Notes under the pieces: model-generated | The model's input: the letters and a program-made list of their open reading frames with translations, nothing else | What the model was told of the DNA's origin: nothing | The model's database searches: none | Shown here: one piece after another, positions 1 through 64,000 of the stretch | How the letters are laid out: each line of letters starts with the position of its first letter | Position numbering within the stretch: position 1 is the stretch's first letter | Made by a program: the position numbers and the translations under genes | Assembly (NCBI GenBank): GCA_943328975.2 | Contig: CALQCC020000001.1 | Coordinates: 124,001 to 188,000 of the forward strand | Source of the DNA: Bordetella parapertussis | Lineage (GTDB): Bacteria > Acidobacteriota > Terriglobia > Bryobacterales > Bryobacteraceae | DNA: 64,000 nt | Reading direction: 5' to 3'

Positions 1-1
1 G

Positions 2-61
2 TATTACGGCGTCGAAATGGACAAGTTCGGCATCAGCACAGGGACGGTGCCACTGGCGTGA
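2..61 (+). CDS. 3' end of an upstream gene (partial)
   Basis: Frame 2 reads 19 residues (YYGVEMDKFG then ISTGTVPLA) and stops at TGA 59-61; the rest lies outside the window. The ending, with a D-x-F-G-x-STG pattern, resembles the C-terminus of exported DUF1552 proteins, which is inference from a short tail only. The next gene starts inside this stop (GTGA), which supports a real, translationally coupled gene. Confidence 0.5.
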   Translation, partial: YYGVEMDKFGISTGTVPLA

Positions 62-1395
62 GGTCTCTCCTAACAATCCTGACGCTAACCACCGTAAGCG
101 CGTTCGCGCAGTCTGAGACGGCTCTGCATTCGGCCGTGCAGGGCAACCAGGAAGAAAAGATCGCCGCACTATTGGCCAGTGGAGCCAACCCCAACGCAGC
201 CAATCGCTATGGCATCACGCCGTTATGGTTGGCCGCGACCAACGGCAGCGCCACCGCAACGCGCCTGCTCCTAAAAGCCGGAGCCGATCCACGTGCAACG
301 CTCCCGCACGGGGAAACTGCGCTGATGACCGCCGCGCGAACCGGTGAGCCCGAAACTATCCGCGTGCTGCTCGAAGCCGGTTCCGATCCCAATGCCCGCG
401 AAACGTCCCAAGGCGAAACAGCGCTGATGTGGGCTGCAGCGGAGAATCATCCCGACGCGATTCGCACTCTGATCAAGGGCGGGGCAGACCCGAACGCTCA
501 TGCCAAGGCTCTGGATCTTGCGCCCATGAAATGGATGCAAGTCGGCATGGTGGATACGCTCCTGCCGCGTGGCGGCTTCACCGCCGTAATCTACGCAGCC
601 CGTCAAGACGCGAAGGATGCCGTACGCGCGTTGGCCGAAAGCGGGGCCGACCTCGACGCACAAGATGCCGACGGCGCCACCGCGCTACAGTTTGCGATCA
701 TAAACCAGCACTACGATCTGGCCGCGCTGTTGCTCGATAAAGGCGCGAACCCCAACACCCCCGACAACACCGGTATGACCGCGCTCTACGCCGCCGTGGA
801 GATGAACACCTTCCGCAGCGACATCGGCCGCCCCCCGCGCCCCGCGCTGGACAAGCTCAGCGCACTGGACGTCCTTCGCTTGGCCCTGAAGCACGGTGGC
901 GATCCCAACGCGCGCCTCCGCAAGCCCACCATCGGACGCCATCACGGTTTCAGCGACGCTTCGTTAGGCGAAGGCGCCACGCCATTGATGCGCGCCATCA
1001 AGAGCAACGACTTCGATGCCATGCGGGTCTTGATCGACGCCGGCGCGGACCCCAAGCTCGGCATGACCAACGGTTCCAGCCCAGTGCTGCTACTAGCCGC
1101 CGCGCGCGTGGCGCCCGCCCTGGAAGCATCGGTAGTGGCCGCGCTCCGCTCGCTCGTCGAACATGGCGCGGACCTCAACGCCGCCAACGCTCGGAAAGAC
1201 ACGGCGTTGCTCACGGCAGCCCGTCAAGGCTCCAACGCCATCGTACGTGCCCTCGGTGAACTCGGTGCGGATCTGAACGCCAAAGATAGCGCCGGTAAAA
1301 CCGCTCTTGAGATCGTAATGGAACCGGGCCGCAACCAACACGAAGACACCGCCGCGATCCTACGCGAACTCGCCGCCACGCGCGCCAAGCAGTAA
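58..1395 (+). CDS. Exported ankyrin-repeat protein
   Basis: A 445-residue protein with a Sec signal peptide of about 18 residues ending in AFAQ, followed almost entirely by ankyrin repeats. The repeat hallmarks G-A-D/N-P-N and T-A-L-x-x-A-A recur about every 33 residues from residue 25 to the end. The repeats are interrupted by inserts near residues 150-175 and 260-305. Ankyrin arrays bind proteins, so an extracytoplasmic scaffold or inhibitor is likely, but no partner is known. The start is GTG at 58, overlapping the stop of the upstream gene as GTGA, so the two are probably co-translated. No enzymatic domain is visible. Confidence 0.9.
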   Translation: MRSLLTILTLTTVSAFAQSETALHSAVQGNQEEKIAALLASGANPNAANRYGITPLWLAATNGSATATRLLLKAGADPRATLPHGETALMTAARTGEPETIRVLLEAGSDPNARETSQGETALMWAAAENHPDAIRTLIKGGADPNAHAKALDLAPMKWMQVGMVDTLLPRGGFTAVIYAARQDAKDAVRALAESGADLDAQDADGATALQFAIINQHYDLAALLLDKGANPNTPDNTGMTALYAAVEMNTFRSDIGRPPRPALDKLSALDVLRLALKHGGDPNARLRKPTIGRHHGFSDASLGEGATPLMRAIKSNDFDAMRVLIDAGADPKLGMTNGSSPVLLLAAARVAPALEASVVAALRSLVEHGADLNAANARKDTALLTAARQGSNAIVRALGELGADLNAKDSAGKTALEIVMEPGRNQHEDTAAILRELAATRAKQ

Positions 1396-1411
1396 AGCGA
1401 CCGCGCTACTT

Positions 1412-1774
1412 CTAGGGCTTGCGCACGCGTACCGAAACCGAAGCGCAGGAGTAGGCTGAGACGTCGCAGCTAATAACGTAGGTGGTGTCTCGCAGCGGAT
1501 GCACTGTGAGTGTCCCGCTTCCACCGAACGTTCCGATCTTGCGCAGTTCGGCGGTGGATTCCACAGCCTCTTCTATGACAACCTTCGTGGCTCCCTTGAC
1601 TGCCCAGCGCAATACAGCCGCTTCGCCCGGTGCGATCACCTTTGGCTGAATTTCGAGCAAGAAATCACTAGACTGTTTGGCGGCCTGCTTCGGTGCCTTG
1701 GTGGTGCTGTTTTGGCCGTGGAACGGGCCCACCAGCGTCGCTGCAAGCAGGCAGCATCGGGCAATCTGGTTCAT
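1412..1774 (-). CDS. Small exported Ig-like/beta-sandwich protein
   Basis: A 120-residue protein with a signal peptide of about 20 residues ending in FHGQ. The mature part has the pattern L-x-I-x-P-x-x-I-x-P-G-E-x-A-x-L-x-W and T-x-T-V-x-P-x-x-x-T-T-Y seen in short bacterial immunoglobulin-like beta-sandwich domains. These often sit in larger surface proteins; here the domain stands alone. The start at 1774 has GAGGGA upstream on the minus strand. It is convergent with the ankyrin gene and follows the VOC gene on the same strand with a 34-base gap. Function unknown. Confidence 0.65.
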   Translation of the reverse strand: MNQIARCCLLAATLVGPFHGQNSTTKAPKQAAKQSSDFLLEIQPKVIAPGEAAVLRWAVKGATKVVIEEAVESTAELRKIGTFGGSGTLTVHPLRDTTYVISCDVSAYSCASVSVRVRKP

Positions 1775-1808
1775 GTTCAGTCCCTCACTGTCGCCCTCGA
1801 CTGGGCCC

Positions 1809-2762
1809 TTACTTCACTACTTGAATCAACAAGTCGTCCGGCGCACCCAGGATAGCGGCTCGTACGCTCCCGGGCGGTAATGTCTGAATCTCACCACCGG
1901 CCGAAACAACTTTCACCTGCGCTTGCCCCAGGACTTTGACTGCCGCATCCACGTCCGACACCATCAAGCGCAACACCGCCGCTCCAGGATCGTGCGGTCG
2001 AACAATAACGTGGGTTCCCGGTTTTTCCGCCTTGCCCTTCACTAACCAGACTTCAAAGCCCCCAGGGATCGTCACCACCGCGGCGGGTCCATCTGAGTCC
2101 ATCAGGGCTTCCTCCACCGGACGGCAGGTACGTGCGTGGGTTTCGGTCCGCAGTCCCAACGTCGCAAAAGGACCTTTCGCTATCGCGTCATCGCTTACCA
2201 GATAACCGAATCGCATGCCTGTGAAATTGCTCGTCGCGGGCGCTGTACCACTCGAAACTCCGCTGGCCCGCCCAACCCGCTCCACGATCATCACCGAAAA
2301 GCCGTCCGGATCCGCGACGATTACGCCACGTCCATCGCAGGACTTCTTCATGTTTACCAGCATCGATACGCCTGCGGTCTTCAAGCGTTCCTGCACCGGC
2401 GCAAAATCCGTAACCGTCAGCATCAGCACGGACGCTCCAGCCATGCCCCAGCGCCGCTGTACCGGCTTGCGATCGACGCCTTGGAATTCCACCAGCTCAA
2501 TGCGCATCGGCGAGCCAGGAATCTGCGCATTGCCCACCCGGAACTTGCCGCCTGCCGCATCGTACATCTTCAGGATGGCCTCGGTGGTCTGCCAGTCACC
2601 CGCCGGGCGCGGCGCGTCCAGGCCCAAGACATCCCGATAGAAATGCAAGGAGCGGTCCAGGTCGCCGACGTCGTGAATGAAGTTCCCGACGCCGGTGACC
2701 AACCGCGCTTGCGCGAAACAACTCACGGTTGCCGCCAGAAGTAGGACTAGTTTCCGTGTCAT
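1809..2762 (-). CDS. Exported VOC-fold (glyoxalase/dioxygenase superfamily) protein
   Basis: A 317-residue protein with a signal peptide ending in CFAQ and two VOC modules. The first (about residues 22-160) has the hallmark D-L-D-R-S-L-x-F-Y-R-D-V-L-G-L, and the second runs from about 180 to 315. Known VOC proteins are metal-dependent lyases, isomerases, dioxygenases or drug-binding proteins; the substrate cannot be read here. A secreted VOC protein is unusual outside Acidobacteria, and a relative lies at 8919-9962. AGGAT precedes the ATG. It may be co-transcribed with the SGNH hydrolase just upstream (12-base gap to that gene's stop). Confidence 0.8.
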   Translation of the reverse strand: MTRKLVLLLAATVSCFAQARLVTGVGNFIHDVGDLDRSLHFYRDVLGLDAPRPAGDWQTTEAILKMYDAAGGKFRVGNAQIPGSPMRIELVEFQGVDRKPVQRRWGMAGASVLMLTVTDFAPVQERLKTAGVSMLVNMKKSCDGRGVIVADPDGFSVMIVERVGRASGVSSGTAPATSNFTGMRFGYLVSDDAIAKGPFATLGLRTETHARTCRPVEEALMDSDGPAAVVTIPGGFEVWLVKGKAEKPGTHVIVRPHDPGAAVLRLMVSDVDAAVKVLGQAQVKVVSAGGEIQTLPPGSVRAAILGAPDDLLIQVVK

Positions 2763-2774
2763 TGCGAGATCCTG

Positions 2775-3707
2775 CTACTTCAACAACTCTGCGAGTTTAT
2801 CCTGCACCGCTGCGCCCCAAATGTCGTAGCCCTTGGCCTGCGGGTGCAGGTTGTCGGCACGGAATGAATCCGGAAGGAAGAAGCCTTTTTCGTCCAGGAA
2901 CTTGGCTCCAATGTCCATGTAGAAGACGTGGCGCTGGTCATCCAGCTTCGAAATAATCTTGTTCACTTCCGTGAGCTTCTCGCGCACTGGATCGCCAGGA
3001 GTGCTGCGCGGGAAAATCGCGAGCAGTAGAATCTTCGCGTTGGGGAAATCCTTGCGCATCTCCAAAACGACGGCCCCGACGCCCTCTGCGATTTCCGGTG
3101 CGCTGAGGTTGCCCGAGTTGTTGGTTCCGATCATCACCATGACCGCCTTCGGTTGGAAGCCTTGGCCTTCGCCGTTTTGCAGGCCCCACAGAACGCCTTG
3201 CGTGGTATCGCCCGCAACGGCGAAGTTGGCCGTCTTGATATTGCCGAAATACTTGTTGAACATCGCCGTATTGGCATCGCCCTGCACCCACCAATCGGTG
3301 ATCGAGTCTCCGTGCAGCAGCAGGTCGATGTTGCCCTTGCTCGCGGTCTCCGCGAAGCCCACATGGCGGGGCCCCATCCGTTGCTGTGTCTGCGTGTAGG
3401 TGGCCGCGACATTTGAACGCGGGGGTTGCAGTGCCATCAAAGATTCAAACTTCTGCAGCAGCGGCTTGGTCGGCGACTTGTCAGCCGCGATCCATTTGGT
3501 GAGGGCGTCGTTTACTTGCGCCAGCTCCTGCGGCGTGGGTCGCGGGATCGCTACCTCCGGCGGCACTGGAGCCGCGGGTCCGATCACAACCGGAGCAAGC
3601 GCTCCCCGGCCCGGTCCTGGAGCCGCACCAGCGGCGGGCGGGGCTTGGCCGAAAACAAGGCCCGTTAAGGCCAGCGATGCAACAGCAATAAGAAACAGAC
3701 GATTCAT
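2775..3707 (-). CDS. Exported GDSL/SGNH-family hydrolase
   Basis: Encodes 310 residues. The ATG at 3707 is preferred over the one at 3725 because GGGAG sits at the right distance before it and a signal peptide follows directly (ending in VFGQ). A Pro/Ala-rich linker fills about residues 20-55. SGNH blocks are clear: HGDSITDWW with the nucleophile Ser (block I), IGTNNSG (block III, oxyanion Asn) and DNLHPQAKGY with the Asp/His pair (block V). The family deacylates esters of carbohydrates or lipids, and this arrangement resembles platelet-activating-factor acetylhydrolase-like bacterial lipases/esterases. Likely periplasmic. Confidence 0.88.
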   Translation of the reverse strand: MNRLFLIAVASLALTGLVFGQAPPAAGAAPGPGRGALAPVVIGPAAPVPPEVAIPRPTPQELAQVNDALTKWIAADKSPTKPLLQKFESLMALQPPRSNVAATYTQTQQRMGPRHVGFAETASKGNIDLLLHGDSITDWWVQGDANTAMFNKYFGNIKTANFAVAGDTTQGVLWGLQNGEGQGFQPKAVMVMIGTNNSGNLSAPEIAEGVGAVVLEMRKDFPNAKILLLAIFPRSTPGDPVREKLTEVNKIISKLDDQRHVFYMDIGAKFLDEKGFFLPDSFRADNLHPQAKGYDIWGAAVQDKLAELLK

Positions 3708-3739
3708 GAAAATCTCCCTATTCATAATAAGTTCGGACC

Positions 3740-4600
3740 TTACTTCATGTGCTTGAGGGACTGCTCGTTTTCCAAACAGACCTCATCAATCAATTCCACG
3801 TCTACAAGGAGGCGCTCTTTGAGCAGAACGGTCCACGGCTTGGTGTAGGCCTTGGGATCATCGACAGTGACCCGGATTTCAATGTGTCCGAAGTCCGGCC
3901 GCCGGATCTCCTCGCGTACTTTAGCCTCCTCGGTCAACTCACTGCCATTCCAATCGATCCACGTATCGTTGCGGATACCGATCGTGTCGATCACCAGCGT
4001 ATCGTCTTCCCACTTCCCCGACGAATATCCCTGCCACGAAGGGAGTGGATCCTTGGGCAATGGCCGTGCGTCTGTAAATACTTGGCGGTAGCCTGCGTTC
4101 CATTCGTTGAGCGTGACAAAAAGATTGGGCACGTGGACGAACTTCAGTAAATGCGGCATCCCGTAGGCGCGCAGAAAGTTGTCCGGCAAGCACCGGATGT
4201 GTGGGTCGTCGACCGCCTTGTTGGCAGTGCGCTCCTTCACCAGCGGCACCAGCCAAGGTTGATAGGGCAACCCTCCCTCCATCCCCACCCCCAGATTCAC
4301 CATGCGGCGCGATGTCGTGGCGTCATTCGGATTCGGCGGGACTCCTGGCCGGCGCGGATCGACTTCGTCACTGGTCCAGATTCCGGAAAAGTCGGGCTTG
4401 CCATCCGCCAGCCGAGGCGCGGCTGCCGCGGTGTTCACTGTTCCATCGGCCTTTCGTGGCACGCCCGGCGTGGGATATTTCACCCACTGCGCCGCCAAGG
4501 GCGTACCCAGAAGGATAGAAGCGATCGCGATGCGCGTTCTGATACGTCCACGTGTTCCAAGCTTCGGGTCTGAGCGTCGAAAAAAGAACTGGTGCAGCAT
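3740..4600 (-). CDS. Exported protein of unknown function with a GKPDxSGIW motif
   Basis: A 286-residue protein. A hydrophobic stretch ending in LAAQ (about residues 21-37) looks like a signal peptide, so the true start may lie within the first 20 codons. The motif R-x-A-D-G-K-P-D-F-S-G-I-W near residue 65 marks a family present in many copies in Acidobacteria and usually left as hypothetical. A Trp-rich beta-type region follows (WEDDTLVIDTIG, WIDW). No catalytic signature is visible. It lies just upstream of the SGNH hydrolase on the same strand. Confidence 0.75.
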   Translation of the reverse strand: MLHQFFFRRSDPKLGTRGRIRTRIAIASILLGTPLAAQWVKYPTPGVPRKADGTVNTAAAAPRLADGKPDFSGIWTSDEVDPRRPGVPPNPNDATTSRRMVNLGVGMEGGLPYQPWLVPLVKERTANKAVDDPHIRCLPDNFLRAYGMPHLLKFVHVPNLFVTLNEWNAGYRQVFTDARPLPKDPLPSWQGYSSGKWEDDTLVIDTIGIRNDTWIDWNGSELTEEAKVREEIRRPDFGHIEIRVTVDDPKAYTKPWTVLLKERLLVDVELIDEVCLENEQSLKHMK

Positions 4601-4669
4601 AGGGCTAAGAATACACCAAAGAATGCAGTCCGTGACGAGCTACATCCAGAACGGCAACCGTTCGTTTGG

Positions 4670-6901
4670 TCAACGGCTGCCCAACGCCACCAGGCCTGCC
4701 ATCGCGGCGTTGCGGACTTGCGGATCGGGATCGGACTGCGCGACCCGGAATTCCGCCGCCGCCCCAGCCCTGTCTCCCTGGCGTGCCAGCACCGTGGCCA
4801 GGTCCAAGTGTGCCTTGCCAAAATTGGGCTGCAGCCGTATCGCTTCTCTGTAGTGAGAAATCGCCTCTGGGATCTGGCGAGCAGCTTCCATTAGTCGGCC
4901 TAGCACCTCGTGCGCCAGTGGTTGCCTCGCGTCGGCCTGCAATGACTTCTCCAAATGGATACGCGCTTCCGCTAACCGGTTCATTCGGGCAAGCGTGATG
5001 CCGTAACTAAACTGATTGGACGCGCCGTCTCCCGCACGCTCAAAGTGCGAGATCGCCTCGTCGAGATCGCCGCGGTTGGCGAGCAGGAACGCGAGATACG
5101 CATGCGCCCCGGGCAGAGCGGGCCGGATCTTCAGCGCACCCCGGATTTCGGCCTCTGCCTCTTGAAGTTGGCCCGTCTCCGCGAGCGCAATGCCCAGACC
5201 GTTTCGGCTGTCCGCAAATTCGGGGTCGAGCGCAATGGACTTGCGGAATGAGTCGATTGCCGATTTCTTGTCCCCAAGGTCGGATTGCAGAAGTGCCAGG
5301 TTATACCAAGGCTCGGGCAGGTTCGGGTCTGCCTGAACGGACTTCAGCATGGCCTCCAGGGGCTCTTGCGACTTCCCCAATGACCGCAGAGGCATCGCCA
5401 GCCTTGCCCACAGCACTGCGGACGCCGGCCACTTTTCGATGGCGAGACGATACGCCGTCGCCGACTCCTCCGAACGCCCCGCTTTTTGCAGCGCGTCGCC
5501 CAACTCCATATAGACTTCCGGACGCTCGGGTTTCCGCTTGGCAATCTCCGCTTGCAGTCGCGCAATTCCGGCTTCCAGATTGCTCCTTTGCGTGACCTGC
5601 GCGATCGCCGTGTACAGGTCGTCCTTATCTCCATACGGTACGACTTCGCCCCGGTAGTCGGCCTCCGCGCCACGTTTTTCCGGAAACTCCGCCAACGGGT
5701 TTGCCGGCGCGCGCCGTTGGATCAAATGGTCCGTCATGACGACATGAATGACGTCCTCCGCCCGCCGCTTCGGCATGTGGCAACCCACGCAGTTGCTGTC
5801 GGACGGATGCGCCTGCACCGCGATCTTCCCGGGCTGGTGGCATTGGACGCATTTCTTGTTGTACCCGTCCACGCCCGCCTGACCGTGCTGGATATCGTGC
5901 GGATCGTGACAGGTGGTGCAGCCAAGTTCCCCTTTGCTTTCGAGAAAACATTTCGATTGGCGCAGCCGGTACACGGAATTCACGATCTCGAACTTCGCTT
6001 CCCGCCCCGCCCCTGGAGCGTGATCGAACGAGAGTTGAAAAGCGCTCAAAGGCTCCCCTGCACGGTAGGAAAACGGCCCGCGATCGAAGCGGCGGATAGC
6101 GTTCGGCAGAGGGAAGCTCGTGGTTTCCAGGTGACACTGCATGCAGACTTCCATCCCGCGCTCCTTCCCCAACCGTGACGGGTTCAGAATCGCGCTCCGG
6201 ATGTCCGCCAGCTTCGCGCCCGGTTGCGTTACCGCTTTAAGATGGTTGCCGCCCGGACCATGGCATCGCTGACAGTCAATCCCTTGCGGCAACTGCGCCG
6301 AATACACAGGCTCCGATCGTGCATCTTCGTGGCCGGAGGGAACCGAGGGATAAGCGTTGTGGCAGAACATACAGTCGTAGCCGACCTTCCGGCCGATCGG
6401 CGGGTCGCTAACGTCGAAACCGGGATTCAGTGCCCAGCTGCCTCCTTTTTCCGCGTACCAAGCCAGCGGAAGCATGGTCAATGTTCCCCGTTCGGTGCGA
6501 TGAAGATACGTCCGGACGTGGTTGCTCGAACCCATCACAAAGTCGATCTTTGACTCCCCCGCGCTCTCCTCCTGGCCTTTGAATCCGATCTGCCACCACC
6601 GCTGAAACCATCCCCCGTCCTTGGCGACGATCTGATACCAGGTGCGCGATGCGGGATGAAAGTAGGCCTTTGGGTTGGGGACGCTCGCGGTATCCGGAGG
6701 ATAGAAAGATCTCGCCATCCCGGTATTGGAATAGCTGCGCGCGATGTCCGTGTGACAAGTCGCGCAAGTGGCGGAATCCACGTACTCGTTCGGCGCCAGG
6801 GTCTCCACAGCTGCCCTCTCGGGTTCGCGGCGGGAACACGAAGCCAGCGCAACAACGAGTCCGCACGTCAAAATCAACCTGGCTATGTACCGGCGCATCA
6901 T
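4670..6901 (-). CDS. Heptaheme c-type cytochrome lipoprotein with C-terminal TPR array
   Basis: A 743-residue protein. The N-terminus has a lipobox (ALASC, Cys about 22), so it is likely an exported lipoprotein. Seven CxxCH heme-attachment motifs lie at about residues 46, 177, 210, 253, 328, 351 and 371 (CATCH, CMFCH, CQRCH, CMQCH, CTTCH, CVQCH, CVGCH). From about residue 440 to the end there are consecutive tetratricopeptide repeats (A-x-Y-x-x-A-I, G-x-x-x-A-x-A patterns). Multiheme cytochrome-TPR proteins are common in Acidobacteria, Planctomycetes and Verrucomicrobia, and their electron partners are mostly unknown. Maturation would need the Ccm system encoded at 45.3-51.8 kb. Start ATG at 6901 or 6898. 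Confidence 0.92.
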   Translation of the reverse strand: MMRRYIARLILTCGLVVALASCSRREPERAAVETLAPNEYVDSATCATCHTDIARSYSNTGMARSFYPPDTASVPNPKAYFHPASRTWYQIVAKDGGWFQRWWQIGFKGQEESAGESKIDFVMGSSNHVRTYLHRTERGTLTMLPLAWYAEKGGSWALNPGFDVSDPPIGRKVGYDCMFCHNAYPSVPSGHEDARSEPVYSAQLPQGIDCQRCHGPGGNHLKAVTQPGAKLADIRSAILNPSRLGKERGMEVCMQCHLETTSFPLPNAIRRFDRGPFSYRAGEPLSAFQLSFDHAPGAGREAKFEIVNSVYRLRQSKCFLESKGELGCTTCHDPHDIQHGQAGVDGYNKKCVQCHQPGKIAVQAHPSDSNCVGCHMPKRRAEDVIHVVMTDHLIQRRAPANPLAEFPEKRGAEADYRGEVVPYGDKDDLYTAIAQVTQRSNLEAGIARLQAEIAKRKPERPEVYMELGDALQKAGRSEESATAYRLAIEKWPASAVLWARLAMPLRSLGKSQEPLEAMLKSVQADPNLPEPWYNLALLQSDLGDKKSAIDSFRKSIALDPEFADSRNGLGIALAETGQLQEAEAEIRGALKIRPALPGAHAYLAFLLANRGDLDEAISHFERAGDGASNQFSYGITLARMNRLAEARIHLEKSLQADARQPLAHEVLGRLMEAARQIPEAISHYREAIRLQPNFGKAHLDLATVLARQGDRAGAAAEFRVAQSDPDPQVRNAAMAGLVALGSR

Positions 6902-7045
6902 GTTACAAAGCTCATCATAGCCTTAGTTCTCGGCCTAACGCCTGCGGCGAAAAGTCCTTACCTCGCCGGGAACCGGTTTGATCCCAACGCGTCGTACCGT
7001 CGGCGACGTACAGAGCCGGGTCCTCGCATTCGTCCGACCCACAGA

Positions 7046-7057
7046 GTAGAATTCTAC
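7046..7057. promoter_or_regulatory. 12-bp perfect palindrome in the leader of the CMD gene
   Basis: GTAGAATTCTAC is its own reverse complement and lies 16 bases before the ATG at 7074. It contains a TAGAAT that could serve as a -10 element, with no convincing -35 box. It could be an operator. The rest of the 172-base gap between the divergent cytochrome and CMD genes shows nothing else clear. Confidence 0.25.
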
Positions 7058-7073
7058 AGAGGACGAAACCCAT

Positions 7074-7736
7074 ATGACCCTTTCCCCATTCGCGCGCTGC
7101 TGTGCCACGATCCTGCTTGCAGGCTCGGCGTCTTTCTTCGCTTACGCGCAGGCGAAGCTCCCGGCAGACCTCGATCCGCAATCGCGGGCCCGTTTGCCGT
7201 ATCTGAAAAAGACCGAAGCGGACGCAAAGGGTAAACAGGTTTTTGATATCTTCACGAGCAAAGACGGCACGCTCACTGGTCCGCTTGCGTTCGCAACCTA
7301 CAACGGAGGCGTCGGGCAAGCATTGCTGGATCTGCACAACGCAGCAGTGACGGACGGCACGCTGGATGCGCACACGCGTGAACTCGCGATTATGGTCGCT
7401 TGCCGAGAAACCAACTACAACCTGGAGTGGAATGGGCATGAGGCAAGCGCGCTCAAGGCCGGGATCGACGCCAAGGTGCTGGACGTGGTTCGGAACAACC
7501 GCCCGCTGGACGGGTTGAGTGAAAAAGACACAGCCGTCATCCGCTTCGGCCGCCAGCTTTTCCATGACCGGAAAGTGGATTCCGCTACCTTCGCGAAAGT
7601 GGTCGCGTTGTGGGGCAAGCGCGGCGCAATGGACATGGTGGCTGTCATGAACACCTACGCGGTGAGCGGCTACTTCGCGATCGCCGTGGATGAGCGCTCT
7701 CTCGAAGGCAAGCCCGAACTTCCGGCGGTTAAGTAG
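7074..7736 (+). CDS. Exported carboxymuconolactone decarboxylase-like protein
   Basis: A 220-residue protein with a signal peptide ending in AYAQ and one CMD/AhpD-like domain (about residues 45-205). The family helix is visible as H-T-R-E-L-A-I-M-V-A-C-R followed by N-L-E-W-x-G-H-E. It lacks the CxxC of peroxidase-type AhpD, so a decarboxylase-like or unknown activity is more likely. The RBS GAGG precedes the ATG. It is followed after 5 bases by the SnoaL-like gene, so the pair is probably one operon, divergent from the cytochrome gene. Confidence 0.85.
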   Translation: MTLSPFARCCATILLAGSASFFAYAQAKLPADLDPQSRARLPYLKKTEADAKGKQVFDIFTSKDGTLTGPLAFATYNGGVGQALLDLHNAAVTDGTLDAHTRELAIMVACRETNYNLEWNGHEASALKAGIDAKVLDVVRNNRPLDGLSEKDTAVIRFGRQLFHDRKVDSATFAKVVALWGKRGAMDMVAVMNTYAVSGYFAIAVDERSLEGKPELPAVK

Positions 7737-7741
7737 GCGTC

Positions 7742-8407
7742 ATGAAAATCACGTACGGCATACTGGTGGCGGCATGTTTCGTCAGTGCTTCGGCTGTCGG
7801 GCAGCCAAAGCTGAGCACTGAGGATCGGAGCGCGATCCAGTCCTTGATGACGCGGTATTCGCAGGCGCTCTCCGCATGTCGCGCGGCGGAGTTCGCCGAT
7901 CTGTTCGCGCCTGAGACGGGCTACTTCGCCAGTGGGTTTCGGGGCCGCATGGTGGGGCGAGAGCGACTGATCGCGCTGGTGCAGAGCGAGCGGCAATGCG
8001 TGGCTCCACCGGGTACGGCTCCGGTTGCGCGCCCGGGTCCGGCCGTTGCACTTGAGGTGACGGCGAAGGGCGTGCGCGGCGTCGCGAACGTTGGCACCAC
8101 CGAGTACCAGGATGAATACGTGAAGACGCAGCAGGGTTGGCGGTTCGCTTCCCGCACCGTGGTGACCGCGCCCGAGAAGGCGGCCGGCCTCGATGCGCCT
8201 GACATGCTGGCGATCGATCGGTTAGGCGGATCGAAGCTCGGCGATCACTACGAGCCGGATCAGAACGGGGTGCAGCGATTGATGACCTCGGGGGTGAAGT
8301 TGAGCGTCGCGGGCGGTCAAGTTACCGGACGCGCGTATCTCAAGGACGGGACGTTTTCCGACGCAGTCTATGAGAAGCTCGGACCGGGTCAGTGGCGCGT
8401 GAAGTAG
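7742..8407 (+). CDS. Exported SnoaL/NTF2-like protein
   Basis: A 221-residue protein with a signal peptide ending in AVGQ. Residues 25-135 fit the SnoaL-like (NTF2 cone) fold: an initial helix I-Q-S-L-M-x-R-Y-x-x-A-L, then F-A-D-L-F-A-P-E and G-R-x-R-L-I-A-L-V. Known members are polyketide cyclases, isomerases, or ligand-binding proteins without catalysis, and the substrate here is unknown. It forms an apparent two-gene operon with the CMD protein. Confidence 0.75.
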   Translation: MKITYGILVAACFVSASAVGQPKLSTEDRSAIQSLMTRYSQALSACRAAEFADLFAPETGYFASGFRGRMVGRERLIALVQSERQCVAPPGTAPVARPGPAVALEVTAKGVRGVANVGTTEYQDEYVKTQQGWRFASRTVVTAPEKAAGLDAPDMLAIDRLGGSKLGDHYEPDQNGVQRLMTSGVKLSVAGGQVTGRAYLKDGTFSDAVYEKLGPGQWRVK

Positions 8408-8428
8408 AGGACCCGCTCGAATGGGTCG

Positions 8429-8737
8429 TTAGTGGAATGGGTTTTCTGTGAAATTGAGATCCTCCTCTTTGGCATCTGGCGCTGGAGAGATGATAAATAG
8501 GTCGCTAGAGAGCGGGACATCGATGCGACCAAAAATAAAGTCCGTTGTCATCGATGTATCGGAAACCTGATCGAAATCCCTGCCGGCTTGGGAAGGATGC
8601 TCGTCCGCAACCAATGTTCCTTGGCTGGCCTGGTTTTCGTCCCGGGAGACTGAGAACAGTATCTGCTCGAAGAAAGCGCTCCAATTAGAAGGTTTGCCGA
8701 CCAGTTGTCCGGAAAAAAGCGTGTTGTCGTCGTTCAT
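8429..8737 (-). CDS. Small acidic hypothetical protein
   Basis: A 102-residue frame rich in Asp, Glu and Ser, with no signal peptide, membrane segment or family motif that I recognise. Its base use is more A/T-rich than its neighbours and only a weak RBS precedes the ATG. It is convergent with the SnoaL-like gene, 21 bases away. It may be a real orphan or a chance frame. Confidence 0.4.
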   Translation of the reverse strand: MNDDNTLFSGQLVGKPSNWSAFFEQILFSVSRDENQASQGTLVADEHPSQAGRDFDQVSDTSMTTDFIFGRIDVPLSSDLFIISPAPDAKEEDLNFTENPFH

Positions 8738-8839
8738 TTACGTCCATCGAGCAAATCACAAGGATGGGTGAAAACGTGTTGACACCGTTTTGAGCGCGAC
8801 GGTCTTTGCATCCTGTAGGGGTTGAGCTTGCCTGAAAAG

Positions 8840-8869
8840 GACGCTACTGACACGAGGGCAAGTAGCGTC
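8840..8869 (-). terminator. Hairpin downstream of the VOC gene
   Basis: A perfect 9-bp inverted repeat, GACGCTACT and AGTAGCGTC, with a 12-base loop. Read on the minus strand it is followed by CTTTTC. It lies about 50 bases past the stop of the minus-strand VOC gene, a fitting place for a weak intrinsic terminator. Confidence 0.4.
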
Positions 8870-8918
8870 GAGAGCAGGGTTTTGATCGTCAGTGTTGTCC
8901 CGCCACTTCTCGGATGCT

Positions 8919-9962
8919 TCATTTGGTTGCACGCGTGGGCGCGACCAGGCCGGGGGCGCAACCGTCGCAGGGGGCGAAGGGCGTCAGGAAGAAGTTGTTC
9001 GGGTCGGCGATGAGTGCGCCTTTGAAGTTGGGCGGAATCGGCTGGGCGATGCCGTCTTCGGACATAATCTTCAAGCCTGCGGCCTTGGCTACGGCCACGA
9101 CGGCATCGGTATCATTCACACGCAATTGGAGGCGGGCGGCTCCGCGATCCTGAATCCGCATGTGGAGAGGGGTGCGGGCGACGCCTTTGAATTCGACAAG
9201 TTCGAGCCACAGCTGAGAGCCTGGGGCCTGGATGCGGGCGCTACGGACGTCGGCTTTGGAGAGTCCCGTGAGGCTGCGCATGGCGGCATCGGCGGTGAAC
9301 TTGGTTTCGCTTTCCACCGTGAAGCCCAGGACATTGCGATAGACCTTGAGCGTCTCATCCATATTGTTCACGGTGAGGGAGAGGCGCATGTCGAGGATGT
9401 CGCTGTTGCCGGTTGCCGTTGCGAGTTGGCGGAGTTCGATGAAGCGGCCATCGAGGTCGCGGATCAGAATGGCGCGGGTGCCATCTGCGAGAGTAACGGG
9501 CTTGCCGCTGGGCGTTGCGATGGTGGCTTTGGCTTGCGTGGCGCGGGCGAGGGCTGCAGCCACGTCACGGACGATCAACACGAGGGTCGCTGTGCCGGGA
9601 TCCTGCATTCGGAGCTGGACGGTCTGGTTCGGCACGTCCTGAATTTCCATCAACTCGAGTGTGACGCGGGTGCCAGGGACGCGCGCGGACTGGTGACGTT
9701 CCTTCGCTCCCGCGATATCGAAGAATTTGAAGAGCTGGGCGTTGCCGGGGTTGTAGGGTCGCACACCGGAGGCGGGCAGCGCGGGAACCTCCATGCCGAA
9801 GGCGTCATGGTAGAAGGCCAGGGAGCGATCCATGTTCTCGACGAAGGATGTGAAGGAGCCGGTTCCGGTGACGAGGGCTTTGCTGGTACCGGTTGGCGAC
9901 TGCGCCATGGTGAGTGACGCGAGCGCGGCAATCGGGATGATCTTCAGCAGTGTCTTCATCAT
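8919..9962 (-). CDS. Exported VOC-fold protein, two modules
   Basis: Encodes 347 residues when started at ATG 9962 (9959 is equally possible); the open frame extends upstream but the signal peptide (ending in LTMAQ) begins here. There are two tandem VOC modules: F-V-E-N-M-D-R-S-L-A-F-Y-H-D-A-F-G near residue 35 and V-N-N-M-D-E-T-L-K-V-Y-R-N-V-L-G-F near 200. It is paralogous in design to the protein at 1809-2762. The role is unknown: such secreted VOC proteins may bind or cleave aromatic or lactone-type metabolites, but nothing in the sequence fixes this. It lies 37 bases beyond the stop of the STGP-family gene. Confidence 0.8.
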   Translation of the reverse strand: MMKTLLKIIPIAALASLTMAQSPTGTSKALVTGTGSFTSFVENMDRSLAFYHDAFGMEVPALPASGVRPYNPGNAQLFKFFDIAGAKERHQSARVPGTRVTLELMEIQDVPNQTVQLRMQDPGTATLVLIVRDVAAALARATQAKATIATPSGKPVTLADGTRAILIRDLDGRFIELRQLATATGNSDILDMRLSLTVNNMDETLKVYRNVLGFTVESETKFTADAAMRSLTGLSKADVRSARIQAPGSQLWLELVEFKGVARTPLHMRIQDRGAARLQLRVNDTDAVVAVAKAAGLKIMSEDGIAQPIPPNFKGALIADPNNFFLTPFAPCDGCAPGLVAPTRATK

Positions 9963-9999
9963 TGTCTTTATTGGGGCTCCTCTTCCGTCCCAAAGTGTA

Positions 10000-10650
10000 T
10001 CACTCATTTGGATCAGAAATGGGTTCGTTTTCGGGGGCGGAAGTGGGTGTGTTTTCTTGAGGTTCGGCGTCGAAAATGGGTTCGTTTGGTATTTCTTCAC
10101 GGAGGGCTTTGAGGCGCTCGAATTCCTCAATGGCGTGGCGGTAGTGGCGCTCGGCCTGGGTCTGATAGCGGAGGAAGAGGGCCCAGGTGGAGGCGTTCTC
10201 GCGGTTCATGTGATGGAAGCCTGTGGCGAGGCAGTAGAAGCGATTCTGCACGCGGGTTTCTTCCTGCACCACGTCGGGATCGCCGTTGAGGTCCTGATGC
10301 AGGGGGACGAAGGGGGTTTCGTTCTCGACGTGGAAGAGGGCTCGGTTGAGCGCGTGGGTGAAGAGGCCGGCTTCGAAGCGAGCGATGCGGAGGAGGTTGT
10401 GCTGGGCGAGGGCGATGCGTTCGACGGCGAAGAGTTCCTGAGAGTTGACGGGGCGGTAGACGGAGAGGAGGTCGGCGCGGAGGCGATCGACCGTTTCGCG
10501 GTCTTCGATTTTGATGATGGCGAAGTCGGTGCCGTTGAAGCCATGCTTGCGGGCGTTCTGGGAGGAGCGGGCCTTGCCGAGCGGGGTGAGGGGTCCAGTG
10601 GAGAGGGCGGCGTTGGCGCGGTTGGCGGTGAGTTGTTTGTTAGTTGGCAT
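10000..10650 (-). CDS. Hypothetical protein of the STGP...GKxxSSxNAxKHG family
   Basis: Encodes 216 residues from ATG 10650, chosen because AGGGAG lies just before it. The N-terminus has the pattern N-x-A-L-S-T-G-P-L-T-x-x-G-K-A-R-S-S-Q-N-A-x-K-H-G-F, shared by a large, highly paralogous family in Acidobacteria and Planctomycetes whose function is not known. The middle is helical and charged. The C-terminal 30 residues are low-complexity with NEPI and ENEPI repeats, visible in DNA as two copies of AAATGGGTTCGTTT at about 10018 and 10076. Its high copy number in related genomes suggests mobility, but no transposase motif is seen. Confidence 0.7.
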   Translation of the reverse strand: MPTNKQLTANRANAALSTGPLTPLGKARSSQNARKHGFNGTDFAIIKIEDRETVDRLRADLLSVYRPVNSQELFAVERIALAQHNLLRIARFEAGLFTHALNRALFHVENETPFVPLHQDLNGDPDVVQEETRVQNRFYCLATGFHHMNRENASTWALFLRYQTQAERHYRHAIEEFERLKALREEIPNEPIFDAEPQENTPTSAPENEPISDPNE

Positions 10651-10794
10651 AATGCTCCCTGTTGGTAGGGGTAGCACGGAGGATTGGGGCGAATGGTCGG
10701 TTGGGACGGGATGTGGTGGGCGGGGCAGGGGATAGGGCTTTCCGGACGCAAGTTTGAGAGCGTGTTTCTGCCCTACACGATCCCTCCCAGGCCG

Positions 10795-10914
10795 ACGAAT
10801 CTACGGCTCACTTCGGCGGCCAGTTACACGGGCGCAAGCGTCGCACCTGATTCTGCTGTGGCCGCGTATGCGTCGGGGAAGCGGGCGAATCCGGTGGGCG
10901 TGAGTATCCGGTAA
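10795..10914 (+). pseudogene. Remnant of a TIGR03437-type domain
   Basis: A plus-strand frame reads TSAASYTGAS then VAPDSAVAAYASG before diverging and stopping at about 10914. This matches the opening of TIGR03437 (NAASYxxxxVAPGSIVxxYGxxLA), but the remaining ~200 residues and any start are missing. It is therefore read as a decayed fragment. The region 10651-11007 holds otherwise only the hairpin at 10921. Confidence 0.4.
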
Positions 10915-10920
10915 AAGCAA

Positions 10921-10952
10921 TTGGCCACCACCCCGTGAGGAGTGATGGCCAA
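10921..10952 (-). terminator. Intrinsic terminator-like hairpin after the SRPBCC gene
   Basis: TTGGCCA and TGGCCAA arms extend to a 14-bp stem around a four-base loop. The two A-C mismatches on the plus strand become G-U pairs on the minus-strand RNA, so the stem is complete only in that direction. It is followed on the minus strand by TTGCTTTTAC and lies 56 bases past the SRPBCC stop. Confidence 0.55.
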
Positions 10953-11007
10953 GTTGCGGGCTAGCCGCAGGTCTTACCGGCGAGTGCGCCGGGACATCTC
11001 AGATCCG

Positions 11008-11604
11008 TTACTGCTTTGGAGCGCCCTTACCGCCGCCGCGAGCCGGAGCCGGAGGCAGCGTGCCGCCTTCCGCGAGGATCTTCATGTTCTCGAGTGCGGT
11101 GGTGAACTGCGCGGTGCGCTGCGCGATGTCGCGCTGACGAGCCGCGTCGTCGGCCAGCATGGAGTTATCCAATGTCAGTGTGTAGACCAGTTTTGAGGTG
11201 GTCGCGGTGACGGGCCGCGCTTCCAGCGTGCCGTGATACATGTTGTAGGCTCGGCCCTCGCGCACGGGTTGCGTGTAGGTGTAGGAGAGCTCCGTTTTCC
11301 CGACCAGTACCTCGGTGCCGATAGACCGGACGGCGCCGAATTCACCATCTTTACCTTGCGTGATGGTGCATGGGACGCGCAGCCATTCGCCGATGTCGCA
11401 ATACTTGCCCACGCGCTTCCACACTTCGGCGGCAGGCCGGTTTACATTGATTTCCATCGGGATGGAAATGTAGGTCGGATTCGCGACCGCAGTGCTGACG
11501 GGTGCAGCGGGCGCTCCCGCCGGAGGCTGAGCGCTGGCGACCTGGGCCAAGCCGGCGATTGCGAGCACGCAACCGGCAGATGTCTTACTAAAATAATTCC
11601 GCAT
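11008..11604 (-). CDS. Exported SRPBCC (START/Bet v1-like) protein
   Basis: A 198-residue protein with a signal peptide ending in ASAQ, an Ala/Pro-rich linker to about residue 45, then an SRPBCC domain (I-P-M-E-I-N-V-N-R-P-A-A-E-V-W-K-R-V-G-K-Y-C-D-I-G-E-W-L). These helix-grip proteins bind hydrophobic ligands or act as cyclases, and the ligand here is unknown. The C-terminus is basic and Gly/Pro-rich. GGGAG precedes the ATG, and a hairpin terminator follows at 10921-10952. Confidence 0.82.
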   Translation of the reverse strand: MRNYFSKTSAGCVLAIAGLAQVASAQPPAGAPAAPVSTAVANPTYISIPMEINVNRPAAEVWKRVGKYCDIGEWLRVPCTITQGKDGEFGAVRSIGTEVLVGKTELSYTYTQPVREGRAYNMYHGTLEARPVTATTSKLVYTLTLDNSMLADDAARQRDIAQRTAQFTTALENMKILAEGGTLPPAPARGGGKGAPKQ

Positions 11605-11674
11605 AGAGTTCTCCCACTAGATTCGCCTGAGGCGTTGTCCTGACGCACATCTTGGCACAGGGGGGCTCAGGGAA

Positions 11675-12547
11675 TCAACCCTGCTTGGCGCCCAAAGCCC
11701 TGCGCATGAGACCCAACGCGATGATGCCGAAGCCGAGTAGACTCAACGACCCTGGCTCAGGGGTTGCTATCGCGGTGGTTGACGCAAACAGGAAGTCATC
11801 CATCACGACAACGTCATTGTTGGGATTGCCCAGTACGCCATTGGAAACGATCGTATTTGACCCGGAGGTAATGCGCACCCTGGCGATTTGTTCGCCGGCG
11901 TTGGCCACTGCGCCGAGGAACGACAGGCCCTGGTTGCCCGCGACCAGCGCAGAGCGGGTAAAGAGCAGTCCGTTGTTGGCGTCAAAGAATTGGATGAGGG
12001 TTGAATCCGTCACCTCCACATCGACGAAGATCAACCCAAATGCGCCGGTGGTCGCTGCGGTAGTGGTGCCGGGCAGGAAGAAACGAACATCCATAATGTT
12101 ACTGTTCTGCGCAGAGAACAGTCTCTGTGGGCTGAACGTCTGGAAGTCGCTCGAAAAGCCGAACAGGGTGGGTGTGGCTTCGCCGGCATTCGCGCTCACA
12201 AGGAAACCTGTCCCTGGAGTGCTGAAGACAACACCGCGCGGCGAGGTCGTATTGAAGAAGTCGCCCGCCATCAGGTTCGGGTCCGCGGAGGCGTTGGGCA
12301 CGCCGTCCCAATTGATCTCTCGCCGGAGGCCGCCGAAGTCGCCGTTCGCACCTGCTACGGTTCCGCCTCCGACTGATACACGGAAAGCATCGCGGGTTGC
12401 CGTAATCGATGCGGGTGTCGCACCGGCCGCTTCGAATGTGATGAATCCCGCGCAAGCCGGATTCGCCAAGCCGGCGGCAATGAGTGATCCAAATAGAATC
12501 TTGCGGATCGGATACCAAGCGAGCCGGATGACACGAGGCCGAAGCAT
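11675..12547 (-). CDS. PEP-CTERM sorting-domain protein
   Basis: A 290-residue protein. An N-terminal hydrophobic segment (about residues 15-32) is a signal peptide. The body is a beta-rich exported domain containing T-F-E-A-A-G and D-V-E-V-T-D-S patterns. The C-terminus has the classic PEP-CTERM tripartite tail: ATPEPGS, a hydrophobic helix (LSLLGFGIIALGL) and a basic end (MRRALGAKQG). Such tails are recognised by exosortase and mark proteins exported to the surface or extracellular matrix. No exosortase is in this window. Confidence 0.88.
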   Translation of the reverse strand: MLRPRVIRLAWYPIRKILFGSLIAAGLANPACAGFITFEAAGATPASITATRDAFRVSVGGGTVAGANGDFGGLRREINWDGVPNASADPNLMAGDFFNTTSPRGVVFSTPGTGFLVSANAGEATPTLFGFSSDFQTFSPQRLFSAQNSNIMDVRFFLPGTTTAATTGAFGLIFVDVEVTDSTLIQFFDANNGLLFTRSALVAGNQGLSFLGAVANAGEQIARVRITSGSNTIVSNGVLGNPNNDVVVMDDFLFASTTAIATPEPGSLSLLGFGIIALGLMRRALGAKQG

Positions 12548-12586
12548 GTTGGTAGCGTAGCATCAAAAGGCGCTTGCGTTCTTGGT

Positions 12587-12615
12587 TTGCGGGGATAACA
12601 ATGAACAGGTACAAT
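12587..12615 (+). promoter_or_regulatory. Sigma-70-type promoter for the lipoprotein gene
   Basis: TTGCGG (12587-12592) and TACAAT (12610-12615) are separated by 17 bases, placing a start near 12622 and giving a leader of about 38 bases before the ATG at 12660. Confidence 0.55.
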
Positions 12616-12659
12616 CATCCGGAAGTCGACAGACCACGATGCTCAAGGAGGCAAAGGAT

Positions 12660-13286
12660 ATGACGAAGGAAATTTTGCAGACGGGCCTGGTAGCCGCGGC
12701 GTTCGCGTTCACGCTTGCTTGCTCCAGCGCTCCTACTGAGACGGCCAAGACGGAGAAGGCTGTTGAGAAAGCCGCTGAAGTGGAAGCGCCGGTGACCGGC
12801 AAGACTGCGTTCTGGGAAATGTACAAGTTGGGCCATGCTTGGTCGGCCGACATGCAGGTCTTGTATCTAAAGAGCGGCAAACTGGAAGGCGTCGACGCCA
12901 AGGGCAAAGACGGAGAAGCGACGGAATGGACGTTGATGGTTGCTTCGCCCAGCAAGAAGGAAGCCCACGAGTTCAGCTATCGCGCGATCACTCAGGGCAC
13001 GAAGCGCCGCGGTGTAACTTCCGGTGCGGTTCAACCTTGGGGCGGACCTACGGCGAAGGGGCAACCCTTCACCACGGGTGAGATGAAACTGGATTCCAAT
13101 GAAGCGCTGGCCAAGGCAACAGAAAAAGCAGCGGTGTGGTTGAAGGACAATCCAGGCAAGGAGCTCAGTTTCTACTTGGGCAAAGAGAGCCGCTACCCGG
13201 CGCCCGTGTGGGCCGTGCTGTGGGGCGGCGAGAAGTCCGGGTTTCTGGTCGTCGTGAACGCCTTGGATGGCACCATCGAGAAGTAG
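12660..13286 (+). CDS. Lipoprotein of unknown function
   Basis: Encodes 208 residues from ATG 12660, which is preceded by AAGGAGG at ideal spacing; upstream in-frame starts lack this. The lipobox FTLAC puts the lipidated Cys near residue 20. A Glu/Lys/Ala-rich linker follows, then a compact domain with E-W-T-L-M-V-A-S-P and a C-terminal W-A-V-L-W-G-G-E-K-S-G-F-L-V-V-V-N-A-L-D-G segment. This resembles PepSY-like beta/alpha folds in outline only. It has its own promoter and a hairpin after the stop, so it is probably monocistronic. Confidence 0.75.
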   Translation: MTKEILQTGLVAAAFAFTLACSSAPTETAKTEKAVEKAAEVEAPVTGKTAFWEMYKLGHAWSADMQVLYLKSGKLEGVDAKGKDGEATEWTLMVASPSKKEAHEFSYRAITQGTKRRGVTSGAVQPWGGPTAKGQPFTTGEMKLDSNEALAKATEKAAVWLKDNPGKELSFYLGKESRYPAPVWAVLWGGEKSGFLVVVNALDGTIEK

Positions 13287-13303
13287 AAACCGTCGAGCGA
13301 TTA

Positions 13304-13330
13304 GGAGCCTCGCCGTAGAGGCGTGGCTCT
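13304..13330 (+). terminator. Hairpin after the lipoprotein gene
   Basis: GAGCC-T-CGCC and GGCG-T-GGCTC arms form a 9-bp stem with one T-T mismatch and a 5-base loop, 18 bases past the stop. Few T residues follow, so the assignment is moderate. Confidence 0.4.
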
Positions 13331-13430
13331 TCCGTTGACTGGGCCCAAATTCGAGTTATTGACGCTTGTTATCTTGGCCACTGGCTGCGGACCCACTTGG
13401 CGGATGCGAACGCGTCGGTGAAGTAGCCGC

Positions 13431-14504
13431 CTATTTGGTCGCTAATGGACCAACTTCCACTTTGCCCTGCGTGTTGGCCAGCGTGCCCAGTTCCGTTTGA
13501 ACGCCGCGAGTGATCGCCGCGGTTTCGCTGCCGTTTTGGAAGCAGGTGAAGTCCGGACGATCGCGCCAGGCGAAGGGACCGCAGAGTTTCTTGCCCGCGC
13601 CGATGGCGGCATCGTGGACCGCGTTGATTAAGCGCTCATAGTCGGGAGATCCTTGCGCATAGCCGGAGAAGTTGCCTAGGTCTCCGCTGGCGGCAAACAG
13701 GGCGGTCACACCAGGGACCTTGGCGATCTCGGCCGCGTTCTTGACGCCTTCGATGGTCTCGATCATGAGGATCAGCACCACGTTGTCATTGAAGGTGGCG
13801 CGGTAGCCTCCAGGAACGCCGCCCCACATGGACGCGTCGAAGGCTTGGCCGCCGCCGTTGCTGCGCCGACCGAGCGGAGGAAAGTACGTCCAGTTGCGAG
13901 CCGCGATGGCTTCTTCCACGGTGTCCACGGTGGGAACGACTACGACCAAAGCTCCGGCGTCGGTGGCGCGTTGGATTTCGCGTTCATCGGCGTAGGCGAC
14001 GCGCACGCCGGGAACCGCCTTCGCAGTCGGACAAGTGCGCCACATCTTCGCGACCTGGTTCCAGTCGCGTTGATCGTGCTGCATCTCCATCCAGATAAAG
14101 TCGTAACCTGCGTTGGCGAAAGCGCAGTACGTCGCCGGATCGGTCGAGCTGAAGTTCGTGCCGCCGGTGACCTTCTCGCCTGCCATCAATTTCAACTTGA
14201 CCGGATTCCAGATCTTGGCGTTGGCCGGTGGGCGAGATTGCGGCCCATAGTTCCAGGTGCCGGGATCGATCTTGCCGGCGTTCACTCCGCCGGGTAGGGG
14301 AGTGTTGATCGCGTCGCTATTCTTGCCTGCGGGTGCGGCCAGCGGGAAGCGCAATGTTCCCGCGTCGGCGTTGTTGGCATAGGGATCGGCGCTGACGGCA
14401 GCTTTGCCTTTGCCCTGGTTCGGTGCGGGTGCCTGAGCCAGGATTTGGAAGGCAAGCAGGCCCAAGCTAGCGGTAACACTGGTCGCGATCAGAAAGCGTT
14501 TCAT
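13431..14504 (-). CDS. Exported HpcH/HpaI-type aldolase family protein
   Basis: Encodes 357 residues from ATG 14504, which has GGGAG upstream and is followed directly by a signal peptide ending in ILAQ. The domain from about residue 110 fits the HpcH/HpaI aldolase TIM barrel: G-Y-D-F-I-W-M-E-M-Q-H-D, P-G-V-R-V-A, A-G-A-L-V-V-V-V-P, L-I-L-M-I-E-T-I-E-G-V-K-N and F-A-A-S-G-D-L-G. Cytosolic members cleave 2-keto-3-deoxy acids with a divalent metal bound by the Glu of the IET motif and an Asp, both apparently present here. Export of such an aldolase is unusual and makes the substrate unclear. Confidence 0.83.
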   Translation of the reverse strand: MKRFLIATSVTASLGLLAFQILAQAPAPNQGKGKAAVSADPYANNADAGTLRFPLAAPAGKNSDAINTPLPGGVNAGKIDPGTWNYGPQSRPPANAKIWNPVKLKLMAGEKVTGGTNFSSTDPATYCAFANAGYDFIWMEMQHDQRDWNQVAKMWRTCPTAKAVPGVRVAYADEREIQRATDAGALVVVVPTVDTVEEAIAARNWTYFPPLGRRSNGGGQAFDASMWGGVPGGYRATFNDNVVLILMIETIEGVKNAAEIAKVPGVTALFAASGDLGNFSGYAQGSPDYERLINAVHDAAIGAGKKLCGPFAWRDRPDFTCFQNGSETAAITRGVQTELGTLANTQGKVEVGPLATK

Positions 14505-14548
14505 TTTGTTCTCCCGATGAATTCTAACAGAACTGCGGGAGGCTGGCG

Positions 14549-14947
14549 TTAGCGTGTGCTGGCGGTCGCGGAAGTTGTTTCGACGGGCGCAGTTTTGGTG
14601 CTGCCGTAGGTGATGAGAATGACTCCTGCGACGATCAGCGCCAGTGCGAGCAGTTTGTTGCGTGTGATCTGTTCGCGGAAGAAGATTCGGGACCACAGCA
14701 GGGTCCAGATCTGACCCAAAGCCACGAACGGATAGAGTACGCTGAGCTGGCCTTGACTCATTCCCTTCACAAACAGGACGGACGACAGCAGGTACGCCAC
14801 CACGCCGCCGATCAGTTGCCAGTTGGATAGGAGCTCGCCGACTGTCAGTTTCAGACGATTAGCGCCAGCCTTGAGGCCTACTGCTCCCAGGCTGCCGATG
14901 ACGCCGCCGCCGACCACCCACAGCATGGACGAGACAGGGGTATTCAT
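14549..14947 (-). CDS. Four-helix DMT/EamA-type membrane protein, partner 2
   Basis: Encodes 132 residues from ATG 14947, which overlaps the previous stop as ATGA. Four membrane helices are visible, with the signature G-Q-L-S-V-L-Y-P-F-V-A-L-G-Q-I-W after helix 2. This is close to ArnE/ArnF-like and SMR proteins of the drug/metabolite transporter superfamily. The C-terminal tail is Thr/Ala-rich. Paired short genes of this type work as heterodimers with opposite topology; cargo could be a lipid-linked sugar or a small cation. Confidence 0.8.
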   Translation of the reverse strand: MNTPVSSMLWVVGGGVIGSLGAVGLKAGANRLKLTVGELLSNWQLIGGVVAYLLSSVLFVKGMSQGQLSVLYPFVALGQIWTLLWSRIFFREQITRNKLLALALIVAGVILITYGSTKTAPVETTSATASTR

Positions 14948-15339
14948 CGTTTGTCTCCGCGACCCAGAACCGCTACGCCGCCCACGATAGCGGCAATGCC
15001 TGCGATCTCGGCGGCATTGATCGGTTCTTTCAGCCAGACAACAGAGACGATCGCGACCCAAACATAACTAAGGGCCATGACCGGATAGAGCATCGATAGT
15101 TCGCCGTGCTTCAGCGCAAACACCATCACGATAGTGAACAGGCCGTAGAGCGCATACCCACTGAACAAGGGGAGCAAGGTGAACATTCCTAGCGCTGTAT
15201 CCGCCAAAGTTGGACTCGGTCCGAGTTGGGAAGCGCCTTCTTTGATCAGCAACTGGGCTACTAACTGGATGAGCGTGGCACAGGCGACCATGATCAAGGC
15301 ATTTCGGCGCTGTGCGGGTGTGGATTCAGTGGCGGTCAA
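14944..15339 (-). CDS. Four-helix DMT/EamA-type membrane protein, partner 1
   Basis: A 131-residue protein with four predicted membrane helices and the motif K-H-G-E-L-S-M-L-Y-P-V-M-A-L-S-Y-V-W, followed by L-K-E-P-I. This matches the conserved stretch of ArnE/F-type flippases and SMR proteins. It is about 120-130 residues long, as expected for a half-size DMT transporter. It overlaps the next gene by ATGA, implying tight stoichiometric coupling. No arn-type sugar-modification genes are nearby. Confidence 0.8.
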   Translation of the reverse strand: MTATESTPAQRRNALIMVACATLIQLVAQLLIKEGASQLGPSPTLADTALGMFTLLPLFSGYALYGLFTIVMVFALKHGELSMLYPVMALSYVWVAIVSVVWLKEPINAAEIAGIAAIVGGVAVLGRGDKR

Positions 15340-15359
15340 GATCTTAGGATAGCCGAAAG

Positions 15360-15785
15360 TCAGGCGGTAACCGTTAATCGGACGGCATTGCGGAAAAGTT
15401 CAATGTGAGGCTTTGGTGTGAGGATGACGGTCACGACGTCGCAGCGGACTTGTTCCTCGGGTAGAGTGCCCTTGCGGGAGTATTCGCGGGCGATCCGCTG
15501 CAGGGCGCGTCGTTTGTCCTCGCCGATGGCGCGATCTGGAGGGCCGAAGGCGTCAGATTCGCGGGTCTTCACTTCGACGATCACGAGCGCTTCGCGGTCC
15601 CAGGCGATGATGTCGGCCTCCGCGTCGCCGGCGGAGAGCCGGTAGTTGCGGGCGACCACGATATAACCGTGGCGGCGCAGGTAGCGATGAGCGAGGTCCT
15701 CGCCTCGCCGGCCTGTGGCTTGGCCGGGGGCCCAGAGTTTGCGGCGTTGCTGGTCGCGCAGGCTATCGAGCAGGGCGAGGATCAT
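15360..15785 (-). CDS. UPF0102/YraN-family nuclease-fold protein
   Basis: A 141-residue protein. The family pattern is clear: G-R-R-G-E-D-L-A-x-R-Y-L, then G-x-x-E-A-D-I-I-A-W-D and V-I-V-E-V-K-T-R. This is the PD-(D/E)XK nuclease-like core with Asp and Glu-x-Lys in place. YraN proteins are widespread and linked by fold to Holliday-junction resolvases, but their precise role is unsettled. It overlaps the end of the upstream methyltransferase gene by 23 bases. Confidence 0.88.
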   Translation of the reverse strand: MILALLDSLRDQQRRKLWAPGQATGRRGEDLAHRYLRRHGYIVVARNYRLSAGDAEADIIAWDREALVIVEVKTRESDAFGPPDRAIGEDKRRALQRIAREYSRKGTLPEEQVRCDVVTVILTPKPHIELFRNAVRLTVTA

Positions 15786-16320
15786 CTTTGATGACCTTCA
15801 ATCGCCATTCGATCACCTTGCCTCGCACCACATAGCAAAGATAGTGCTCCCAGAATCGCCGGAAGCGCGGGAACGTGTTTACCAGAAATTCGAAGCCCAG
15901 CCATCGCCACAAGGCTAGTAGCTTTACGTAGACAGAAGTCTCAATAAACCGGGCGGTGGAATAGTAGCCGTAGCCGGCGTTGTCCTCGCCGAAGTAGCGC
16001 AGGCTGTAGCTGTTCAGGTGCCAGCGGTGGGTGGGGTCGCAGAAGCTGGAAAAGTCGGTGTAGTGCGGGGTTACCAGGAAAACCTCGCCGCCAGGGCGTA
16101 CGACACGGTGGAATTCCTCCACCGCCTTGATGACGTCGGAGACATGTTCGATCACGTGGATGGCCTGCAAGCCCTCGAAGGAGCTGTCCCGGAACGGGTA
16201 GGGGAAGCGGTCCAATTCGACCAAAACGTCGGCCCTGGAGGCCGGATTCCGATCGATACCAATGGACCCGGGCTTCTTATTGATGCCACAACCAACGTCA
16301 AGAATGCCGAGGACCTTCAT
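15763..16320 (-). CDS. Class I SAM-dependent methyltransferase
   Basis: A 185-residue protein with motif I I-L-D-V-G-C-G-I-N-K-K-P-G near the N-terminus, an acidic end of beta-2 (V-L-V-E-L-D) and the Methyltransf_11 signature I-H-V-I-E-H-V-S-D-V-I-K-A-V-E-E-F-H-R-V-V-R-P-G-G. It is short, with a basic C-terminus that includes a hydrophobic YLCYVVRGK. The substrate is unknown; relatives act on glycans, lipids or quinones. Its 3' end overlaps yraN, so the two are probably co-transcribed. Confidence 0.85.
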   Translation of the reverse strand: MKVLGILDVGCGINKKPGSIGIDRNPASRADVLVELDRFPYPFRDSSFEGLQAIHVIEHVSDVIKAVEEFHRVVRPGGEVFLVTPHYTDFSSFCDPTHRWHLNSYSLRYFGEDNAGYGYYSTARFIETSVYVKLLALWRWLGFEFLVNTFPRFRRFWEHYLCYVVRGKVIEWRLKVIKDDPRPAR

Positions 16321-16393
16321 GTGCAGGGACGATTGTACCGCGAGCGAAAGCGGTCGGCGCAGGAAAGATATGATAGCACCACGCTAAAGTTAT

Positions 16394-16422
16394 TGTATTG
16401 ATCTTCGCTCATGTGGTACACT
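16394..16422 (+). promoter_or_regulatory. Possible promoter for clpB
   Basis: TTGTAT (16394) and TACACT (16417) are 17 bases apart. A TG one base before the -10 gives an extended -10 element. The match to consensus is modest. No CIRCE repeat or clear sigma-32 box is seen. Confidence 0.35.
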
Positions 16423-16447
16423 CCCTTCAAGAGGCAAGAGAATCAGT

Positions 16448-18970
16448 ATGGACTTCAATCGTTTCACTGAGAAATTGCAAGAAGGCTTGCGCGCGGCACA
16501 GAGTTTGGCTGGCCAACGTGGTCAGCAGCAGCTGGAAGTTGAGCATCTATTGCTCGCTTTGTTGGAGCAGGACGGCGGCCTAGCCCAGTCTATCTTGCTG
16601 AAGGCAAACGTCGATCTGAAGACGCTCCACCAGCGGTTGAGCCAGGAACTGGACAAGCTGCCCAAGGTCACCGGGTCGTCCACCCCGATGGACCAGGTTT
16701 ACATCACCGCCCGGTTGACCAAGGTCTTCGCGGCAGCGGAGGCCGAAGCCAAGCGCCTGAAAGATGATTACATCTCAGTCGAGCACATTTTGCTCGCGGC
16801 GATCGATGAGAAGGTCTTTAAGGATCTTGGGCTTACCAAGGATCGCCTCATGCGGACCTTGCAAGAAGTGAGAGGGAGCCAACGCGTGACCACACAGAAC
16901 CCCGAAGCCACCTACGAATCGCTTGAGAAATACGGGCGCGACCTGACGCAGGCCGCGGCGCAGGGGAAGCTCGATCCGGTGATTGGCCGCGACGAAGAGA
17001 TTCGACGTGTAATACAAGTGTTATCGCGCCGCACCAAGAATAACCCGGTGCTGATCGGCGAACCGGGTGTGGGTAAAACCGCGATTGTCGAAGGTCTCGC
17101 CCAGCGCATCGTGCGCGGGGATGTGCCAGAGGGACTCAAGGATAAGAAGGTCGTTTCCTTGGACATGGGCGCGCTGATCGCTGGCGCCAAATTCCGCGGG
17201 GAGTTCGAAGAGCGACTGAAGGCGGTTCTTAAAGAAGTACAGTCGGCTGAAGGCCGCATCATATTGTTTATAGACGAGTTGCATACGGTGGTCGGAGCAG
17301 GGAAGGCCGAGGGCGCAATGGACGCGGGTAACCTGCTGAAGCCGATGCTGGCTCGCGGCGAACTGCATTGCATCGGTGCTACGACCCTCGACGAGTACCG
17401 CAAGCACATCGAAAAGGACGCGGCTTTGGAGCGGCGCTTCCAGACGGTGGTGGTAGATCAGCCGTCCGTGGAAGATACCATTTCGATCTTGCGCGGGTTG
17501 CGCGAGCGCTACGAAGTCCATCATGGCGTGCGACTTAAGGATGCCAGCTTAGTGGCTGCCGCCGTCCTTAGCCAGCGCTACATCTCGGATCGGTTCCTGC
17601 CGGACAAAGCAATTGACTTGGTGGACGAAGCGGCGGCCAAACTGCGGACGGAAATCGATTCAATGCCAGCCGAGTTGGATGAGTCGCTGCGTCGGCAGAT
17701 GCAACTTGAAATTGAAAGAGAAGCTTTAAAGAAAGAGTCAGATGCTCCTTCTAAAGAACGACTTCATAAGATCGAAAAGGCGCTGGGTGATCTGAAGACC
17801 CAGTCCGCTTCTCTCAAGGCTCAGTGGCAGACGGACCAGGAAGCCCTGAAGAAGCAGCGCGACGTCCGGGCTCAGATCGAACAAGTGAAACTGGAGATCG
17901 AACAGGCCGAACGCGCCTACGATCTCAACAAGGCAGCGGAGCTTAAGTATGGCAAGCTCACCGGCTTAGAGAAAGAATTGGAGAAGCAGGCCCACCAGCC
18001 GACGCTCCTCAAAGAAGAGGTGGACGAAGAGGATATCGCCCACATCGTCAGCCGCTGGACCGGGATTCCGCTCTCGAAGCTGTTGGAGGGCGAAGTTCAG
18101 AAGTTGCTGCAGCTTTCCACCGAACTGCACAAACGCGTGGTCGGCCAGGAAGAAGCTGTGGATGCGGTGGCAGATGCGGTTATGCGTGCACGGGGTGGGT
18201 TAAAGGACCCTAAACGTCCGATGGGGAGCTTCCTGTTCCTCGGCCCGACGGGCGTCGGCAAAACCGAACTCGCCCGGGCCTTGGCTCAGTTCCTGTTCGA
18301 CGACGAACGCTCCATGATCCGGATCGACATGTCGGAGTATCAGGAGAAGCACAGCGTGTCCCGTTTGGTGGGAGCGCCTCCGGGCTACGTCGGTTACGAC
18401 GAAGGCGGGCAGTTGACCGAAGCGGTGCGACGGAAACCGTACTCAGTGGTGCTGCTCGACGAGATCGAAAAAGCGCATACGGATGTATTCCATATCCTAC
18501 TGCAAGTCTTGGACGATGGGCGCCTGACTGACGGTCAGGGTCGCACGGTGGACTTCAAGAACACCATGGTCATCATGACCTCAAACGCGCAGCGGGACGA
18601 CCTCTCGAAGCTGTTCCGGCCGGAGTTCCTGAACCGCGTGGACGAAATTATCAACTTCCATAGCTTGACCGAAGCGGATTTGAAGAAGATCGTCGACATC
18701 CAGTTGGCGAGTTTGAAGGCTCGCTTGGCGGAACGTCGGATTGACCTCGAGTTAACTGATGCCGCGCGGGAGCACATCATCCGGGTGGGTTACGATCCGG
18801 CCTTCGGTGCTCGGCCGTTGAAGCGCGCAATCCAGAAGGAACTCGAAACTCGCTTGGCGCGCAAGCTGGTGGGTGGCGAGATTCGAGACGGACAGAGAGT
18901 GGTCGCAGATGTGAAGGGCGGGGAAATCGTGCTGGAAGTGGAATCGCCGGCCGCGGTCCCCGCATCGTAA
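16448..18970 (+). CDS. clpB: ClpB disaggregase (AAA+ Hsp100)
   Basis: An 840-residue protein. It has the Clp N-domain (1-150), D1 AAA+ module with Walker [14 protein letters not shown] and Walker B LFIDELH, a coiled-coil M domain (about 400-530) typical of ClpB rather than ClpA/C, and D2 with [10 protein letters not shown] and [11 protein letters not shown]. With DnaK it extracts polypeptides from aggregates in the cytosol. Between MTSN and FRPEFLNR in D2 there are only about 9 residues where ClpB proteins usually have about 30, so a helix-loop segment is missing. It lies 18 bases before lon on the same strand, a proteostasis pair. Confidence 0.96.
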
Positions 18971-18988
18971 TAGGAGAAGGTGAATCAA

Positions 18989-21355
18989 ATGGCTGAACTC
19001 GCACTCAAAGTACTTCCGATACTGCCGCTGAAGAACTCGGTATTGTATCCGGGAATGATGATGCCCTTGTCGGTGGGACGGGCCGGTTCGATTGCGGCCG
19101 TAGACGCGGCGATGGCTACCGAGGAGAAGGAAGTCATCGTCGTCGCGCAGAAAGACAACTCGGTCGAGCTGCCCGGTGCCGATGATCTGTATACGGTTGG
19201 CACCCGAGCTGTGATTCGCCACTCCAAGCCACTAAGGGGAGATCAGCGCGAGCTGATGGTCCAGGGCCTGGAGCGAGTGGTGCTGGTGAAGCTCGAACAG
19301 AACGGGTACCAGAAGGCGCGTTATCGCGTGTTGCCGCTGCCGGACGATTCCACCAACGAAACCGAAGCTCTGACGATTTCGATTGTCGAGACCGGCTCGA
19401 AGCTGATCAATCTGGTGCAGGGCCAGTCGCCGCAGGAAATCGCCAAGATGTTTTCGGCCCACGCCGATCCACTGCATCTGGCGTTCATGGTGACGTCGGT
19501 CCTGAATCTGGACGTCGAAAAAGAGCAGGCGTTGCTCGAAACGCCGACGCGTTTGGAAGCTCTGCGCATGGTGCTCGGCTGGCTGACGCACGAAGTGCAG
19601 ATTGCGGAGATCCGCAAGAAAGTCTCCGAAGAAGCACACAGCGAGATCTCGCGGGAACAGCGCGAGTACGTCCTGCGCCAGCAGAAGAAGGCCATCGAAC
19701 AGGAGCTCGGCGAAAAGGACGGCGACAGTTCGGATGCCGAAAACTTGCGCGAGCGTCTGACCAAGGCAGAACTGCCCGACGACATCCGCAAGGAAGCGGA
19801 ACGGGAACTGGGTCGTTTGGAAAAGATCAACTCCGCATCGCCCGAACACAACGTGATCCGCACGTGGCTGGAGTATGTGATCGAGCTGCCGTGGAACAAA
19901 CGCAGCGAAGACAACCTCGACCTAAAGAATGCCCGGCAGGTTCTGGACGAAGACCACTACGGCATTCAAAAGGTCAAGGACCGCATCATCGAACACCTCG
20001 CGGTGCTGAAGTTGAATCCCGAGGCGAAGGCTCCGATCCTTTGCTTGGTGGGCGCTCCGGGCGTCGGCAAAACGTCGCTTGGGCAGTCGATTGCACGCTC
20101 ACTGGGCCGCAAGTTCGAACGCTTGAGCCTGGGCGGCCTGCACGACGAAGCGGAACTGCGCGGTCATCGACGGACCTACATTGGCGCCATGCCTGGTCGT
20201 TTGGTGCAAGCCATGCGGCGCGCCGGATTCTCGAATCCGGTGTTGATGTTGGACGAAATCGATAAGCTGGGCCGCGATTTCCGCGGTGACCCAGCCTCGG
20301 CATTGCTCGAGGTGTTGGATCCGGAACAGAACAAAACGTTCCGCGACAACTATCTCGACTTGGCGTTCGATTTATCGAAGGTATTGTTCATCACCACCGC
20401 GAATACCTTGGACACGATTCCTGCTCCGCTGCTCGATCGTATGGAGATCCTGCGGTTATCCGGCTACAGCGAGGAAGAGAAAACGCAAATCGCGCGGCGC
20501 TACTTGCTGCCGAAGCAGTTGGCGCATACCGGCCTGACAGCCGAGCAATGCATTCTGACCGATGGCGCGCTCGAAAAAGTGATCCGCTCCTACACGCGCG
20601 AAGCTGGTGTCCGTAAGCTGGAGCAAGTTGTCGGTCGCGTGATCCGCAAGGTCGCGGTGAAGTTCGCCGAAGGGCGCACCGAACCTTACACTGTCGACGC
20701 GCCGGAGGTTCCAGAGTTGCTGGGACCTGAGGCGATTTCTCCTGACGACGCTCGCAAGGATTTGCCCGCAGGTGTTGCGACGGGGCTCGCATGGACAGAG
20801 AGCGGCGGCGATGTCCTCTATATCGAGGCCGCGCTATTGCCTGATGGCAAGGAACTGATGATCACCGGACAGCTCGGCGAAGTGATGCAGGAATCGGCCA
20901 AGACTGCTCGCAGTTATCTTTGGAGCCACGCGGCGGAGTTCGGGCTCGATCCACGGAAGTTCCTGACCTCGGGTCTTCACATTCACGTGCCCGCGGGCGG
21001 CATTCCGAAAGATGGACCGTCGGCTGGCGTCACGATGACTACGGCGCTCGCGTCGTTGTATTCGGGCATTCCGGCTCGTAGCGATACGGCGATGACGGGC
21101 GAAGTTACATTGACCGGTCTGGTGTTGCCCATCGGTGGCGTGAAAGAGAAGGTCCTCGCCGCGCGGCGCATGGGGCTGAAGCGTGTGATCCTGCCCAAGG
21201 GCAACGAAAAGGATCTGCGCGATCTGCCGGAAGAAGTCCGCAAGGAGATGCACTTCACCTTCGCTGAGCGGGTGAGCGATGTTCTCACGGAGATGCTGCC
21301 GGCGCTCAAACCGCCGGCTCGGCGAGAAATGTCGGAGATGGTGACGGCAGATTAA
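18989..21355 (+). CDS. lon: ATP-dependent protease Lon (LonA type)
   Basis: Encodes 788 residues from ATG 18989, better spaced from GGAGAAGG than the in-frame GTG at 18980. It has the N-terminal LAN domain (V-L-P-I-L-P-L-K-N-S-V-L-Y-P-G), coiled coil, AAA+ module (GAPGVGKTSL, VLMLDEIDKL) and protease domain with Ser in DGPSAGVTM and Lys in GGVKEKVLAAR. The length is normal for LonA. It degrades misfolded and regulatory proteins in the cytosol. Its position directly after clpB suggests joint stress control. Confidence 0.97.
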   Translation: MAELALKVLPILPLKNSVLYPGMMMPLSVGRAGSIAAVDAAMATEEKEVIVVAQKDNSVELPGADDLYTVGTRAVIRHSKPLRGDQRELMVQGLERVVLVKLEQNGYQKARYRVLPLPDDSTNETEALTISIVETGSKLINLVQGQSPQEIAKMFSAHADPLHLAFMVTSVLNLDVEKEQALLETPTRLEALRMVLGWLTHEVQIAEIRKKVSEEAHSEISREQREYVLRQQKKAIEQELGEKDGDSSDAENLRERLTKAELPDDIRKEAERELGRLEKINSASPEHNVIRTWLEYVIELPWNKRSEDNLDLKNARQVLDEDHYGIQKVKDRIIEHLAVLKLNPEAKAPILCLVGAPGVGKTSLGQSIARSLGRKFERLSLGGLHDEAELRGHRRTYIGAMPGRLVQAMRRAGFSNPVLMLDEIDKLGRDFRGDPASALLEVLDPEQNKTFRDNYLDLAFDLSKVLFITTANTLDTIPAPLLDRMEILRLSGYSEEEKTQIARRYLLPKQLAHTGLTAEQCILTDGALEKVIRSYTREAGVRKLEQVVGRVIRKVAVKFAEGRTEPYTVDAPEVPELLGPEAISPDDARKDLPAGVATGLAWTESGGDVLYIEAALLPDGKELMITGQLGEVMQESAKTARSYLWSHAAEFGLDPRKFLTSGLHIHVPAGGIPKDGPSAGVTMTTALASLYSGIPARSDTAMTGEVTLTGLVLPIGGVKEKVLAARRMGLKRVILPKGNEKDLRDLPEEVRKEMHFTFAERVSDVLTEMLPALKPPARREMSEMVTAD

Positions 21356-21359
21356 GCCC

Positions 21360-21884
21360 CTATTTCATCACCGATAAATACTGAGCCCATGGGCCCACAT
21401 CCTGTTTGTAGCGCTTCGCCATGACGCGGCTTACTTGCAGGATGTGGGCCAAATCGTGTGCGGTCCAGGTGCCCAGAAGTTGCCGCGCGGTCACCCGTCC
21501 TAGCTCTGGATGCATCCCGACCAATTCCAAATGTTCCGAACGCAGGTTCATCTCCCGCAGTTGGGCGAGATTGTCGTGGCGCAGCCGGCAAAATTCATCC
21601 AGCAATGCGGGGAGCGACGGCCTGTCGACGGTTTGAAACTGGGCCTCGCGGTCGAAGACATCAAAAGGCCGGTTTATTCCATGCTCCAGGATAATCTTCA
21701 AGCGCGGCATCCAGTCCGTCTTTTCGGCGTGGACCAGATGGCCCATCACCGCGTACGGGCTCCATGTTTCCGGACCCTCGGTGGCTGTGATCCACACTTC
21801 CGGCAGATCGCGAAGCAGCGTGTCGAGCGTTGCCGGCGTGCGTGCCAGGACGGGCAAACATTCTTCCAGGAAGGGCACGGACAT
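21360..21884 (-). CDS. DinB-family metalloprotein
   Basis: A 174-residue protein with the four-helix DinB/YfiT bundle. The three metal-ligand histidines are recognisable in W-S-P-Y-A-V-M-G-H-L-V-H-A-E-K and W-T-A-H-D-L-A-H-I-L-Q. The family includes thiol transferases that use bacillithiol or mycothiol, which fits the YpdA homologue at 28.3 kb, but many members are unassigned. It is convergent with lon, with 4 bases between stops. Confidence 0.85.
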   Translation of the reverse strand: MSVPFLEECLPVLARTPATLDTLLRDLPEVWITATEGPETWSPYAVMGHLVHAEKTDWMPRLKIILEHGINRPFDVFDREAQFQTVDRPSLPALLDEFCRLRHDNLAQLREMNLRSEHLELVGMHPELGRVTARQLLGTWTAHDLAHILQVSRVMAKRYKQDVGPWAQYLSVMK

Positions 21885-21954
21885 CTACACAGTATAGGTC
21901 GGGCGTCGAGCGTGGAACGGGGTGGCTCCGCTTGACCGGCGTGCTTTTAGTATC

Positions 21955-23793
<1,839 letters not shown>

Positions 23794-23794
23794 T

Positions 23795-24535
23795 TTAGGC
23801 GGAAGCTTCCTGCTCGAGTACAGACTTGAGAGACCGCAACATTTTTGCGCCATCGCCGCGATAGGCGCTGCCGTGCATGCACGCGAGCAGTTTCGGGTTC
23901 AGGGCCGCAAGCTTCTCCACAATCGCCGCAGATCCTTTGGCGTGGGCAAAATAGTCCATGGGTTTACGGAACATTTCGCTCGGTCCCAAAACGTCGCTTT
24001 CGGTTGTCGGCGCGTGCCTGGACCCTGCCTGCGTAAACAGATCGCCGGAGAATAGCGTGCCGTTGGTTTTATCGAACAGCACTCCGCAGTCCCAACCGTG
24101 GGGCACATGCGGCGTATAGATCCAGCGGAGCGTGCGCGAGCCAATCGACATTTCCTCGCCATCGGCTAAACCTCTGCCAGGGCGGTCCGCCACGTCGTTG
24201 ATCGAGACCATCGCCCCAATGTCGCTCGATAGTGGAAGCGCGTGCGGAGCTGCGGCGAGGAAGTCATTCAAAGCGCCGGATTCATCGGCCTCGAAATGGG
24301 AAAAGCCCAAGTGCCGTAGGCGATTCACGGGCATCACCTTTGAGATCGCCTCGGAGGTTAAGGGGAACAGGTGGCGAAGGCCGGTGTGAAAGAGCAACGG
24401 CTCTTCGTCGACGATCAAATACTGGTTAAACGTGAAGCCTCCCGGAATGGCAGGGACATCCACGGGCGTGGAGATGCGATAGGTTCCAGGGGCCACTTCG
24501 TCAATGCTGGTTCCGGACTGTGCGTTGGTGATCAT
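23795..24535 (-). CDS. MBL-fold hydrolase of the ODP (diiron flavoprotein-like) type
   Basis: A 246-residue protein. The metal site reads S-H-F-E-A-D-E-S-G, the H-x-E-x-D form found in ODP domains of flavodiiron proteins rather than HxHxDH, with F-S-G-D-L-F as a later ligand. No flavodoxin domain follows, so it would need a separate redox partner or act as a plain hydrolase. AAAGGAG precedes the ATG. It is divergent from the ECF sigma gene, and a strong inverted repeat lies between them. Confidence 0.85.
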   Translation of the reverse strand: MITNAQSGTSIDEVAPGTYRISTPVDVPAIPGGFTFNQYLIVDEEPLLFHTGLRHLFPLTSEAISKVMPVNRLRHLGFSHFEADESGALNDFLAAAPHALPLSSDIGAMVSINDVADRPGRGLADGEEMSIGSRTLRWIYTPHVPHGWDCGVLFDKTNGTLFSGDLFTQAGSRHAPTTESDVLGPSEMFRKPMDYFAHAKGSAAIVEKLAALNPKLLACMHGSAYRGDGAKMLRSLKSVLEQEASA

Positions 24536-24554
24536 GCTTGCTCCTTTGTTAGAG

Positions 24555-24587
24555 GAAGTGTAACGGAATGCTAGCCCGTTACACTTC
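24555..24587. repeat. 12-bp perfect inverted repeat between divergent genes
   Basis: GAAGTGTAACGG and CCGTTACACTTC are exact reverse complements separated by nine bases (AATGCTAGC). The dyad sits in the shared upstream region of the MBL hydrolase (minus) and the ECF sigma gene (plus). Placement between divergent promoters suggests an operator for a dimeric regulator. A leader hairpin is the alternative, since TTTTATAG follows on the plus strand. Confidence 0.7.
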
Positions 24588-24624
24588 TTTTATAGAAATG
24601 TTTGTGGTGGTAAGATTCAGTTTC

Positions 24625-25182
24625 GTGGAATTGACAACCGCAACGGATGCCGACTTGGTTCGGGCCATTATGGGCGTCCCTGCCGGATCGGCAACGGGTG
24701 CCGAGGGAGAGTTGTGCCGCCGCTTGGCGCCCCGATTGCGCCTTTATGGGCTGCGCCATCTGCGGAACGATCAAGCTGCGGCGGACCTGATGCAGCAAGT
24801 GCTGGTGATTATGCTGGAGAGCGTCCGGGCGGGTCGAGTCAAAGAGCCGGAGCAGATTGCGTCGTTCGTCTTGGGGACATGTCGGATGGCCGTGCTCGAT
24901 CTGCGACGCGGGGCATTGCGCCGGGAGATTTTACTACAGGAATACGTTCGCTCGCATGTTTCCACCTACGTGGAGCCGTTGGAACCGCTCGATTCGGTGC
25001 GACTCAATGACTGCCTGCAACGCCTCGCCGAGCGTGAACGAAGCGTAGTGGTGATGACGTTCTATCAGGAAGAAAGTAGTGAGAAGGTGGCCGCGACACT
25101 GGGTCTCAGTTCTGCCAACGCGCGTGTGATCCGTCACCGAGCGCTGGGTCGTCTACGCGATTGCATGGAGAGGGCCGCATGA
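24625..25182 (+). CDS. ECF-type RNA polymerase sigma factor
   Basis: Encodes about 185 residues from GTG 24625. Upstream in-frame ATGs at 24568 and 24598 are possible, but the first lies inside the inverted repeat and neither has an RBS. Region 2 has D-x-D-L-V-R-A-I-M and A-A-D-L-M-Q-Q-V-L; region 4 has L-A-E-R-E-R-S-V-V-V-M-T-F-Y-Q-E-E-S-S-E-K-V-A-A-T-L-G-L-S, an HTH that would read a -35 element. The next gene, an anti-sigma candidate, overlaps by ATGA, the usual coupled arrangement. Confidence 0.87.
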   Translation: MELTTATDADLVRAIMGVPAGSATGAEGELCRRLAPRLRLYGLRHLRNDQAAADLMQQVLVIMLESVRAGRVKEPEQIASFVLGTCRMAVLDLRRGALRREILLQEYVRSHVSTYVEPLEPLDSVRLNDCLQRLAERERSVVVMTFYQEESSEKVAATLGLSSANARVIRHRALGRLRDCMERAA

Positions 25183-25724
25183 ACCATGTGGACTCCGCGG
25201 CGCTTATTGACTATTGGTTAGGCCAAGGCGATGACGATGTCATCGAACAGCATCTGCTCGCTTGCCCGGAGTGTTCGGACGCTTTGGACTGGGTGGCGCG
25301 TTTTACCAAGGGTGTGCAAGAAGTGGTCCGGCGCGGCAACCTTGCGGTCGTGTTCACGCCAGAGTTCCTAGCGCGCTTGTCGAAGGAAGGTTTGCGTGTG
25401 CGGAGCTACGCTCCTCCAGTCGGCGGAGGTGTACAGTGCACTGTGACGCCGCAGGACGACTTATTGATGGGGCGTTTGCGGGCTGACTTATCGAATGTTG
25501 CCCGGTTGGATGTGGTCTTGACTGGCGAGTCCGGTGACGTGCGGGCGCGGTTGGAGGACGTCCCATTTCGCCCGACTCAGACTGCGGAGATCGTTTTCAA
25601 TCAACCGCTAGATGCCGCGCGACAGATGGGGCCGGATGTGTTGGTGATCAAGCTGGTCGCGGTTGAGAATGGCGCGGACCGGACGCTGGCCGAATATACG
25701 TTTAACCACACGCCGGCGCCCTAG
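25179..25724 (+). CDS. Soluble zinc-finger anti-sigma-like protein
   Basis: Encodes 181 residues from ATG 25179, overlapping the sigma stop as ATGA. The N-terminus carries I-E-Q-H-L-L-A-C-P-E-C, the H-x3-C-x2-C pattern of zinc-binding anti-sigma domains. Unlike most of these it has no membrane helix: the rest is a soluble beta-rich domain. It would therefore sense a cytosolic signal, possibly redox through the zinc cysteines, and hold the sigma factor inactive. The sigma-binding role is inferred from motif and position. Confidence 0.72.
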   Translation: MNHVDSAALIDYWLGQGDDDVIEQHLLACPECSDALDWVARFTKGVQEVVRRGNLAVVFTPEFLARLSKEGLRVRSYAPPVGGGVQCTVTPQDDLLMGRLRADLSNVARLDVVLTGESGDVRARLEDVPFRPTQTAEIVFNQPLDAARQMGPDVLVIKLVAVENGADRTLAEYTFNHTPAP

Positions 25725-25763
25725 TAGGGGTTTCGCCCCCGGTCGTGGGAAAATGGAAACCTC

Positions 25764-28352
25764 ATGACTGGGTCGCAGATCCGCCAAACATTTCTAGATT
25801 ATTTTGCCGCCCGCGAACATCGCGTGGTGCGCAGTTCCTCGTTGGTTCCGGCCAACGACCCCACGTTGTTGTTTACCAACGCGGGCATGAACCAATTTAA
25901 GGACGTGTTCCTTGGGCAGGAGCGTCGCGATTACACCCGCGCGGCCTCTTCGCAGAAGTGCGTGCGCGCAGGCGGCAAGCACAACGACCTAGAGAACGTC
26001 GGCTACACGCGCCGGCACCACACGTTCTTTGAGATGCTGGGGAACTTTTCCTTCGGCGATTACTTCAAGACGGACGCCATCGCGTTCGCTTGGGAATTGA
26101 TCACCAAGGAATACGGACTCCCCAAAGATAAACTCTTCGTCACGGTGTTCCGCGAGGACGACGAGGCAGAGGAGTTATGGCAGAAGGTCACGGGTATCTC
26201 GAAGTCGCGGATCTTCCGGCTCGATGAGAAAGACAACTTCTGGCAGATGGGCGACACCGGTCCATGCGGGCCTTGTTCCGAAATTCACTACGACTTGGGT
26301 CCAGAGGGAGCCGAACCTGGGCGCGAACAGGAACAGTTTCCGCTCGATGGCGGCGGGCGCTTCGTCGAAATCTGGAACTTGGTTTTCATGCAGTATGATC
26401 GTGACTCAACGGGAAAGATGACGCCGCTGCCCAAGCCGTCCATCGACACGGGCATGGGTCTCGAACGTATCACGGCTGTGATGCAGGGCAAGCTGACGAA
26501 CTACGAGACAGACTTGATTCGGCCCATCGTGGACAAGGCGGGCGAGTTGCTGGGTAAGACCTACGGTGAGGATGTGCGCACCGATACGGTGCTGCGCATC
26601 AACGCGGATCATGCGCGTTCGACGGCGTTCCTGATCAACGACGGCATCGTGCCTTCAAACGAAGGTCGCGGCTACGTGCTCCGGAAGATCATGCGCCGCG
26701 CCATGCGCAACGCTCGCATGATCGGGGCGGGTGATCCCTACCTGCACAAGTTGACCGGTTTCGTCGCGGAGCACATGCGCGACGCGTACCCCGAGATGCT
26801 CGACAGCGTGCTGCGAGTGGCCCGTGTAGTGAAGGATGAAGAACATCGCTACGCCACGACGTTCCAAGTGGCCGAGAAGTTCTTCCACGATGAAGCCAAA
26901 GGAGCTGCGGGCGGCGTGTTGCCAGGACCTGCTGCGTTCAAGTTATACGACACGTATGGACTGGCGCTCGACGAGCAGGAAGATATGGCTCGCGATGCGG
27001 GGCTGTCGATTGACCGCGACGGCTTCAACTTGGAGATGGAGAAGCAGCGCACGCGAGCTCGGGCTTCGTGGAAGGGTGCGGATAAGACGCAGGTGAATCC
27101 GGTCTATCAAGCTTTGCCGAAGACGGAGTTCGTCGGCCGGGAGACGCTGGAAGCGCAGGCGACGGTGACGGCCGTACTCGAGGGTGAAATCGCGCTGGAT
27201 CGCACTCCCTTTTATGCCGAGGCCGGTGGTCAGGTCGGCGATACCGGTGTGTTGGTCTCCGAAGCTGGCGATACGGTAGCGATTGTGGAATCGACGTACT
27301 CCGCGGCTCCTGGGAAATCCGTGCATCGGGTGAAGATGCTGGCTCCGGTGAAGCAGGGCGATACGGTGGTGGCACGTGTGGATGAGAGTTCGCGTAACTC
27401 CACCATGCGCAACCATACCGGAACGCACTTGCTGCACGCGGCACTGCGGACGGTGCTCGGCACTCACGTGAAGCAGGCCGGCAGCGTCGTGGAGCCCACT
27501 CGACTTCGCTTCGATTTCTCGCATTACACCGCGATGGATCCGGATGAACTTGCGGAAGTCGAGCGCCTGATGAACGAACAGATCCTGGCCAATCGTGCTG
27601 TTGTCACGAATGTCATGGACCTAGACCAAGCCTTGCAGACCGGCGCGATGGCGTTGTTCGGCGAGAAGTACGGCGATGAAGTCCGTGTTGTCCAGATCGA
27701 TAGTTTCAGCAAGGAACTGTGCGGCGGTACGCACGTCGAACGGACGGGCGATATCGGTATCTGCAAGATCGTTTACGAAGGGTCCATCTCCGCGGGCGTG
27801 CGTCGCATCGAAGCGATCACGGGCGCGGGCGCTCTGCGCAAATTCCAGGAAGCGCAGGCGCAACTCGCGCGTGTTGCTGGGGTGGTGAAGGCTTCTGAAG
27901 CGGAACTGCTCGATCACGTCGAGAAGTTAGTCAGCCGGGAACGCCAGCTCGAAACTGAGCTGCAACAGCTCAAGACCAAGATGGCGCAGGCGCAGGCTGG
28001 CGAAATGGATGGGCAAGCTCGCGAGATCAAGGGAGTGAAGGTCCTTGCGGTGAAGGTGAACGGCTTCGACCGCACTCAACTTCGCACGCTGGTCGATGCG
28101 CTACGCAACAAATGGAAGAGCACTGTCATCGTCTTGGCTGCGGTGGAAGGCTCCGATGTGTCCATTGTCAGCGGCGTGACCAAAGATCTGACGGCCAAAG
28201 TCCACGCGGGCAAATTGGCTGGTGCCGTGGCCCAAGCGGTCGGGGGCAAGGGCGGGGGACGTCCCGATATGGCAGAGGCCGGTGGCAAGGACCCATCGGG
28301 TCTCGATGCCGCGTTGTCGGCGGTCTACGCCAGTGTTGAGGGCATGCTCTAA
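25764..28352 (+). CDS. alaS: Alanyl-tRNA synthetase
   Basis: An 862-residue protein of normal length for AlaS. Catalytic core signatures are R-R-H-H-T-F-F-E-M-L-G-N-F-S-F-G-D-Y-F-K and G-M-G-L-E-R. The editing domain has H-T-G-T-H-L-L-H-A-A-L-R and C-G-G-T-H-V-E-R-T-G-D-I-G zinc ligands, and the C-terminal Gly-rich GGKGGGRPDMAEAGG ends the DHHA1-like C-Ala domain. It charges tRNA-Ala in the cytosol. It begins 39 bases after the anti-sigma gene and abuts ypdA, so the three may share transcripts. Confidence 0.98.
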   Translation: MTGSQIRQTFLDYFAAREHRVVRSSSLVPANDPTLLFTNAGMNQFKDVFLGQERRDYTRAASSQKCVRAGGKHNDLENVGYTRRHHTFFEMLGNFSFGDYFKTDAIAFAWELITKEYGLPKDKLFVTVFREDDEAEELWQKVTGISKSRIFRLDEKDNFWQMGDTGPCGPCSEIHYDLGPEGAEPGREQEQFPLDGGGRFVEIWNLVFMQYDRDSTGKMTPLPKPSIDTGMGLERITAVMQGKLTNYETDLIRPIVDKAGELLGKTYGEDVRTDTVLRINADHARSTAFLINDGIVPSNEGRGYVLRKIMRRAMRNARMIGAGDPYLHKLTGFVAEHMRDAYPEMLDSVLRVARVVKDEEHRYATTFQVAEKFFHDEAKGAAGGVLPGPAAFKLYDTYGLALDEQEDMARDAGLSIDRDGFNLEMEKQRTRARASWKGADKTQVNPVYQALPKTEFVGRETLEAQATVTAVLEGEIALDRTPFYAEAGGQVGDTGVLVSEAGDTVAIVESTYSAAPGKSVHRVKMLAPVKQGDTVVARVDESSRNSTMRNHTGTHLLHAALRTVLGTHVKQAGSVVEPTRLRFDFSHYTAMDPDELAEVERLMNEQILANRAVVTNVMDLDQALQTGAMALFGEKYGDEVRVVQIDSFSKELCGGTHVERTGDIGICKIVYEGSISAGVRRIEAITGAGALRKFQEAQAQLARVAGVVKASEAELLDHVEKLVSRERQLETELQQLKTKMAQAQAGEMDGQAREIKGVKVLAVKVNGFDRTQLRTLVDALRNKWKSTVIVLAAVEGSDVSIVSGVTKDLTAKVHAGKLAGAVAQAVGGKGGGRPDMAEAGGKDPSGLDAALSAVYASVEGML

Positions 28353-29342
28353 GTGGAAACGTGTGATGTCGTCATCGTGGGGGCGGGTCCAACAGGACTC
28401 GCCTGCGGCATCGAACTGAAGCGGCGAGGCCTACATCCGATCCTGATCGAGAAGGGCTGCGTCGTCAATTCGCTATTCAACTATCCGACCAATCTGGTGT
28501 TTTTCACGACGCCGGAGTTGCTCGAAATCGGCGACATTCCGATGACGTCATTAAACGAAAAACCCGTTCGCGGCGAGGCGTTGAAGTATTATCGACGCGT
28601 GGCGAATCACTACGGACTCGACATTCGGCAGTATCACCGTGTAACCAAGATCGCAGGTGACGACGGTGCGTTCGTTGCACAAACGATGGATGTGGATGGC
28701 GTCGCGCATCAGTTCGCGGCCCAAAAAGTGATTTTTGCCACAGGCTACTACGATGTGCCGAACATGTTGAATTGCCCGGGCGAGGAATTGCCGAAGGTCC
28801 TGCACTACTACAAGGAGCCGCATCCTTACTACAACCAGGACATCCTCATCGTGGGCGCGAAGAACTCCGCTGTGATCGCTGCATTGGAGCTGTGGTGGTC
28901 GGGCGCGCGTGTGACGATGGTCCATCGCGGTACAGAGATTCACAAGAACGTGAAGTATTGGCTGAAGCCGAATATTGAGAATCGTATCGCGAACGGCGAG
29001 ATCCCGATGCACTGGCGCAGTCAGGTTCTGGAGATCCGCCCGAATTCGGTTCTCATCGCGACGCCCGACGGCGTGCGCGAGATTAAGAACGACTGGGTGT
29101 TCGCGATGACGGGCTACCAGCCTGACACCGAATTCCTCGAAGCCCACGGCATCCGTTTTGACCGGGAAACGAAACGCCCGCACACACATCCTGAAACGCT
29201 AGAGAGCGATCGTAAGGGAATGTATTTGGCGGGCGTGATTGTCGCGGGCATGCACACCCACGAGATCTTCATAGAAAACGGCCGCTTCCACGGCAAACAG
29301 ATCGCCGAAGCAATACTGTCTGAGTTGAAGCGGCCAAGTTAA
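28353..29342 (+). CDS. ypdA: YpdA-type bacillithiol disulfide reductase
   Basis: A 329-residue flavoprotein starting with GTG directly after the alaS stop. The FAD motif V-V-I-V-G-A-G-P-T-G-L-A is at the N-terminus and the NADPH motif I-V-G-A-K-N-S-A-V-I-A-A near residue 165. The conserved Cys lies in E-K-G-C-V-V-N-S-L-F-N-Y-P-T, and there is no CxxC, which separates YpdA from thioredoxin reductase. YpdA reduces bacillithiol disulfide in Firmicutes, and bacillithiol biosynthesis genes are known in Solibacter-type Acidobacteria. Cytosolic thiol redox control is the likely role. Confidence 0.88.
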   Translation: METCDVVIVGAGPTGLACGIELKRRGLHPILIEKGCVVNSLFNYPTNLVFFTTPELLEIGDIPMTSLNEKPVRGEALKYYRRVANHYGLDIRQYHRVTKIAGDDGAFVAQTMDVDGVAHQFAAQKVIFATGYYDVPNMLNCPGEELPKVLHYYKEPHPYYNQDILIVGAKNSAVIAALELWWSGARVTMVHRGTEIHKNVKYWLKPNIENRIANGEIPMHWRSQVLEIRPNSVLIATPDGVREIKNDWVFAMTGYQPDTEFLEAHGIRFDRETKRPHTHPETLESDRKGMYLAGVIVAGMHTHEIFIENGRFHGKQIAEAILSELKRPS

Positions 29343-29349
29343 AACTTAG

Positions 29350-29892
29350 CTACTTTTCAGCGAGCAGTTTGTTGACTAGGGCCTTCATCACCGGCTCTTC
29401 AACGATCTCGCCCTTTGCGGGACGGGGATGCGTCTGGGCCTGAATGACACCCTTTTTGTCGATGACCACCAACTGCGGAACTCCGTAAGCATCCATCACA
29501 GACAGGCCGAGGAATTTCAAGATCGGTTCCTTGGTCGATAGTCCAACAGGGAACTGCGCGTACTGCGAAAACGCCGCCGTGGTCTTGTTGTTGGTCGCGC
29601 CATCCTTGGTGTTCACTTCATCGTTGAACGCGACGCCGTAAACTTGGAGCCCCTTGGGTCCCAGTTCGGCCTGCATCTGCGAGAGCCACTTCGCGGTCGC
29701 CTGGCAGTGAGGGCACCAGGTGTACAGGAACTGGATCACGACCACTTTGCCCTTTTGGCTGGCGAGCAAAGTCTCGCGGCCGGACGGCTCATGAATCTTC
29801 AAGTCCGGCGCGGGGCGCGGGACGGGAGCGGCGGCCTGCAATGCGAGTCCGAACGCGAGAAACAAACCAAAGATGGTTTTCATACGTGTCAT
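29350..29892 (-). CDS. Exported TlpA/peroxiredoxin-like thioredoxin-fold protein, copy 2
   Basis: A 180-residue protein with a signal peptide ending in LQAA. The thioredoxin fold carries the redox motif Y-T-W-C-P-H-C-Q near residue 60 and a cis-Pro loop in V-P-Q-L-V-V-I-D-K-K-G. These proteins reduce or exchange disulfides outside the cytoplasm, including apocytochrome cysteines. It follows a close paralogue (29902-30426) on the same strand with a 9-base gap. GAGG precedes the ATG at 29892. Confidence 0.87.
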   Translation of the reverse strand: MTRMKTIFGLFLAFGLALQAAAPVPRPAPDLKIHEPSGRETLLASQKGKVVVIQFLYTWCPHCQATAKWLSQMQAELGPKGLQVYGVAFNDEVNTKDGATNNKTTAAFSQYAQFPVGLSTKEPILKFLGLSVMDAYGVPQLVVIDKKGVIQAQTHPRPAKGEIVEEPVMKALVNKLLAEK

Positions 29893-29901
29893 TTTACCTC
29901 G

Positions 29902-30426
29902 TTATTCCTTCACTAGAGTAGTTAGTAGCGTCCGCAGGCTAGCTTCAACGCCCGCAGGGCCCGCGCCCGTCAAATCGGTCTGGCTGCGAATGACGCCCTT
30001 CTTGTCGATCACAACGACTTGGGGTACACGCAGCTGGTTGTATTCCATGACAGAGATTCCCAGAAACCCCATGGTGGCGTTTTGATCCGCGGAACCCACC
30101 GGGAAATTCGTGCCGATGGTCTTGATGTAGTTTGGTACGCCCTTGGCATCTTCCGCATCGAAAGCCATGCCAACTGCCTGAATTTTCGGGCCAAATTCTG
30201 TCGTCAGTTTTGTGAGTGCTTTGGAAAAGGCCTGGCAGTGCGGGCAGGTGGTGAGCAGAAACTGCACCACGACGACCTTGCCCTTCATGCTGGAGATCAG
30301 CGTCGTTTTACCGCTCGGCTCCGTCAATTTCAGGACACCCGCCGGGCGGGGAACAGGAGAGGCGGCTTGCAGGGTGAGTGCAAGCGCAAAGAGTGCAGCT
30401 ACGGCGATCTTTCGCATGTTTTTCAT
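29902..30426 (-). CDS. Exported TlpA/peroxiredoxin-like thioredoxin-fold protein, copy 1
   Basis: Encodes 174 residues from ATG 30426, which overlaps the stop of the upstream gene as ATGA; a signal peptide ending in LQAA follows. The redox motif is T-T-C-P-H-C-Q. The ending V-P-Q-V-V-V-I-D-K-K-G-V-I is nearly the same as in the next gene, showing a tandem duplication that has diverged elsewhere. The overlap with the HEXXH protein gene suggests they are made together. Confidence 0.87.
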   Translation of the reverse strand: MKNMRKIAVAALFALALTLQAASPVPRPAGVLKLTEPSGKTTLISSMKGKVVVVQFLLTTCPHCQAFSKALTKLTTEFGPKIQAVGMAFDAEDAKGVPNYIKTIGTNFPVGSADQNATMGFLGISVMEYNQLRVPQVVVIDKKGVIRSQTDLTGAGPAGVEASLRTLLTTLVKE

Positions 30427-31646
30427 TTTACAGTACCAGCCAATCTCTTGTTCGGAGACGCAAGAATCCCTTCTACGGATAAGACGGATGAGCCTGAGAT
30501 TCGTAACACGAAATCTCCGCGGTCGCCGGTGCCGGTCACTTCGAGCTCGGATTTCTGCCCCACGTCGAAGCGTTTCCACTTGGCCTGCAGCACTTCCAGG
30601 TAGACGCGGAAAAAGTCGCGCGCGGCTTGGGGCGAACTCCATTCGGAAAGATGCGTAAGCAGGGGAGCTTTTGTGGCCTTGTCTTCGTAGAGCTGGTAAG
30701 AGGCACCGCGCCATTCCCTAGCGACGCGCCGCCCTTCCACGTCGTCCGTGAATTGACGCAGCATGGCGGAATAGTCGAACTCTCCCACATCCCCGTCGGC
30801 TAACAGGCGCAGGCCCTTGGTTGGCTTGGGCAGTTCCGGGTGGGTCGGTTTCAAGGCGTCGGCATAGGCTTCGGGATGAATGATTTCCTGAGTGCTCAGC
30901 GGAGCGTCGCGGAAGATGCGATCGAATGCCGCGGCTCCTAGTTTGCGATAGATGGAATCCTGAAAGCGCATGCCTTCTGTGTAGGGGAAGGTCAAGGATT
31001 CGCGCATGTACAACGGTGTCCGTTCCAGCACGGGGTAGCCCTCACCGGTGGCGCCCACGTCGGACAACTGGTCGAGCAGCGCGAGAGGAACCTCGGCGCG
31101 ACCGCCCGCTTGTTCGGACATGAAGGCCCAACTCAGCCAGCTTGCTTGCCCTTCGATAACCGACTGCCGGGCGGTGGAGGCATCGTCGTCCTTGGCGTCT
31201 TCGATGTATTTCCTCAGGTCGAACTGTTGGTCCGCCAGGGCGTGCGCGAGTTCGTGGGCGAGTGCTACCCGTTGTTGCGGTCCGTCGGCGACCGAGTCCA
31301 GCATGAAGAGGCGCTTCTTCTTGATGTCGTAGAAAGCAGCGGCTTGTTCTTCGATCAGTTCCCCTGATTCCCGCGCCAGGTTGTAATCCCACGGAACCAG
31401 GCCAAACATCTTGAGCGTCAACTCGGCTGCGCGGGTTTCCTTCGAGCCTTCCGCATCGGCGATGCCCTCCGCGACTAATTTGGAAAACTTGGCTTTGGTG
31501 AGAATCTCGCTGGGGACCTTGTGTTTTACCTTCCAGCCGGTGATGCGCGAAAGTGAGGCCAGCATGCCGTCCACCTGTGAGGACAGCGCGGAAGATTGCG
31601 CCGAAGCGGTGGCGCAGAGCAAGAATAATGCGAGAACCAGACGCAT
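30423..31646 (-). CDS. Exported HEXXH-motif protein of unknown function
   Basis: A 407-residue protein with a signal peptide ending in ASAQ. Near residue 140 it reads V-A-L-A-H-E-L-A-H-A-L-A-D-Q-Q-F-D-L, a zincin HEXXH helix. A likely third ligand is E-G-Q-A-S-W about 28 residues later, in the gluzincin manner. No closer family could be named. It is coupled by ATGA to two thioredoxin-fold proteins, so it may act on or with disulfide-bonded exported proteins, which is inference from context. Confidence 0.75.
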   Translation of the reverse strand: MRLVLALFLLCATASAQSSALSSQVDGMLASLSRITGWKVKHKVPSEILTKAKFSKLVAEGIADAEGSKETRAAELTLKMFGLVPWDYNLARESGELIEEQAAAFYDIKKKRLFMLDSVADGPQQRVALAHELAHALADQQFDLRKYIEDAKDDDASTARQSVIEGQASWLSWAFMSEQAGGRAEVPLALLDQLSDVGATGEGYPVLERTPLYMRESLTFPYTEGMRFQDSIYRKLGAAAFDRIFRDAPLSTQEIIHPEAYADALKPTHPELPKPTKGLRLLADGDVGEFDYSAMLRQFTDDVEGRRVAREWRGASYQLYEDKATKAPLLTHLSEWSSPQAARDFFRVYLEVLQAKWKRFDVGQKSELEVTGTGDRGDFVLRISGSSVLSVEGILASPNKRLAGTVK

Positions 31647-31688
31647 GCGACGAGACTAGCGTAACATGCGGGTCCATTACGCGTTACA

Positions 31689-31832
31689 ATGAAAGCTCAC
31701 ATGGCAGACGACAAGCTCTATCAATCGATTTATCAAGGCAGCGGCACCTTCCTCATCACCAAGCCGAAGCGTAAGAAGACCAAGCTGCGCCAATCGCGTC
31801 TTAAGGGCACCAAGCGCGGCTCGCGTAAGTAG
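31689..31832 (+). CDS. Small, very basic protein (47 residues)
   Basis: An open frame from ATG 31689 (or ATG 31701) to TAG 31830-31832. The C-terminal half is packed with Lys and Arg (KPKRKKTKLRQSRLKGTKRG); the N-terminal half contains DDKLYQSIYQGSG. Codon choice (AAG, CGC, CTC, GGC, ACC) is like that of the neighbouring genes, which supports translation. I recognise no family. The composition suits a ribosome- or nucleic-acid-binding protein. It is divergent from the HEXXH gene. Bases 31833-32061 beyond it hold nothing I can name. Confidence 0.55.
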   Translation: MKAHMADDKLYQSIYQGSGTFLITKPKRKKTKLRQSRLKGTKRGSRK

Positions 31833-32061
31833 AGCTTTTGGTTCGCAAGGATCGGGAACACGCCAACGTTGGTAGGGTTCTGGCAGGAAAACTGCGTGGA
31901 CTTATACAGCGGAGCATCTCAGGCGGGAAGAAAATGCGGGAGCGCGTTCCCTTGATCCTTGCACCCGCTACTCTATTCGCCTGTTTCGCATCCCAGTGGA
32001 TGGATTCGTGTTCTGCGCTGATTCCAGAGCAGATATATTCCCGATCCAGTTGTGACGAGGC

Positions 32062-32586
32062 TCATCGCAGGACGGGCCGGGTCGCTTCATCAAAAATCCA
32101 CGGTAGTTTCGCGGTACTCATTCCTTCCAATAAAGCCGAGACCCCGTGCGCCTGCTTGTAGGCTAGCTCGGAGTCTGACAGCGGCAAATACCACAACAGC
32201 TTCAGCGGATCCCCATCCACCGTAATCTCAAAGTCAGAGTGGGAGCGAATCTGTGGCGGTAAAAAGATCGCGTTCGGCCATGCCGTGCCTGCGGGATGCG
32301 GCAGTTCCAGCGTGTCGGCGTAATCGAGCTGCCGTCCCGTGCGGATTGCCAGATGCGCTGCGCCATGCAGCCGCTCGGCATCTGAGCGTCTGTGGTGAGA
32401 GCAATATTGCAGCAACTCGCGCCGCGGCCGGCCGGCATCCGAGAGCCCGTTCGTAACCAACGCCACACCGTGTTTCAATTTGTACGCCAGTACGTCGATC
32501 CGGATTTCGTCATCGGGATGAGAGAAGTCCGTGTAGGCGAAATACTGCTCAGGTGGGCCCCCGAACAGATCCGCGTAAGAGGACAT
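32062..32586 (-). CDS. SUFU (suppressor of fused) domain protein
   Basis: Encodes 174 residues from ATG 32586, preceded by GAGG; an upstream in-frame ATG at 32634 lacks an RBS. The domain matches bacterial SUFU proteins: V-A-L-V-T-N-G-L-S-D, R-x-E-L-L-Q-Y-C, and near the end L-L-W-Y-L-P-L-S-D-S-E-L-A-Y-K-Q-x-H-G. Bacterial SUFU proteins occur as immunity partners of polymorphic toxins or as stand-alone genes. No toxin is seen next to it, so it may be an orphan immunity or peptide-binding protein. Confidence 0.75.
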   Translation of the reverse strand: MSSYADLFGGPPEQYFAYTDFSHPDDEIRIDVLAYKLKHGVALVTNGLSDAGRPRRELLQYCSHHRRSDAERLHGAAHLAIRTGRQLDYADTLELPHPAGTAWPNAIFLPPQIRSHSDFEITVDGDPLKLLWYLPLSDSELAYKQAHGVSALLEGMSTAKLPWIFDEATRPVLR

Positions 32587-32672
32587 GCGGACCTCGGTTT
32601 GCACTTCGTGCGGGTGAACAAGGGAGGCCAACATTGTCCACCTTATCGGCCAGCAGGGGGGCGGTCTTAAAG

Positions 32673-32706
32673 GAGTTTAGGGTCAGACACCTTAACTCCT
32701 AAACTC
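32673..32706. repeat. Inverted repeat with a GGTGTCTGACCC core (REP/MITE-like)
   Basis: GAGTTTAGG and CCTAAACTC flank a core reading GGTGTCTGACC on the minus strand. The arms overlap the last bases of the alpha/beta hydrolase gene. The GGTGTCTGACCC core recurs between genes in many bacteria. The hairpin followed by CTTTAAG could also end transcription of the minus-strand hydrolase. Confidence 0.5.
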
Positions 32707-33892
32707 ACTTCTGCGCGGTCACCCACGACGCGATGTCATCCAGGACCTGGGCGGGAATGTGCGACGCGACTCCATACTCGGCTGGTCCAGGCGCGCCCTG
32801 GCCAGCGAGGAACAAGTGGTTCAGCGCAGGGTAGAGATGAAATGTGGCATCCTTACGCTCGCCGAGCGCGGCCTTCCAGCGGTCGAAATCCTTGGTCGTA
32901 ACCTGGTAGTCGCGAGCGCCCTGCAGCACCAGAATGGGAGCCTTCAGGCCTTTGGCAATCGCAGGCGCGTCGTAGTTAGGCAGGCCATCACGGTAGTGCT
33001 TCGGCAGCGACTGGAATGCCTGTTCGAACGATACCTCCGAACCCGTGATCGTGCGGACCTGGTCCAGAACCAAGTCGCGCGCCGCACGATTGTTTCCGGC
33101 CATCAAGATCACGCCCCTGATGGCCGCATCGCGCGAGGCGATGTGCGGAGCCAAGTAGCCGCCCAAGCTATGGCCCAACAGAAAGACGCGTTTCGGGTCC
33201 ACCCCTGGTTGCGTGCGAGCCAGCTTCAGCGCGGAGAGCGCGTCGTCTATCGTCTCGTCTTCAAAGTTCGTGACCGGCGGAGTCGCGGAAACTCGGGTCC
33301 GCTTGTCATAGCGCAGCGTCGCGATGCCTCGGGCGGCCAAGCCCTCGGCGAGATCCCGAAACGGCTTGTTCGGCCCAATCGTCTCATCGGCATCGTTCGG
33401 ACCCGACCCATGCACCAGCACGATCAGCGGATGCAGGCCAGCAGTCTTGGGCACTTCCAAATACGCGGGCAACTCCAGAGTCCCTGCGGGAACAAACAGG
33501 CTAGCCTGCGTAGCCCCCCGAGCCTCGCGACCGAGCGCGAACAGACCCGCGATGCGACCTTCTCCATCCACTGCGAAACGTAGCCGGATGCGGGCCTGCT
33601 CGAACAGCAGAGCCAAGTCGCAAGCCTGTACGCCTTGCGCCGCCTGACAAGCCGGGTCGCCGTCGATACGCTCAAACGCGCCCGCCGTAGCGAACAACTG
33701 CTTCGCCAAGGTGTCGCGCAATACGGCCTCGGTTAACGCGCCCTTCATCTGCGGCGTGAAGCGAGCATAGAGCTCGGCGAACTTGCCCTGAGCGAGTTCA
33801 GTGGCCGCGGTCCGCGCGATGGTCGGGGCGTCGGGTGTCTGTGCGAAGGCGGGGATCAGTAAGGTGAGCGAGAGGAGACACAGTAGAAGCAT
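32705..33892 (-). CDS. Exported alpha/beta hydrolase with N-terminal DUF3887-like domain
   Basis: A 395-residue protein with a signal peptide ending in AFAQ. Residues 20-120 resemble the DUF3887/NTF2-like module often fused to such hydrolases. The alpha/beta hydrolase core follows: L-I-V-L-V-H-G-S-G-P-N-D oxyanion loop, nucleophile elbow L-G-H-S-L-G-G-Y and a late His in L-N-H-L-F. Acidobacterial relatives are periplasmic esterases or peptidases with unassigned substrates. Its stop lies inside the repeat at 32673-32706. Confidence 0.87.
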   Translation of the reverse strand: MLLLCLLSLTLLIPAFAQTPDAPTIARTAATELAQGKFAELYARFTPQMKGALTEAVLRDTLAKQLFATAGAFERIDGDPACQAAQGVQACDLALLFEQARIRLRFAVDGEGRIAGLFALGREARGATQASLFVPAGTLELPAYLEVPKTAGLHPLIVLVHGSGPNDADETIGPNKPFRDLAEGLAARGIATLRYDKRTRVSATPPVTNFEDETIDDALSALKLARTQPGVDPKRVFLLGHSLGGYLAPHIASRDAAIRGVILMAGNNRAARDLVLDQVRTITGSEVSFEQAFQSLPKHYRDGLPNYDAPAIAKGLKAPILVLQGARDYQVTTKDFDRWKAALGERKDATFHLYPALNHLFLAGQGAPGPAEYGVASHIPAQVLDDIASWVTAQK

Positions 33893-33905
33893 GTATACCC
33901 ACTAT

Positions 33906-33939
33906 AAAAGGAAAAGGCCGGACGCTTTCGCGCCCGGCC
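33906..33939 (-). terminator. Intrinsic terminator of the radical SAM gene
   Basis: On the minus strand a 10-bp stem (GGCCGGGCGC and GCGTCCGGCC, one G-U pair) with a GAAA loop is followed by TTTTCCTTTT. It lies 22 bases past the stop of the radical SAM gene, between it and the hydrolase gene: a textbook rho-independent terminator. Confidence 0.85.
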
Positions 33940-33961
33940 CTCCTCCGAAACTACTTTCGAA

Positions 33962-36055
<2,094 letters not shown>

Positions 36056-36315
36056 GATGCGATCTCCTATCCGAGGTATATGAAGCTATGGCGAAAATAC
36101 AGTATAGGACGGGAGCTCTGGGAGGCCTACCAGATTGAAGCGAACGGCTTCACTCTGCATTGGATGGGGCTTGGCGGGGGCTGAATGGAGATTGTGGATA
36201 ACTCAAAAACGGGCAATAGAATGAGCGTCTTACGTCGGATCTAAAGAAAGCTGGATTCTCCGCCGATAAGAGATTTGGGTGTAGGTTCTCTTTGAACTGC
36301 ACATCTCAACTACAC

Positions 36316-38208
36316 ATGCATCTGAATCGCTCCAGTATCCTCAGCTCCGTTGTCCTTTCCCTGGCTCTATTGTCGCCTAATTTGTTGGCGCAAAAGGATG
36401 TTGCGCTTTTTGACACGACCGCGATGCAAGAGATCCGCCTGACGCTGGATCCCGCAGTCTGGCAAACGCTCCGCGACAACTACGACAAAGACGACTATTA
36501 CAGTAGCAACTTCGCCTGGAATGGGACGGCGCTGCAGAATATCGGGATCAAGTCGCGCGGCTCGGGTAGCCGCAGTCCGTTCAAGCCGAATCTGACGGTG
36601 AAGTTCAATAAGTATGTGAAACAGAAGTTCTTGGGGCACAACACGATTCTGCTGAAAGCGAACAACCAGGATGGTTCCATGATGCGTGAGTTCCTGACCA
36701 TGGCGTTGGCTCAGCGATTGGGTCTGCCGGCTCCTCGGGAGGCACCTGCGCGGCTCTACGTGAACGGAGAATTCTTTGGGCTTTACACCATCGTGGAAAA
36801 CCCGGATGAGGATTTTCTGACCCGTGTCTATGGCGAATCGGCGGGTTATCTCTACGACTATAACCCCATTCTTGACTATCATTTTGACTACCTGGGCGAA
36901 GATCCGGCCGTGTACGGCCTGCAGTTTGAGCCCAAAACGCATGAAGACGCGCCGGAGCTGCCTAAGTTGTTTGAAATGTTGCGGTTGATCAACCAGACTC
37001 CCGATGCGGATTTTCCGGCGGTGGGTCCCTCGTATGTGGATTTAGCAGGGTTCCTGAAGCTCTTGGCGGTGGAGAACTATGTCTCGGATTCTGACGGTAT
37101 CCTGAGCGACGTTTGGGGAATGAACAACTTCTATCTCTATCGGCCTGCCAACAGCAAACAGTTTCGCTTTCTGCCCTGGGACACGGATTTCACCCTTAGT
37201 TGGGCGGAGCGGCCGGTGATGCAGAATCTGGACCGCAATACCTTGGCTCGACGTGCTCTGACCATTCCCGGCTTGCGACAGGTCTATGTGGAGACGATAC
37301 TGCAAGCGGCGACGGTTGCGGGTGGTGAAGAGGGCTGGATGCGGAGTGAAATCGACCGGCTCCACCGCTTGATTGGTCCGGATGCTTGGCTCGATCCGCA
37401 CAAGCAGTGCTGGCGTTCCGGTGTGATGACTTCTTGCGATGCGGCCGACTTTGAACGCGAAGTGATGGTCATTCAGGATTTTGCCGTGGCGCGCTACGGT
37501 GTAATCATACCCCAGATGGAATCCATGGTCGGTTCTCCGCAGCCGAAGATGTCCACTGGTGGCGTCGTGAATGCGGCGACCTACCAGCCGGGCCTGGTCC
37601 CCGGATCCTTGGCGGTCCTGTACGGCTCCTCCATGGCCCGGGCAGGGGAATCGGCCGACACTTGGCCGTTGCCGCAGACGCTCGCCGGTGTCGAGGTTAC
37701 AGTGAACGGCGTTGCGGCTCCGCTGCTCTTCGTTTCGCCGCTGCAGGTCAACTTTCAGGTTCCGTGGAATTTGCCCGAAGGCGAGGCGATCGTTGACGTC
37801 TCGGTGGAAGGTCAGAGCGCGACTCCGATCACGGCTCTTGTGGCCCACGTGGCTCCGGGCATCTTCGGCGCCGCGCATGGGACCGACTTCTCCGCTGTGA
37901 ATGCCGCTAAGCCTGCGGTGGCGGGAGAGATCGTCAGTATTTTTGCGACAGGGTTAGGGCCTGTCAAATTCTATCCAAGAGATGGCGAACCTGCGTCGCT
38001 GGACACGCTTTCGCCGACCGTGGAAGCAGTCACTGTAACATTGGACGGCGCTCTGTTAGAGGTCCTGTTTGCGGGCTTGGCTCCTGGCCAGGCGGGCGAG
38101 TATCAGGTCAATGTGCGCCTGCCCGCAACGGTAACGGCCGGAGATGGATCGTTGGTGATCCGCGTGTCGGGAACAGACTCTCCGTCTTTCCGCGTTCCTC
38201 TACGCTAA
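36316..38208 (+). CDS. CotH-kinase-family protein with TIGR03437 C-terminal domain
   Basis: Encodes 630 residues from ATG 36316, after which a signal peptide ending in LLAQ follows. CotH kinase features: I-K-S-R-G-S-G-S-R near residue 80, K-P-N-L-T-V-K-F-N-K, L-K-A-N-N-Q-D-G-S-M-M-R-E and R-F-L-P-W-D-T-D-F-T-L. Spore-coat CotH and relatives phosphorylate surface proteins. From about residue 415 the tail is TIGR03437 (G-G-V-V-N-A-A-T-Y to the end), a module abundant in Solibacter and of unknown function. Its stop codon overlaps that of the convergent phosphatase. Bases 36056-36315 upstream show no other gene. Confidence 0.88.
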   Translation: MHLNRSSILSSVVLSLALLSPNLLAQKDVALFDTTAMQEIRLTLDPAVWQTLRDNYDKDDYYSSNFAWNGTALQNIGIKSRGSGSRSPFKPNLTVKFNKYVKQKFLGHNTILLKANNQDGSMMREFLTMALAQRLGLPAPREAPARLYVNGEFFGLYTIVENPDEDFLTRVYGESAGYLYDYNPILDYHFDYLGEDPAVYGLQFEPKTHEDAPELPKLFEMLRLINQTPDADFPAVGPSYVDLAGFLKLLAVENYVSDSDGILSDVWGMNNFYLYRPANSKQFRFLPWDTDFTLSWAERPVMQNLDRNTLARRALTIPGLRQVYVETILQAATVAGGEEGWMRSEIDRLHRLIGPDAWLDPHKQCWRSGVMTSCDAADFEREVMVIQDFAVARYGVIIPQMESMVGSPQPKMSTGGVVNAATYQPGLVPGSLAVLYGSSMARAGESADTWPLPQTLAGVEVTVNGVAAPLLFVSPLQVNFQVPWNLPEGEAIVDVSVEGQSATPITALVAHVAPGIFGAAHGTDFSAVNAAKPAVAGEIVSIFATGLGPVKFYPRDGEPASLDTLSPTVEAVTVTLDGALLEVLFAGLAPGQAGEYQVNVRLPATVTAGDGSLVIRVSGTDSPSFRVPLR

Positions 38209-39938
38209 GCTCCGCGCCCTGGAACGCGGACCGGTCTGCTGCGCTTCCCTCCGGCGATTACGTGCAATTGCGCCTCGGCGAATTGCGCGTCGGGGACGCT
38301 AAAAGTCACAGCCCCGACGCCAGCTAAGCCTTGCACGGGGACCGACGAGTGTGGTGCGATGACGGTGCCGTTCCATTCCACTCCGACCTTGGACGAAGGG
38401 GCCCCCGACCCGAGGCCGGTCACGTACACCGTGAGCAGTTCTCCGGGCAGTGCTGGATTCTCATCGGTTACCGCCGTCCCGGTAGATCGTACAAGTGCTC
38501 CTTCAAATATCGCCGGTGCCACCAATTGCACGTTCAGCCTGCACGACGCCGTACCGTTCGGGCCGCGTACGGACAGAGTGGCGTCGCCGAGAGCCACCTG
38601 AGGAAGCTGCACGTTGATCTGCGACGGCGAGGCCATCAGCACCGCCACAGGCCCACCATTGAGCATTACCGATCCTTCTACAACGCCTTCATCCGCCGTC
38701 AAGTGATGGCCAAAAATAGAGACGAGTCCACCCGCCGCCAGCTCGGGACCAAAGGATGCCGCATCCACCACGGAAGTGATCACCGGCTGCGGCGCCAGCT
38801 CCCAGGTGTCGAGCAGCGAACCATCCGCTCGCAGCGCTTTTAACTGTAGGTTCGCTCCGTCAATAGCCACCGACAAGTAGTGGTGCTCGGAGACCCCTTT
38901 TTCGGTCAGGGGAGACGGCGTAACGGCATGTAACGGAGCGCCGCCGCCTCCGGTGGTAATGTAAGTGGTTCCGCGAATCGGGATGCTGCGCTGATAGCTG
39001 TGCTCGTGCCCGTTCAGCACCAACGGTATAGCGTGTTTTTCGAGGATTGGGCCTATATGCTCCCGAATCATCTTGCCTTCGATCTCGCCCGAGTGCGCGC
39101 CTTCCGCATACGGCGAATGATGCACCATCACAATGCGCCAGAACTTGTGCGAGGCAGACAGATCCGCCTCCAGCCAGCGCAGCATGTCGCCTGACCCATG
39201 CACCGCCTCGAATAACGAATCGTTGGTGTCCAAGGAAACGAAATGCGCGTTGCCCCAATCGAAGGAGTAGTAGCGGCCTTGGTCTTGCGATTGCACCGTT
39301 TCCCCAGGTACCGAATGCAGCGCGCGATACGGGATGCAACTGGTCTCGTAGTAATCGTGGTTGCCGGGGCAGGGAAAGAACGGAGCATTCCGCATCAACT
39401 CCTGGTAATAGGCGAAGTACAGGTTCTCATAGCGTTCGTAGGATCCAGCTGGGTAGACCAGATCGCCCGTGTGCAGAACGAACCCAGCAGCGGTGTGCTG
39501 CAACATGCGCTTGGCCAGCTGCGCCTGCACCTCCGAACCTGTGCCAGAATCGCCAAACGCCAGGAATTCAAACGACGGCGTGCCCGGAGTCTGAAAGCGC
39601 GCGACTCCCACGCGCTCTCCACCCACCGACACTCGGTAGCCATAGGACGAGGCAGAGGTCAGATTGTCGAGCACGGCCTCAAAACGGAAACGCCCGTCCG
39701 GATATCGGCGCGTAGTGGCCGTAGCCGAGCGGACGGATCGAGAATCATCCCAGTATTCGACCATCCCTTCGCCGGGTTCCATGGAGTTCCAGCAGATGGT
39801 CGCCCGATCCTCGCGGACATCTTGCAAATAGGGGCTGCGGAATACCGTTGCGAGGGATTGAGCCAGCCCGCTGCCCGAATAGGCCGCCCCCGCCGCGACG
39901 ATGCGCAGGAACTGGCGGCGGTTGGGCGTTAGCTGCAT
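38205..39938 (-). CDS. Tat-exported metallophosphatase with TIGR03437 C-terminal domain
   Basis: Encodes 577 residues from ATG 39938, chosen because the Tat-type N-R-R-Q-F-L-R-I motif follows; ATG 39959 is an alternative. Purple-acid-phosphatase layout: a fibronectin-like N-domain, then A-F-G-D-S-G-T-G, H-T-G-D-L-V-Y, P-G-N-H-D-Y, V-M-V-H-H-S-P and N-G-H-E-H-S-Y, which are the five metal-binding blocks. The last 210 residues are TIGR03437 (V-V-D-A-A-S-F to the end), matching the tail on the convergent CotH gene. Likely a periplasmic or surface phosphoesterase. Confidence 0.9.
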   Translation of the reverse strand: MQLTPNRRQFLRIVAAGAAYSGSGLAQSLATVFRSPYLQDVREDRATICWNSMEPGEGMVEYWDDSRSVRSATATTRRYPDGRFRFEAVLDNLTSASSYGYRVSVGGERVGVARFQTPGTPSFEFLAFGDSGTGSEVQAQLAKRMLQHTAAGFVLHTGDLVYPAGSYERYENLYFAYYQELMRNAPFFPCPGNHDYYETSCIPYRALHSVPGETVQSQDQGRYYSFDWGNAHFVSLDTNDSLFEAVHGSGDMLRWLEADLSASHKFWRIVMVHHSPYAEGAHSGEIEGKMIREHIGPILEKHAIPLVLNGHEHSYQRSIPIRGTTYITTGGGGAPLHAVTPSPLTEKGVSEHHYLSVAIDGANLQLKALRADGSLLDTWELAPQPVITSVVDAASFGPELAAGGLVSIFGHHLTADEGVVEGSVMLNGGPVAVLMASPSQINVQLPQVALGDATLSVRGPNGTASCRLNVQLVAPAIFEGALVRSTGTAVTDENPALPGELLTVYVTGLGSGAPSSKVGVEWNGTVIAPHSSVPVQGLAGVGAVTFSVPDAQFAEAQLHVIAGGKRSRPVRVPGRGA

Positions 39939-40036
39939 GGCTCGGAACCGCACGAGCATACCACGCCAAGTCAAGTGGTCCGCATAGTCCTTAGGATAAA
40001 TCTGTACTGGAACTATCTGGGGCCGAGCCATCAAAG

Positions 40037-40066
40037 TTGACAAGGTCTCAATCGAGCCAGTACTTT
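40037..40066 (+). promoter_or_regulatory. Promoter for the PEP-CTERM gene
   Basis: A consensus -35 TTGACA (40037-40042) and TACTTT (40061-40066), 18 bases apart, place a start near 40073, 27 bases before the ATG at 40100. Confidence 0.5.
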
Positions 40067-40099
40067 AAGCTAGGAAGTTCTAGTACTGCTTAAGGATTC

Positions 40100-40699
40100 A
40101 TGCGCTCACATTCCGTCGGTTCGTTCCTCCAGGGAGCACTCCTGGTCCTTTGCGGTTTTCTGTGGGGCGCCTCGCAGGCCTCGGCTTCGCCTGTGACCTG
40201 GTATCTGCAGGATGTTACCTATCGTCAAGGCGGGACTACGACAGGTTCCTTTGTATACGACTCGAATTTGAATACGTACAGCTCCATCGACATCACAACC
40301 ACTACTTCCGGGAGTTACGGGGGTGCAACCTACCATGCCCTCGATCCGGCGTTCGGTCCGACGTCCACGGCGGCGTTTTTCGTGCCGAACAGCAGCCTGC
40401 CCGATTTCACCGGAACGCCCGTGTTACTGCTACTCTTCAACGAAGCATTGACGTCGGCTGGCGGCATCATCGGTATAAACACGAACATTTCTACCGATAC
40501 TCTCTGCTACAACGCCACATGCAGTGACGTCAGCGTGGCGCATCTGGGTTCGCGATTCTTTCTGACTGGTTCCATCACCACCGCCCCGGTCCCGGAGCCG
40601 TCCGCGCTGGGTTTGCTCCTATTCGGTGGGTTGGGACTACTTTGGTCGCGGCGCCGAAGGTTGACACCAACCCCACCCGCCCCCTACGCTAAAAACTGA
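40100..40699 (+). CDS. PEP-CTERM sorting-domain protein
   Basis: A 199-residue protein with a signal peptide ending near ASASP, a beta-rich body (Y-L-Q-D-V-T-Y-R-Q-G-G-T-T-T-G-S-F-V-Y-D) and a C-terminal tail VPEPS, a hydrophobic helix and SRRRR. The opening pattern, a domain that spans G-S-F-V-Y-D, is common in PEP-CTERM proteins of Proteobacteria and Acidobacteria. Export and anchoring by exosortase are implied. The -35 box of the downstream B12 operon lies within its last codons. Confidence 0.87.
   Translation: MRSHSVGSFLQGALLVLCGFLWGASQASASPVTWYLQDVTYRQGGTTTGSFVYDSNLNTYSSIDITTTTSGSYGGATYHALDPAFGPTSTAAFFVPNSSLPDFTGTPVLLLLFNEALTSAGGIIGINTNISTDTLCYNATCSDVSVAHLGSRFFLTGSITTAPVPEPSALGLLLFGGLGLLWSRRRRLTPTPPAPYAKN
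40661..40690 (+). promoter_or_regulatory. Promoter of the B12 uptake operon
   Basis: A perfect TTGACA (40661-40666) and TACGCT (40685-40690), 18 bases apart, would start RNA just before the riboswitch. The -35 box is inside the 3' end of the PEP-CTERM coding region. Confidence 0.55.
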
Positions 40700-40860
40700 C
40701 AGTCTGTAACGTTGGAATGTTCGGGAAGACGGTGAAAGTCCGTCGCTGCCCCGCAACTGTGACCGGCAAGTAGTTAAAAGCCGCCACGGACCACTGCTTC
40801 GCAAGAAGTGGGAAGGCCCTGGCATATGGCCGCCGGAAGTCAGGAGACCGGTTCCTTCGT
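40700..40860 (+). ncRNA. Cobalamin riboswitch
   Basis: The conserved core is present in order: GGTGAAAGTCCGTCGC then TGCCCCGCAACTGTGA at 40731-40762, and the B12-box region GCCGGAAGTCAGGAGACC at 40832-40849, separated by peripheral stems (for example CCACTGCTTCGCAAGAAGTGG). These are the class I cobalamin aptamer hallmarks. It lies 35 bases before the btuF ATG and would shut off the btuFDC-cobS-like operon when adenosylcobalamin is plentiful, probably by hiding the btuF ribosome-binding site (AAGGGGAA). Confidence 0.95.
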
Positions 40861-40894
40861 GTTTTGAAGCCACGTTTCGAAGGGGAACGTTCTC

Positions 40895-41767
40895 ATGATC
40901 TCTCGCGGTTTTTTTTCGCTATTTCTATTTGGAGCCTTGCTCGCGCAGGCCCAATCCAACACCAAGCTTCTTCCACAACGCATCGTTTCCACCGCGCCCA
41001 GTATTACCGAGATGCTTTACGCTCTCGGACTCGGCGACCGCATCGTCGGCGTGGACCGTTTCAGCCGCTTTCCCGCGGAAGCCGCACGCAAGGCGCAGAT
41101 CGGCGATTATGCCGCGCCGAATCTCGAAGTCATCGCCTCGCTGAGGCCGACGTTGGTCATCATCCCGACCAATCCTGTGCAACTCCGTCAGCGTCTCGAA
41201 GCTCTCCAACTTCACGTGCTGGAACTGGATCAGGAAGGCATCCCGGCCATCTACAAGACCTTCCGGCAAGTGGGCGAAGTTACGGGGACCACCGCCAAGG
41301 CCGAGAGCGTCATCGAAATCATTCGTCAGCAACTGACGGCCATTCGTGCCAAGGCGAGCTTGCTGCGTCCTACGCGCATGATGTTCGTGGTCGGTCGCAC
41401 GCCTGCAAGCCTGGACGGCTTGATGGTCGTGGGCCAAGCTTCTTATCTGAACGAGATTATCGAGATCGCCGGCGGGCAGAATGTGTTCAAGGACGCATCC
41501 GCGGCCTACCCCAAGGTTTCGCTCGAAGAGATTCTTTCCCGCAACCCGGACGTCATTGTCGACATGGGCGAGATGGCGGATACGATCGGCGTCACTGACG
41601 TCCAAAAGCGCAATGTTGTCGGGCTGTGGAATCGCATGGCCTCCATCTCGGCGGTGCGCAATCATCGCGTGCATGCTGTTGCGTCGGACATCTTCGTCGT
41701 TCCCGGACCGCGCGTGGTTCAAGCAGCGCAGGAGTTTTTCGCCATCCTGCATCCGGAGGCCAAATGA
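40895..41767 (+). CDS. btuF: Vitamin B12 ABC transporter, substrate-binding protein
   Basis: A 290-residue protein with a signal peptide ending in AQAQ and a type III periplasmic binding domain: R-I-V-S-T-A-P-S-I-T-E-M-L-Y-A-L-G-L-G-D-R-I-V-G-V-D at the start and R-N-P-D-V-I-V-D-M-G near residue 215. It captures cobalamin in the periplasm and hands it to BtuCD. It is the first gene after the cobalamin riboswitch and overlaps btuD by ATGA, which together decide the B12 assignment over iron-siderophore relatives. Confidence 0.92.
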   Translation: MISRGFFSLFLFGALLAQAQSNTKLLPQRIVSTAPSITEMLYALGLGDRIVGVDRFSRFPAEAARKAQIGDYAAPNLEVIASLRPTLVIIPTNPVQLRQRLEALQLHVLELDQEGIPAIYKTFRQVGEVTGTTAKAESVIEIIRQQLTAIRAKASLLRPTRMMFVVGRTPASLDGLMVVGQASYLNEIIEIAGGQNVFKDASAAYPKVSLEEILSRNPDVIVDMGEMADTIGVTDVQKRNVVGLWNRMASISAVRNHRVHAVASDIFVVPGPRVVQAAQEFFAILHPEAK

Positions 41768-42522
41768 GCTTCACGGCGAAAGAACTCAGCTTTTCTTACG
41801 GACTGCGCGAGGCTTCGTTTGAGTTGCCTCACACCGGCTTGATCACGCTCGCGGGACCCAACGGAGCAGGGAAGTCCACGTTACTGGGGATCCTGGCTGG
41901 GTTGCGCGCGCCGTATCGTGGTTCGATTACGTACGCCGGACGCGAGTTGCGGCAATGGCCTCGCCGGAACTTCGCTACGGAAGTCGCCTACGTGCCGCAA
42001 TCAGTGCATATCGAATTTCCCTTCACTGCCGGCGAGGTGGTGCTCATGGGTCGCACGCCACGCACCGGAGGCTGGTATGAATCCGCGCACGATCGCACGG
42101 CCGCGGAGCAGGCGATGTCCATTACCGATTGCCTCGCACTGCGCGATCGCGATTTCCGCGCGCTCTCCGGTGGCGAACGCCAGCGCGTCATCATCGCCGC
42201 TGCGCTCGCGCAAGAGCCCAAGACATTGTTGCTGGACGAGCCAGCCACGCACCTGGATCTGCGTCATCAACTCGACCTGTACCGCCTGCTCAAGCGCCTG
42301 GGCCGGACCATGCTGGTGGTTGCGGTCACGCACGACTTGAACCTCGCGCTGCAATTCTCGGATCGAGTCTTGATCTTGGAGGACGGCCTCATCGTAGGTG
42401 ACGGCACGCCTGCGGCTGTACTCAATCCGACGTCGATTGAGTCCGTCTTCGGCGTTCGCGCTACCATCGAATCCGGTGCGCAAGGCCGCTCCTGGTTGGT
42501 TTACGGCATGGAAGGAATATGA
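41764..42522 (+). CDS. btuD: Vitamin B12 ABC transporter, ATPase
   Basis: A 252-residue ABC ATPase starting at ATG 41764 inside the btuF stop. Walker A is G-P-N-G-A-G-K-S-T-L, Q-loop V-P-Q-S, signature A-L-S-G-G-E-R-Q-R, Walker B T-L-L-L-D-E-P-A-T-H-L-D and H-loop V-T-H-D. FecCD-type importer ATPases share this layout; the operon and riboswitch point to cobalamin. It overlaps btuC by ATGA. Confidence 0.93.
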   Translation: MSFTAKELSFSYGLREASFELPHTGLITLAGPNGAGKSTLLGILAGLRAPYRGSITYAGRELRQWPRRNFATEVAYVPQSVHIEFPFTAGEVVLMGRTPRTGGWYESAHDRTAAEQAMSITDCLALRDRDFRALSGGERQRVIIAAALAQEPKTLLLDEPATHLDLRHQLDLYRLLKRLGRTMLVVAVTHDLNLALQFSDRVLILEDGLIVGDGTPAAVLNPTSIESVFGVRATIESGAQGRSWLVYGMEGI

Positions 42523-43478
42523 AGGGCGGCATCGCTCTCTCTGCTCTCATTCTGGTCGCCGTCGCTGTTGTAGCTCCTCTGGTGGGCAGCACGCATATTG
42601 ATCTGGCGAAGGCGTTCGCTGGCGTGTCTCCGGATTACGACATCTTCTTCTACGCTCGCCTGCCGCGCGTGTTGCTCGCGTTGTTGGCCGGTGCGGCGCT
42701 CTCCATTACAGGTGTACTTTTTCAGTGCATGCTGCGCGATCCCCTGGCGGAGCCGTACACACTGGGCGTATCGAGCGGCGCGTCCGTGGGTGCCGTACTC
42801 GCGATCTGCCTCGGCTTCCGGGCGACCGGCCTTGCGTCTCTCATCGGAGCCGCGTTGGTGCTCCTGATCGTCGTGGGCATGTCGGTCGATGGTCGCCGCA
42901 TGTCATCGTTCACACTGCTGTTGACCGGCGTGACCATGAACAGCATTGCGTTCGCGATCATTTTGTTTCTACACAGCATCGCGTCCTTTGCCCAGTCCTT
43001 CGCCATCTCTCGCTGGCTGATGGGTGGCTTGGATGCGGTCCCATACTCAACGCTCGCGTGGCTGGCGGCGATCGTGATTCCGGTGTTGATCGCGGTTACG
43101 CTGCGCGCTCCGCAATGGAACCTGCTGGCCGTAGGCGAAGAGTGGGCCGCTTCGCGTGGAGTGTCCACCGCAGCTATGACGACCTTCGGCTACATCGCTG
43201 GCTCCGTTCTCACTGGACTAGTGACGGCACTCACCGGACCCATCGGATTCGTCGGGCTCATCGTACCGCACGCGTTGCGATTGAAGTTCGGGGCGGATCA
43301 TCGCATGCTGATGCCGTGTTCGATCCTGCTGGGCGCGGCGTTCCTGGGGATTTGTGATACCCTCTCACGGACGATGCTTCCGCCCACCGATATCCCTGTT
43401 GGAGTTCTAACCGCGATGGGCGGCGGGCCATTTTTCCTGTGGCTGCTACGCACCAAGCGGAGGAGTTTGTGGATGTAG
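42519..43478 (+). CDS. btuC: Vitamin B12 ABC transporter, permease
   Basis: A 319-residue permease of the FecCD/BtuC family with about ten membrane helices. Signatures: R-L-P-R-V-L-L-A-L-L-A-G-A-A-L-S-I-T-G near residue 50, P-L-A-E-P-Y-T-L-G-V-S-S-G-A-S-V-G-A after it, and G-P-I-G-F-V-G-L-I-V-P-H in the cytoplasmic loop that contacts the ATPase. It overlaps the CobS-like gene by 10 bases at its 3' end. Confidence 0.93.
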   Translation: MKGGIALSALILVAVAVVAPLVGSTHIDLAKAFAGVSPDYDIFFYARLPRVLLALLAGAALSITGVLFQCMLRDPLAEPYTLGVSSGASVGAVLAICLGFRATGLASLIGAALVLLIVVGMSVDGRRMSSFTLLLTGVTMNSIAFAIILFLHSIASFAQSFAISRWLMGGLDAVPYSTLAWLAAIVIPVLIAVTLRAPQWNLLAVGEEWAASRGVSTAAMTTFGYIAGSVLTGLVTALTGPIGFVGLIVPHALRLKFGADHRMLMPCSILLGAAFLGICDTLSRTMLPPTDIPVGVLTAMGGGPFFLWLLRTKRRSLWM

Positions 43479-44044
43479 CCTGCAGGCCCCTGCGTAGTGT
43501 GTTGCTGGGGGCAGTCATCGGAGCCGCGGGGGCCGCGCTCTATTCCTATACGAATGTACCGGTGCTGGTTGTGCTGTTGTGGGCCGGTGCAGCGTTCGTG
43601 CTGCGCGAACCGCGCGTGAGCGGGTTCGTCGGAATTGCGCTCGCCGTCGTGAGTCTCGGCGCGTCGTCGCAACTGTTTCCGGGAACAGACACGGCGCATT
43701 GGGCCGAGGTCCTCATCGCATCGCAAGTGTTGCCGCGCGCCGCGATGGCCGTGCTCGCGTGGATCGCGCGCCCTGCTGCGGACGGCGCTCCTGCAAACAT
43801 CAACAGCACGAAAGCAGTTCTGGCGATCGCGCTTGGAATGCTCTCCGCGTTTCTCACCGGATGGCCTGCGCTGTTACTGATGGCCGCGTCGTTGCTGACT
43901 GTGCGCGTCGCGCTCGGATGGTCCTACCAGAGCCTGGGCGGCATCAATCGCGATAGCCTCGGCTGGGTTCGGCAGACGCTGGAAGTGCTGGTGCTGCTTA
44001 TCGTACGCTTGCCAATATCGTCCCTGTATTTCGGCGTACGTTGA
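43469..44044 (+). CDS. CobS-like membrane protein lacking the DGLAD active-site segment
   Basis: Encodes 191 residues from GTG 43469, decided by GGAGGAG just upstream. The C-terminal half matches cobalamin-5-phosphate synthase (CobS): A-R-P near residue 100 and L-G-G-I-N-R-D-S-L-G at 156-165, near the usual GGxTGDxLG. Normal CobS (about 250 residues) has an H-x-D-G-L-A-D-x-x-D-G metal site before a D-x-R-x-G-x-x-G stretch. Here the protein goes from A-F-V-L straight to R-E-P-R-V-S-G-F-V-G, so that segment and the first helix are gone. It is riboswitch-controlled with btuFDC, and its last 47 bases overlap the convergent tolC-like gene. Confidence 0.75.
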   Translation: MDVACRPLRSVLLGAVIGAAGAALYSYTNVPVLVVLLWAGAAFVLREPRVSGFVGIALAVVSLGASSQLFPGTDTAHWAEVLIASQVLPRAAMAVLAWIARPAADGAPANINSTKAVLAIALGMLSAFLTGWPALLLMAASLLTVRVALGWSYQSLGGINRDSLGWVRQTLEVLVLLIVRLPISSLYFGVR

Positions 44045-45275
44045 GGCGAGCGAGTTCCACCACCCGCTGCGCATCGTAGTATTTGATCCACTCTTCTTGT
44101 TCCTTGGCGCGGGCGGCTTCCACTTGCGCCATCGTGGCTCGGCCTTCGTCGCTCTGCACCATGGCCACCGTTACGTCTTCGCGTGCCAAGTCTAGCGTTG
44201 CACGCCGTAACGTGCGCGTCCGTTCCGCGCGTTGCACGTCGCGATAGGACTGATCGATGTCGGATGAAATGCGATTCTTCGTGCGCGCGATCTCCAGACG
44301 CAGCTTGTCCATATCCGTCTCCGCAGATGCTTTTCCCGCGGCCGGAGCCTTGCCCATGAACAGCGGCAACTCAATCGACGCGCCGATCTGGAAGTTGTTG
44401 CGTTGGAAGCGAGGATAGAACACATCGAAGTTGTTGTACTTCGCCAGCAACGAATACTGTGAGACCAAGTTGATGCGCGGCAACCGCGCTGCTTCGAAGC
44501 TCTTCACTTCTAGTTGCTTCGCCCGCAGGTTCGATTCCAGTCTGCGAATCTCCACGCTCTGCGCGACAGCGTTGGCGGTCGCTTGGTCCTGGGTAATCGT
44601 GACGCTTTCTTGCTCGCGGTCTTCTAGCGCTGGCCGCACGCGATCACCTGCGGGGAACCCCAGCAATTGTGCCAGCGCGACCTCGGTATTGGCTCCAACG
44701 TATCCGAACTCCTCCGCGGCGTTCTGCGCTGTGAGCGCGTTCACGTTCGCGCGCTGCGATTCCACTTTCAATTCCCGACCGTCCGCAACACGAGCGTCGG
44801 TAAACTGCTTCACTTGTTGCAGACTTTGATATTGCCGCTCCGCCGCCGCTGCACTGCGAGCCGCATGTTCCGCGTCGAGAAATGCCGTGTAGACGCGATA
44901 CGCAACCTCTTGTTGCCGCAACGTGACGTCGATCCCGGCGCCGCTCTCCGCTTCCTTGGCCTGTTGCACGCGATAGGTCTGCGATCGGTCGAAGATCGCC
45001 ATCTGCCCGCGCGCTTGCACGATCGACGGAGCGTTGCCATCAATGCTGGCAGGGAATCCGTATGTGTAAGCCGCACCGCTGCCCACGCCGAGTTTCAACG
45101 CAAACGGATCGCGCGTTTGATCGGTTTGGAATTTTGACTTTTGAACGTCCAGACGAGCCAGCACCACGTCGGGGTTCTGCTCCAACGCTCGATCCAGCGC
45201 CTGACGCAACGTTAGAGTGTGGACTTCAGCGAAGACAGATGTGGCGAAGAGAAAAAGGATGGCTGGGACACGCAT
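43998..45275 (-). CDS. TolC-family outer-membrane efflux protein
   Basis: A 425-residue protein with a signal peptide ending in VFAE. The TolC pattern T-L-R-Q-A-L-D-R-A-L-E-Q-N-P-D-V is at the start, and two coiled-coil repeats follow (L-R-A-K-Q-L-E-V-K-S near 250, L-D-L-A-R-E-D-V-T-V-A near 370). The trimer forms a periplasm-spanning tunnel. No inner-membrane pump or adaptor gene is nearby. It begins 18 bases after ccmD on the same strand and is probably the last gene of the ccm operon. It overlaps cobS-like convergently by 47 bases. Confidence 0.88.
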   Translation of the reverse strand: MRVPAILFLFATSVFAEVHTLTLRQALDRALEQNPDVVLARLDVQKSKFQTDQTRDPFALKLGVGSGAAYTYGFPASIDGNAPSIVQARGQMAIFDRSQTYRVQQAKEAESGAGIDVTLRQQEVAYRVYTAFLDAEHAARSAAAAERQYQSLQQVKQFTDARVADGRELKVESQRANVNALTAQNAAEEFGYVGANTEVALAQLLGFPAGDRVRPALEDREQESVTITQDQATANAVAQSVEIRRLESNLRAKQLEVKSFEAARLPRINLVSQYSLLAKYNNFDVFYPRFQRNNFQIGASIELPLFMGKAPAAGKASAETDMDKLRLEIARTKNRISSDIDQSYRDVQRAERTRTLRRATLDLAREDVTVAMVQSDEGRATMAQVEAARAKEQEEWIKYYDAQRVVELARLNVRRNTGTILASVR

Positions 45276-45293
45276 AGTCCCAGAGTAACGCGG

Positions 45294-45440
45294 TCAGCTC
45301 TTTTCGACCATGCGCCGCACGCGGTCCAGTTCCTGTTTCAGCCGCCGTTCGCGCATCGCGAGCGAGATTACGTAGACGGTGATGATCAACCAAACGATCA
45401 TCAAGCCGTAGAAGGTAAATTGAAATTCCCGGGGGTCCAT
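45294..45440 (-). CDS. ccmD: CcmD-family heme exporter subunit
   Basis: Encodes 48 residues from ATG 45440; longer in-frame starts overlap ccmC and lack sense. It has one membrane helix (F-Y-G-L-M-I-V-W-L-I-I-T-V-Y-V-I-S-L-A) followed by a basic cytoplasmic tail, the CcmD layout. CcmD helps release heme-loaded CcmE from the CcmABC complex. It lies 19 bases after ccmC. Confidence 0.8.
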   Translation of the reverse strand: MDPREFQFTFYGLMIVWLIITVYVISLAMRERRLKQELDRVRRMVEKS

Positions 45441-45459
45441 GGTGTTATTCAGTCGCTCT

Positions 45460-46140
45460 CTAGTGGCTGTGCGCTTGACGGCGCAGCGAATCAATTTCGT
45501 TGGCGAACTCGCCTTGGCGCATTCGCACCGACGCGAGAATGGTGGCTAGGCACAACATTGCGAGCCAGTTCCAATACATCGGGGTTTCCAGTCCAGGTCC
45601 CATCCCGCCGCCTTCGCGGAAACCGAGCACCGGGGAGGGGTGTTGGGTCCGATACCACGCGATCGATTGGTATACGAACGCGACGTTCACGCAACCCAGA
45701 ATCGACATAAAGGCGCTCAGGCGCGCGCGCTGCGTCGGCTCAGTGATTGCTTGCCGCAGCATCACGTAGCCGTAATACATCAACAGGCACACCAGCATAC
45801 TGGTCAGGCGAGCATCCCACGTCCACCAGATGCCCCACGCGTAGCGAGCCCAGATCATGCCGGAGATCAAGTTTGCAGTGGCGAATGCCAGAGCCACTTC
45901 CGTCACGCCTGCTGCAAAGGCGTCGTATTTCAGCTTGCCGGTGGATAGGTAGAGCACGCTTGCCACCAGCGCAGTCACAAAGCCTGTGAAGGCAGTAAAG
46001 GCAGCCGGCACATGGAAGTAAATAATCTTGTACGCGCCGACATTGGTGACTTGCGCGGGCAGTTCCAGGACCGTGATCCCGTTCCACAATAAGATTCCCG
46101 CGAACACCGCAGCTAGTAGAAAGAGTATGTTTTGCCGCAT
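45460..46140 (-). CDS. ccmC: Heme exporter subunit CcmC
   Basis: A 226-residue protein with six membrane helices and the WWD heme-handling loop W-G-I-W-W-T-W-D-A-R-L-T-S, flanked by His residues (F-H-V-P-A and later H). CcmC presents heme to CcmE in the periplasm. It follows ccmB with 3 bases between them. Length and motifs are typical. Confidence 0.94.
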   Translation of the reverse strand: MRQNILFLLAAVFAGILLWNGITVLELPAQVTNVGAYKIIYFHVPAAFTAFTGFVTALVASVLYLSTGKLKYDAFAAGVTEVALAFATANLISGMIWARYAWGIWWTWDARLTSMLVCLLMYYGYVMLRQAITEPTQRARLSAFMSILGCVNVAFVYQSIAWYRTQHPSPVLGFREGGGMGPGLETPMYWNWLAMLCLATILASVRMRQGEFANEIDSLRRQAHSH

Positions 46141-46143
46141 GTT

Positions 46144-46815
46144 TTACCCCACTAAAACGTCATCTATAAATAGCACAGTGGCTGCCGTAAACGCGACGTC
46201 GAAGGCCACCAAAACGCGGAGCCAGACCATGTTGGTCGCAATAGGGACGCCCGCCAACAGATCCGTGGTGAGGATCATCGCCGACATCAATACCGGAATC
46301 AGGAACGGATAGATCAACACTGGCAGCATCAGTTCCCGCATGGTCAGGTTTACCGTCAGTGCGCTGAACGCTGTGCCGATCACCGACATGCCCCACGTCG
46401 CCAGGACCATCACCAGCAACAGAAGTCCGAGCTTTCCCGCCAGCCGCACGTCGTACAAGACGGCGAAGAAGCCCAGCGACACAAGTTCGACGATCATCAA
46501 GAGCGCAAAGTTCCCACAAGCTTTTCCCAGGAAGATCGCACTGGAGGGTGCGGGTGAAGAAATCAACGCGTCCAGGCAATCATTCTGTAGTTCCCGCGCG
46601 AAACTCCGATTCAGCACCAGCGCGCCCGCGAAAGAATAGGCCAGCCACAGAAGGCCGCCCAGCATGCCCTTGAGGTCCTCTGCCTGGTCGAAGGCGAAGC
46701 TGAACAAAATGAGGATCACCACGGAGAACGAGACCGAAGCATTCAGTGCTTCTTTGGTCCGCATTTCGGAACGCAGGTCCTTGGCCGCGATGGTCCAGAT
46801 TTGGCGCAGGTACAC
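46144..46815 (-). CDS. ccmB: Heme exporter subunit CcmB
   Basis: A 223-residue protein with six membrane helices. Starts with GTG 46815, which shares its G with the ccmA TAG stop (TAGTG). Family stretches include W-T-I-A-A-K-D-L-R-S-E-M-R-T-K-E and L-N-R-S-F-A-R-E-L-Q-N-D-C-L-D-A-L. CcmB is the permease of the CcmA2B2 ABC unit that powers release of holo-CcmE. Confidence 0.94.
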   Translation of the reverse strand: MYLRQIWTIAAKDLRSEMRTKEALNASVSFSVVILILFSFAFDQAEDLKGMLGGLLWLAYSFAGALVLNRSFARELQNDCLDALISSPAPSSAIFLGKACGNFALLMIVELVSLGFFAVLYDVRLAGKLGLLLLVMVLATWGMSVIGTAFSALTVNLTMRELMLPVLIYPFLIPVLMSAMILTTDLLAGVPIATNMVWLRVLVAFDVAFTAATVLFIDDVLVG

Positions 46816-47516
46816 TATTGCTCTCCGTAGGTCCTGTACAGCCAGCCGGTATCTTGCAGCATTTCGCTTTGCCGTTCGCCGTCGTAGGCGACCTGTCCAC
46901 GTTGGATGAAGGTCACGTGCGTGGACAATTCCATCGCCTCGCGCAGTTGGTGCGTGGACATCACGACAGTGCGTCCGCGATCCCGCATCTCTTTGAGCAT
47001 GGATTGCAGCACCGCGATCGCTTTGTCGTCAAGTGAGGTGAACGGTTCGTCGAGCAACAGTAATTCCGGATCGTGCAGGAAGGCTCTGCCGATGGCGAGG
47101 CGTTGCCGCATGCCGCGTGAAAACTCCCTAGCCAGCCCATCGCGCACGCGACCGAGCCCTACGCGGTCCAACATGGCGTCTGCTTTCTTGCCCGCGTCGT
47201 CGAGTCCGTAAAGACTGCCGAACATGGTGAGGTTTTCATGCGCCGACAGTTCGTCGTAGACCGAGATGCTGTGGCCGAGTACGCCGATCCGCCGTCGTGT
47301 CGCCGGTTCGCGGGCTTCCGCCCCGTGTACTTTCACCGAGCCTTGAGACGGTTGCGAAAGACCCGCCATGATGCGCAGAAGCGTGGTCTTACCCGCGCCA
47401 TTGCGACCGAGAAGCGCCACCACCGAGCCGGCCTCCACTTTGAAAGAAACATCGCGCAGAGCAGGGAAGTCACCGAAAAACTTGTAGACGCCCTCCACCG
47501 CGAGCGCGTGGCTCAT
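46815..47516 (-). CDS. ccmA: Heme exporter ATPase CcmA
   Basis: Encodes 233 residues from ATG 47516, overlapping the upstream stop as ATGA; the longer frame runs into that gene. Walker A G-R-N-G-A-G-K-T-T-L, signature F-S-R-G-M-R-Q-R-L, Walker B L-L-L-L-D-E-P-F-T-S-L-D and H-loop S-T-H are all present. It hydrolyses ATP to free heme-bound CcmE from CcmC/D. Confidence 0.93.
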   Translation of the reverse strand: MSHALAVEGVYKFFGDFPALRDVSFKVEAGSVVALLGRNGAGKTTLLRIMAGLSQPSQGSVKVHGAEAREPATRRRIGVLGHSISVYDELSAHENLTMFGSLYGLDDAGKKADAMLDRVGLGRVRDGLAREFSRGMRQRLAIGRAFLHDPELLLLDEPFTSLDDKAIAVLQSMLKEMRDRGRTVVMSTHQLREAMELSTHVTFIQRGQVAYDGERQSEMLQDTGWLYRTYGEQ

Positions 47517-48481
47517 GCCGTGCCGCGGCGAAACAGCAATGTGCCGCCCAGCAGTAGGATCGAGAAACTTATCCCGAGCACCCACGACATTTGTTTGTTG
47601 ACCCGAGCTGGCGTTTCCTCGCAACACTTCGGCGCGCCGCTCTCTTCGCCTGCTGCGGGAGCTACGGCTTCCGCCGGCCGAATGGAGCCGACACCAAGGA
47701 TGTCCACTTTGAAGGAGTTTCCCTTGAAAGAGTACACGCGAGCTTGCGTGGATGCTTCCTGTCCCAGGTCCGAGAGTCCGTCGCCCGAGAGTGTCACCGT
47801 GCCGGGTGTAACCAGTTTGGTCGCGGGTTCGGTTGAAAACACTTTACCAGAAAATGTTGCGGACGCGGGTAGGGAGTACTCCAAGTCGAAACGCGTCTCG
47901 CCCGGTTTCAACGGATAATTGATCTTGTATTGCCCCGATTGTTTGCCTTTTTCTACAGGCCGCTGAATCGGCACTCCGGTGGAATCGATACTGACCTTCA
48001 AATCCGCGGGGACGCCTTCAGGTAGGTACAGCCGCAAGGAACCGTTCGCTGTATCTTGATATGTCGTGGTGGAATTATTCTTGGTGAAGAAGGTCTCACT
48101 GATGTGGAGCGAGGTCGCGCTCGGCTCGATCAGGATCAAATGCTGCGTGGTCATGTCAGCCGGTGCTTCGGCTGTGGCTTCAAATACGTTGACCCGCACG
48201 CCCGTGGTGGGCGTACCCGGTGGGATCGCCTGTGTGTAGGTAACTCCGGCGTAGGTGCTTTGCAAGAGGGCGGGACCCGGTGGAATGTTTACGTCGATGT
48301 TGAAGGACCCATCCGCTCCCGACTTGGTTTGCCCCAACGCCTGCATTCCATTTGCCCCGGGTTGGACCAGATTGATCGCCACGTCCGCTTGCGGTTTTCC
48401 TGTGGTGCCGTTCACCGCTAGCCCGTTCACTGCTGCAAATGCAGGCAGCGCGGCTACGACCATCCAAATTACCGCTCTCAT
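47513..48481 (-). CDS. Exported, membrane-tethered protein in the ccm operon, unknown role
   Basis: Encodes 322 residues from ATG 48481, overlapping the upstream stop as ATGA and itself overlapping ccmA as ATGA. A signal peptide ending in AFAA precedes a carboxypeptidase-regulatory-like beta domain (G-L-A-V-N-G-T-T-G-K-P-Q-A-D-V) and a second beta domain (E-T-F-F-T-K-N-N-S-T-T). A Cys pair (C-C-E-E-T) lies just before a C-terminal membrane helix and a short basic tail (FRRG). Not a known Ccm protein. Coupling on both sides suggests a role in heme or apocytochrome handling. Confidence 0.75.
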   Translation of the reverse strand: MRAVIWMVVAALPAFAAVNGLAVNGTTGKPQADVAINLVQPGANGMQALGQTKSGADGSFNIDVNIPPGPALLQSTYAGVTYTQAIPPGTPTTGVRVNVFEATAEAPADMTTQHLILIEPSATSLHISETFFTKNNSTTTYQDTANGSLRLYLPEGVPADLKVSIDSTGVPIQRPVEKGKQSGQYKINYPLKPGETRFDLEYSLPASATFSGKVFSTEPATKLVTPGTVTLSGDGLSDLGQEASTQARVYSFKGNSFKVDILGVGSIRPAEAVAPAAGEESGAPKCCEETPARVNKQMSWVLGISFSILLLGGTLLFRRGTA

Positions 48482-48912
48482 GCCATAGCCTTTCCGCACT
48501 CGCCACAGAATTTCATGCCGGAAGAAAACTGCGCGCCGCAATGCGGACATGCGGTTGGCAGGTTTGCTTCAAGAACTGGTGCGGGAGCAGGCGCCGCCGC
48601 TGGGACCACTTCCGTAGCGACTGCGACCGTGCGAGCAGCGCCCCCTGCTTTTACCCGGTCCATTTCCGCCATCACGCCGGCTAGCTCTTTCTGCAAGCCG
48701 ACCTTGGTTTGTTGATAGTCAGCGTCCGACAATTTCCCCACGCGATATTCAAACTGTAAGTCGCGCAAGTTTTCGTAGATGGCAGCGCGCCGTTCCTCCA
48801 GATGATGCACTGGGGATAGCGGTGCGACTTCTGGAATGTCTTGTGGACGGACGAAGAATGTGAAGGCAACTGTCAGCACGATAAGCGCTACGGCGGAGGC
48901 AAGCAGTATCAT
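48478..48912 (-). CDS. CcmI/CycH-like membrane protein with C-terminal zinc ribbon
   Basis: A 144-residue protein. An N-terminal membrane helix (about 1-20) is followed by the helical stretch I-Y-E-N-L-R-D-L-Q-F-E-Y-R-V-G-K-L-S-D-A-D-Y, like the first part of CcmI/CycH, which escorts apocytochromes. The C-terminus is a zinc ribbon, C-P-H-C-G and C-G-E-C-G, linked by a Pro/Ala stretch. No TPR domain is present, unlike full-length CcmI. It starts in the ccmH stop (TAATG) and ends in the next start (ATGA). Confidence 0.78.
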   Translation of the reverse strand: MILLASAVALIVLTVAFTFFVRPQDIPEVAPLSPVHHLEERRAAIYENLRDLQFEYRVGKLSDADYQQTKVGLQKELAGVMAEMDRVKAGGAARTVAVATEVVPAAAPAPAPVLEANLPTACPHCGAQFSSGMKFCGECGKAMA

Positions 48913-49388
48913 TAGTCGAATTTCTGCAGATCCTTGTCGATTTGGTCCTGATAGCGCGCCAACTCTGCGTCATTGGCGGGTGTGACCACGGGAGCCGGTT
49001 TCAACTTCTTCATGCGGCTGATCACGAAGAATACCGCGAGCATGCCCACGCCTAGCGCAATGTAGGGCCCAGTGAATCCGAAGATCCCAGGAGGGACCAC
49101 CAGCACCTGCGGTCCTTGATCCTTCACATATTGATCCAGTATCTGCTGCTGGCTCATGCCCGACTTCAGCATGTTGGCGATGCGAATTTTATTTTCCTTG
49201 CACACCGGGCATACGCCGGAAGGCGGCATCACGCAGGCCATGTTGAGATGGCATCCGCAATTGCAGTTGAGCTTCGCCGCAATCCCGTTGACTGCGGGCG
49301 TTTCGTACTCGCTGGCAGTCTGCGCCACGCACAAAGTCGCGGCCACAGCTACCAGAAGACTAGCTTTGAATTTTCTCAGGGCTAACAT
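48912..49388 (-). CDS. ccmH: CcmH/CycL-like thiol protein, variant Cys motif
   Basis: Encodes 158 residues from ATG 49388 (GTG 49394 possible), with a signal peptide ending in CVAQ and a C-terminal membrane helix. The usual L-R-C-x-x-C-Q is replaced by L-N-C-N-C-G-C-H, followed by a second group G-V-C-P-V-C; the helix I-A-N-M-L-K-S-G-M-S-Q-Q-Q-I-L-D and V-L-V-V-P-P match CcmH. It should reduce apocytochrome CxxCH cysteines before heme attachment. Its 5' end overlaps ccmF. Confidence 0.82.
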   Translation of the reverse strand: MLALRKFKASLLVAVAATLCVAQTASEYETPAVNGIAAKLNCNCGCHLNMACVMPPSGVCPVCKENKIRIANMLKSGMSQQQILDQYVKDQGPQVLVVPPGIFGFTGPYIALGVGMLAVFFVISRMKKLKPAPVVTPANDAELARYQDQIDKDLQKFD

Positions 49389-51381
49389 GTCCACCTACCC
49401 CCGTGCTGACTACTTCCATGCGCGGAAAGACTAATTTCTTCTTGTCTGGAACCAAGCAAACCAAGGTGCCGAAGAGCACCACCAGGAACCCGATCCAGAT
49501 CCAACTTACTAGCGGAAACACATACGTCTGCATCACGACGTTGCTACCCGCTCCGGTGCCCGCGAAGTTGATATACACGTCTTCGTTGAGCCGCCGCCGC
49601 AATGCTACGTCGGTGGTCGGCGTCTGCGAGGCCACAAAAAACCGCCGTTCGGGCTTCTCAATACTTAGATGTTCGCCGTTCTTGGAAAGATCCACCACCA
49701 CCCGGTCCCAGCGATACTGGTCGTTTTCGCCTTCTTCGTAGCCGGTGACTTTGATCGTGTAGGGACCCAGTTGTACCGATTCGCCCTGCGCCAGTTCCAC
49801 GGTCTTGTCGATGTTGAACGCAGCGCCGGTGAAGCCAATGAACATGATCACGATGCCGACGTGCACCAAATACCCGCCGTAGCGCCGCGTATTGCGATGC
49901 GTCAATTCGATCATGGCCGCGATGATATTCTGTCCGGACTTGGCGCGAATGGCTCGCGAGCCCTTCCAGAACTCCATCGCGACAGTGGTGAGAACGAACG
50001 CGCAGAGAGCGAAGGACACCAGAGCGTAGATGTGGCGCATGCCCATCGCGATCAGAGTGCCGCTGACCAAAAGACCTACGATGGTGGGCCACTTGAAGGC
50101 GCGTTGTAGACTTTCAAACGAACTTTTCCGCCACGCGATCAGTGGGCCGATGCCAGTGAGCAACAACAGGAACAGTGCGATCGGGATGTTGACTCGATCG
50201 AAGAACGGCTTGTCCACGCTGATCTTTTCGCCCATCGTGTACTCGGTGATCACCGGGAACAAAGTGCCCCACAGGATGGAGAAGCAGCTGGCGAGCAGCA
50301 CCAGGTTGTTGAACATGAAGCTCGATTCGCGCGAGAGCACGCTCTCCAGTTGCGATTCGCTCTTCAGGAAGTCAAGTCGGCTGAGCAATAGGTAGACCGT
50401 CGCTGCGATTCCGATGGCGAGGAATGTTACGAAATACTGTCCGATGGGGCTTTCCGCAAACGCATGCACCGATTGCACAATGCCGCTACGCGTGAGGAAG
50501 GTGCCGAAGATGCAGAGGAAGAAAGTGCTCGAAACCAGCACCATGTTCCAAACCTTCATCATGCCCTTCTTTTCCTGCATCATGACGGAGTGCAAGAAGG
50601 CCGTACCGGTGATCCACGGCAGCAACGATGCGTTCTCAACCGGATCCCAGGCCCAATAACCGCCCCAGCCTAGCACAGCGTACGCCCAGGCGGAACCCAG
50701 CACGATGCCGCAACTCTGGAACAGCCAAGTCACCAGCGTCCAACGGCGCGTGGTTTTGATCCACTCTTCGCCCGGTTGCTTGGTGATCAGCGATCCCATG
50801 GCGAAGGCGAACGGGACGGCGAAGCCAACATAGCCGAGGTACAGCATGGGCGGGTGAATCACCATGGTCCAATACTGCAGCAGCGGATTCAGGCCCTGTC
50901 CATCGCCCAAATCGACCACACCCTTGCCAGCCATCAGCAAGCGGAACGGGCTAACGACGAAGGCGTTCAGGATGAGAAAGAACACTTGCGTGGACATCAA
51001 TACCGCGATGACATACGGCATCATCTCGCGGAATTTCTTGCGGTTTTGGTAGGTGACTACAGCGGAATAAGTCGCGAGCAGCCAGCTCCAGAAGAGCAGG
51101 GAACCGGCTTGTCCACCCCACCATGCCGCAAACTTGTATTGGATCGGCATGGTCTTGTTGCTGGTTTCCCAGACGTAGGCCAGCCGGTAATCGCCTTGGA
51201 TGATGGAGTAAACTAGAACCCCCGCGCCCACCGTAACCAGGACCCATACGGTGTACACCGCGCGTTGACCGCTCTGGATCAGAAACGGCCGCTTCGTCAG
51301 CTTGCCAATAACCGATCCCAGCAATGCATAGATCGCAAAACAGAATGCGAGCAATATGGCGAGAGCGCCTAGATTTTCCAT
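49360..51381 (-). CDS. ccmF: Cytochrome c heme lyase subunit CcmF
   Basis: A 673-residue protein with about 15 membrane helices and the WWD-type loop G-W-G-G-Y-W-A-W-D-P-V-E-N-A-S-L-L-P-W, the signature of CcmF/CcsA/CcmC heme-handling proteins. W-W-G-G-Q-A-G-S-L-L-F-W-S near residue 90 and M-V-I-H-P-P-M-L-Y-L-G-Y-V-G near 175 are also typical. CcmF takes heme from CcmE and attaches it to apocytochromes with CcmH. It overlaps the ccmH start by 29 bases. Confidence 0.96.
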   Translation of the reverse strand: MENLGALAILLAFCFAIYALLGSVIGKLTKRPFLIQSGQRAVYTVWVLVTVGAGVLVYSIIQGDYRLAYVWETSNKTMPIQYKFAAWWGGQAGSLLFWSWLLATYSAVVTYQNRKKFREMMPYVIAVLMSTQVFFLILNAFVVSPFRLLMAGKGVVDLGDGQGLNPLLQYWTMVIHPPMLYLGYVGFAVPFAFAMGSLITKQPGEEWIKTTRRWTLVTWLFQSCGIVLGSAWAYAVLGWGGYWAWDPVENASLLPWITGTAFLHSVMMQEKKGMMKVWNMVLVSSTFFLCIFGTFLTRSGIVQSVHAFAESPIGQYFVTFLAIGIAATVYLLLSRLDFLKSESQLESVLSRESSFMFNNLVLLASCFSILWGTLFPVITEYTMGEKISVDKPFFDRVNIPIALFLLLLTGIGPLIAWRKSSFESLQRAFKWPTIVGLLVSGTLIAMGMRHIYALVSFALCAFVLTTVAMEFWKGSRAIRAKSGQNIIAAMIELTHRNTRRYGGYLVHVGIVIMFIGFTGAAFNIDKTVELAQGESVQLGPYTIKVTGYEEGENDQYRWDRVVVDLSKNGEHLSIEKPERRFFVASQTPTTDVALRRRLNEDVYINFAGTGAGSNVVMQTYVFPLVSWIWIGFLVVLFGTLVCLVPDKKKLVFPRMEVVSTGVGGHVSPEKIQS

Positions 51382-51411
51382 GTTTGTCCTTGTGAGCGCG
51401 TTGCCGCGTTT

Positions 51412-51822
51412 TTATCCGCGCGTTACGACGCCCGTCGGCTTGGCTTCATATTTCGAAGCGCATTTGGCCTGAACTTTGGTCGCGTGGAACGTGCCATCCG
51501 AGAGCATCTTGCCCTCGGCCAAGGCCTGCGATCCGTCCTTGAACGTATCCGGCAGCGGGTCCGAGCCTGCGTAAATGACTTCCAGCGAGAGGTTGTTCTG
51601 GATCAATGTGAACTGGACTTGATTGCCTCGGCGCACAATCGAGTTCGGCTTGATATCGCCACCGACGCGTAAACGTTTGTCGACGGTATCGGCACCCATG
51701 GCTTTCACTTCGGCGATCTCTTTGTAATAGGTGGCGGTCTGTTCCACGCCGCCCTTGGCCAGCCAGCCCAAAGTTCCCAGGATAATCGCCGCCAAAAGTC
51801 CGAACTTCATGTTCTTGCTCAT
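51412..51822 (-). CDS. ccmE: Heme chaperone CcmE, CXXXY variant
   Basis: Encodes 136 residues from ATG 51822, preceded by GGAGG. One N-terminal membrane anchor (8-22) and an OB-fold domain (L-R-V-G-G-D-I, G-S-D-P-L-P-D-T-F-K-D-G, T-K-V-Q-A-K-C). The heme-binding residue, normally His in H-D-E-x-Y, is Cys: C121-A-S-K-Y125. The CXXXY form is known from archaea and some Deltaproteobacteria. First gene of the ccm operon, with a TATAAT box 31 bases upstream of its ATG. Confidence 0.92.
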   Translation of the reverse strand: MSKNMKFGLLAAIILGTLGWLAKGGVEQTATYYKEIAEVKAMGADTVDKRLRVGGDIKPNSIVRRGNQVQFTLIQNNLSLEVIYAGSDPLPDTFKDGSQALAEGKMLSDGTFHATKVQAKCASKYEAKPTGVVTRG

Positions 51823-51852
51823 GTTATGCCTCCCCGGTACTACTCCACGTAA

Positions 51853-51858
51853 CATTAT
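51853..51858 (-). promoter_or_regulatory. -10 box for the ccm operon
   Basis: A perfect TATAAT on the minus strand, giving RNA starting near 51846 and a 24-base leader with GGAGG before ccmE. No good -35 hexamer lies 16-18 bases away, so an activator or another sigma factor may be needed. It lies between the CxxCH membrane protein gene and ccmE. Confidence 0.45.
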
Positions 51859-51872
51859 AGCGCCACTTACGC

Positions 51873-52520
51873 TTAATTCATCAGGTTGGGAGATACCCCA
51901 ACCGCCGGTTCCGTTCCATGACAGAGAAGGCAGGCCACCCGAGCCTCGCCCGGAGCCGACCAAGCCAGCGTGTACGATTGCCCTTTCATGCTCCAGGAAG
52001 ACACCCGGGCCGTCTGATAAGGGTCACTGTCGCGGGCTTCGTGGTGTGGATAGGTCGTCTTCCCCGTGGGATCTTTTGTGACCAGGAGTGCCGCTCTGTA
52101 TTCGCCTACTTCGTAGGAAATCTGAGCGATGGGATTTGTATCCTCCGTGACACTGGCTCCGATGATCCGCACCATGGCCGAATGCTTGGGCGGCAGCGGA
52201 ATATCGATCCCGGAGTTCGTTCTCACCCAATTCCGCACGTCGCCCGCGTTTTCGGTATGTAGGCCCAGATCTTCAGGACCCTGGCTGAGCGCAGCCACGG
52301 CCTTCGCTTCGACGGATTGAGGAGTGCGCATTTGTTGCCATAACGTCCACCCGACCGCAGTTACGGCCAGTGTAGCCGCGACCGTGACCCACGCGGTCCA
52401 GGAAGCCGAGGTTGACCCCGCTGACGCAGGCTGCTGCACATGGTTCCACAAATTCGCCGGAGCTTCCACGCGCGCCAAGTGCTTCTTTAGAACCGGATCC
52501 AAATTGTTTTCTAAACTCAT
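51873..52520 (-). CDS. Membrane protein in anti-sigma position with exported CxxCH heme motif
   Basis: A 215-residue protein: a short charged cytoplasmic N-terminus (1-40), one membrane helix (41-61), and an exported domain ending in A-C-L-L-C-H-G (CxxCH at 197-201), a covalent heme c attachment motif. It starts 21 bases after an ECF sigma stop and precedes the ccm operon. Position and topology suggest an anti-sigma factor whose exported tail binds heme. There is no classic zinc-finger HxxxCxxC in the N-terminus, so sigma binding is inferred. A plain membrane-anchored monoheme protein is the alternative. Confidence 0.78.
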   Translation of the reverse strand: MSLENNLDPVLKKHLARVEAPANLWNHVQQPASAGSTSASWTAWVTVAATLAVTAVGWTLWQQMRTPQSVEAKAVAALSQGPEDLGLHTENAGDVRNWVRTNSGIDIPLPPKHSAMVRIIGASVTEDTNPIAQISYEVGEYRAALLVTKDPTGKTTYPHHEARDSDPYQTARVSSWSMKGQSYTLAWSAPGEARVACLLCHGTEPAVGVSPNLMN

Positions 52521-52541
52521 TCGTTACTTCCTTACCAGCCT

Positions 52542-53093
52542 TTACTTCTTCACCAGCGGGCCTAGCCGCCGCTCCAGGACTTTGTGAGCCCGATTTAGCC
52601 GCGACGCAACCGTCCCTCGCGAACACTGCAAAACGTCTGCGATCTCTTCATACGACAAGCCTTCGGTGTAGCGCAGAACCACAACCATCCGATGTTCCGG
52701 TGCCAGGTTCGCGACCACGCCCTGGATCTGCTGCTGCATTTCGTCCTGCATCAGGCCTTGTAATGCGGTCGGTTGCGGAGCCCGGAAGGTATCGAAAAAC
52801 TCTTCCACCATGGGTAGCCACCGCTTTTGACGCCGCCTGTGATCCATGCAACTGTTGACCACCAACCGGTAGAGCCACGAATCAAAGGTTGATTCGCCAC
52901 GGAACTGCCCGATGCGGGCCATCAACTTCACAAAAGTGTCCTGCGCGATGTCCATGGCGGCCGCCTGGTCGCCCGCATACCGCAAGGCAATGGAGTACAC
53001 CTTGTCCTTGTGGGACTCAAATAGCGAGCGGAACGCGTCTTCGTCCCCGCGCTGGCAGCCTTCGATGACTTCGTGGTCGGTGTCCACTACCAT
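52542..53093 (-). CDS. ECF-type RNA polymerase sigma factor
   Basis: Encodes 183 residues from ATG 53093, chosen for GAGGAAA upstream; ATG 53162 is possible. Region 2: D-E-D-A-F-R-S-L-F-E-S-H-K-D-K-V-Y-S-I-A-L-R-Y and D-I-A-Q-D-T-F-V-K-L; region 4: L-A-P-E-H-R-M-V-V-V-L-R-Y-T-E-G-L-S-Y-E-E-I-A-D-V-L. RpoE-like. It directs transcription from specific promoters, with control probably by the next gene. It lies 84 bases after rlmA on the same strand and upstream of the ccm operon, a likely target. Confidence 0.9.
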   Translation of the reverse strand: MVVDTDHEVIEGCQRGDEDAFRSLFESHKDKVYSIALRYAGDQAAAMDIAQDTFVKLMARIGQFRGESTFDSWLYRLVVNSCMDHRRRQKRWLPMVEEFFDTFRAPQPTALQGLMQDEMQQQIQGVVANLAPEHRMVVVLRYTEGLSYEEIADVLQCSRGTVASRLNRAHKVLERRLGPLVKK

Positions 53094-53177
53094 GCCGTGT
53101 CTTTCCTCTACGACGTTTGTCGGTGGAGGAAACTTCCCGGCATTTTCTTCGCCGTTTGGCATAGTGGCGATTGTATT

Positions 53178-53942
53178 CTACTGAAACAACAATAAATCCA
53201 GGCTAAACGTCACCCGCATGGCGCGCGCCGGTTCCGCCTGCATGGGACGGTAGATTGAATGTAGGACGTCCTCGACCCCGGCTGCGTCCAACTCCGCGGC
53301 AGTGGTGACCCGCCGCTGCTCGGTTAGCCGGAACCCGTCCGCGAAGGTCGCAACAGTCCGTTCCACCCGGTCGCGCCCGGCGCCTCGCAACTCGATCAAA
53401 TCTTCCGGAGCGGCCAGGGCGACCAGCAGTCGACCGCCCGGACGCAGGACGCGCCGGAACTCCGGGGCGTTCATCCGCCCGGTGATGGAGAGCACGGCAG
53501 TGAAGGCCTGGTCGGAATACGGCACCACGCGATCCGCGTTCGCGACGACCCACTCATATCCTTGATAGCGCCGCGCGGCTGCGTCCACGGCGGGGATTGA
53601 GATGTCGATGCCATGAGATTGCAGTCCGGTCCGAGATGCCAAGGAACCCAAGTAGAACCCGTCGCCGCATCCCGCATCGAGCACCACATCCTCGGGGGAG
53701 CCGTGCAACAGTTCTGCGATTCCGTCGAGCAGGGGCGCCGTTACGCCCCTATCGTGCATGCGCCGCCGTGCCGACACCGCGGCCGTTGTATCCCCGGGTT
53801 GTTTGGAACGTTTGTCTTGCGGTTGTAAGAGATTGATGTAGCCGCTCTTGGCCACATCGAAGGAGTGCCCTTGCGCGCAGATGACGCGTCGTTCCTCGCG
53901 AAGCAACGGTAACCGGCAATTACGAACGGTGCACACCAGCAT
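53178..53942 (-). CDS. rlmA: 23S rRNA guanine-N1 methyltransferase, RlmA family
   Basis: A 254-residue protein. The N-terminal zinc finger C-x5-C then C-A-Q-G-H-S-F-D-x-A-K-x-G-Y-x-N-L-L is diagnostic of RlmA, followed by G-D-T-x-x-x-V-x-A-R-R and a class I methyltransferase fold (V-L-D-A-G-C-G-D-G-F-Y-L-G). It methylates G745 or G748 in helix 35 of 23S rRNA, and resistance to some macrolides depends on this base. Whether it is type I or II cannot be told from sequence alone. Confidence 0.88.
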   Translation of the reverse strand: MLVCTVRNCRLPLLREERRVICAQGHSFDVAKSGYINLLQPQDKRSKQPGDTTAAVSARRRMHDRGVTAPLLDGIAELLHGSPEDVVLDAGCGDGFYLGSLASRTGLQSHGIDISIPAVDAAARRYQGYEWVVANADRVVPYSDQAFTAVLSITGRMNAPEFRRVLRPGGRLLVALAAPEDLIELRGAGRDRVERTVATFADGFRLTEQRRVTTAAELDAAGVEDVLHSIYRPMQAEPARAMRVTFSLDLLLFQ

Positions 53943-53981
53943 GTGTTTAGAGCTTAACAGGGTGGGTAAAAATACTGGGCG

Positions 53982-56501
53982 CTATTGCTTGGTTGTGCCC
54001 GTAAGTACGATCGTATCCGTCCGCTGGACCTGTCGGTTGAGTTGCAGGAGGGACTCTGTCCCGTCATGCAGGAAGAGTTTGGCTTCGTCGGCAGGAACGG
54101 GTCGGCTTAGCAGGTAGCCCTGAATGTTATCGCATTTTAAGGCGCGCAGGGTCTCCAGTTGAAGTTCCGTCTCTACACCCTCGGCTACCACTTTCAGTCC
54201 CATGCCGTGTGCCAAATCGATGATGGCTTGAATGACGGGAATCGTGCTGGACGCGCCAGCCATGTCCCGCACAAACGAAAGGTCGATCTTCACGCTAGCA
54301 ACGGGGAGTTTCTGCAGGTAGCTCAACGAGGAATACCCGGTGCCGAAGTCATCGATCGCCATGGTTACTCCGAGATCCCGCAATTGGTGCAACCGTTCCA
54401 GCGATTCGTCCACGTGCTCCATCAGAGTGGTCTCGGTGAGTTCCAGTTCCAGCATTTCGGGATTCAGGCCGGACTCGGCGAGTGTTTGGCGGACGATCTC
54501 TACGAAATTGGCTTCGGCGAGTTGCCGAGCCGAAACGTTCACCGCCATCTTGACGGGCATGTAGCCCGCCTTCTGCCAAGCGACGCTTTGCCGGCACGCC
54601 TCGACCATGGCCCAACTTCCGATGGGTACGATCAAGCTGCTTCCCTCGGCGACGGGAATAAATTCCGCAGGTGAGACCGAGCCGAACTCCGGGCTGACCC
54701 AACGGATCAGCGCCTCCATGCCAACCAGGGAGCGATGAATATCGGTCTGCGGCTGGTAGTGAAGTTCGAGTTCGTGGTTATGCAGCGCCTGCGACAAACC
54801 TGTTTCCATGCTCATTCGCTTTCTGAGCACGGAACCAATTTGCGGTCCGTACAACTGCACGCCGTGCCGACCACGGCTTTTGACTTGATAGAGCGCCAAG
54901 TCCGCATGCCGGATCAGAGTGGCAGCATCTTGTCCATCGGCGGGATACATACTGATGCCGATGCTCGCCGCGATTTGGGCGTCGCGGTCACCCAGGGAAA
55001 TGGGCTGCAGTAGCTTCTCTAGGATTCGGTGCGCGCCGCGCTCTGCTTCCTCGGCGCTGGCCACGGAACTCATCACCACGGTGAATTCGTCGCCGCCTAC
55101 GCGGGCCACCGTATCGCCTTGCCGGATGGAATGCCCCAGTCTTTGTCCCACCGTACGCAGCACTGCATCACCGGCACGATGTCCAAATTGATCGTTGACC
55201 TGCTTGAACCAATCGAGATCGATCATGAGCACGGCTGCAATCGTCTTGTTGCGTTCTGCGTCCGCCAGAGTGCTTTCTAGCCGGTCTTGCAGGAGTCGGC
55301 GGTTCGGCAATTCCGTCAAAGCGTCGCGCTGTGATTGGAACGCCAGTTTCTCGTATAGGTGGCGGTGCTCGATCACGACCGATGCCAGGCGGGTCGCGCT
55401 CAACAGGGCCGATGTTTCACCTTGTTCCAACCTGCGGGGGGCGCGGAAATAGACGTCCACCGTGGCCAGGGCCTGGCCCGCGCTGGAAAATACAGGATGG
55501 GACCAGCAGTACAGAAATCCATGTCCTAGTGCCGCGCCGCGCATGCTCTCCCACAATGGATCCTTGGCGATATTGGAATAGACCGCTTCGCCGGTCCGCA
55601 GTGCGGCCCAGTTAGCGCCCGGTTGCTCCGCCTGGTGGGAATAATAATCTTCCAGAAAACTTCCGGGAAGCCCCAGACCTATAATTTCCTTCAATTGTTC
55701 CTGGTGGAAAAGGGAGACGGCAGCCACCGAACCGGGAAGCTGTTGCTGCACCATCAAACACAGATGTTCGAGGATTTTAGGCAGCGGCTCGTTCTTGCCA
55801 GTCATTTCCAGGACTAAACTGCGATTGGCGTCCAGGCGTGCACTGCGAGCCAACTGTTCGTTCTTGTCCCGTTCTTGATTCCGTTCAGTCCGGCTGCCGA
55901 GCAACGCCCAGGCAAAGGTTCCCAGCGTGGTGAGTAGTAGGACCAATTCGATGATCAGGCGGTAGAGCGTGTTTTCTACCAGCGTTGCTTGGGAGCGGGC
56001 ATGATCCGCCAAGTGATGCCGGATCTTCTGCAACGCCGATGCGGCAGCTTCAAAGGATTGGGTCGCAAGTTTCGTGTCCAGTTGCGTGGCTTCGACCGCC
56101 CGGCCTTCCAGGATGGCCGAAATCAGGCCGTCGCGAGCTTTCAGGTACTCCTGCCACCGCCGGAGGAATTCATCACTCCCGCGCACTGCTTCGTCCGTCA
56201 GGGCCAGGGCCTGGAACGCGGCCAAGTGGGCCTGGACCTCGCCGTCTGCCTCGCGAGCTTTCTGGATGTAAGGTAACTGCTGGTGGGGGTCCGCCGTGGT
56301 CATGGCATACGCAAATTGCCAGCGGCTTTCCTGCATGAAATACTGCATGTCGTCCTGCGCCGAGGATGCGGACATGACCTGCGTTCGCATTCCGCGTACC
56401 ACCGTAACCGCGTTGCGGATGCCAATACCGGAAACGATGACGCCTAAGGATGCCAAAAGGCCAAGCAACGGTAGGTATTTTACGCTTCTTGGGTTTCGCA
56501 T
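53982..56501 (-). CDS. Membrane GGDEF-EAL protein with periplasmic sensor and GAF domain
   Basis: An 839-residue protein. Two membrane helices (about 11-33 and 183-204) flank a helical periplasmic sensor of about 150 residues, followed by a GAF domain (about 235-390), GGDEF domain (R-V-G-G-D-E-F-T-V-V, intact active site) and EAL domain (G-M-E-A-L-I-R-W, with Q-G-Y-L-L-S-R-P near the end). Both cyclic-di-GMP synthesis and breakdown motifs look complete. The periplasmic bundle resembles four-helix chemosensors. It switches motile and sessile states in relatives; the signal is unknown. Confidence 0.93.
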   Translation of the reverse strand: MRNPRSVKYLPLLGLLASLGVIVSGIGIRNAVTVVRGMRTQVMSASSAQDDMQYFMQESRWQFAYAMTTADPHQQLPYIQKAREADGEVQAHLAAFQALALTDEAVRGSDEFLRRWQEYLKARDGLISAILEGRAVEATQLDTKLATQSFEAAASALQKIRHHLADHARSQATLVENTLYRLIIELVLLLTTLGTFAWALLGSRTERNQERDKNEQLARSARLDANRSLVLEMTGKNEPLPKILEHLCLMVQQQLPGSVAAVSLFHQEQLKEIIGLGLPGSFLEDYYSHQAEQPGANWAALRTGEAVYSNIAKDPLWESMRGAALGHGFLYCWSHPVFSSAGQALATVDVYFRAPRRLEQGETSALLSATRLASVVIEHRHLYEKLAFQSQRDALTELPNRRLLQDRLESTLADAERNKTIAAVLMIDLDWFKQVNDQFGHRAGDAVLRTVGQRLGHSIRQGDTVARVGGDEFTVVMSSVASAEEAERGAHRILEKLLQPISLGDRDAQIAASIGISMYPADGQDAATLIRHADLALYQVKSRGRHGVQLYGPQIGSVLRKRMSMETGLSQALHNHELELHYQPQTDIHRSLVGMEALIRWVSPEFGSVSPAEFIPVAEGSSLIVPIGSWAMVEACRQSVAWQKAGYMPVKMAVNVSARQLAEANFVEIVRQTLAESGLNPEMLELELTETTLMEHVDESLERLHQLRDLGVTMAIDDFGTGYSSLSYLQKLPVASVKIDLSFVRDMAGASSTIPVIQAIIDLAHGMGLKVVAEGVETELQLETLRALKCDNIQGYLLSRPVPADEAKLFLHDGTESLLQLNRQVQRTDTIVLTGTTKQ

Positions 56502-56674
56502 CTTAAGCTAATCGCCGCCGCCGTGGGGAGCGAGTCCTGCCCGGGACCATGAACACGGATGCTCCTCTCTATAGGTGTTCGGCTATCCTGGCGGACTCCT
56601 GTAGACCGGGAGCGGTCGAATGTCGTAACCCAGCACTAAGGCTTCCGCGTCTTACTGATCAGGGCGACGCATTC

Positions 56675-58048
56675 TTGGAAAAAAACACGCAATTCACTCG
56701 GCGCGGCTGGCTAGCACTCTCTTTTGCGTCGACAATTCCGGCATTCGGTTGGACGAAGAGGGATTTCGCCTTTCGGCACGATTTCATATTGGGGACGTCG
56801 CTGGACTTGACGGTGAGCGGAACGTCCGCGGACGACGCCAAAGCTGCCGAGAGCGCCGCGCTTTCCACAGTGCAGCGCCTGAGCGAGATCCTGGATACCC
56901 GAAATCCGTCCAGCGAAATCAGTCGCTTGGGCATTCACGGTGCTGCGGTCAGGTCCGCGGACTTGGAACGGGTAATCGCAGCCTACAGGGACTGGGAGTC
57001 ACATACCGGCGGCGTTATTCGCGCCGAGTGGAACGGCGCGGTCAACGTTGACGCACTGGGCAAGGCTTATATTGTGGATCGGGCAGCTGAGGCTGCGCGT
57101 GCGGCCGCTCCTTGGGCCCGCGGGTTGATGCTGGATATCGGCGGCGACGTGCGCGTGTTCGGACAAATAGATCTGGGGATTGCCGACCCCGCGAATCCTT
57201 TTGATAATGCTGCTCCGCTGACGGGCGTTCGGATCGCGGATCGCGCCATGGCCACCAGCGGGAGTTACGCTCGCGGGGCGCACATTGTGGACCCGCGGAC
57301 GGGCTTGAGCGCCTCCGGTTCTGCCGCCGCTTCGGTGATTGCCACCGATTGCGTCGCGGCGAATGCTCTTTCCACGGCGCTGTGTGTGCTCTCGCCGGAA
57401 GAAGGCCTACGCTTACTCGAAGAAACTCGCAATGCGGAAGGCCTGGTGGTCACTCGCGCCGGCGGAGTTTTACGCAGCAGCGGATTCCGCGGTTATGAGC
57501 TGCCGTCCATGCGTCGGGTGGCGTATGCAGGTTGGGCCAACGGATCTCAGGTATCCATCTCTCTTACCCTGGTCGACCCAGCTCCCGCAGGCGGCGGCCC
57601 GGGTGGCGGAGGCTTCGGCGGTCGCGGTCGTGGGGGCGGAGGCTTCGGTCGGCAACGGCGGCCATATGTCGCGGTATGGGCCGAAGACGCCAGCGGCAAA
57701 GTAGTCAAGAACATTGCACTCTGGGCGTCGAAGCCTCGTTGGCTGCCGGAACTCCATACATGGTGGAGCAAGAATGGATCCGCAGCTCGGCAGATCAGCC
57801 AGATGGCGCGGGCTACGCGTGGCGGAGGTCAGTACAACCTCGAGTGGAACGGCATGAGCGATAGCGGCGCACCGGTCCCGGCAGGTGTTTATCGGATTTG
57901 GATTGAGACCAATCGTGAGCACGGCAGTCACTATCAGGAAAGCGTGACGATTGACTGTACCGGGAAAGCGGCATCTGCGACCACCAAGGCCACCCCGGAA
58001 TTTGAGGGCGTCAAAGTGGAATTCGGTCCGGCGACAGGGGCGGTGTAG
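56675..58048 (+). CDS. apbE: FAD:protein FMN transferase (ApbE) fused to DUF2271
   Basis: Encodes 457 residues if started at TTG 56675, where a Tat-like T-R-R-G-W-L-A-L signal follows; ATG 56549 gives 499 residues but puts the signal inside. The ApbE domain (about 30-280) shows G-T-S-L-D-L, D-A-L-G-K-A-Y-I-V-D, D-I-G-G-D-V and D-C-V-A-A-N-A-L-S-T-A. A Gly/Arg-rich linker of about 30 residues precedes DUF2271 (R-P-Y-V-A-V-W-A-E-D, then P-R-W-L-P-E-L-H-T-W-W). ApbE attaches FMN to Ser/Thr of exported redox proteins. The PepSY gene follows after 5 bases. Confidence 0.88.
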   Translation: MEKNTQFTRRGWLALSFASTIPAFGWTKRDFAFRHDFILGTSLDLTVSGTSADDAKAAESAALSTVQRLSEILDTRNPSSEISRLGIHGAAVRSADLERVIAAYRDWESHTGGVIRAEWNGAVNVDALGKAYIVDRAAEAARAAAPWARGLMLDIGGDVRVFGQIDLGIADPANPFDNAAPLTGVRIADRAMATSGSYARGAHIVDPRTGLSASGSAAASVIATDCVAANALSTALCVLSPEEGLRLLEETRNAEGLVVTRAGGVLRSSGFRGYELPSMRRVAYAGWANGSQVSISLTLVDPAPAGGGPGGGGFGGRGRGGGGFGRQRRPYVAVWAEDASGKVVKNIALWASKPRWLPELHTWWSKNGSAARQISQMARATRGGGQYNLEWNGMSDSGAPVPAGVYRIWIETNREHGSHYQESVTIDCTGKAASATTKATPEFEGVKVEFGPATGAV

Positions 58049-58053
58049 AGCGC

Positions 58054-58695
58054 GTGCCGACTGAAGTCTTGCCAGATCCTCGTAACGTTAAGAACCGTCC
58101 CGCGCATTGGAGCATTCACTTCAAACGCGAGGCGCTCAAGTGGTCACGGACGCTGCACATCTATCTGTCGCTGTCCGCGTTCGCGATGTTGCTCTTCTTC
58201 GCGGCAACCGGGGTGATGCTGACGCATGACTCCTTTGGGCTCGATCAAGTGCAGGCGACATCGCAACAAGGTAAGTTGAGCCCCGATATTGCCAAAGCCG
58301 GGCAGGAAGCCGCAGTGGTGGCGGCGGCGCGTACTGCATTTGGCATCAGCATCCCGTTGACGAATTTCAACCCCAGTGACGACGAAATCGAGATCGCATT
58401 TGCCGGACCTTCCAAGCGTGCCCAAGTGTTCGTGCAGCGTGCCACAGGCGAAGCCGAAGCCACGTTCGAATCCCGAGGCTTCGTGGGACTTATGGCGGAC
58501 CTACATAGAGGCGCGGAAACCGGCTGGGTATGGCGCGGCGTGCTGGACGTGGTCTCCGTATGGATCGCGCTCAGTTCCATCACGGGTTTCATCATGCTGC
58601 TGGCCTTGCCGAAGCGCCGAGCCCTGGGCCTGGTCATCACTGTCGTCGGAACTTTGTTGACGCTGGCCGCTTACGTAGTCTACGTGCCCCGGTAG
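58054..58695 (+). CDS. PepSY-associated membrane protein
   Basis: A 213-residue protein starting at GTG 58054. A membrane helix (about 35-60, L-S-L-S-A-F-A-M-L-L-F-F-A-A-T-G) is followed by a periplasmic PepSY-like domain and two C-terminal helices, the last ending in YVPR. The W-S-R-x-L-H-I-Y stretch is typical of PepSY-TM reductase-like proteins that pass electrons across the membrane. It is paired with the ApbE-DUF2271 gene, an arrangement found in flavin-based extracytosolic electron transfer loci. I see no clear D-x-x-T-G-A-T flavinylation motif. Confidence 0.85.
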   Translation: MPTEVLPDPRNVKNRPAHWSIHFKREALKWSRTLHIYLSLSAFAMLLFFAATGVMLTHDSFGLDQVQATSQQGKLSPDIAKAGQEAAVVAAARTAFGISIPLTNFNPSDDEIEIAFAGPSKRAQVFVQRATGEAEATFESRGFVGLMADLHRGAETGWVWRGVLDVVSVWIALSSITGFIMLLALPKRRALGLVITVVGTLLTLAAYVVYVPR

Positions 58696-58737
58696 AATTG
58701 GCCGCTCCCTAAGGCTCCGTGCGACCATAATAAGTCG

Positions 58738-60027
58738 ATGCCGGAATTCCCTCAAGAAATCGCATTTGAAATGGCCGCTTCCAGCGTCCGCTTCGGGGCG
58801 GGAGTCACGCGAGAAGTCGGAATGGACTTGGCTGACCTCGGTGCGAAACGCGTATTGGTTTTGACCGATCCGGTGATGGCGCAACTGCGACCCGTCGCCG
58901 TGGCCATGGAATCGCTGCGCGCAAATGGAATCGAGGCGGTACTCTACTCACGCGTTCGCGTCGAGCCGACCGATGAATCGTTTCAAGACGCCATCGCGTT
59001 CGCGCGTGACGGAGGCTTCGACGCCTTCGTGGCCGTGGGCGGCGGCTCGACCATCGACACGGCGAAGGCCGTTAATCTCTATGTAACGTATCCGCCCGAA
59101 GATTTTCTAGACTATGTGAACACTCCCATCGGACGTGGGGTGCCGGTGCCAGGTCCATTGAAGCCGCTGATCGCCATTCCCACCACAGCGGGGACGGGAA
59201 GTGAGACCACCGGCGTTAGCATTTTCGATTACATCAAGATGCAGGCGAAGACCGGCATCGCCCATCGACGGCTCAAGCCCACGCTTGGATTGTTGGATCC
59301 TGAGAATACCCGCACCATGCCCGCGCAGGTAGCGGCGTCGAGCGGCCTCGACATCCTTAGCCACGCCATCGAGTCTTACACAGCGCTCCCGTACTCTGAA
59401 CGGGCGCTGCCGGCAAAACCGTTGCTGCGGCCTTCGTATCAGGGCTCCAATCCCATTAGCGATGTGTGGTCCCTGCAAGCGTTGCGCATGGTCTCGAAGT
59501 ACCTGGTGCGCGCAGTGGAAGATCCTGCTGACGACGAAGCCCGGTCGGCGATGCTGCTTGCGGCTTCCTATGCGGGCGTCGGCTTCGGCAACGCTGGCGT
59601 GCATCTTCCCCACGGGATGTCGTACCCAGTGTCCGGACATGTGCGGTCGTACAAGGCGCCTGGCTACGCGACGGATCATGCGTTGGTCCCGCACGGCATT
59701 TCGGTGATTCTGAACGCGCCAGCCGTATTTCGTTACACCGCCAGTGCGCGGCCGGACCGGCATCTGGAAGCAGCGGAAGCCTTGGGTGCTGATAGCAGTC
59801 GCGTCAGTAATGGCGATGCTGGCAAGATTCTCTCGGATCGCATTACGTGGTTCATGCAGCGTCTCAAAGTACCCAACGGACTGCGAGCCGTGGGCTACTC
59901 GACCTCGGACATCCCGGCGTTGGTCGAAGGTACGCTGCCACAACATAGAGTAACCAAATTGTCTCCGCGACCGGCGGGTCCAGAGGAATTGGCAAGGATA
60001 TTTGAGGAGGCCCTAATCGGATGGTAA
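58738..60027 (+). CDS. Iron-containing alcohol dehydrogenase, hydroxyacid-oxoacid transhydrogenase-like
   Basis: A 429-residue protein. NAD motif [13 protein letters not shown] near residue 100, then [12 protein letters not shown]; metal ligands in [10 protein letters not shown] and [13 protein letters not shown]. The insert [13 protein letters not shown] is typical of ADHFE1-type transhydrogenases that turn 4-hydroxybutyrate into succinate semialdehyde. It overlaps mmsA by 7 bases, so a two-gene operon for hydroxyacid/semialdehyde metabolism is likely. Confidence 0.87.
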
Positions 60028-61478
60028 GCGGTGGCGTGAAGAGTGTTTCGTTCTATGTGAACGGTGAGTGGGCGAAACCGGCTGGGCGGGCGACCTTGCC
60101 TGTCACCAACCCTGCCACTGGAGAAGTGCTGGCCGAAGTTCCGCTGGCCACCGCCGCCGACGTCGATCATGCCGTCGAAACCGCGCACGCAGGTTACCTG
60201 AAGTGGCGCGACGTTCCAGTAGTGGATCGCGTGCAGGTGCTGTATCGCTACAAGACGCTGCTCGAAGCGCATCATGCCGATCTCGCGGCCATGCTCACCG
60301 CCGAGAATGGCAAGACCCTCGACGACGCCAAGGCTGAGGTTCGGCGCGGCATCCAGATGGTGGAAGTCGCGTGTGGAATGCCGAGCCTGATGATGGGCGA
60401 TTCGTTGAACGACGTCGCGGCCGGCATCGATTGCAAGACCATTCGCCAGCCTCTCGGCGTGTGCGTGGGAATCACGCCGTTCAATTTTCCCGCAATGGTT
60501 CCGATGTGGATGTATCCCTTTGCTATCGCGTGCGGCAATGCGTTCATTCTCAAGCCCAGTGAACGGGTGCCGCTCACTCCCAGCTTCGCGATCGACTTGC
60601 TCCACGAAGCCGGTCTTCCTGCGGGCGTAATGACGTTGTTGCACGGCGACAAGATGGCCGTGGACGCGATGCTGCATCATCCGTTTGTGAAGGCCGTATC
60701 CTTCGTCGGCTCCACGCCGGTGGCTAAATACATCTATTCGAGCGCCGCGACCGAAGGCAAGCGAGTTCAAGCACTGGGCGGAGCCAAGAACCACTTAGTG
60801 GTGATGGCGGATGCCGACGTTCCGAAAACGGTAGAAGCGATCATCGGTTCTGCATTCGGTGCGGCCGGTGAACGTTGCTTGGCCGGTAGCGTACTGGTGT
60901 TGGTCGGAGACGCCGCTGAGCCAGTGCTTGATGCTCTAGTCGCGCGCGTACGTGGCATGTCGGTGGGCGATGGTTCGCGTTCTGGCACGGAGATGGGTCC
61001 GTTGATCACCACCGAACACGCGGGCCGGGTTGCCGGGCACATTCAGCGCGGGATCTCCGAAGGCGCGGTGGCGTTGACCGATGGCCGATCGCTGCGGAAT
61101 TCGATGGGAGGATACTTCGTCGGTCCCACGATCCTCGATCATGCCCACGCCAACATGAGCATTGCCTGCGACGAGATCTTCGGACCGGTGTTAACGGTTC
61201 TGCGCGTGGCGACTCTTGAAGAAGCCATCGAGACAGTGAACCGTTCCCGCTACGGCAACGCCTCTTCGATCTTTACCGCCAGCGGCGGGGCAGCGCGCGA
61301 GTACACTTCGCGCGTCGAAGCCGGAATGGTCGGCGTCAATATCGGCGTCGCCGCGCCCATGGCGTTTTTCCCGTTCGCCGGATGGAAGCAGAGCTTCTTC
61401 GGCGACCTCCATGCGCACGGGAAAGACGCAGTCTCCTTCTACACAGAGCAGAAGGTTATCATGAGTCGTTGGTTCTAG
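60021..61478 (+). CDS. mmsA: CoA-acylating methylmalonate-semialdehyde dehydrogenase
   Basis: A 485-residue aldehyde dehydrogenase. The MMSDH signatures are [31 protein letters not shown] and the catalytic Cys in A-G-E-R-C-L-A-G-S (usually G-Q-R-C-M-A). It converts methylmalonate or malonate semialdehyde with CoA to propionyl- or acetyl-CoA in valine, inositol and beta-alanine breakdown. The stop TAG shares CTAG with the stop of the convergent metE-like gene. Confidence 0.92.
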
Positions 61479-62524
61479 GCCTCGAGTCCGGCGAGCCGTA
61501 GTTCCTGACGGACGATCGCAGCTCCGTCGACCATCGCCTTCATTTTGCCGAATGCAGCAGCGTGGGGGAGATACTTCAGGCCGCAATCCGGAGCGATGAT
61601 CAACCGCTCTGCATCCACATGCGGTAACGCCCGTCGGATACGCGCAGCGACTTCTTCCGGAGTCTCCACAATGTGCGTCGACAAGTCCAGCACGCCGAGG
61701 ATGATCGTCTTCTGCGGAAGCTTCTTCAGCACCGAGCAGTCCAAGCCCGACTGCGCCGTCTCAATCGAAACCTGATTGGCCGAGGTTTCCGCGAGCTCCG
61801 GCAGGAATGAGTATCCCTCTGGCCGCCCCGCCACCAACGCTCCATAGCCGAAGCAAATGTGCACCGCCGTCGTCCCCGTCACGCCTTCCAGCGCGCGATT
61901 CAGCGCCGTCACGCCATACTGACGTGCTTTCTCCGGCATCGCCTGCATCCACGGCTCGTCGATCTGCACCACGTCCGCGCCCGCGTCGAACAGATCCTGA
62001 ATTTCTTCGTTCACCGCTGCGGCATAAGCCAGCGCCAATTGCTCTTCGTCTTTGTAGAAGTCGTCCACCGCTTGCTGCGTCATCGTGAACGGACCAGGCA
62101 CTGTGATCTTGATCATCCGGTCCGTGTTCGCGCGCAGGAATTGCACATCACGCACCTGCACCGCATGCCGACGACGGATCTTGCCCTTCACGCGCGGCAC
62201 CAGGATCTTCTTCCCGCTGCGGCTCATGATCTCGGCTGGATTGTCCAGATCCAAGCCATCCAGCGCCGTGGCGAAGCGATTCGAGTAGCTCTCGCGTCGC
62301 ACCTCGCCGTCGGTCAGGATGTCGAGTCCCGCACGTTCCTGGTCCCGGATCGCCAGCAACGTCGCGTCGTCTTGGGCTTGTTCCAGCCACTGCTCGTCCA
62401 CGCGCCATAAATCGGCCGCGCGCACACGCGGAGGCATCTGCTTGCCTAGCTTGTCTCGATTGATCAGCCAGTCCGGCTGTGTGTAAGAACCGACTAAGGT
62501 TGTTGGAAGGAGAGTGTTGCCCAT
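61475..62524 (-). CDS. MetE C-terminal-domain-like methyltransferase
   Basis: A 349-residue protein with the MetE C-terminal TIM barrel: T-T-L-V-G-S-Y at the start, D-G-E-V-R-R-E-S-Y, V-Q-I-D-E-P-W and the zinc ligands H-I-C-F-G-Y-G and P-D-C-G-L-K-Y-L-P. Full MetE is about 750 residues and uses folate donors; single-domain forms like this one act on other methyl donors or, in Archaea, methylcobalamin. It should transfer a methyl group to a thiol such as homocysteine, but the exact donor is unknown. Confidence 0.85.
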   Translation of the reverse strand: MGNTLLPTTLVGSYTQPDWLINRDKLGKQMPPRVRAADLWRVDEQWLEQAQDDATLLAIRDQERAGLDILTDGEVRRESYSNRFATALDGLDLDNPAEIMSRSGKKILVPRVKGKIRRRHAVQVRDVQFLRANTDRMIKITVPGPFTMTQQAVDDFYKDEEQLALAYAAAVNEEIQDLFDAGADVVQIDEPWMQAMPEKARQYGVTALNRALEGVTGTTAVHICFGYGALVAGRPEGYSFLPELAETSANQVSIETAQSGLDCSVLKKLPQKTIILGVLDLSTHIVETPEEVAARIRRALPHVDAERLIIAPDCGLKYLPHAAAFGKMKAMVDGAAIVRQELRLAGLEA

Positions 62525-62596
62525 TCATAAGAGGGTACTCTTTTTTGCGGACCGTTCGTCGCATCCGGCAGCGCTGTGCAAAACTACGACTTGAGC

Positions 62597-62827
62597 ATGC
62601 CGCCGTCTCCCATCCTGATCACTGAACTTGCGAATGCCCGGATGCCCTTCGGTAAATACAAGGGCCGTTATCTTGGCGATTTGCCGGATGCCTACTATGT
62701 CTGGTTCAAACGTCAGGGTTTCCCGGAGGGCAAGCTGGGCGAGATGCTGGCGGCGATGGCGGAACTGAAGGCGAATGGACTGGAGAAGCTCCTGGTCCCC
62801 CTGCGGAAGCCATCAGCGATAGAGTGA
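62597..62827 (+). CDS. DUF3820-family small protein
   Basis: Encodes 76 residues from ATG 62597 (GTG 62576 is in frame upstream). The family pattern M-P-F-G-K-Y-K-G-R-x-L-G-D-L-P-x-x-Y-x-x-W-F-K-R-Q-G-F-P-E-G-K-L-G then N-G-L-E-K-L-L-V-P-L is complete. DUF3820 proteins resemble a fold found next to exonuclease domains in some proteins and have been called a quorum-controlled virulence factor in Pseudomonas; no firm function. It overlaps the racemase-like gene by 15 bases convergently. Confidence 0.85.
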   Translation: MPPSPILITELANARMPFGKYKGRYLGDLPDAYYVWFKRQGFPEGKLGEMLAAMAELKANGLEKLLVPLRKPSAIE

Positions 62828-63439
62828 CTTCAAATCCTCGACGGCCGCATCGGGAGTAGTGAGAACTGGTTTCCCTGTTGCTTCTTCCACGACCCGCGCC
62901 GAACGGGCGATGCTGAATTGAGTGAGAGCGATCACGTCGCAGGGAACTCGCTTACACGCTTCCACCACTAATCGATCATGTGCCGCCCCGTCGCCTGCGG
63001 AGAGTGCTGCCATCGCACCTTTTACGAACACCGGGAGCAATTCCGTGCCAGCCGGAAACTCGGTGGGTATCGAGTCGAGCGTCGGTTGAAAACTGGACAC
63101 GATGGCGATGCGTCCGCCCAAACGCACCGCTTGCTCGATCATCGCTTGATTCGGCTTGCGGACGGGCAGGGGAGCCAGATCCCTCGCGACCGCGTCAATC
63201 GCAGGCCCGAAGGCGGAGCAACTGAACAGGATGCCATCCGTTCCCGCCGAGACCGCGTAGCGACCCAAGGCCAGGAAACGCTGGATCATGGATTCGTCGA
63301 GTCGTCCTGCAAGGGCAAGGTCCCGCGACAGGCTGTCATCCAGAACGTTCCGCAATTCCGCCTCCGGCCACAGCCGGGCGAACGCCTCTTGGATCGGATC
63401 AATCGAGGGGCGAAGTGCGTGAATCAGCGTAATTCGCAT
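62813..63439 (-). CDS. Asp/Glu racemase-family protein with one active-site Cys
   Basis: Encodes 208 residues from ATG 63439; longer in-frame starts (63463, 63526) add no recognisable sequence. The N-terminal Cys motif D-G-I-L-F-S-C-S-A-F-G-P-A-I-D is intact. The second lobe has D-V-I-A-L-T-Q-F-S where racemases have a second Cys (L-G-C-T). With a single Cys, a two-base racemase reaction is unlikely; decarboxylase- or isomerase-like chemistry is possible. The substrate is unknown. Confidence 0.8.
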   Translation of the reverse strand: MRITLIHALRPSIDPIQEAFARLWPEAELRNVLDDSLSRDLALAGRLDESMIQRFLALGRYAVSAGTDGILFSCSAFGPAIDAVARDLAPLPVRKPNQAMIEQAVRLGGRIAIVSSFQPTLDSIPTEFPAGTELLPVFVKGAMAALSAGDGAAHDRLVVEACKRVPCDVIALTQFSIARSARVVEEATGKPVLTTPDAAVEDLKSLYR

Positions 63440-63592
63440 GAGGTTGGTCGGGACCAAAGCCATTGTAACTGGTGTGTTTCTTCTAGGCCCTAGTACCTGT
63501 GTTGAGCTTGGTCCGAATCCAGTCATGGTACGTCAAGGTGATAGTCCCATACGGAAGCGAGACGCACGCTGTCATTCGGGAGGGAACAAGTG

Positions 63593-64000
63593 ATGAATGC
63601 CAGCGATGTCCGATCTCGAATTCAAGTTTTCCGTGAAACGTTACGTTGGAGGGGCCCCGTACGTTGTGCCGTTCTAGCAGTCAGGGAGCTTCTGCGACCG
63701 ATTTTCGACTGGTACGTTTTCCATGTAGGAGAAACCGTTCTGACAAAGGAAACCGCGACAGCGCAAAAGCCATCGGGTTTCGTAGTCAAGATTTTCACCC
63801 GGGCAGACGGTATCGAGTGGGTGGAATCCCCGATGGCAGAGCTCCAGAACGCTAAGCCAGTGGATATTTCGTTGCGTCTCAAAAGGGGCGGGGCAGTGGC
63901 GGTTGCATTCGCAGGGGACAAGGCCGTTGGGTGCACGTGGATGACCCTGCGGAGCGGGTTGCCGATGCCTTTCCAATTAACTTGGGTGGTTAAGCCGAAA
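63593..64000 (+). CDS. 5' part of a gene running off the window, GNAT-like
   Basis: ATG 63593, with AGGG at ideal spacing, opens a frame of 136 codons that has no stop before the window end. It reads V-R-S-R-I-Q-V-F-R-E-T-L-R-W-R-G-P-V-R, later F-D-W-Y-V-F, W-V-E-S-P-M-A-E-L-Q-N-A-K-P, and A-V-A-F-A-G-D-K-A-V-G-C-T-W-M-T-L-R-S-G. The last stretch is like the acetyl-CoA-binding strand region of GNAT acyltransferases. The assignment rests on half a protein and is tentative. Confidence 0.6.
   Translation, partial: MNASDVRSRIQVFRETLRWRGPVRCAVLAVRELLRPIFDWYVFHVGETVLTKETATAQKPSGFVVKIFTRADGIEWVESPMAELQNAKPVDISLRLKRGGAVAVAFAGDKAVGCTWMTLRSGLPMPFQLTWVVKPK

Follow-up and report, generated by a model that had tools for sequence, protein, structure and literature searches.

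A CxxCH-bearing probable membrane anti-sigma factor encoded with an ECF sigma factor next to the cytochrome c maturation operon

In the 64-kb stretch of DNA analysed here, called the window throughout, the cytochrome c maturation (ccm) operon is directly preceded by the genes for an ECF sigma factor and a probable membrane anti-sigma factor, which carries a conserved CxxCH motif, a putative haem c attachment site, near its C-terminus. Such pairs are encoded in some soil bacteria, and the two proteins may constitute an autoregulated switch in which the anti-sigma factor is a client of the Ccm machinery, and its tail reports Ccm capacity. A probability of roughly 0.43 is assigned to this reading, which is built on comparative sequence analysis.

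Results

Gene organization and the ECF sigma factor

The window comes from a genome of 4.34 Mb in 69 contigs, and the sigma, anti-sigma-like and ccm genes are all on its minus strand. The sigma gene (52542..53093) is separated by 21 nt from the anti-sigma-like gene (51873..52520), and this by 50 nt from ccmE, which encodes the haem chaperone (51412..51822; PF03100, 1.4e-24). Then follow ccmF (49360..51381; PF16327, 6.9e-62; PF01578, 5.7e-38), ccmH (48912..49394; PF03918, 1.2e-7), a gene encoding a CcmI-like N-terminus plus a zinc ribbon (48478..48912; TIGR03142, 3.9e-4, below cut-off; Zn_ribbon_3, 1.7e-6), a gene for a 345-aa protein of unknown function with no Pfam match (47513..48550), kept at this position in six relatives and in the short contig of G267, ccmA (46815..47570 from a candidate start, the ORF opening at 47627; ABC_tran, 1.2e-33), ccmB (46144..46815; PF03379, 1.1e-29) and ccmC (45460..46140), an ORF placed as in relatives and named from sequence and position. 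The order directly 3' of the anti-sigma-like gene is E-F-H-I-x-A-B-C.

The sigma factor combines regions 2 and 4 within a short protein (Pfam matches on the 206-aa ORF: Sigma70_r2, 1.5e-19, residues 47-114; Sigma70_r4_2, 1.4e-14, residues 144-192), matches the NCBIfam sigma70-ECF model at 5e-34, and has an ECF-type promoter of its own, GGAAG-N17-CGTC (53112..53137, minus strand), 5' of the gene. Recognition of this promoter by the sigma factor is predicted, and autoregulation is probable. The element is the sole exact match to the tested promoter pattern in the window. Of 16 sigma loci compared, 15 have it unchanged 5' of the gene and the sixteenth (G161) has TGAAG-N17-CGTC; the element also occurs in G225, which is outside the 16. 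Translation most likely starts at the ATG at 53093, 18 nt past the end of the promoter, giving a protein of 183 aa. A longer start at 53162 is disfavoured because the conserved promoter would fall inside the ORF.

The probable anti-sigma factor

The 215-aa product of the second gene includes an N-terminal APxxLW segment, a single hydrophobic stretch (residues 42-60, with no second one), an outer domain and the tail, in which CLLCH occupies residues 197-201 (codons at 51918..51932, minus strand) and is followed by 14 residues. The earlier note had placed the genes and the motif correctly, and its one membrane helix corresponds to the hydrophobic stretch. Location of the gene directly 3' of sigma, one helix and a short, predicted-cytoplasmic N-terminus are features of a membrane anti-sigma factor, and one hydrophobic stretch is present in all 17 members examined. 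The helix suggests that the CxxCH tail is exported. Charges around it favour a cytoplasmic N-terminus in ten of the 17 members, are even in four, and point the other way in three. The window protein is among these three, with charge 0 before the helix and 2 after, which counts against the client model.

The protein matches no Pfam family at E<=1, DUF3365/Tll0287 included, and only two NCBIfam anti-sigma models, weakly (8e-4 and 1.3e-3, far below cut-off, within residues 11-83). The HxxxCxxC zinc-binding motif, the mark of zf-HC2 class I anti-sigma factors, is absent from it. Relatives do contain zf-HC2 (G224, 1.7e-7; G225, 7.8e-10; also G529), the sole Pfam family at E<=0.001 in G225 and in another relative, L150. 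In G225 the zf-HC2 domain is followed by the helix and by a tail ending in ACGHCHRN. As relatives carry this domain, an anti-sigma identity, which the earlier note raised as a condition, is strongly supported, and the window protein is best described, by homology, as a relative of class I anti-sigma factors lacking the metal site. An AlphaFold2 model derived from two sequences had a mean pLDDT of 38.9.

Conservation of the CxxCH motif

Among 299 genomes of the class, 18 gave a match to the anti-sigma-like protein, counting the window's own. CxxCH was found in matching frame in 15 of the 17 other relatives (26-62% identity); the two lacking it, G057 and G083, count against the client model. The ccmE gene could be placed in 288 of the 299 genomes, and 60 fetched ccmE regions contributed three further sigma-ccmE loci (G113, G161, G293), in all of which the gene between sigma and ccmE encodes a CxxCH protein. 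Searching 12 genomes for the sigma yielded one more member, G225. All four members found by position or by sigma have the motif. The conservation proposed as a check in the earlier note is thus observed in most of the relatives found by sequence and in those found otherwise. Among sigma-adjacent members the motif is present in 17 of the 17 examined, 13 of which, counting that of the window, were found by the anti-protein search. By comparison, CxxCH falls in the last 40 aa of 86 of 5,453 ORFs (1.6%; 100-350 aa, any frame, from the studied loci, family included). Chance, or an oddity at the genus level, is ruled out by this background and by the conservation in relatives. A direct search of contigs of close relatives gave one real locus, L005 (61%), from a Bryobacterales MAG, and a spurious one, L006.

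In a 16-member alignment, which does not include G225, the only invariant positions are AP..L towards the N-terminal end and C..CH towards the C-terminal end, the latter in 16 of 16 members. The two residues that separate the cysteines differ from member to member (LL, AL, ML, QA, HQ, AS, GL, FI, MV, AI, GH), as expected for a haem c site. No other His, Met or Cys column is invariant in this alignment, so that a distal ligand is not conserved; a haem c protein need not always have such a fixed ligand. What is found is a conserved CxxCH on the predicted-exported side, in an organism with Ccm.

The CxxC pair of cysteines is a classic redox pair. The tail could accordingly work free of haem, as a thiol-disulfide or metal switch whose partners in sensing the periplasmic redox state would be CcmG/CcmH, DsbA or TlpA-like proteins. 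We consider this improbable. The His that completes the motif is conserved just as strictly as the two cysteines, and a thiol switch has no need of it; moreover, Ccm is expected to load an exported CxxCH. In favour of the switch, oxidation of the cysteines is in competition with the attachment of haem to them, according to the accessible part of PMC3420020.

Several members are short: 126 aa in G161, 138 in G145, 153 in G113, 156 in G225, zf-HC2 included, and 168 in G293. All five have a reduced outer domain, of which G161 retains almost nothing, and the CxxCH tail stays near the end of the protein. A motif outlasting the outer domain fits a reporter needing only an attachment site, and the existence of members which are little more than a helix and a tail favours the Ccm client as the reporter. 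The same observation weighs against the view that this is an ordinary pair controlled by RseA-like proteolysis, in which CxxCH would be a passenger motif, and neither the motif nor the ccm neighbour would have a part in signalling. This view appears very improbable. It is further disfavoured by a control, in which the best-scoring same-strand ORFs 3' of 16 other sigma genes (L290-L296, L300-L308), and the FecR-like ORFs adjoining three nearer sigma relatives (L297-L299, 45-49%), all lack CxxCH, even if at contig ends, as in L291, the true neighbour may be another ORF than the one scored. In L299 a CxxCH does occur, in one out-of-frame ORF.

Association with the ccm operon

Ten genomes, among them that of the window, have the sigma gene and the CxxCH protein gene directly 5' of ccmE (G000, G193, G243, G080, G173, G129, G273, G113, G161, G293), and the linkage with ccm, which the earlier note had recommended checking, is therefore a repeated feature. 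The full ccm order is confirmed in G193, G243, G080, G173, G129 and G273. In G267, where the contig starts within the anti-sigma gene, it can be followed up to the start of ccmB; in G113, G161 and G293 the fetched stretch covers ccmE and ccmF only. A cytochrome c7-like gene is found just 5' of sigma in G243 and G080. In seven genomes (G089, G296, G145, G210, G225, G224, G275) the pair is located away from ccm, as would be compatible with a passenger motif.

In a tree of 51 sigma sequences, those with CxxCH partners fall into two distant groups; the tree is a description and not a test, since its rows were partly chosen for carrying the motif.

The wider family

Searched with a profile, 39 of 396 genomes of the phylum gave a match. 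Thirty loci, the window's own included, were fetched phylum-wide; 19 have CxxCH near the C-terminus and 11 do not. The HxxxCxxC string occurs in 17 of the 30, and all 17 also have CxxCH. These relatives retain a full outer domain, with endings such as GLTYALVSDLEERGQQSCIVCH. A gene with two CxxCH motifs lies nearby in 4 of 10 gene-listed loci (18 were fetched; L155, one of the ten, gave no gene). Two of these four neighbours were scanned with Pfam: one matched CCP_MauG (2.6e-58; di-haem peroxidase), the other had no match. A plasmid search retrieved two anti-sigma factors, from Burkholderia and Cupriavidus, with a related outer domain, and CxxCH is absent from both. As the plasmid proteins share the domain and lack the motif, the sensor fold may have gained CxxCH, and the zinc motif may have been lost later in the branch of the window protein.

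The full outer domain and the two-CxxCH neighbours found in the phylum suit a redox or peroxide sensor better than a client. In this alternative, the main rival to the client model, CxxCH would be loaded, and what is sensed would be the state of the haem once bound (oxidation, NO, O2, peroxide); this state would alter the outer domain and free sigma to adjust cytochrome and ccm genes. Both readings centre on haem c. A state sensor gains credit from the fold that may have acquired its motif, and from haem c being established in periplasmic sensors, as sCache_heme domains (PMC12889525, a preprint, in its accessible text). It must be reconciled with the five members of the window's sigma clade in which the outer domain is much reduced and CxxCH is kept, leaving little for a haem pocket, and with the distal His or Met column being nowhere invariant. 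Sensing of the haem state is, on balance, somewhat less likely than the client model.

Promoters and candidate regulon

A TATAAT hexamer (51854..51859, minus strand) with no recognisable -35 precedes ccmE. The earlier note had taken the two features together as a sign of special control; both are there, and that meaning is rejected, since 47 of the 58 loci that have no sigma beside ccmE also carry TATA[AC]T 5' of the gene, and it is common with an adjacent sigma too. The hexamer looks like the usual basal ccmE promoter, its frequency in sigma-less loci making it ordinary, and the special promoter seems to be the one 5' of sigma.

The motif GGAAG-N15-18-CGTC is found within 330 nt 5' of ccmE in 4 of these 58 loci (G145 and G225, with the 17-nt spacer, G210, with one of 16 nt, and G017). 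In three of the four (G145, G210, G225) the sigma pair is elsewhere in the genome, and a like promoter is nonetheless present at ccmE. The frequency is 3 of 7 in genomes having the pair elsewhere versus 1 of the 54 others of the 58, these comparison loci, G017 among them, being mostly unsorted by presence of the sigma. This trans association speaks against a passenger motif. The remaining four genomes with the sigma elsewhere (G224, in the set of 58, and G089, G296 and G275, separate from it) have no such promoter at ccmE, which agrees with a passenger motif and counts against the client model. In seven genomes that lack this motif 5' of ccmE (G004, G133, G258, G063, G101, G105, G290), the only sigma factors found are of <=41% identity.

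A stricter pattern identified six sites in the window's genome versus one for a reversed-pattern control, and 68 sites in 16 relatives. Over the 17 genomes the total, 74, is not above the 79 of the control. Raw counts do not delineate a regulon, and for this reason the analysis was confined to placed sites. It covered 65 distinct sites of the 74, the other nine being sigma self-sites, and 70 of the 79 control sites. The best downstream ORF is a CxxCH protein at 7 of 64 sites versus 1 of 70 in the control (one-sided p 0.023), and a CxxCH or TlpA-like protein at 9 versus 1 (p 0.006); these values are too good, as the seven sites correspond to about three gene families. The figure of 7 of 64 is in turn conservative, because the self-site filter dropped only one sigma self-site. 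The raw totals and the modest cytochrome excess both count against the client model.

The placed sites are located 5' of large cytochromes in G000, G193, G243 and G080 (DUF1587 by Pfam in G000, by likeness in the others), of a small PSCyt1-type cytochrome in G000 and its like in G193, and of a class I-like cytochrome, below the Pfam cut-off, in G080. Sites 5' of TlpA-like genes in G129 and G273, the former encoding a protein matching AhpC-TSA and Redoxin, could also be expected of a thiol switch. A link between the pair and cytochrome c biogenesis is supported by the like promoter, which is found in trans at ccmE and also 5' of some cytochrome genes.

Discussion

To our knowledge, how bacteria match the supply of a haem-attachment machine to the demand is poorly understood. 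In the client model, the N-terminus of the anti-sigma factor would hold sigma, and Ccm would most likely load haem c onto the periplasmic CxxCH, the anti-sigma factor thus being itself a Ccm client. As long as haem and Ccm capacity are sufficient, a stable holo form would keep sigma held. A shortfall in capacity would leave the tail unloaded, and oxidised or degraded, and sigma would be freed. Until loading is restored, freed sigma would transcribe the sigma and anti-sigma genes, the ccm operon, and some genes for cytochromes and thioredoxins. Haem attachment, sequestration of sigma, loss of the apo form and the sign of the response are what we infer in this chain. System I recognises little beyond CXXCH, and 12-residue peptides suffice, as stated in the accessible part of PMC3601427; an exported CxxCH in an organism with Ccm is consequently expected to receive haem. 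In its sharpest form, advanced still more tentatively than the model as a whole, the single haem c site would be the whole sensor of Ccm assembly capacity, and the unloaded site would free sigma, raising expression of ccm and cytochrome genes.

If true, the model would introduce a covalent-haem anti-sigma factor, and a loop through which cells control the quality of a post-translational modification. The ccm operon probably shares one transcription unit with the sigma switch and the putative haem c site; the promoter is readable, and the phylum contains a wider family. The pair would make the matching of supply and demand by the haem-attachment machine directly testable, and the natural versions almost devoid of an outer domain suggest that a sensor of haem attachment may be easily built.

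The earlier note knew of no described anti-sigma factor using covalent haem, and none surfaced in the literature, mostly outside subscription journals, on haem c anti-sigma factors, ECF control of ccm, ECF classification and haem c sensors. Term searches of the accessible texts found neither heme, cytochrome nor CXXCH in PMC7406223, and neither heme, cytochrome nor CXXC in PMC8103513.

Partial likenesses to known systems are manifest. Like class I (zf-HC2/ZAS) anti-sigma factors, the window protein is encoded directly after an ECF sigma gene, with an ECF-type promoter, has one helix, and has relatives with zf-HC2; unlike them, it lacks HxxxCxxC, and has a predicted-exported tail with CxxCH. 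Control linked to haem through an anti-sigma factor is known from HasS/HasI, where HasS, in the accessible part of PMC11442138, responds to haem uptake via HasA/HasR and not to a covalent haem of its own. With monohaem c-type cytochromes and haem-tagged proteins made by Ccm System I the protein would share an exported CxxCH, recognised almost alone (PMC3601427, accessible part); it differs from the cytochromes in being joined to an anti-sigma segment and a helix, and in having no Pfam cytochrome match. The RseA/DegS/RseP system, as described in the available portion of PMC10024687, also features a type II membrane anti-sigma factor whose loss frees sigma, which is here only proposed; the signal would be missing haem, and the role of a protease is here only putative.

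A parallel in sensing is sCache_heme (DUF3365/Tll0287), the haem c domain of chemoreceptors, kinases and GGDEF/EAL proteins, which has one conserved CXXCH, reportedly gained by an older haem-free fold (PMC12889525, preprint, accessible text). Words beginning with "sigma" do not occur in its text. Like this domain, the window protein is a predicted periplasmic sensor with one conserved CXXCH. The window protein differs in having an anti-sigma factor as output, no Pfam match, the motif near the C-terminus, and a clade part of which has lost most of the outer domain. The pair would add ECF systems to the outputs which use covalent haem for sensing.

The GGAAG-N17-CGTC promoter motif is not confined to sigma genes paired with the probable CxxCH anti-sigma gene. 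It is also found at the paralogous ECF sigma genes of loci L297 and L299, which adjoin FecR-like ORFs, and because the promoter is common to both, there may be cross-talk between the FecR-linked sigma system and the CxxCH anti-sigma system. In a member of a distant family (G305; locus L153, 5344-6868) the motif precedes a sigma gene, and the next gene encodes an anti-sigma that has CxxCH but lacks the zinc-binding HxxxCxxC string. A 120-aa relative of the anti-sigma, encoded beside a sigma gene in genome G057 (locus L037, 9184-9546), has retained the N-terminus and the helix, carries no CxxCH and is possibly a variant which has lost the tail.

In two relatives, a cytochrome c7-like gene encoding three CxxCH motifs directly precedes the sigma gene (L026, 8450-8857, PF14522 match at 4.5e-9; L027, 8701-9111). 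Among the CxxCH anti-sigma genes found across the phylum, four have a gene nearby for a protein with two CxxCH motifs; these neighbouring genes lie at L138 3766-5073, L139 4388-5581, L142 4203-5600 and L150 7971-9428. The Pfam scan covered two of these four, and matched that of L138 to CCP_MauG (2.6e-58) and that of L142 to no family.

Within the ccm operon, a minus-strand gene (window 47513-48550) encodes a 345-aa protein without Pfam match. Its position is conserved in six relatives and in a short contig of G267 (31-76% identity), and the protein is possibly an unrecognised component of cytochrome c maturation. The same seven genomes keep a protein joining a CcmI-like N-terminus to a C-terminal zinc ribbon (window 48478-48912, minus strand). 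CcmH (48912-49394, minus strand) carries the cysteine-rich site LNCNCGC...CPVC, which we take to be unusual.
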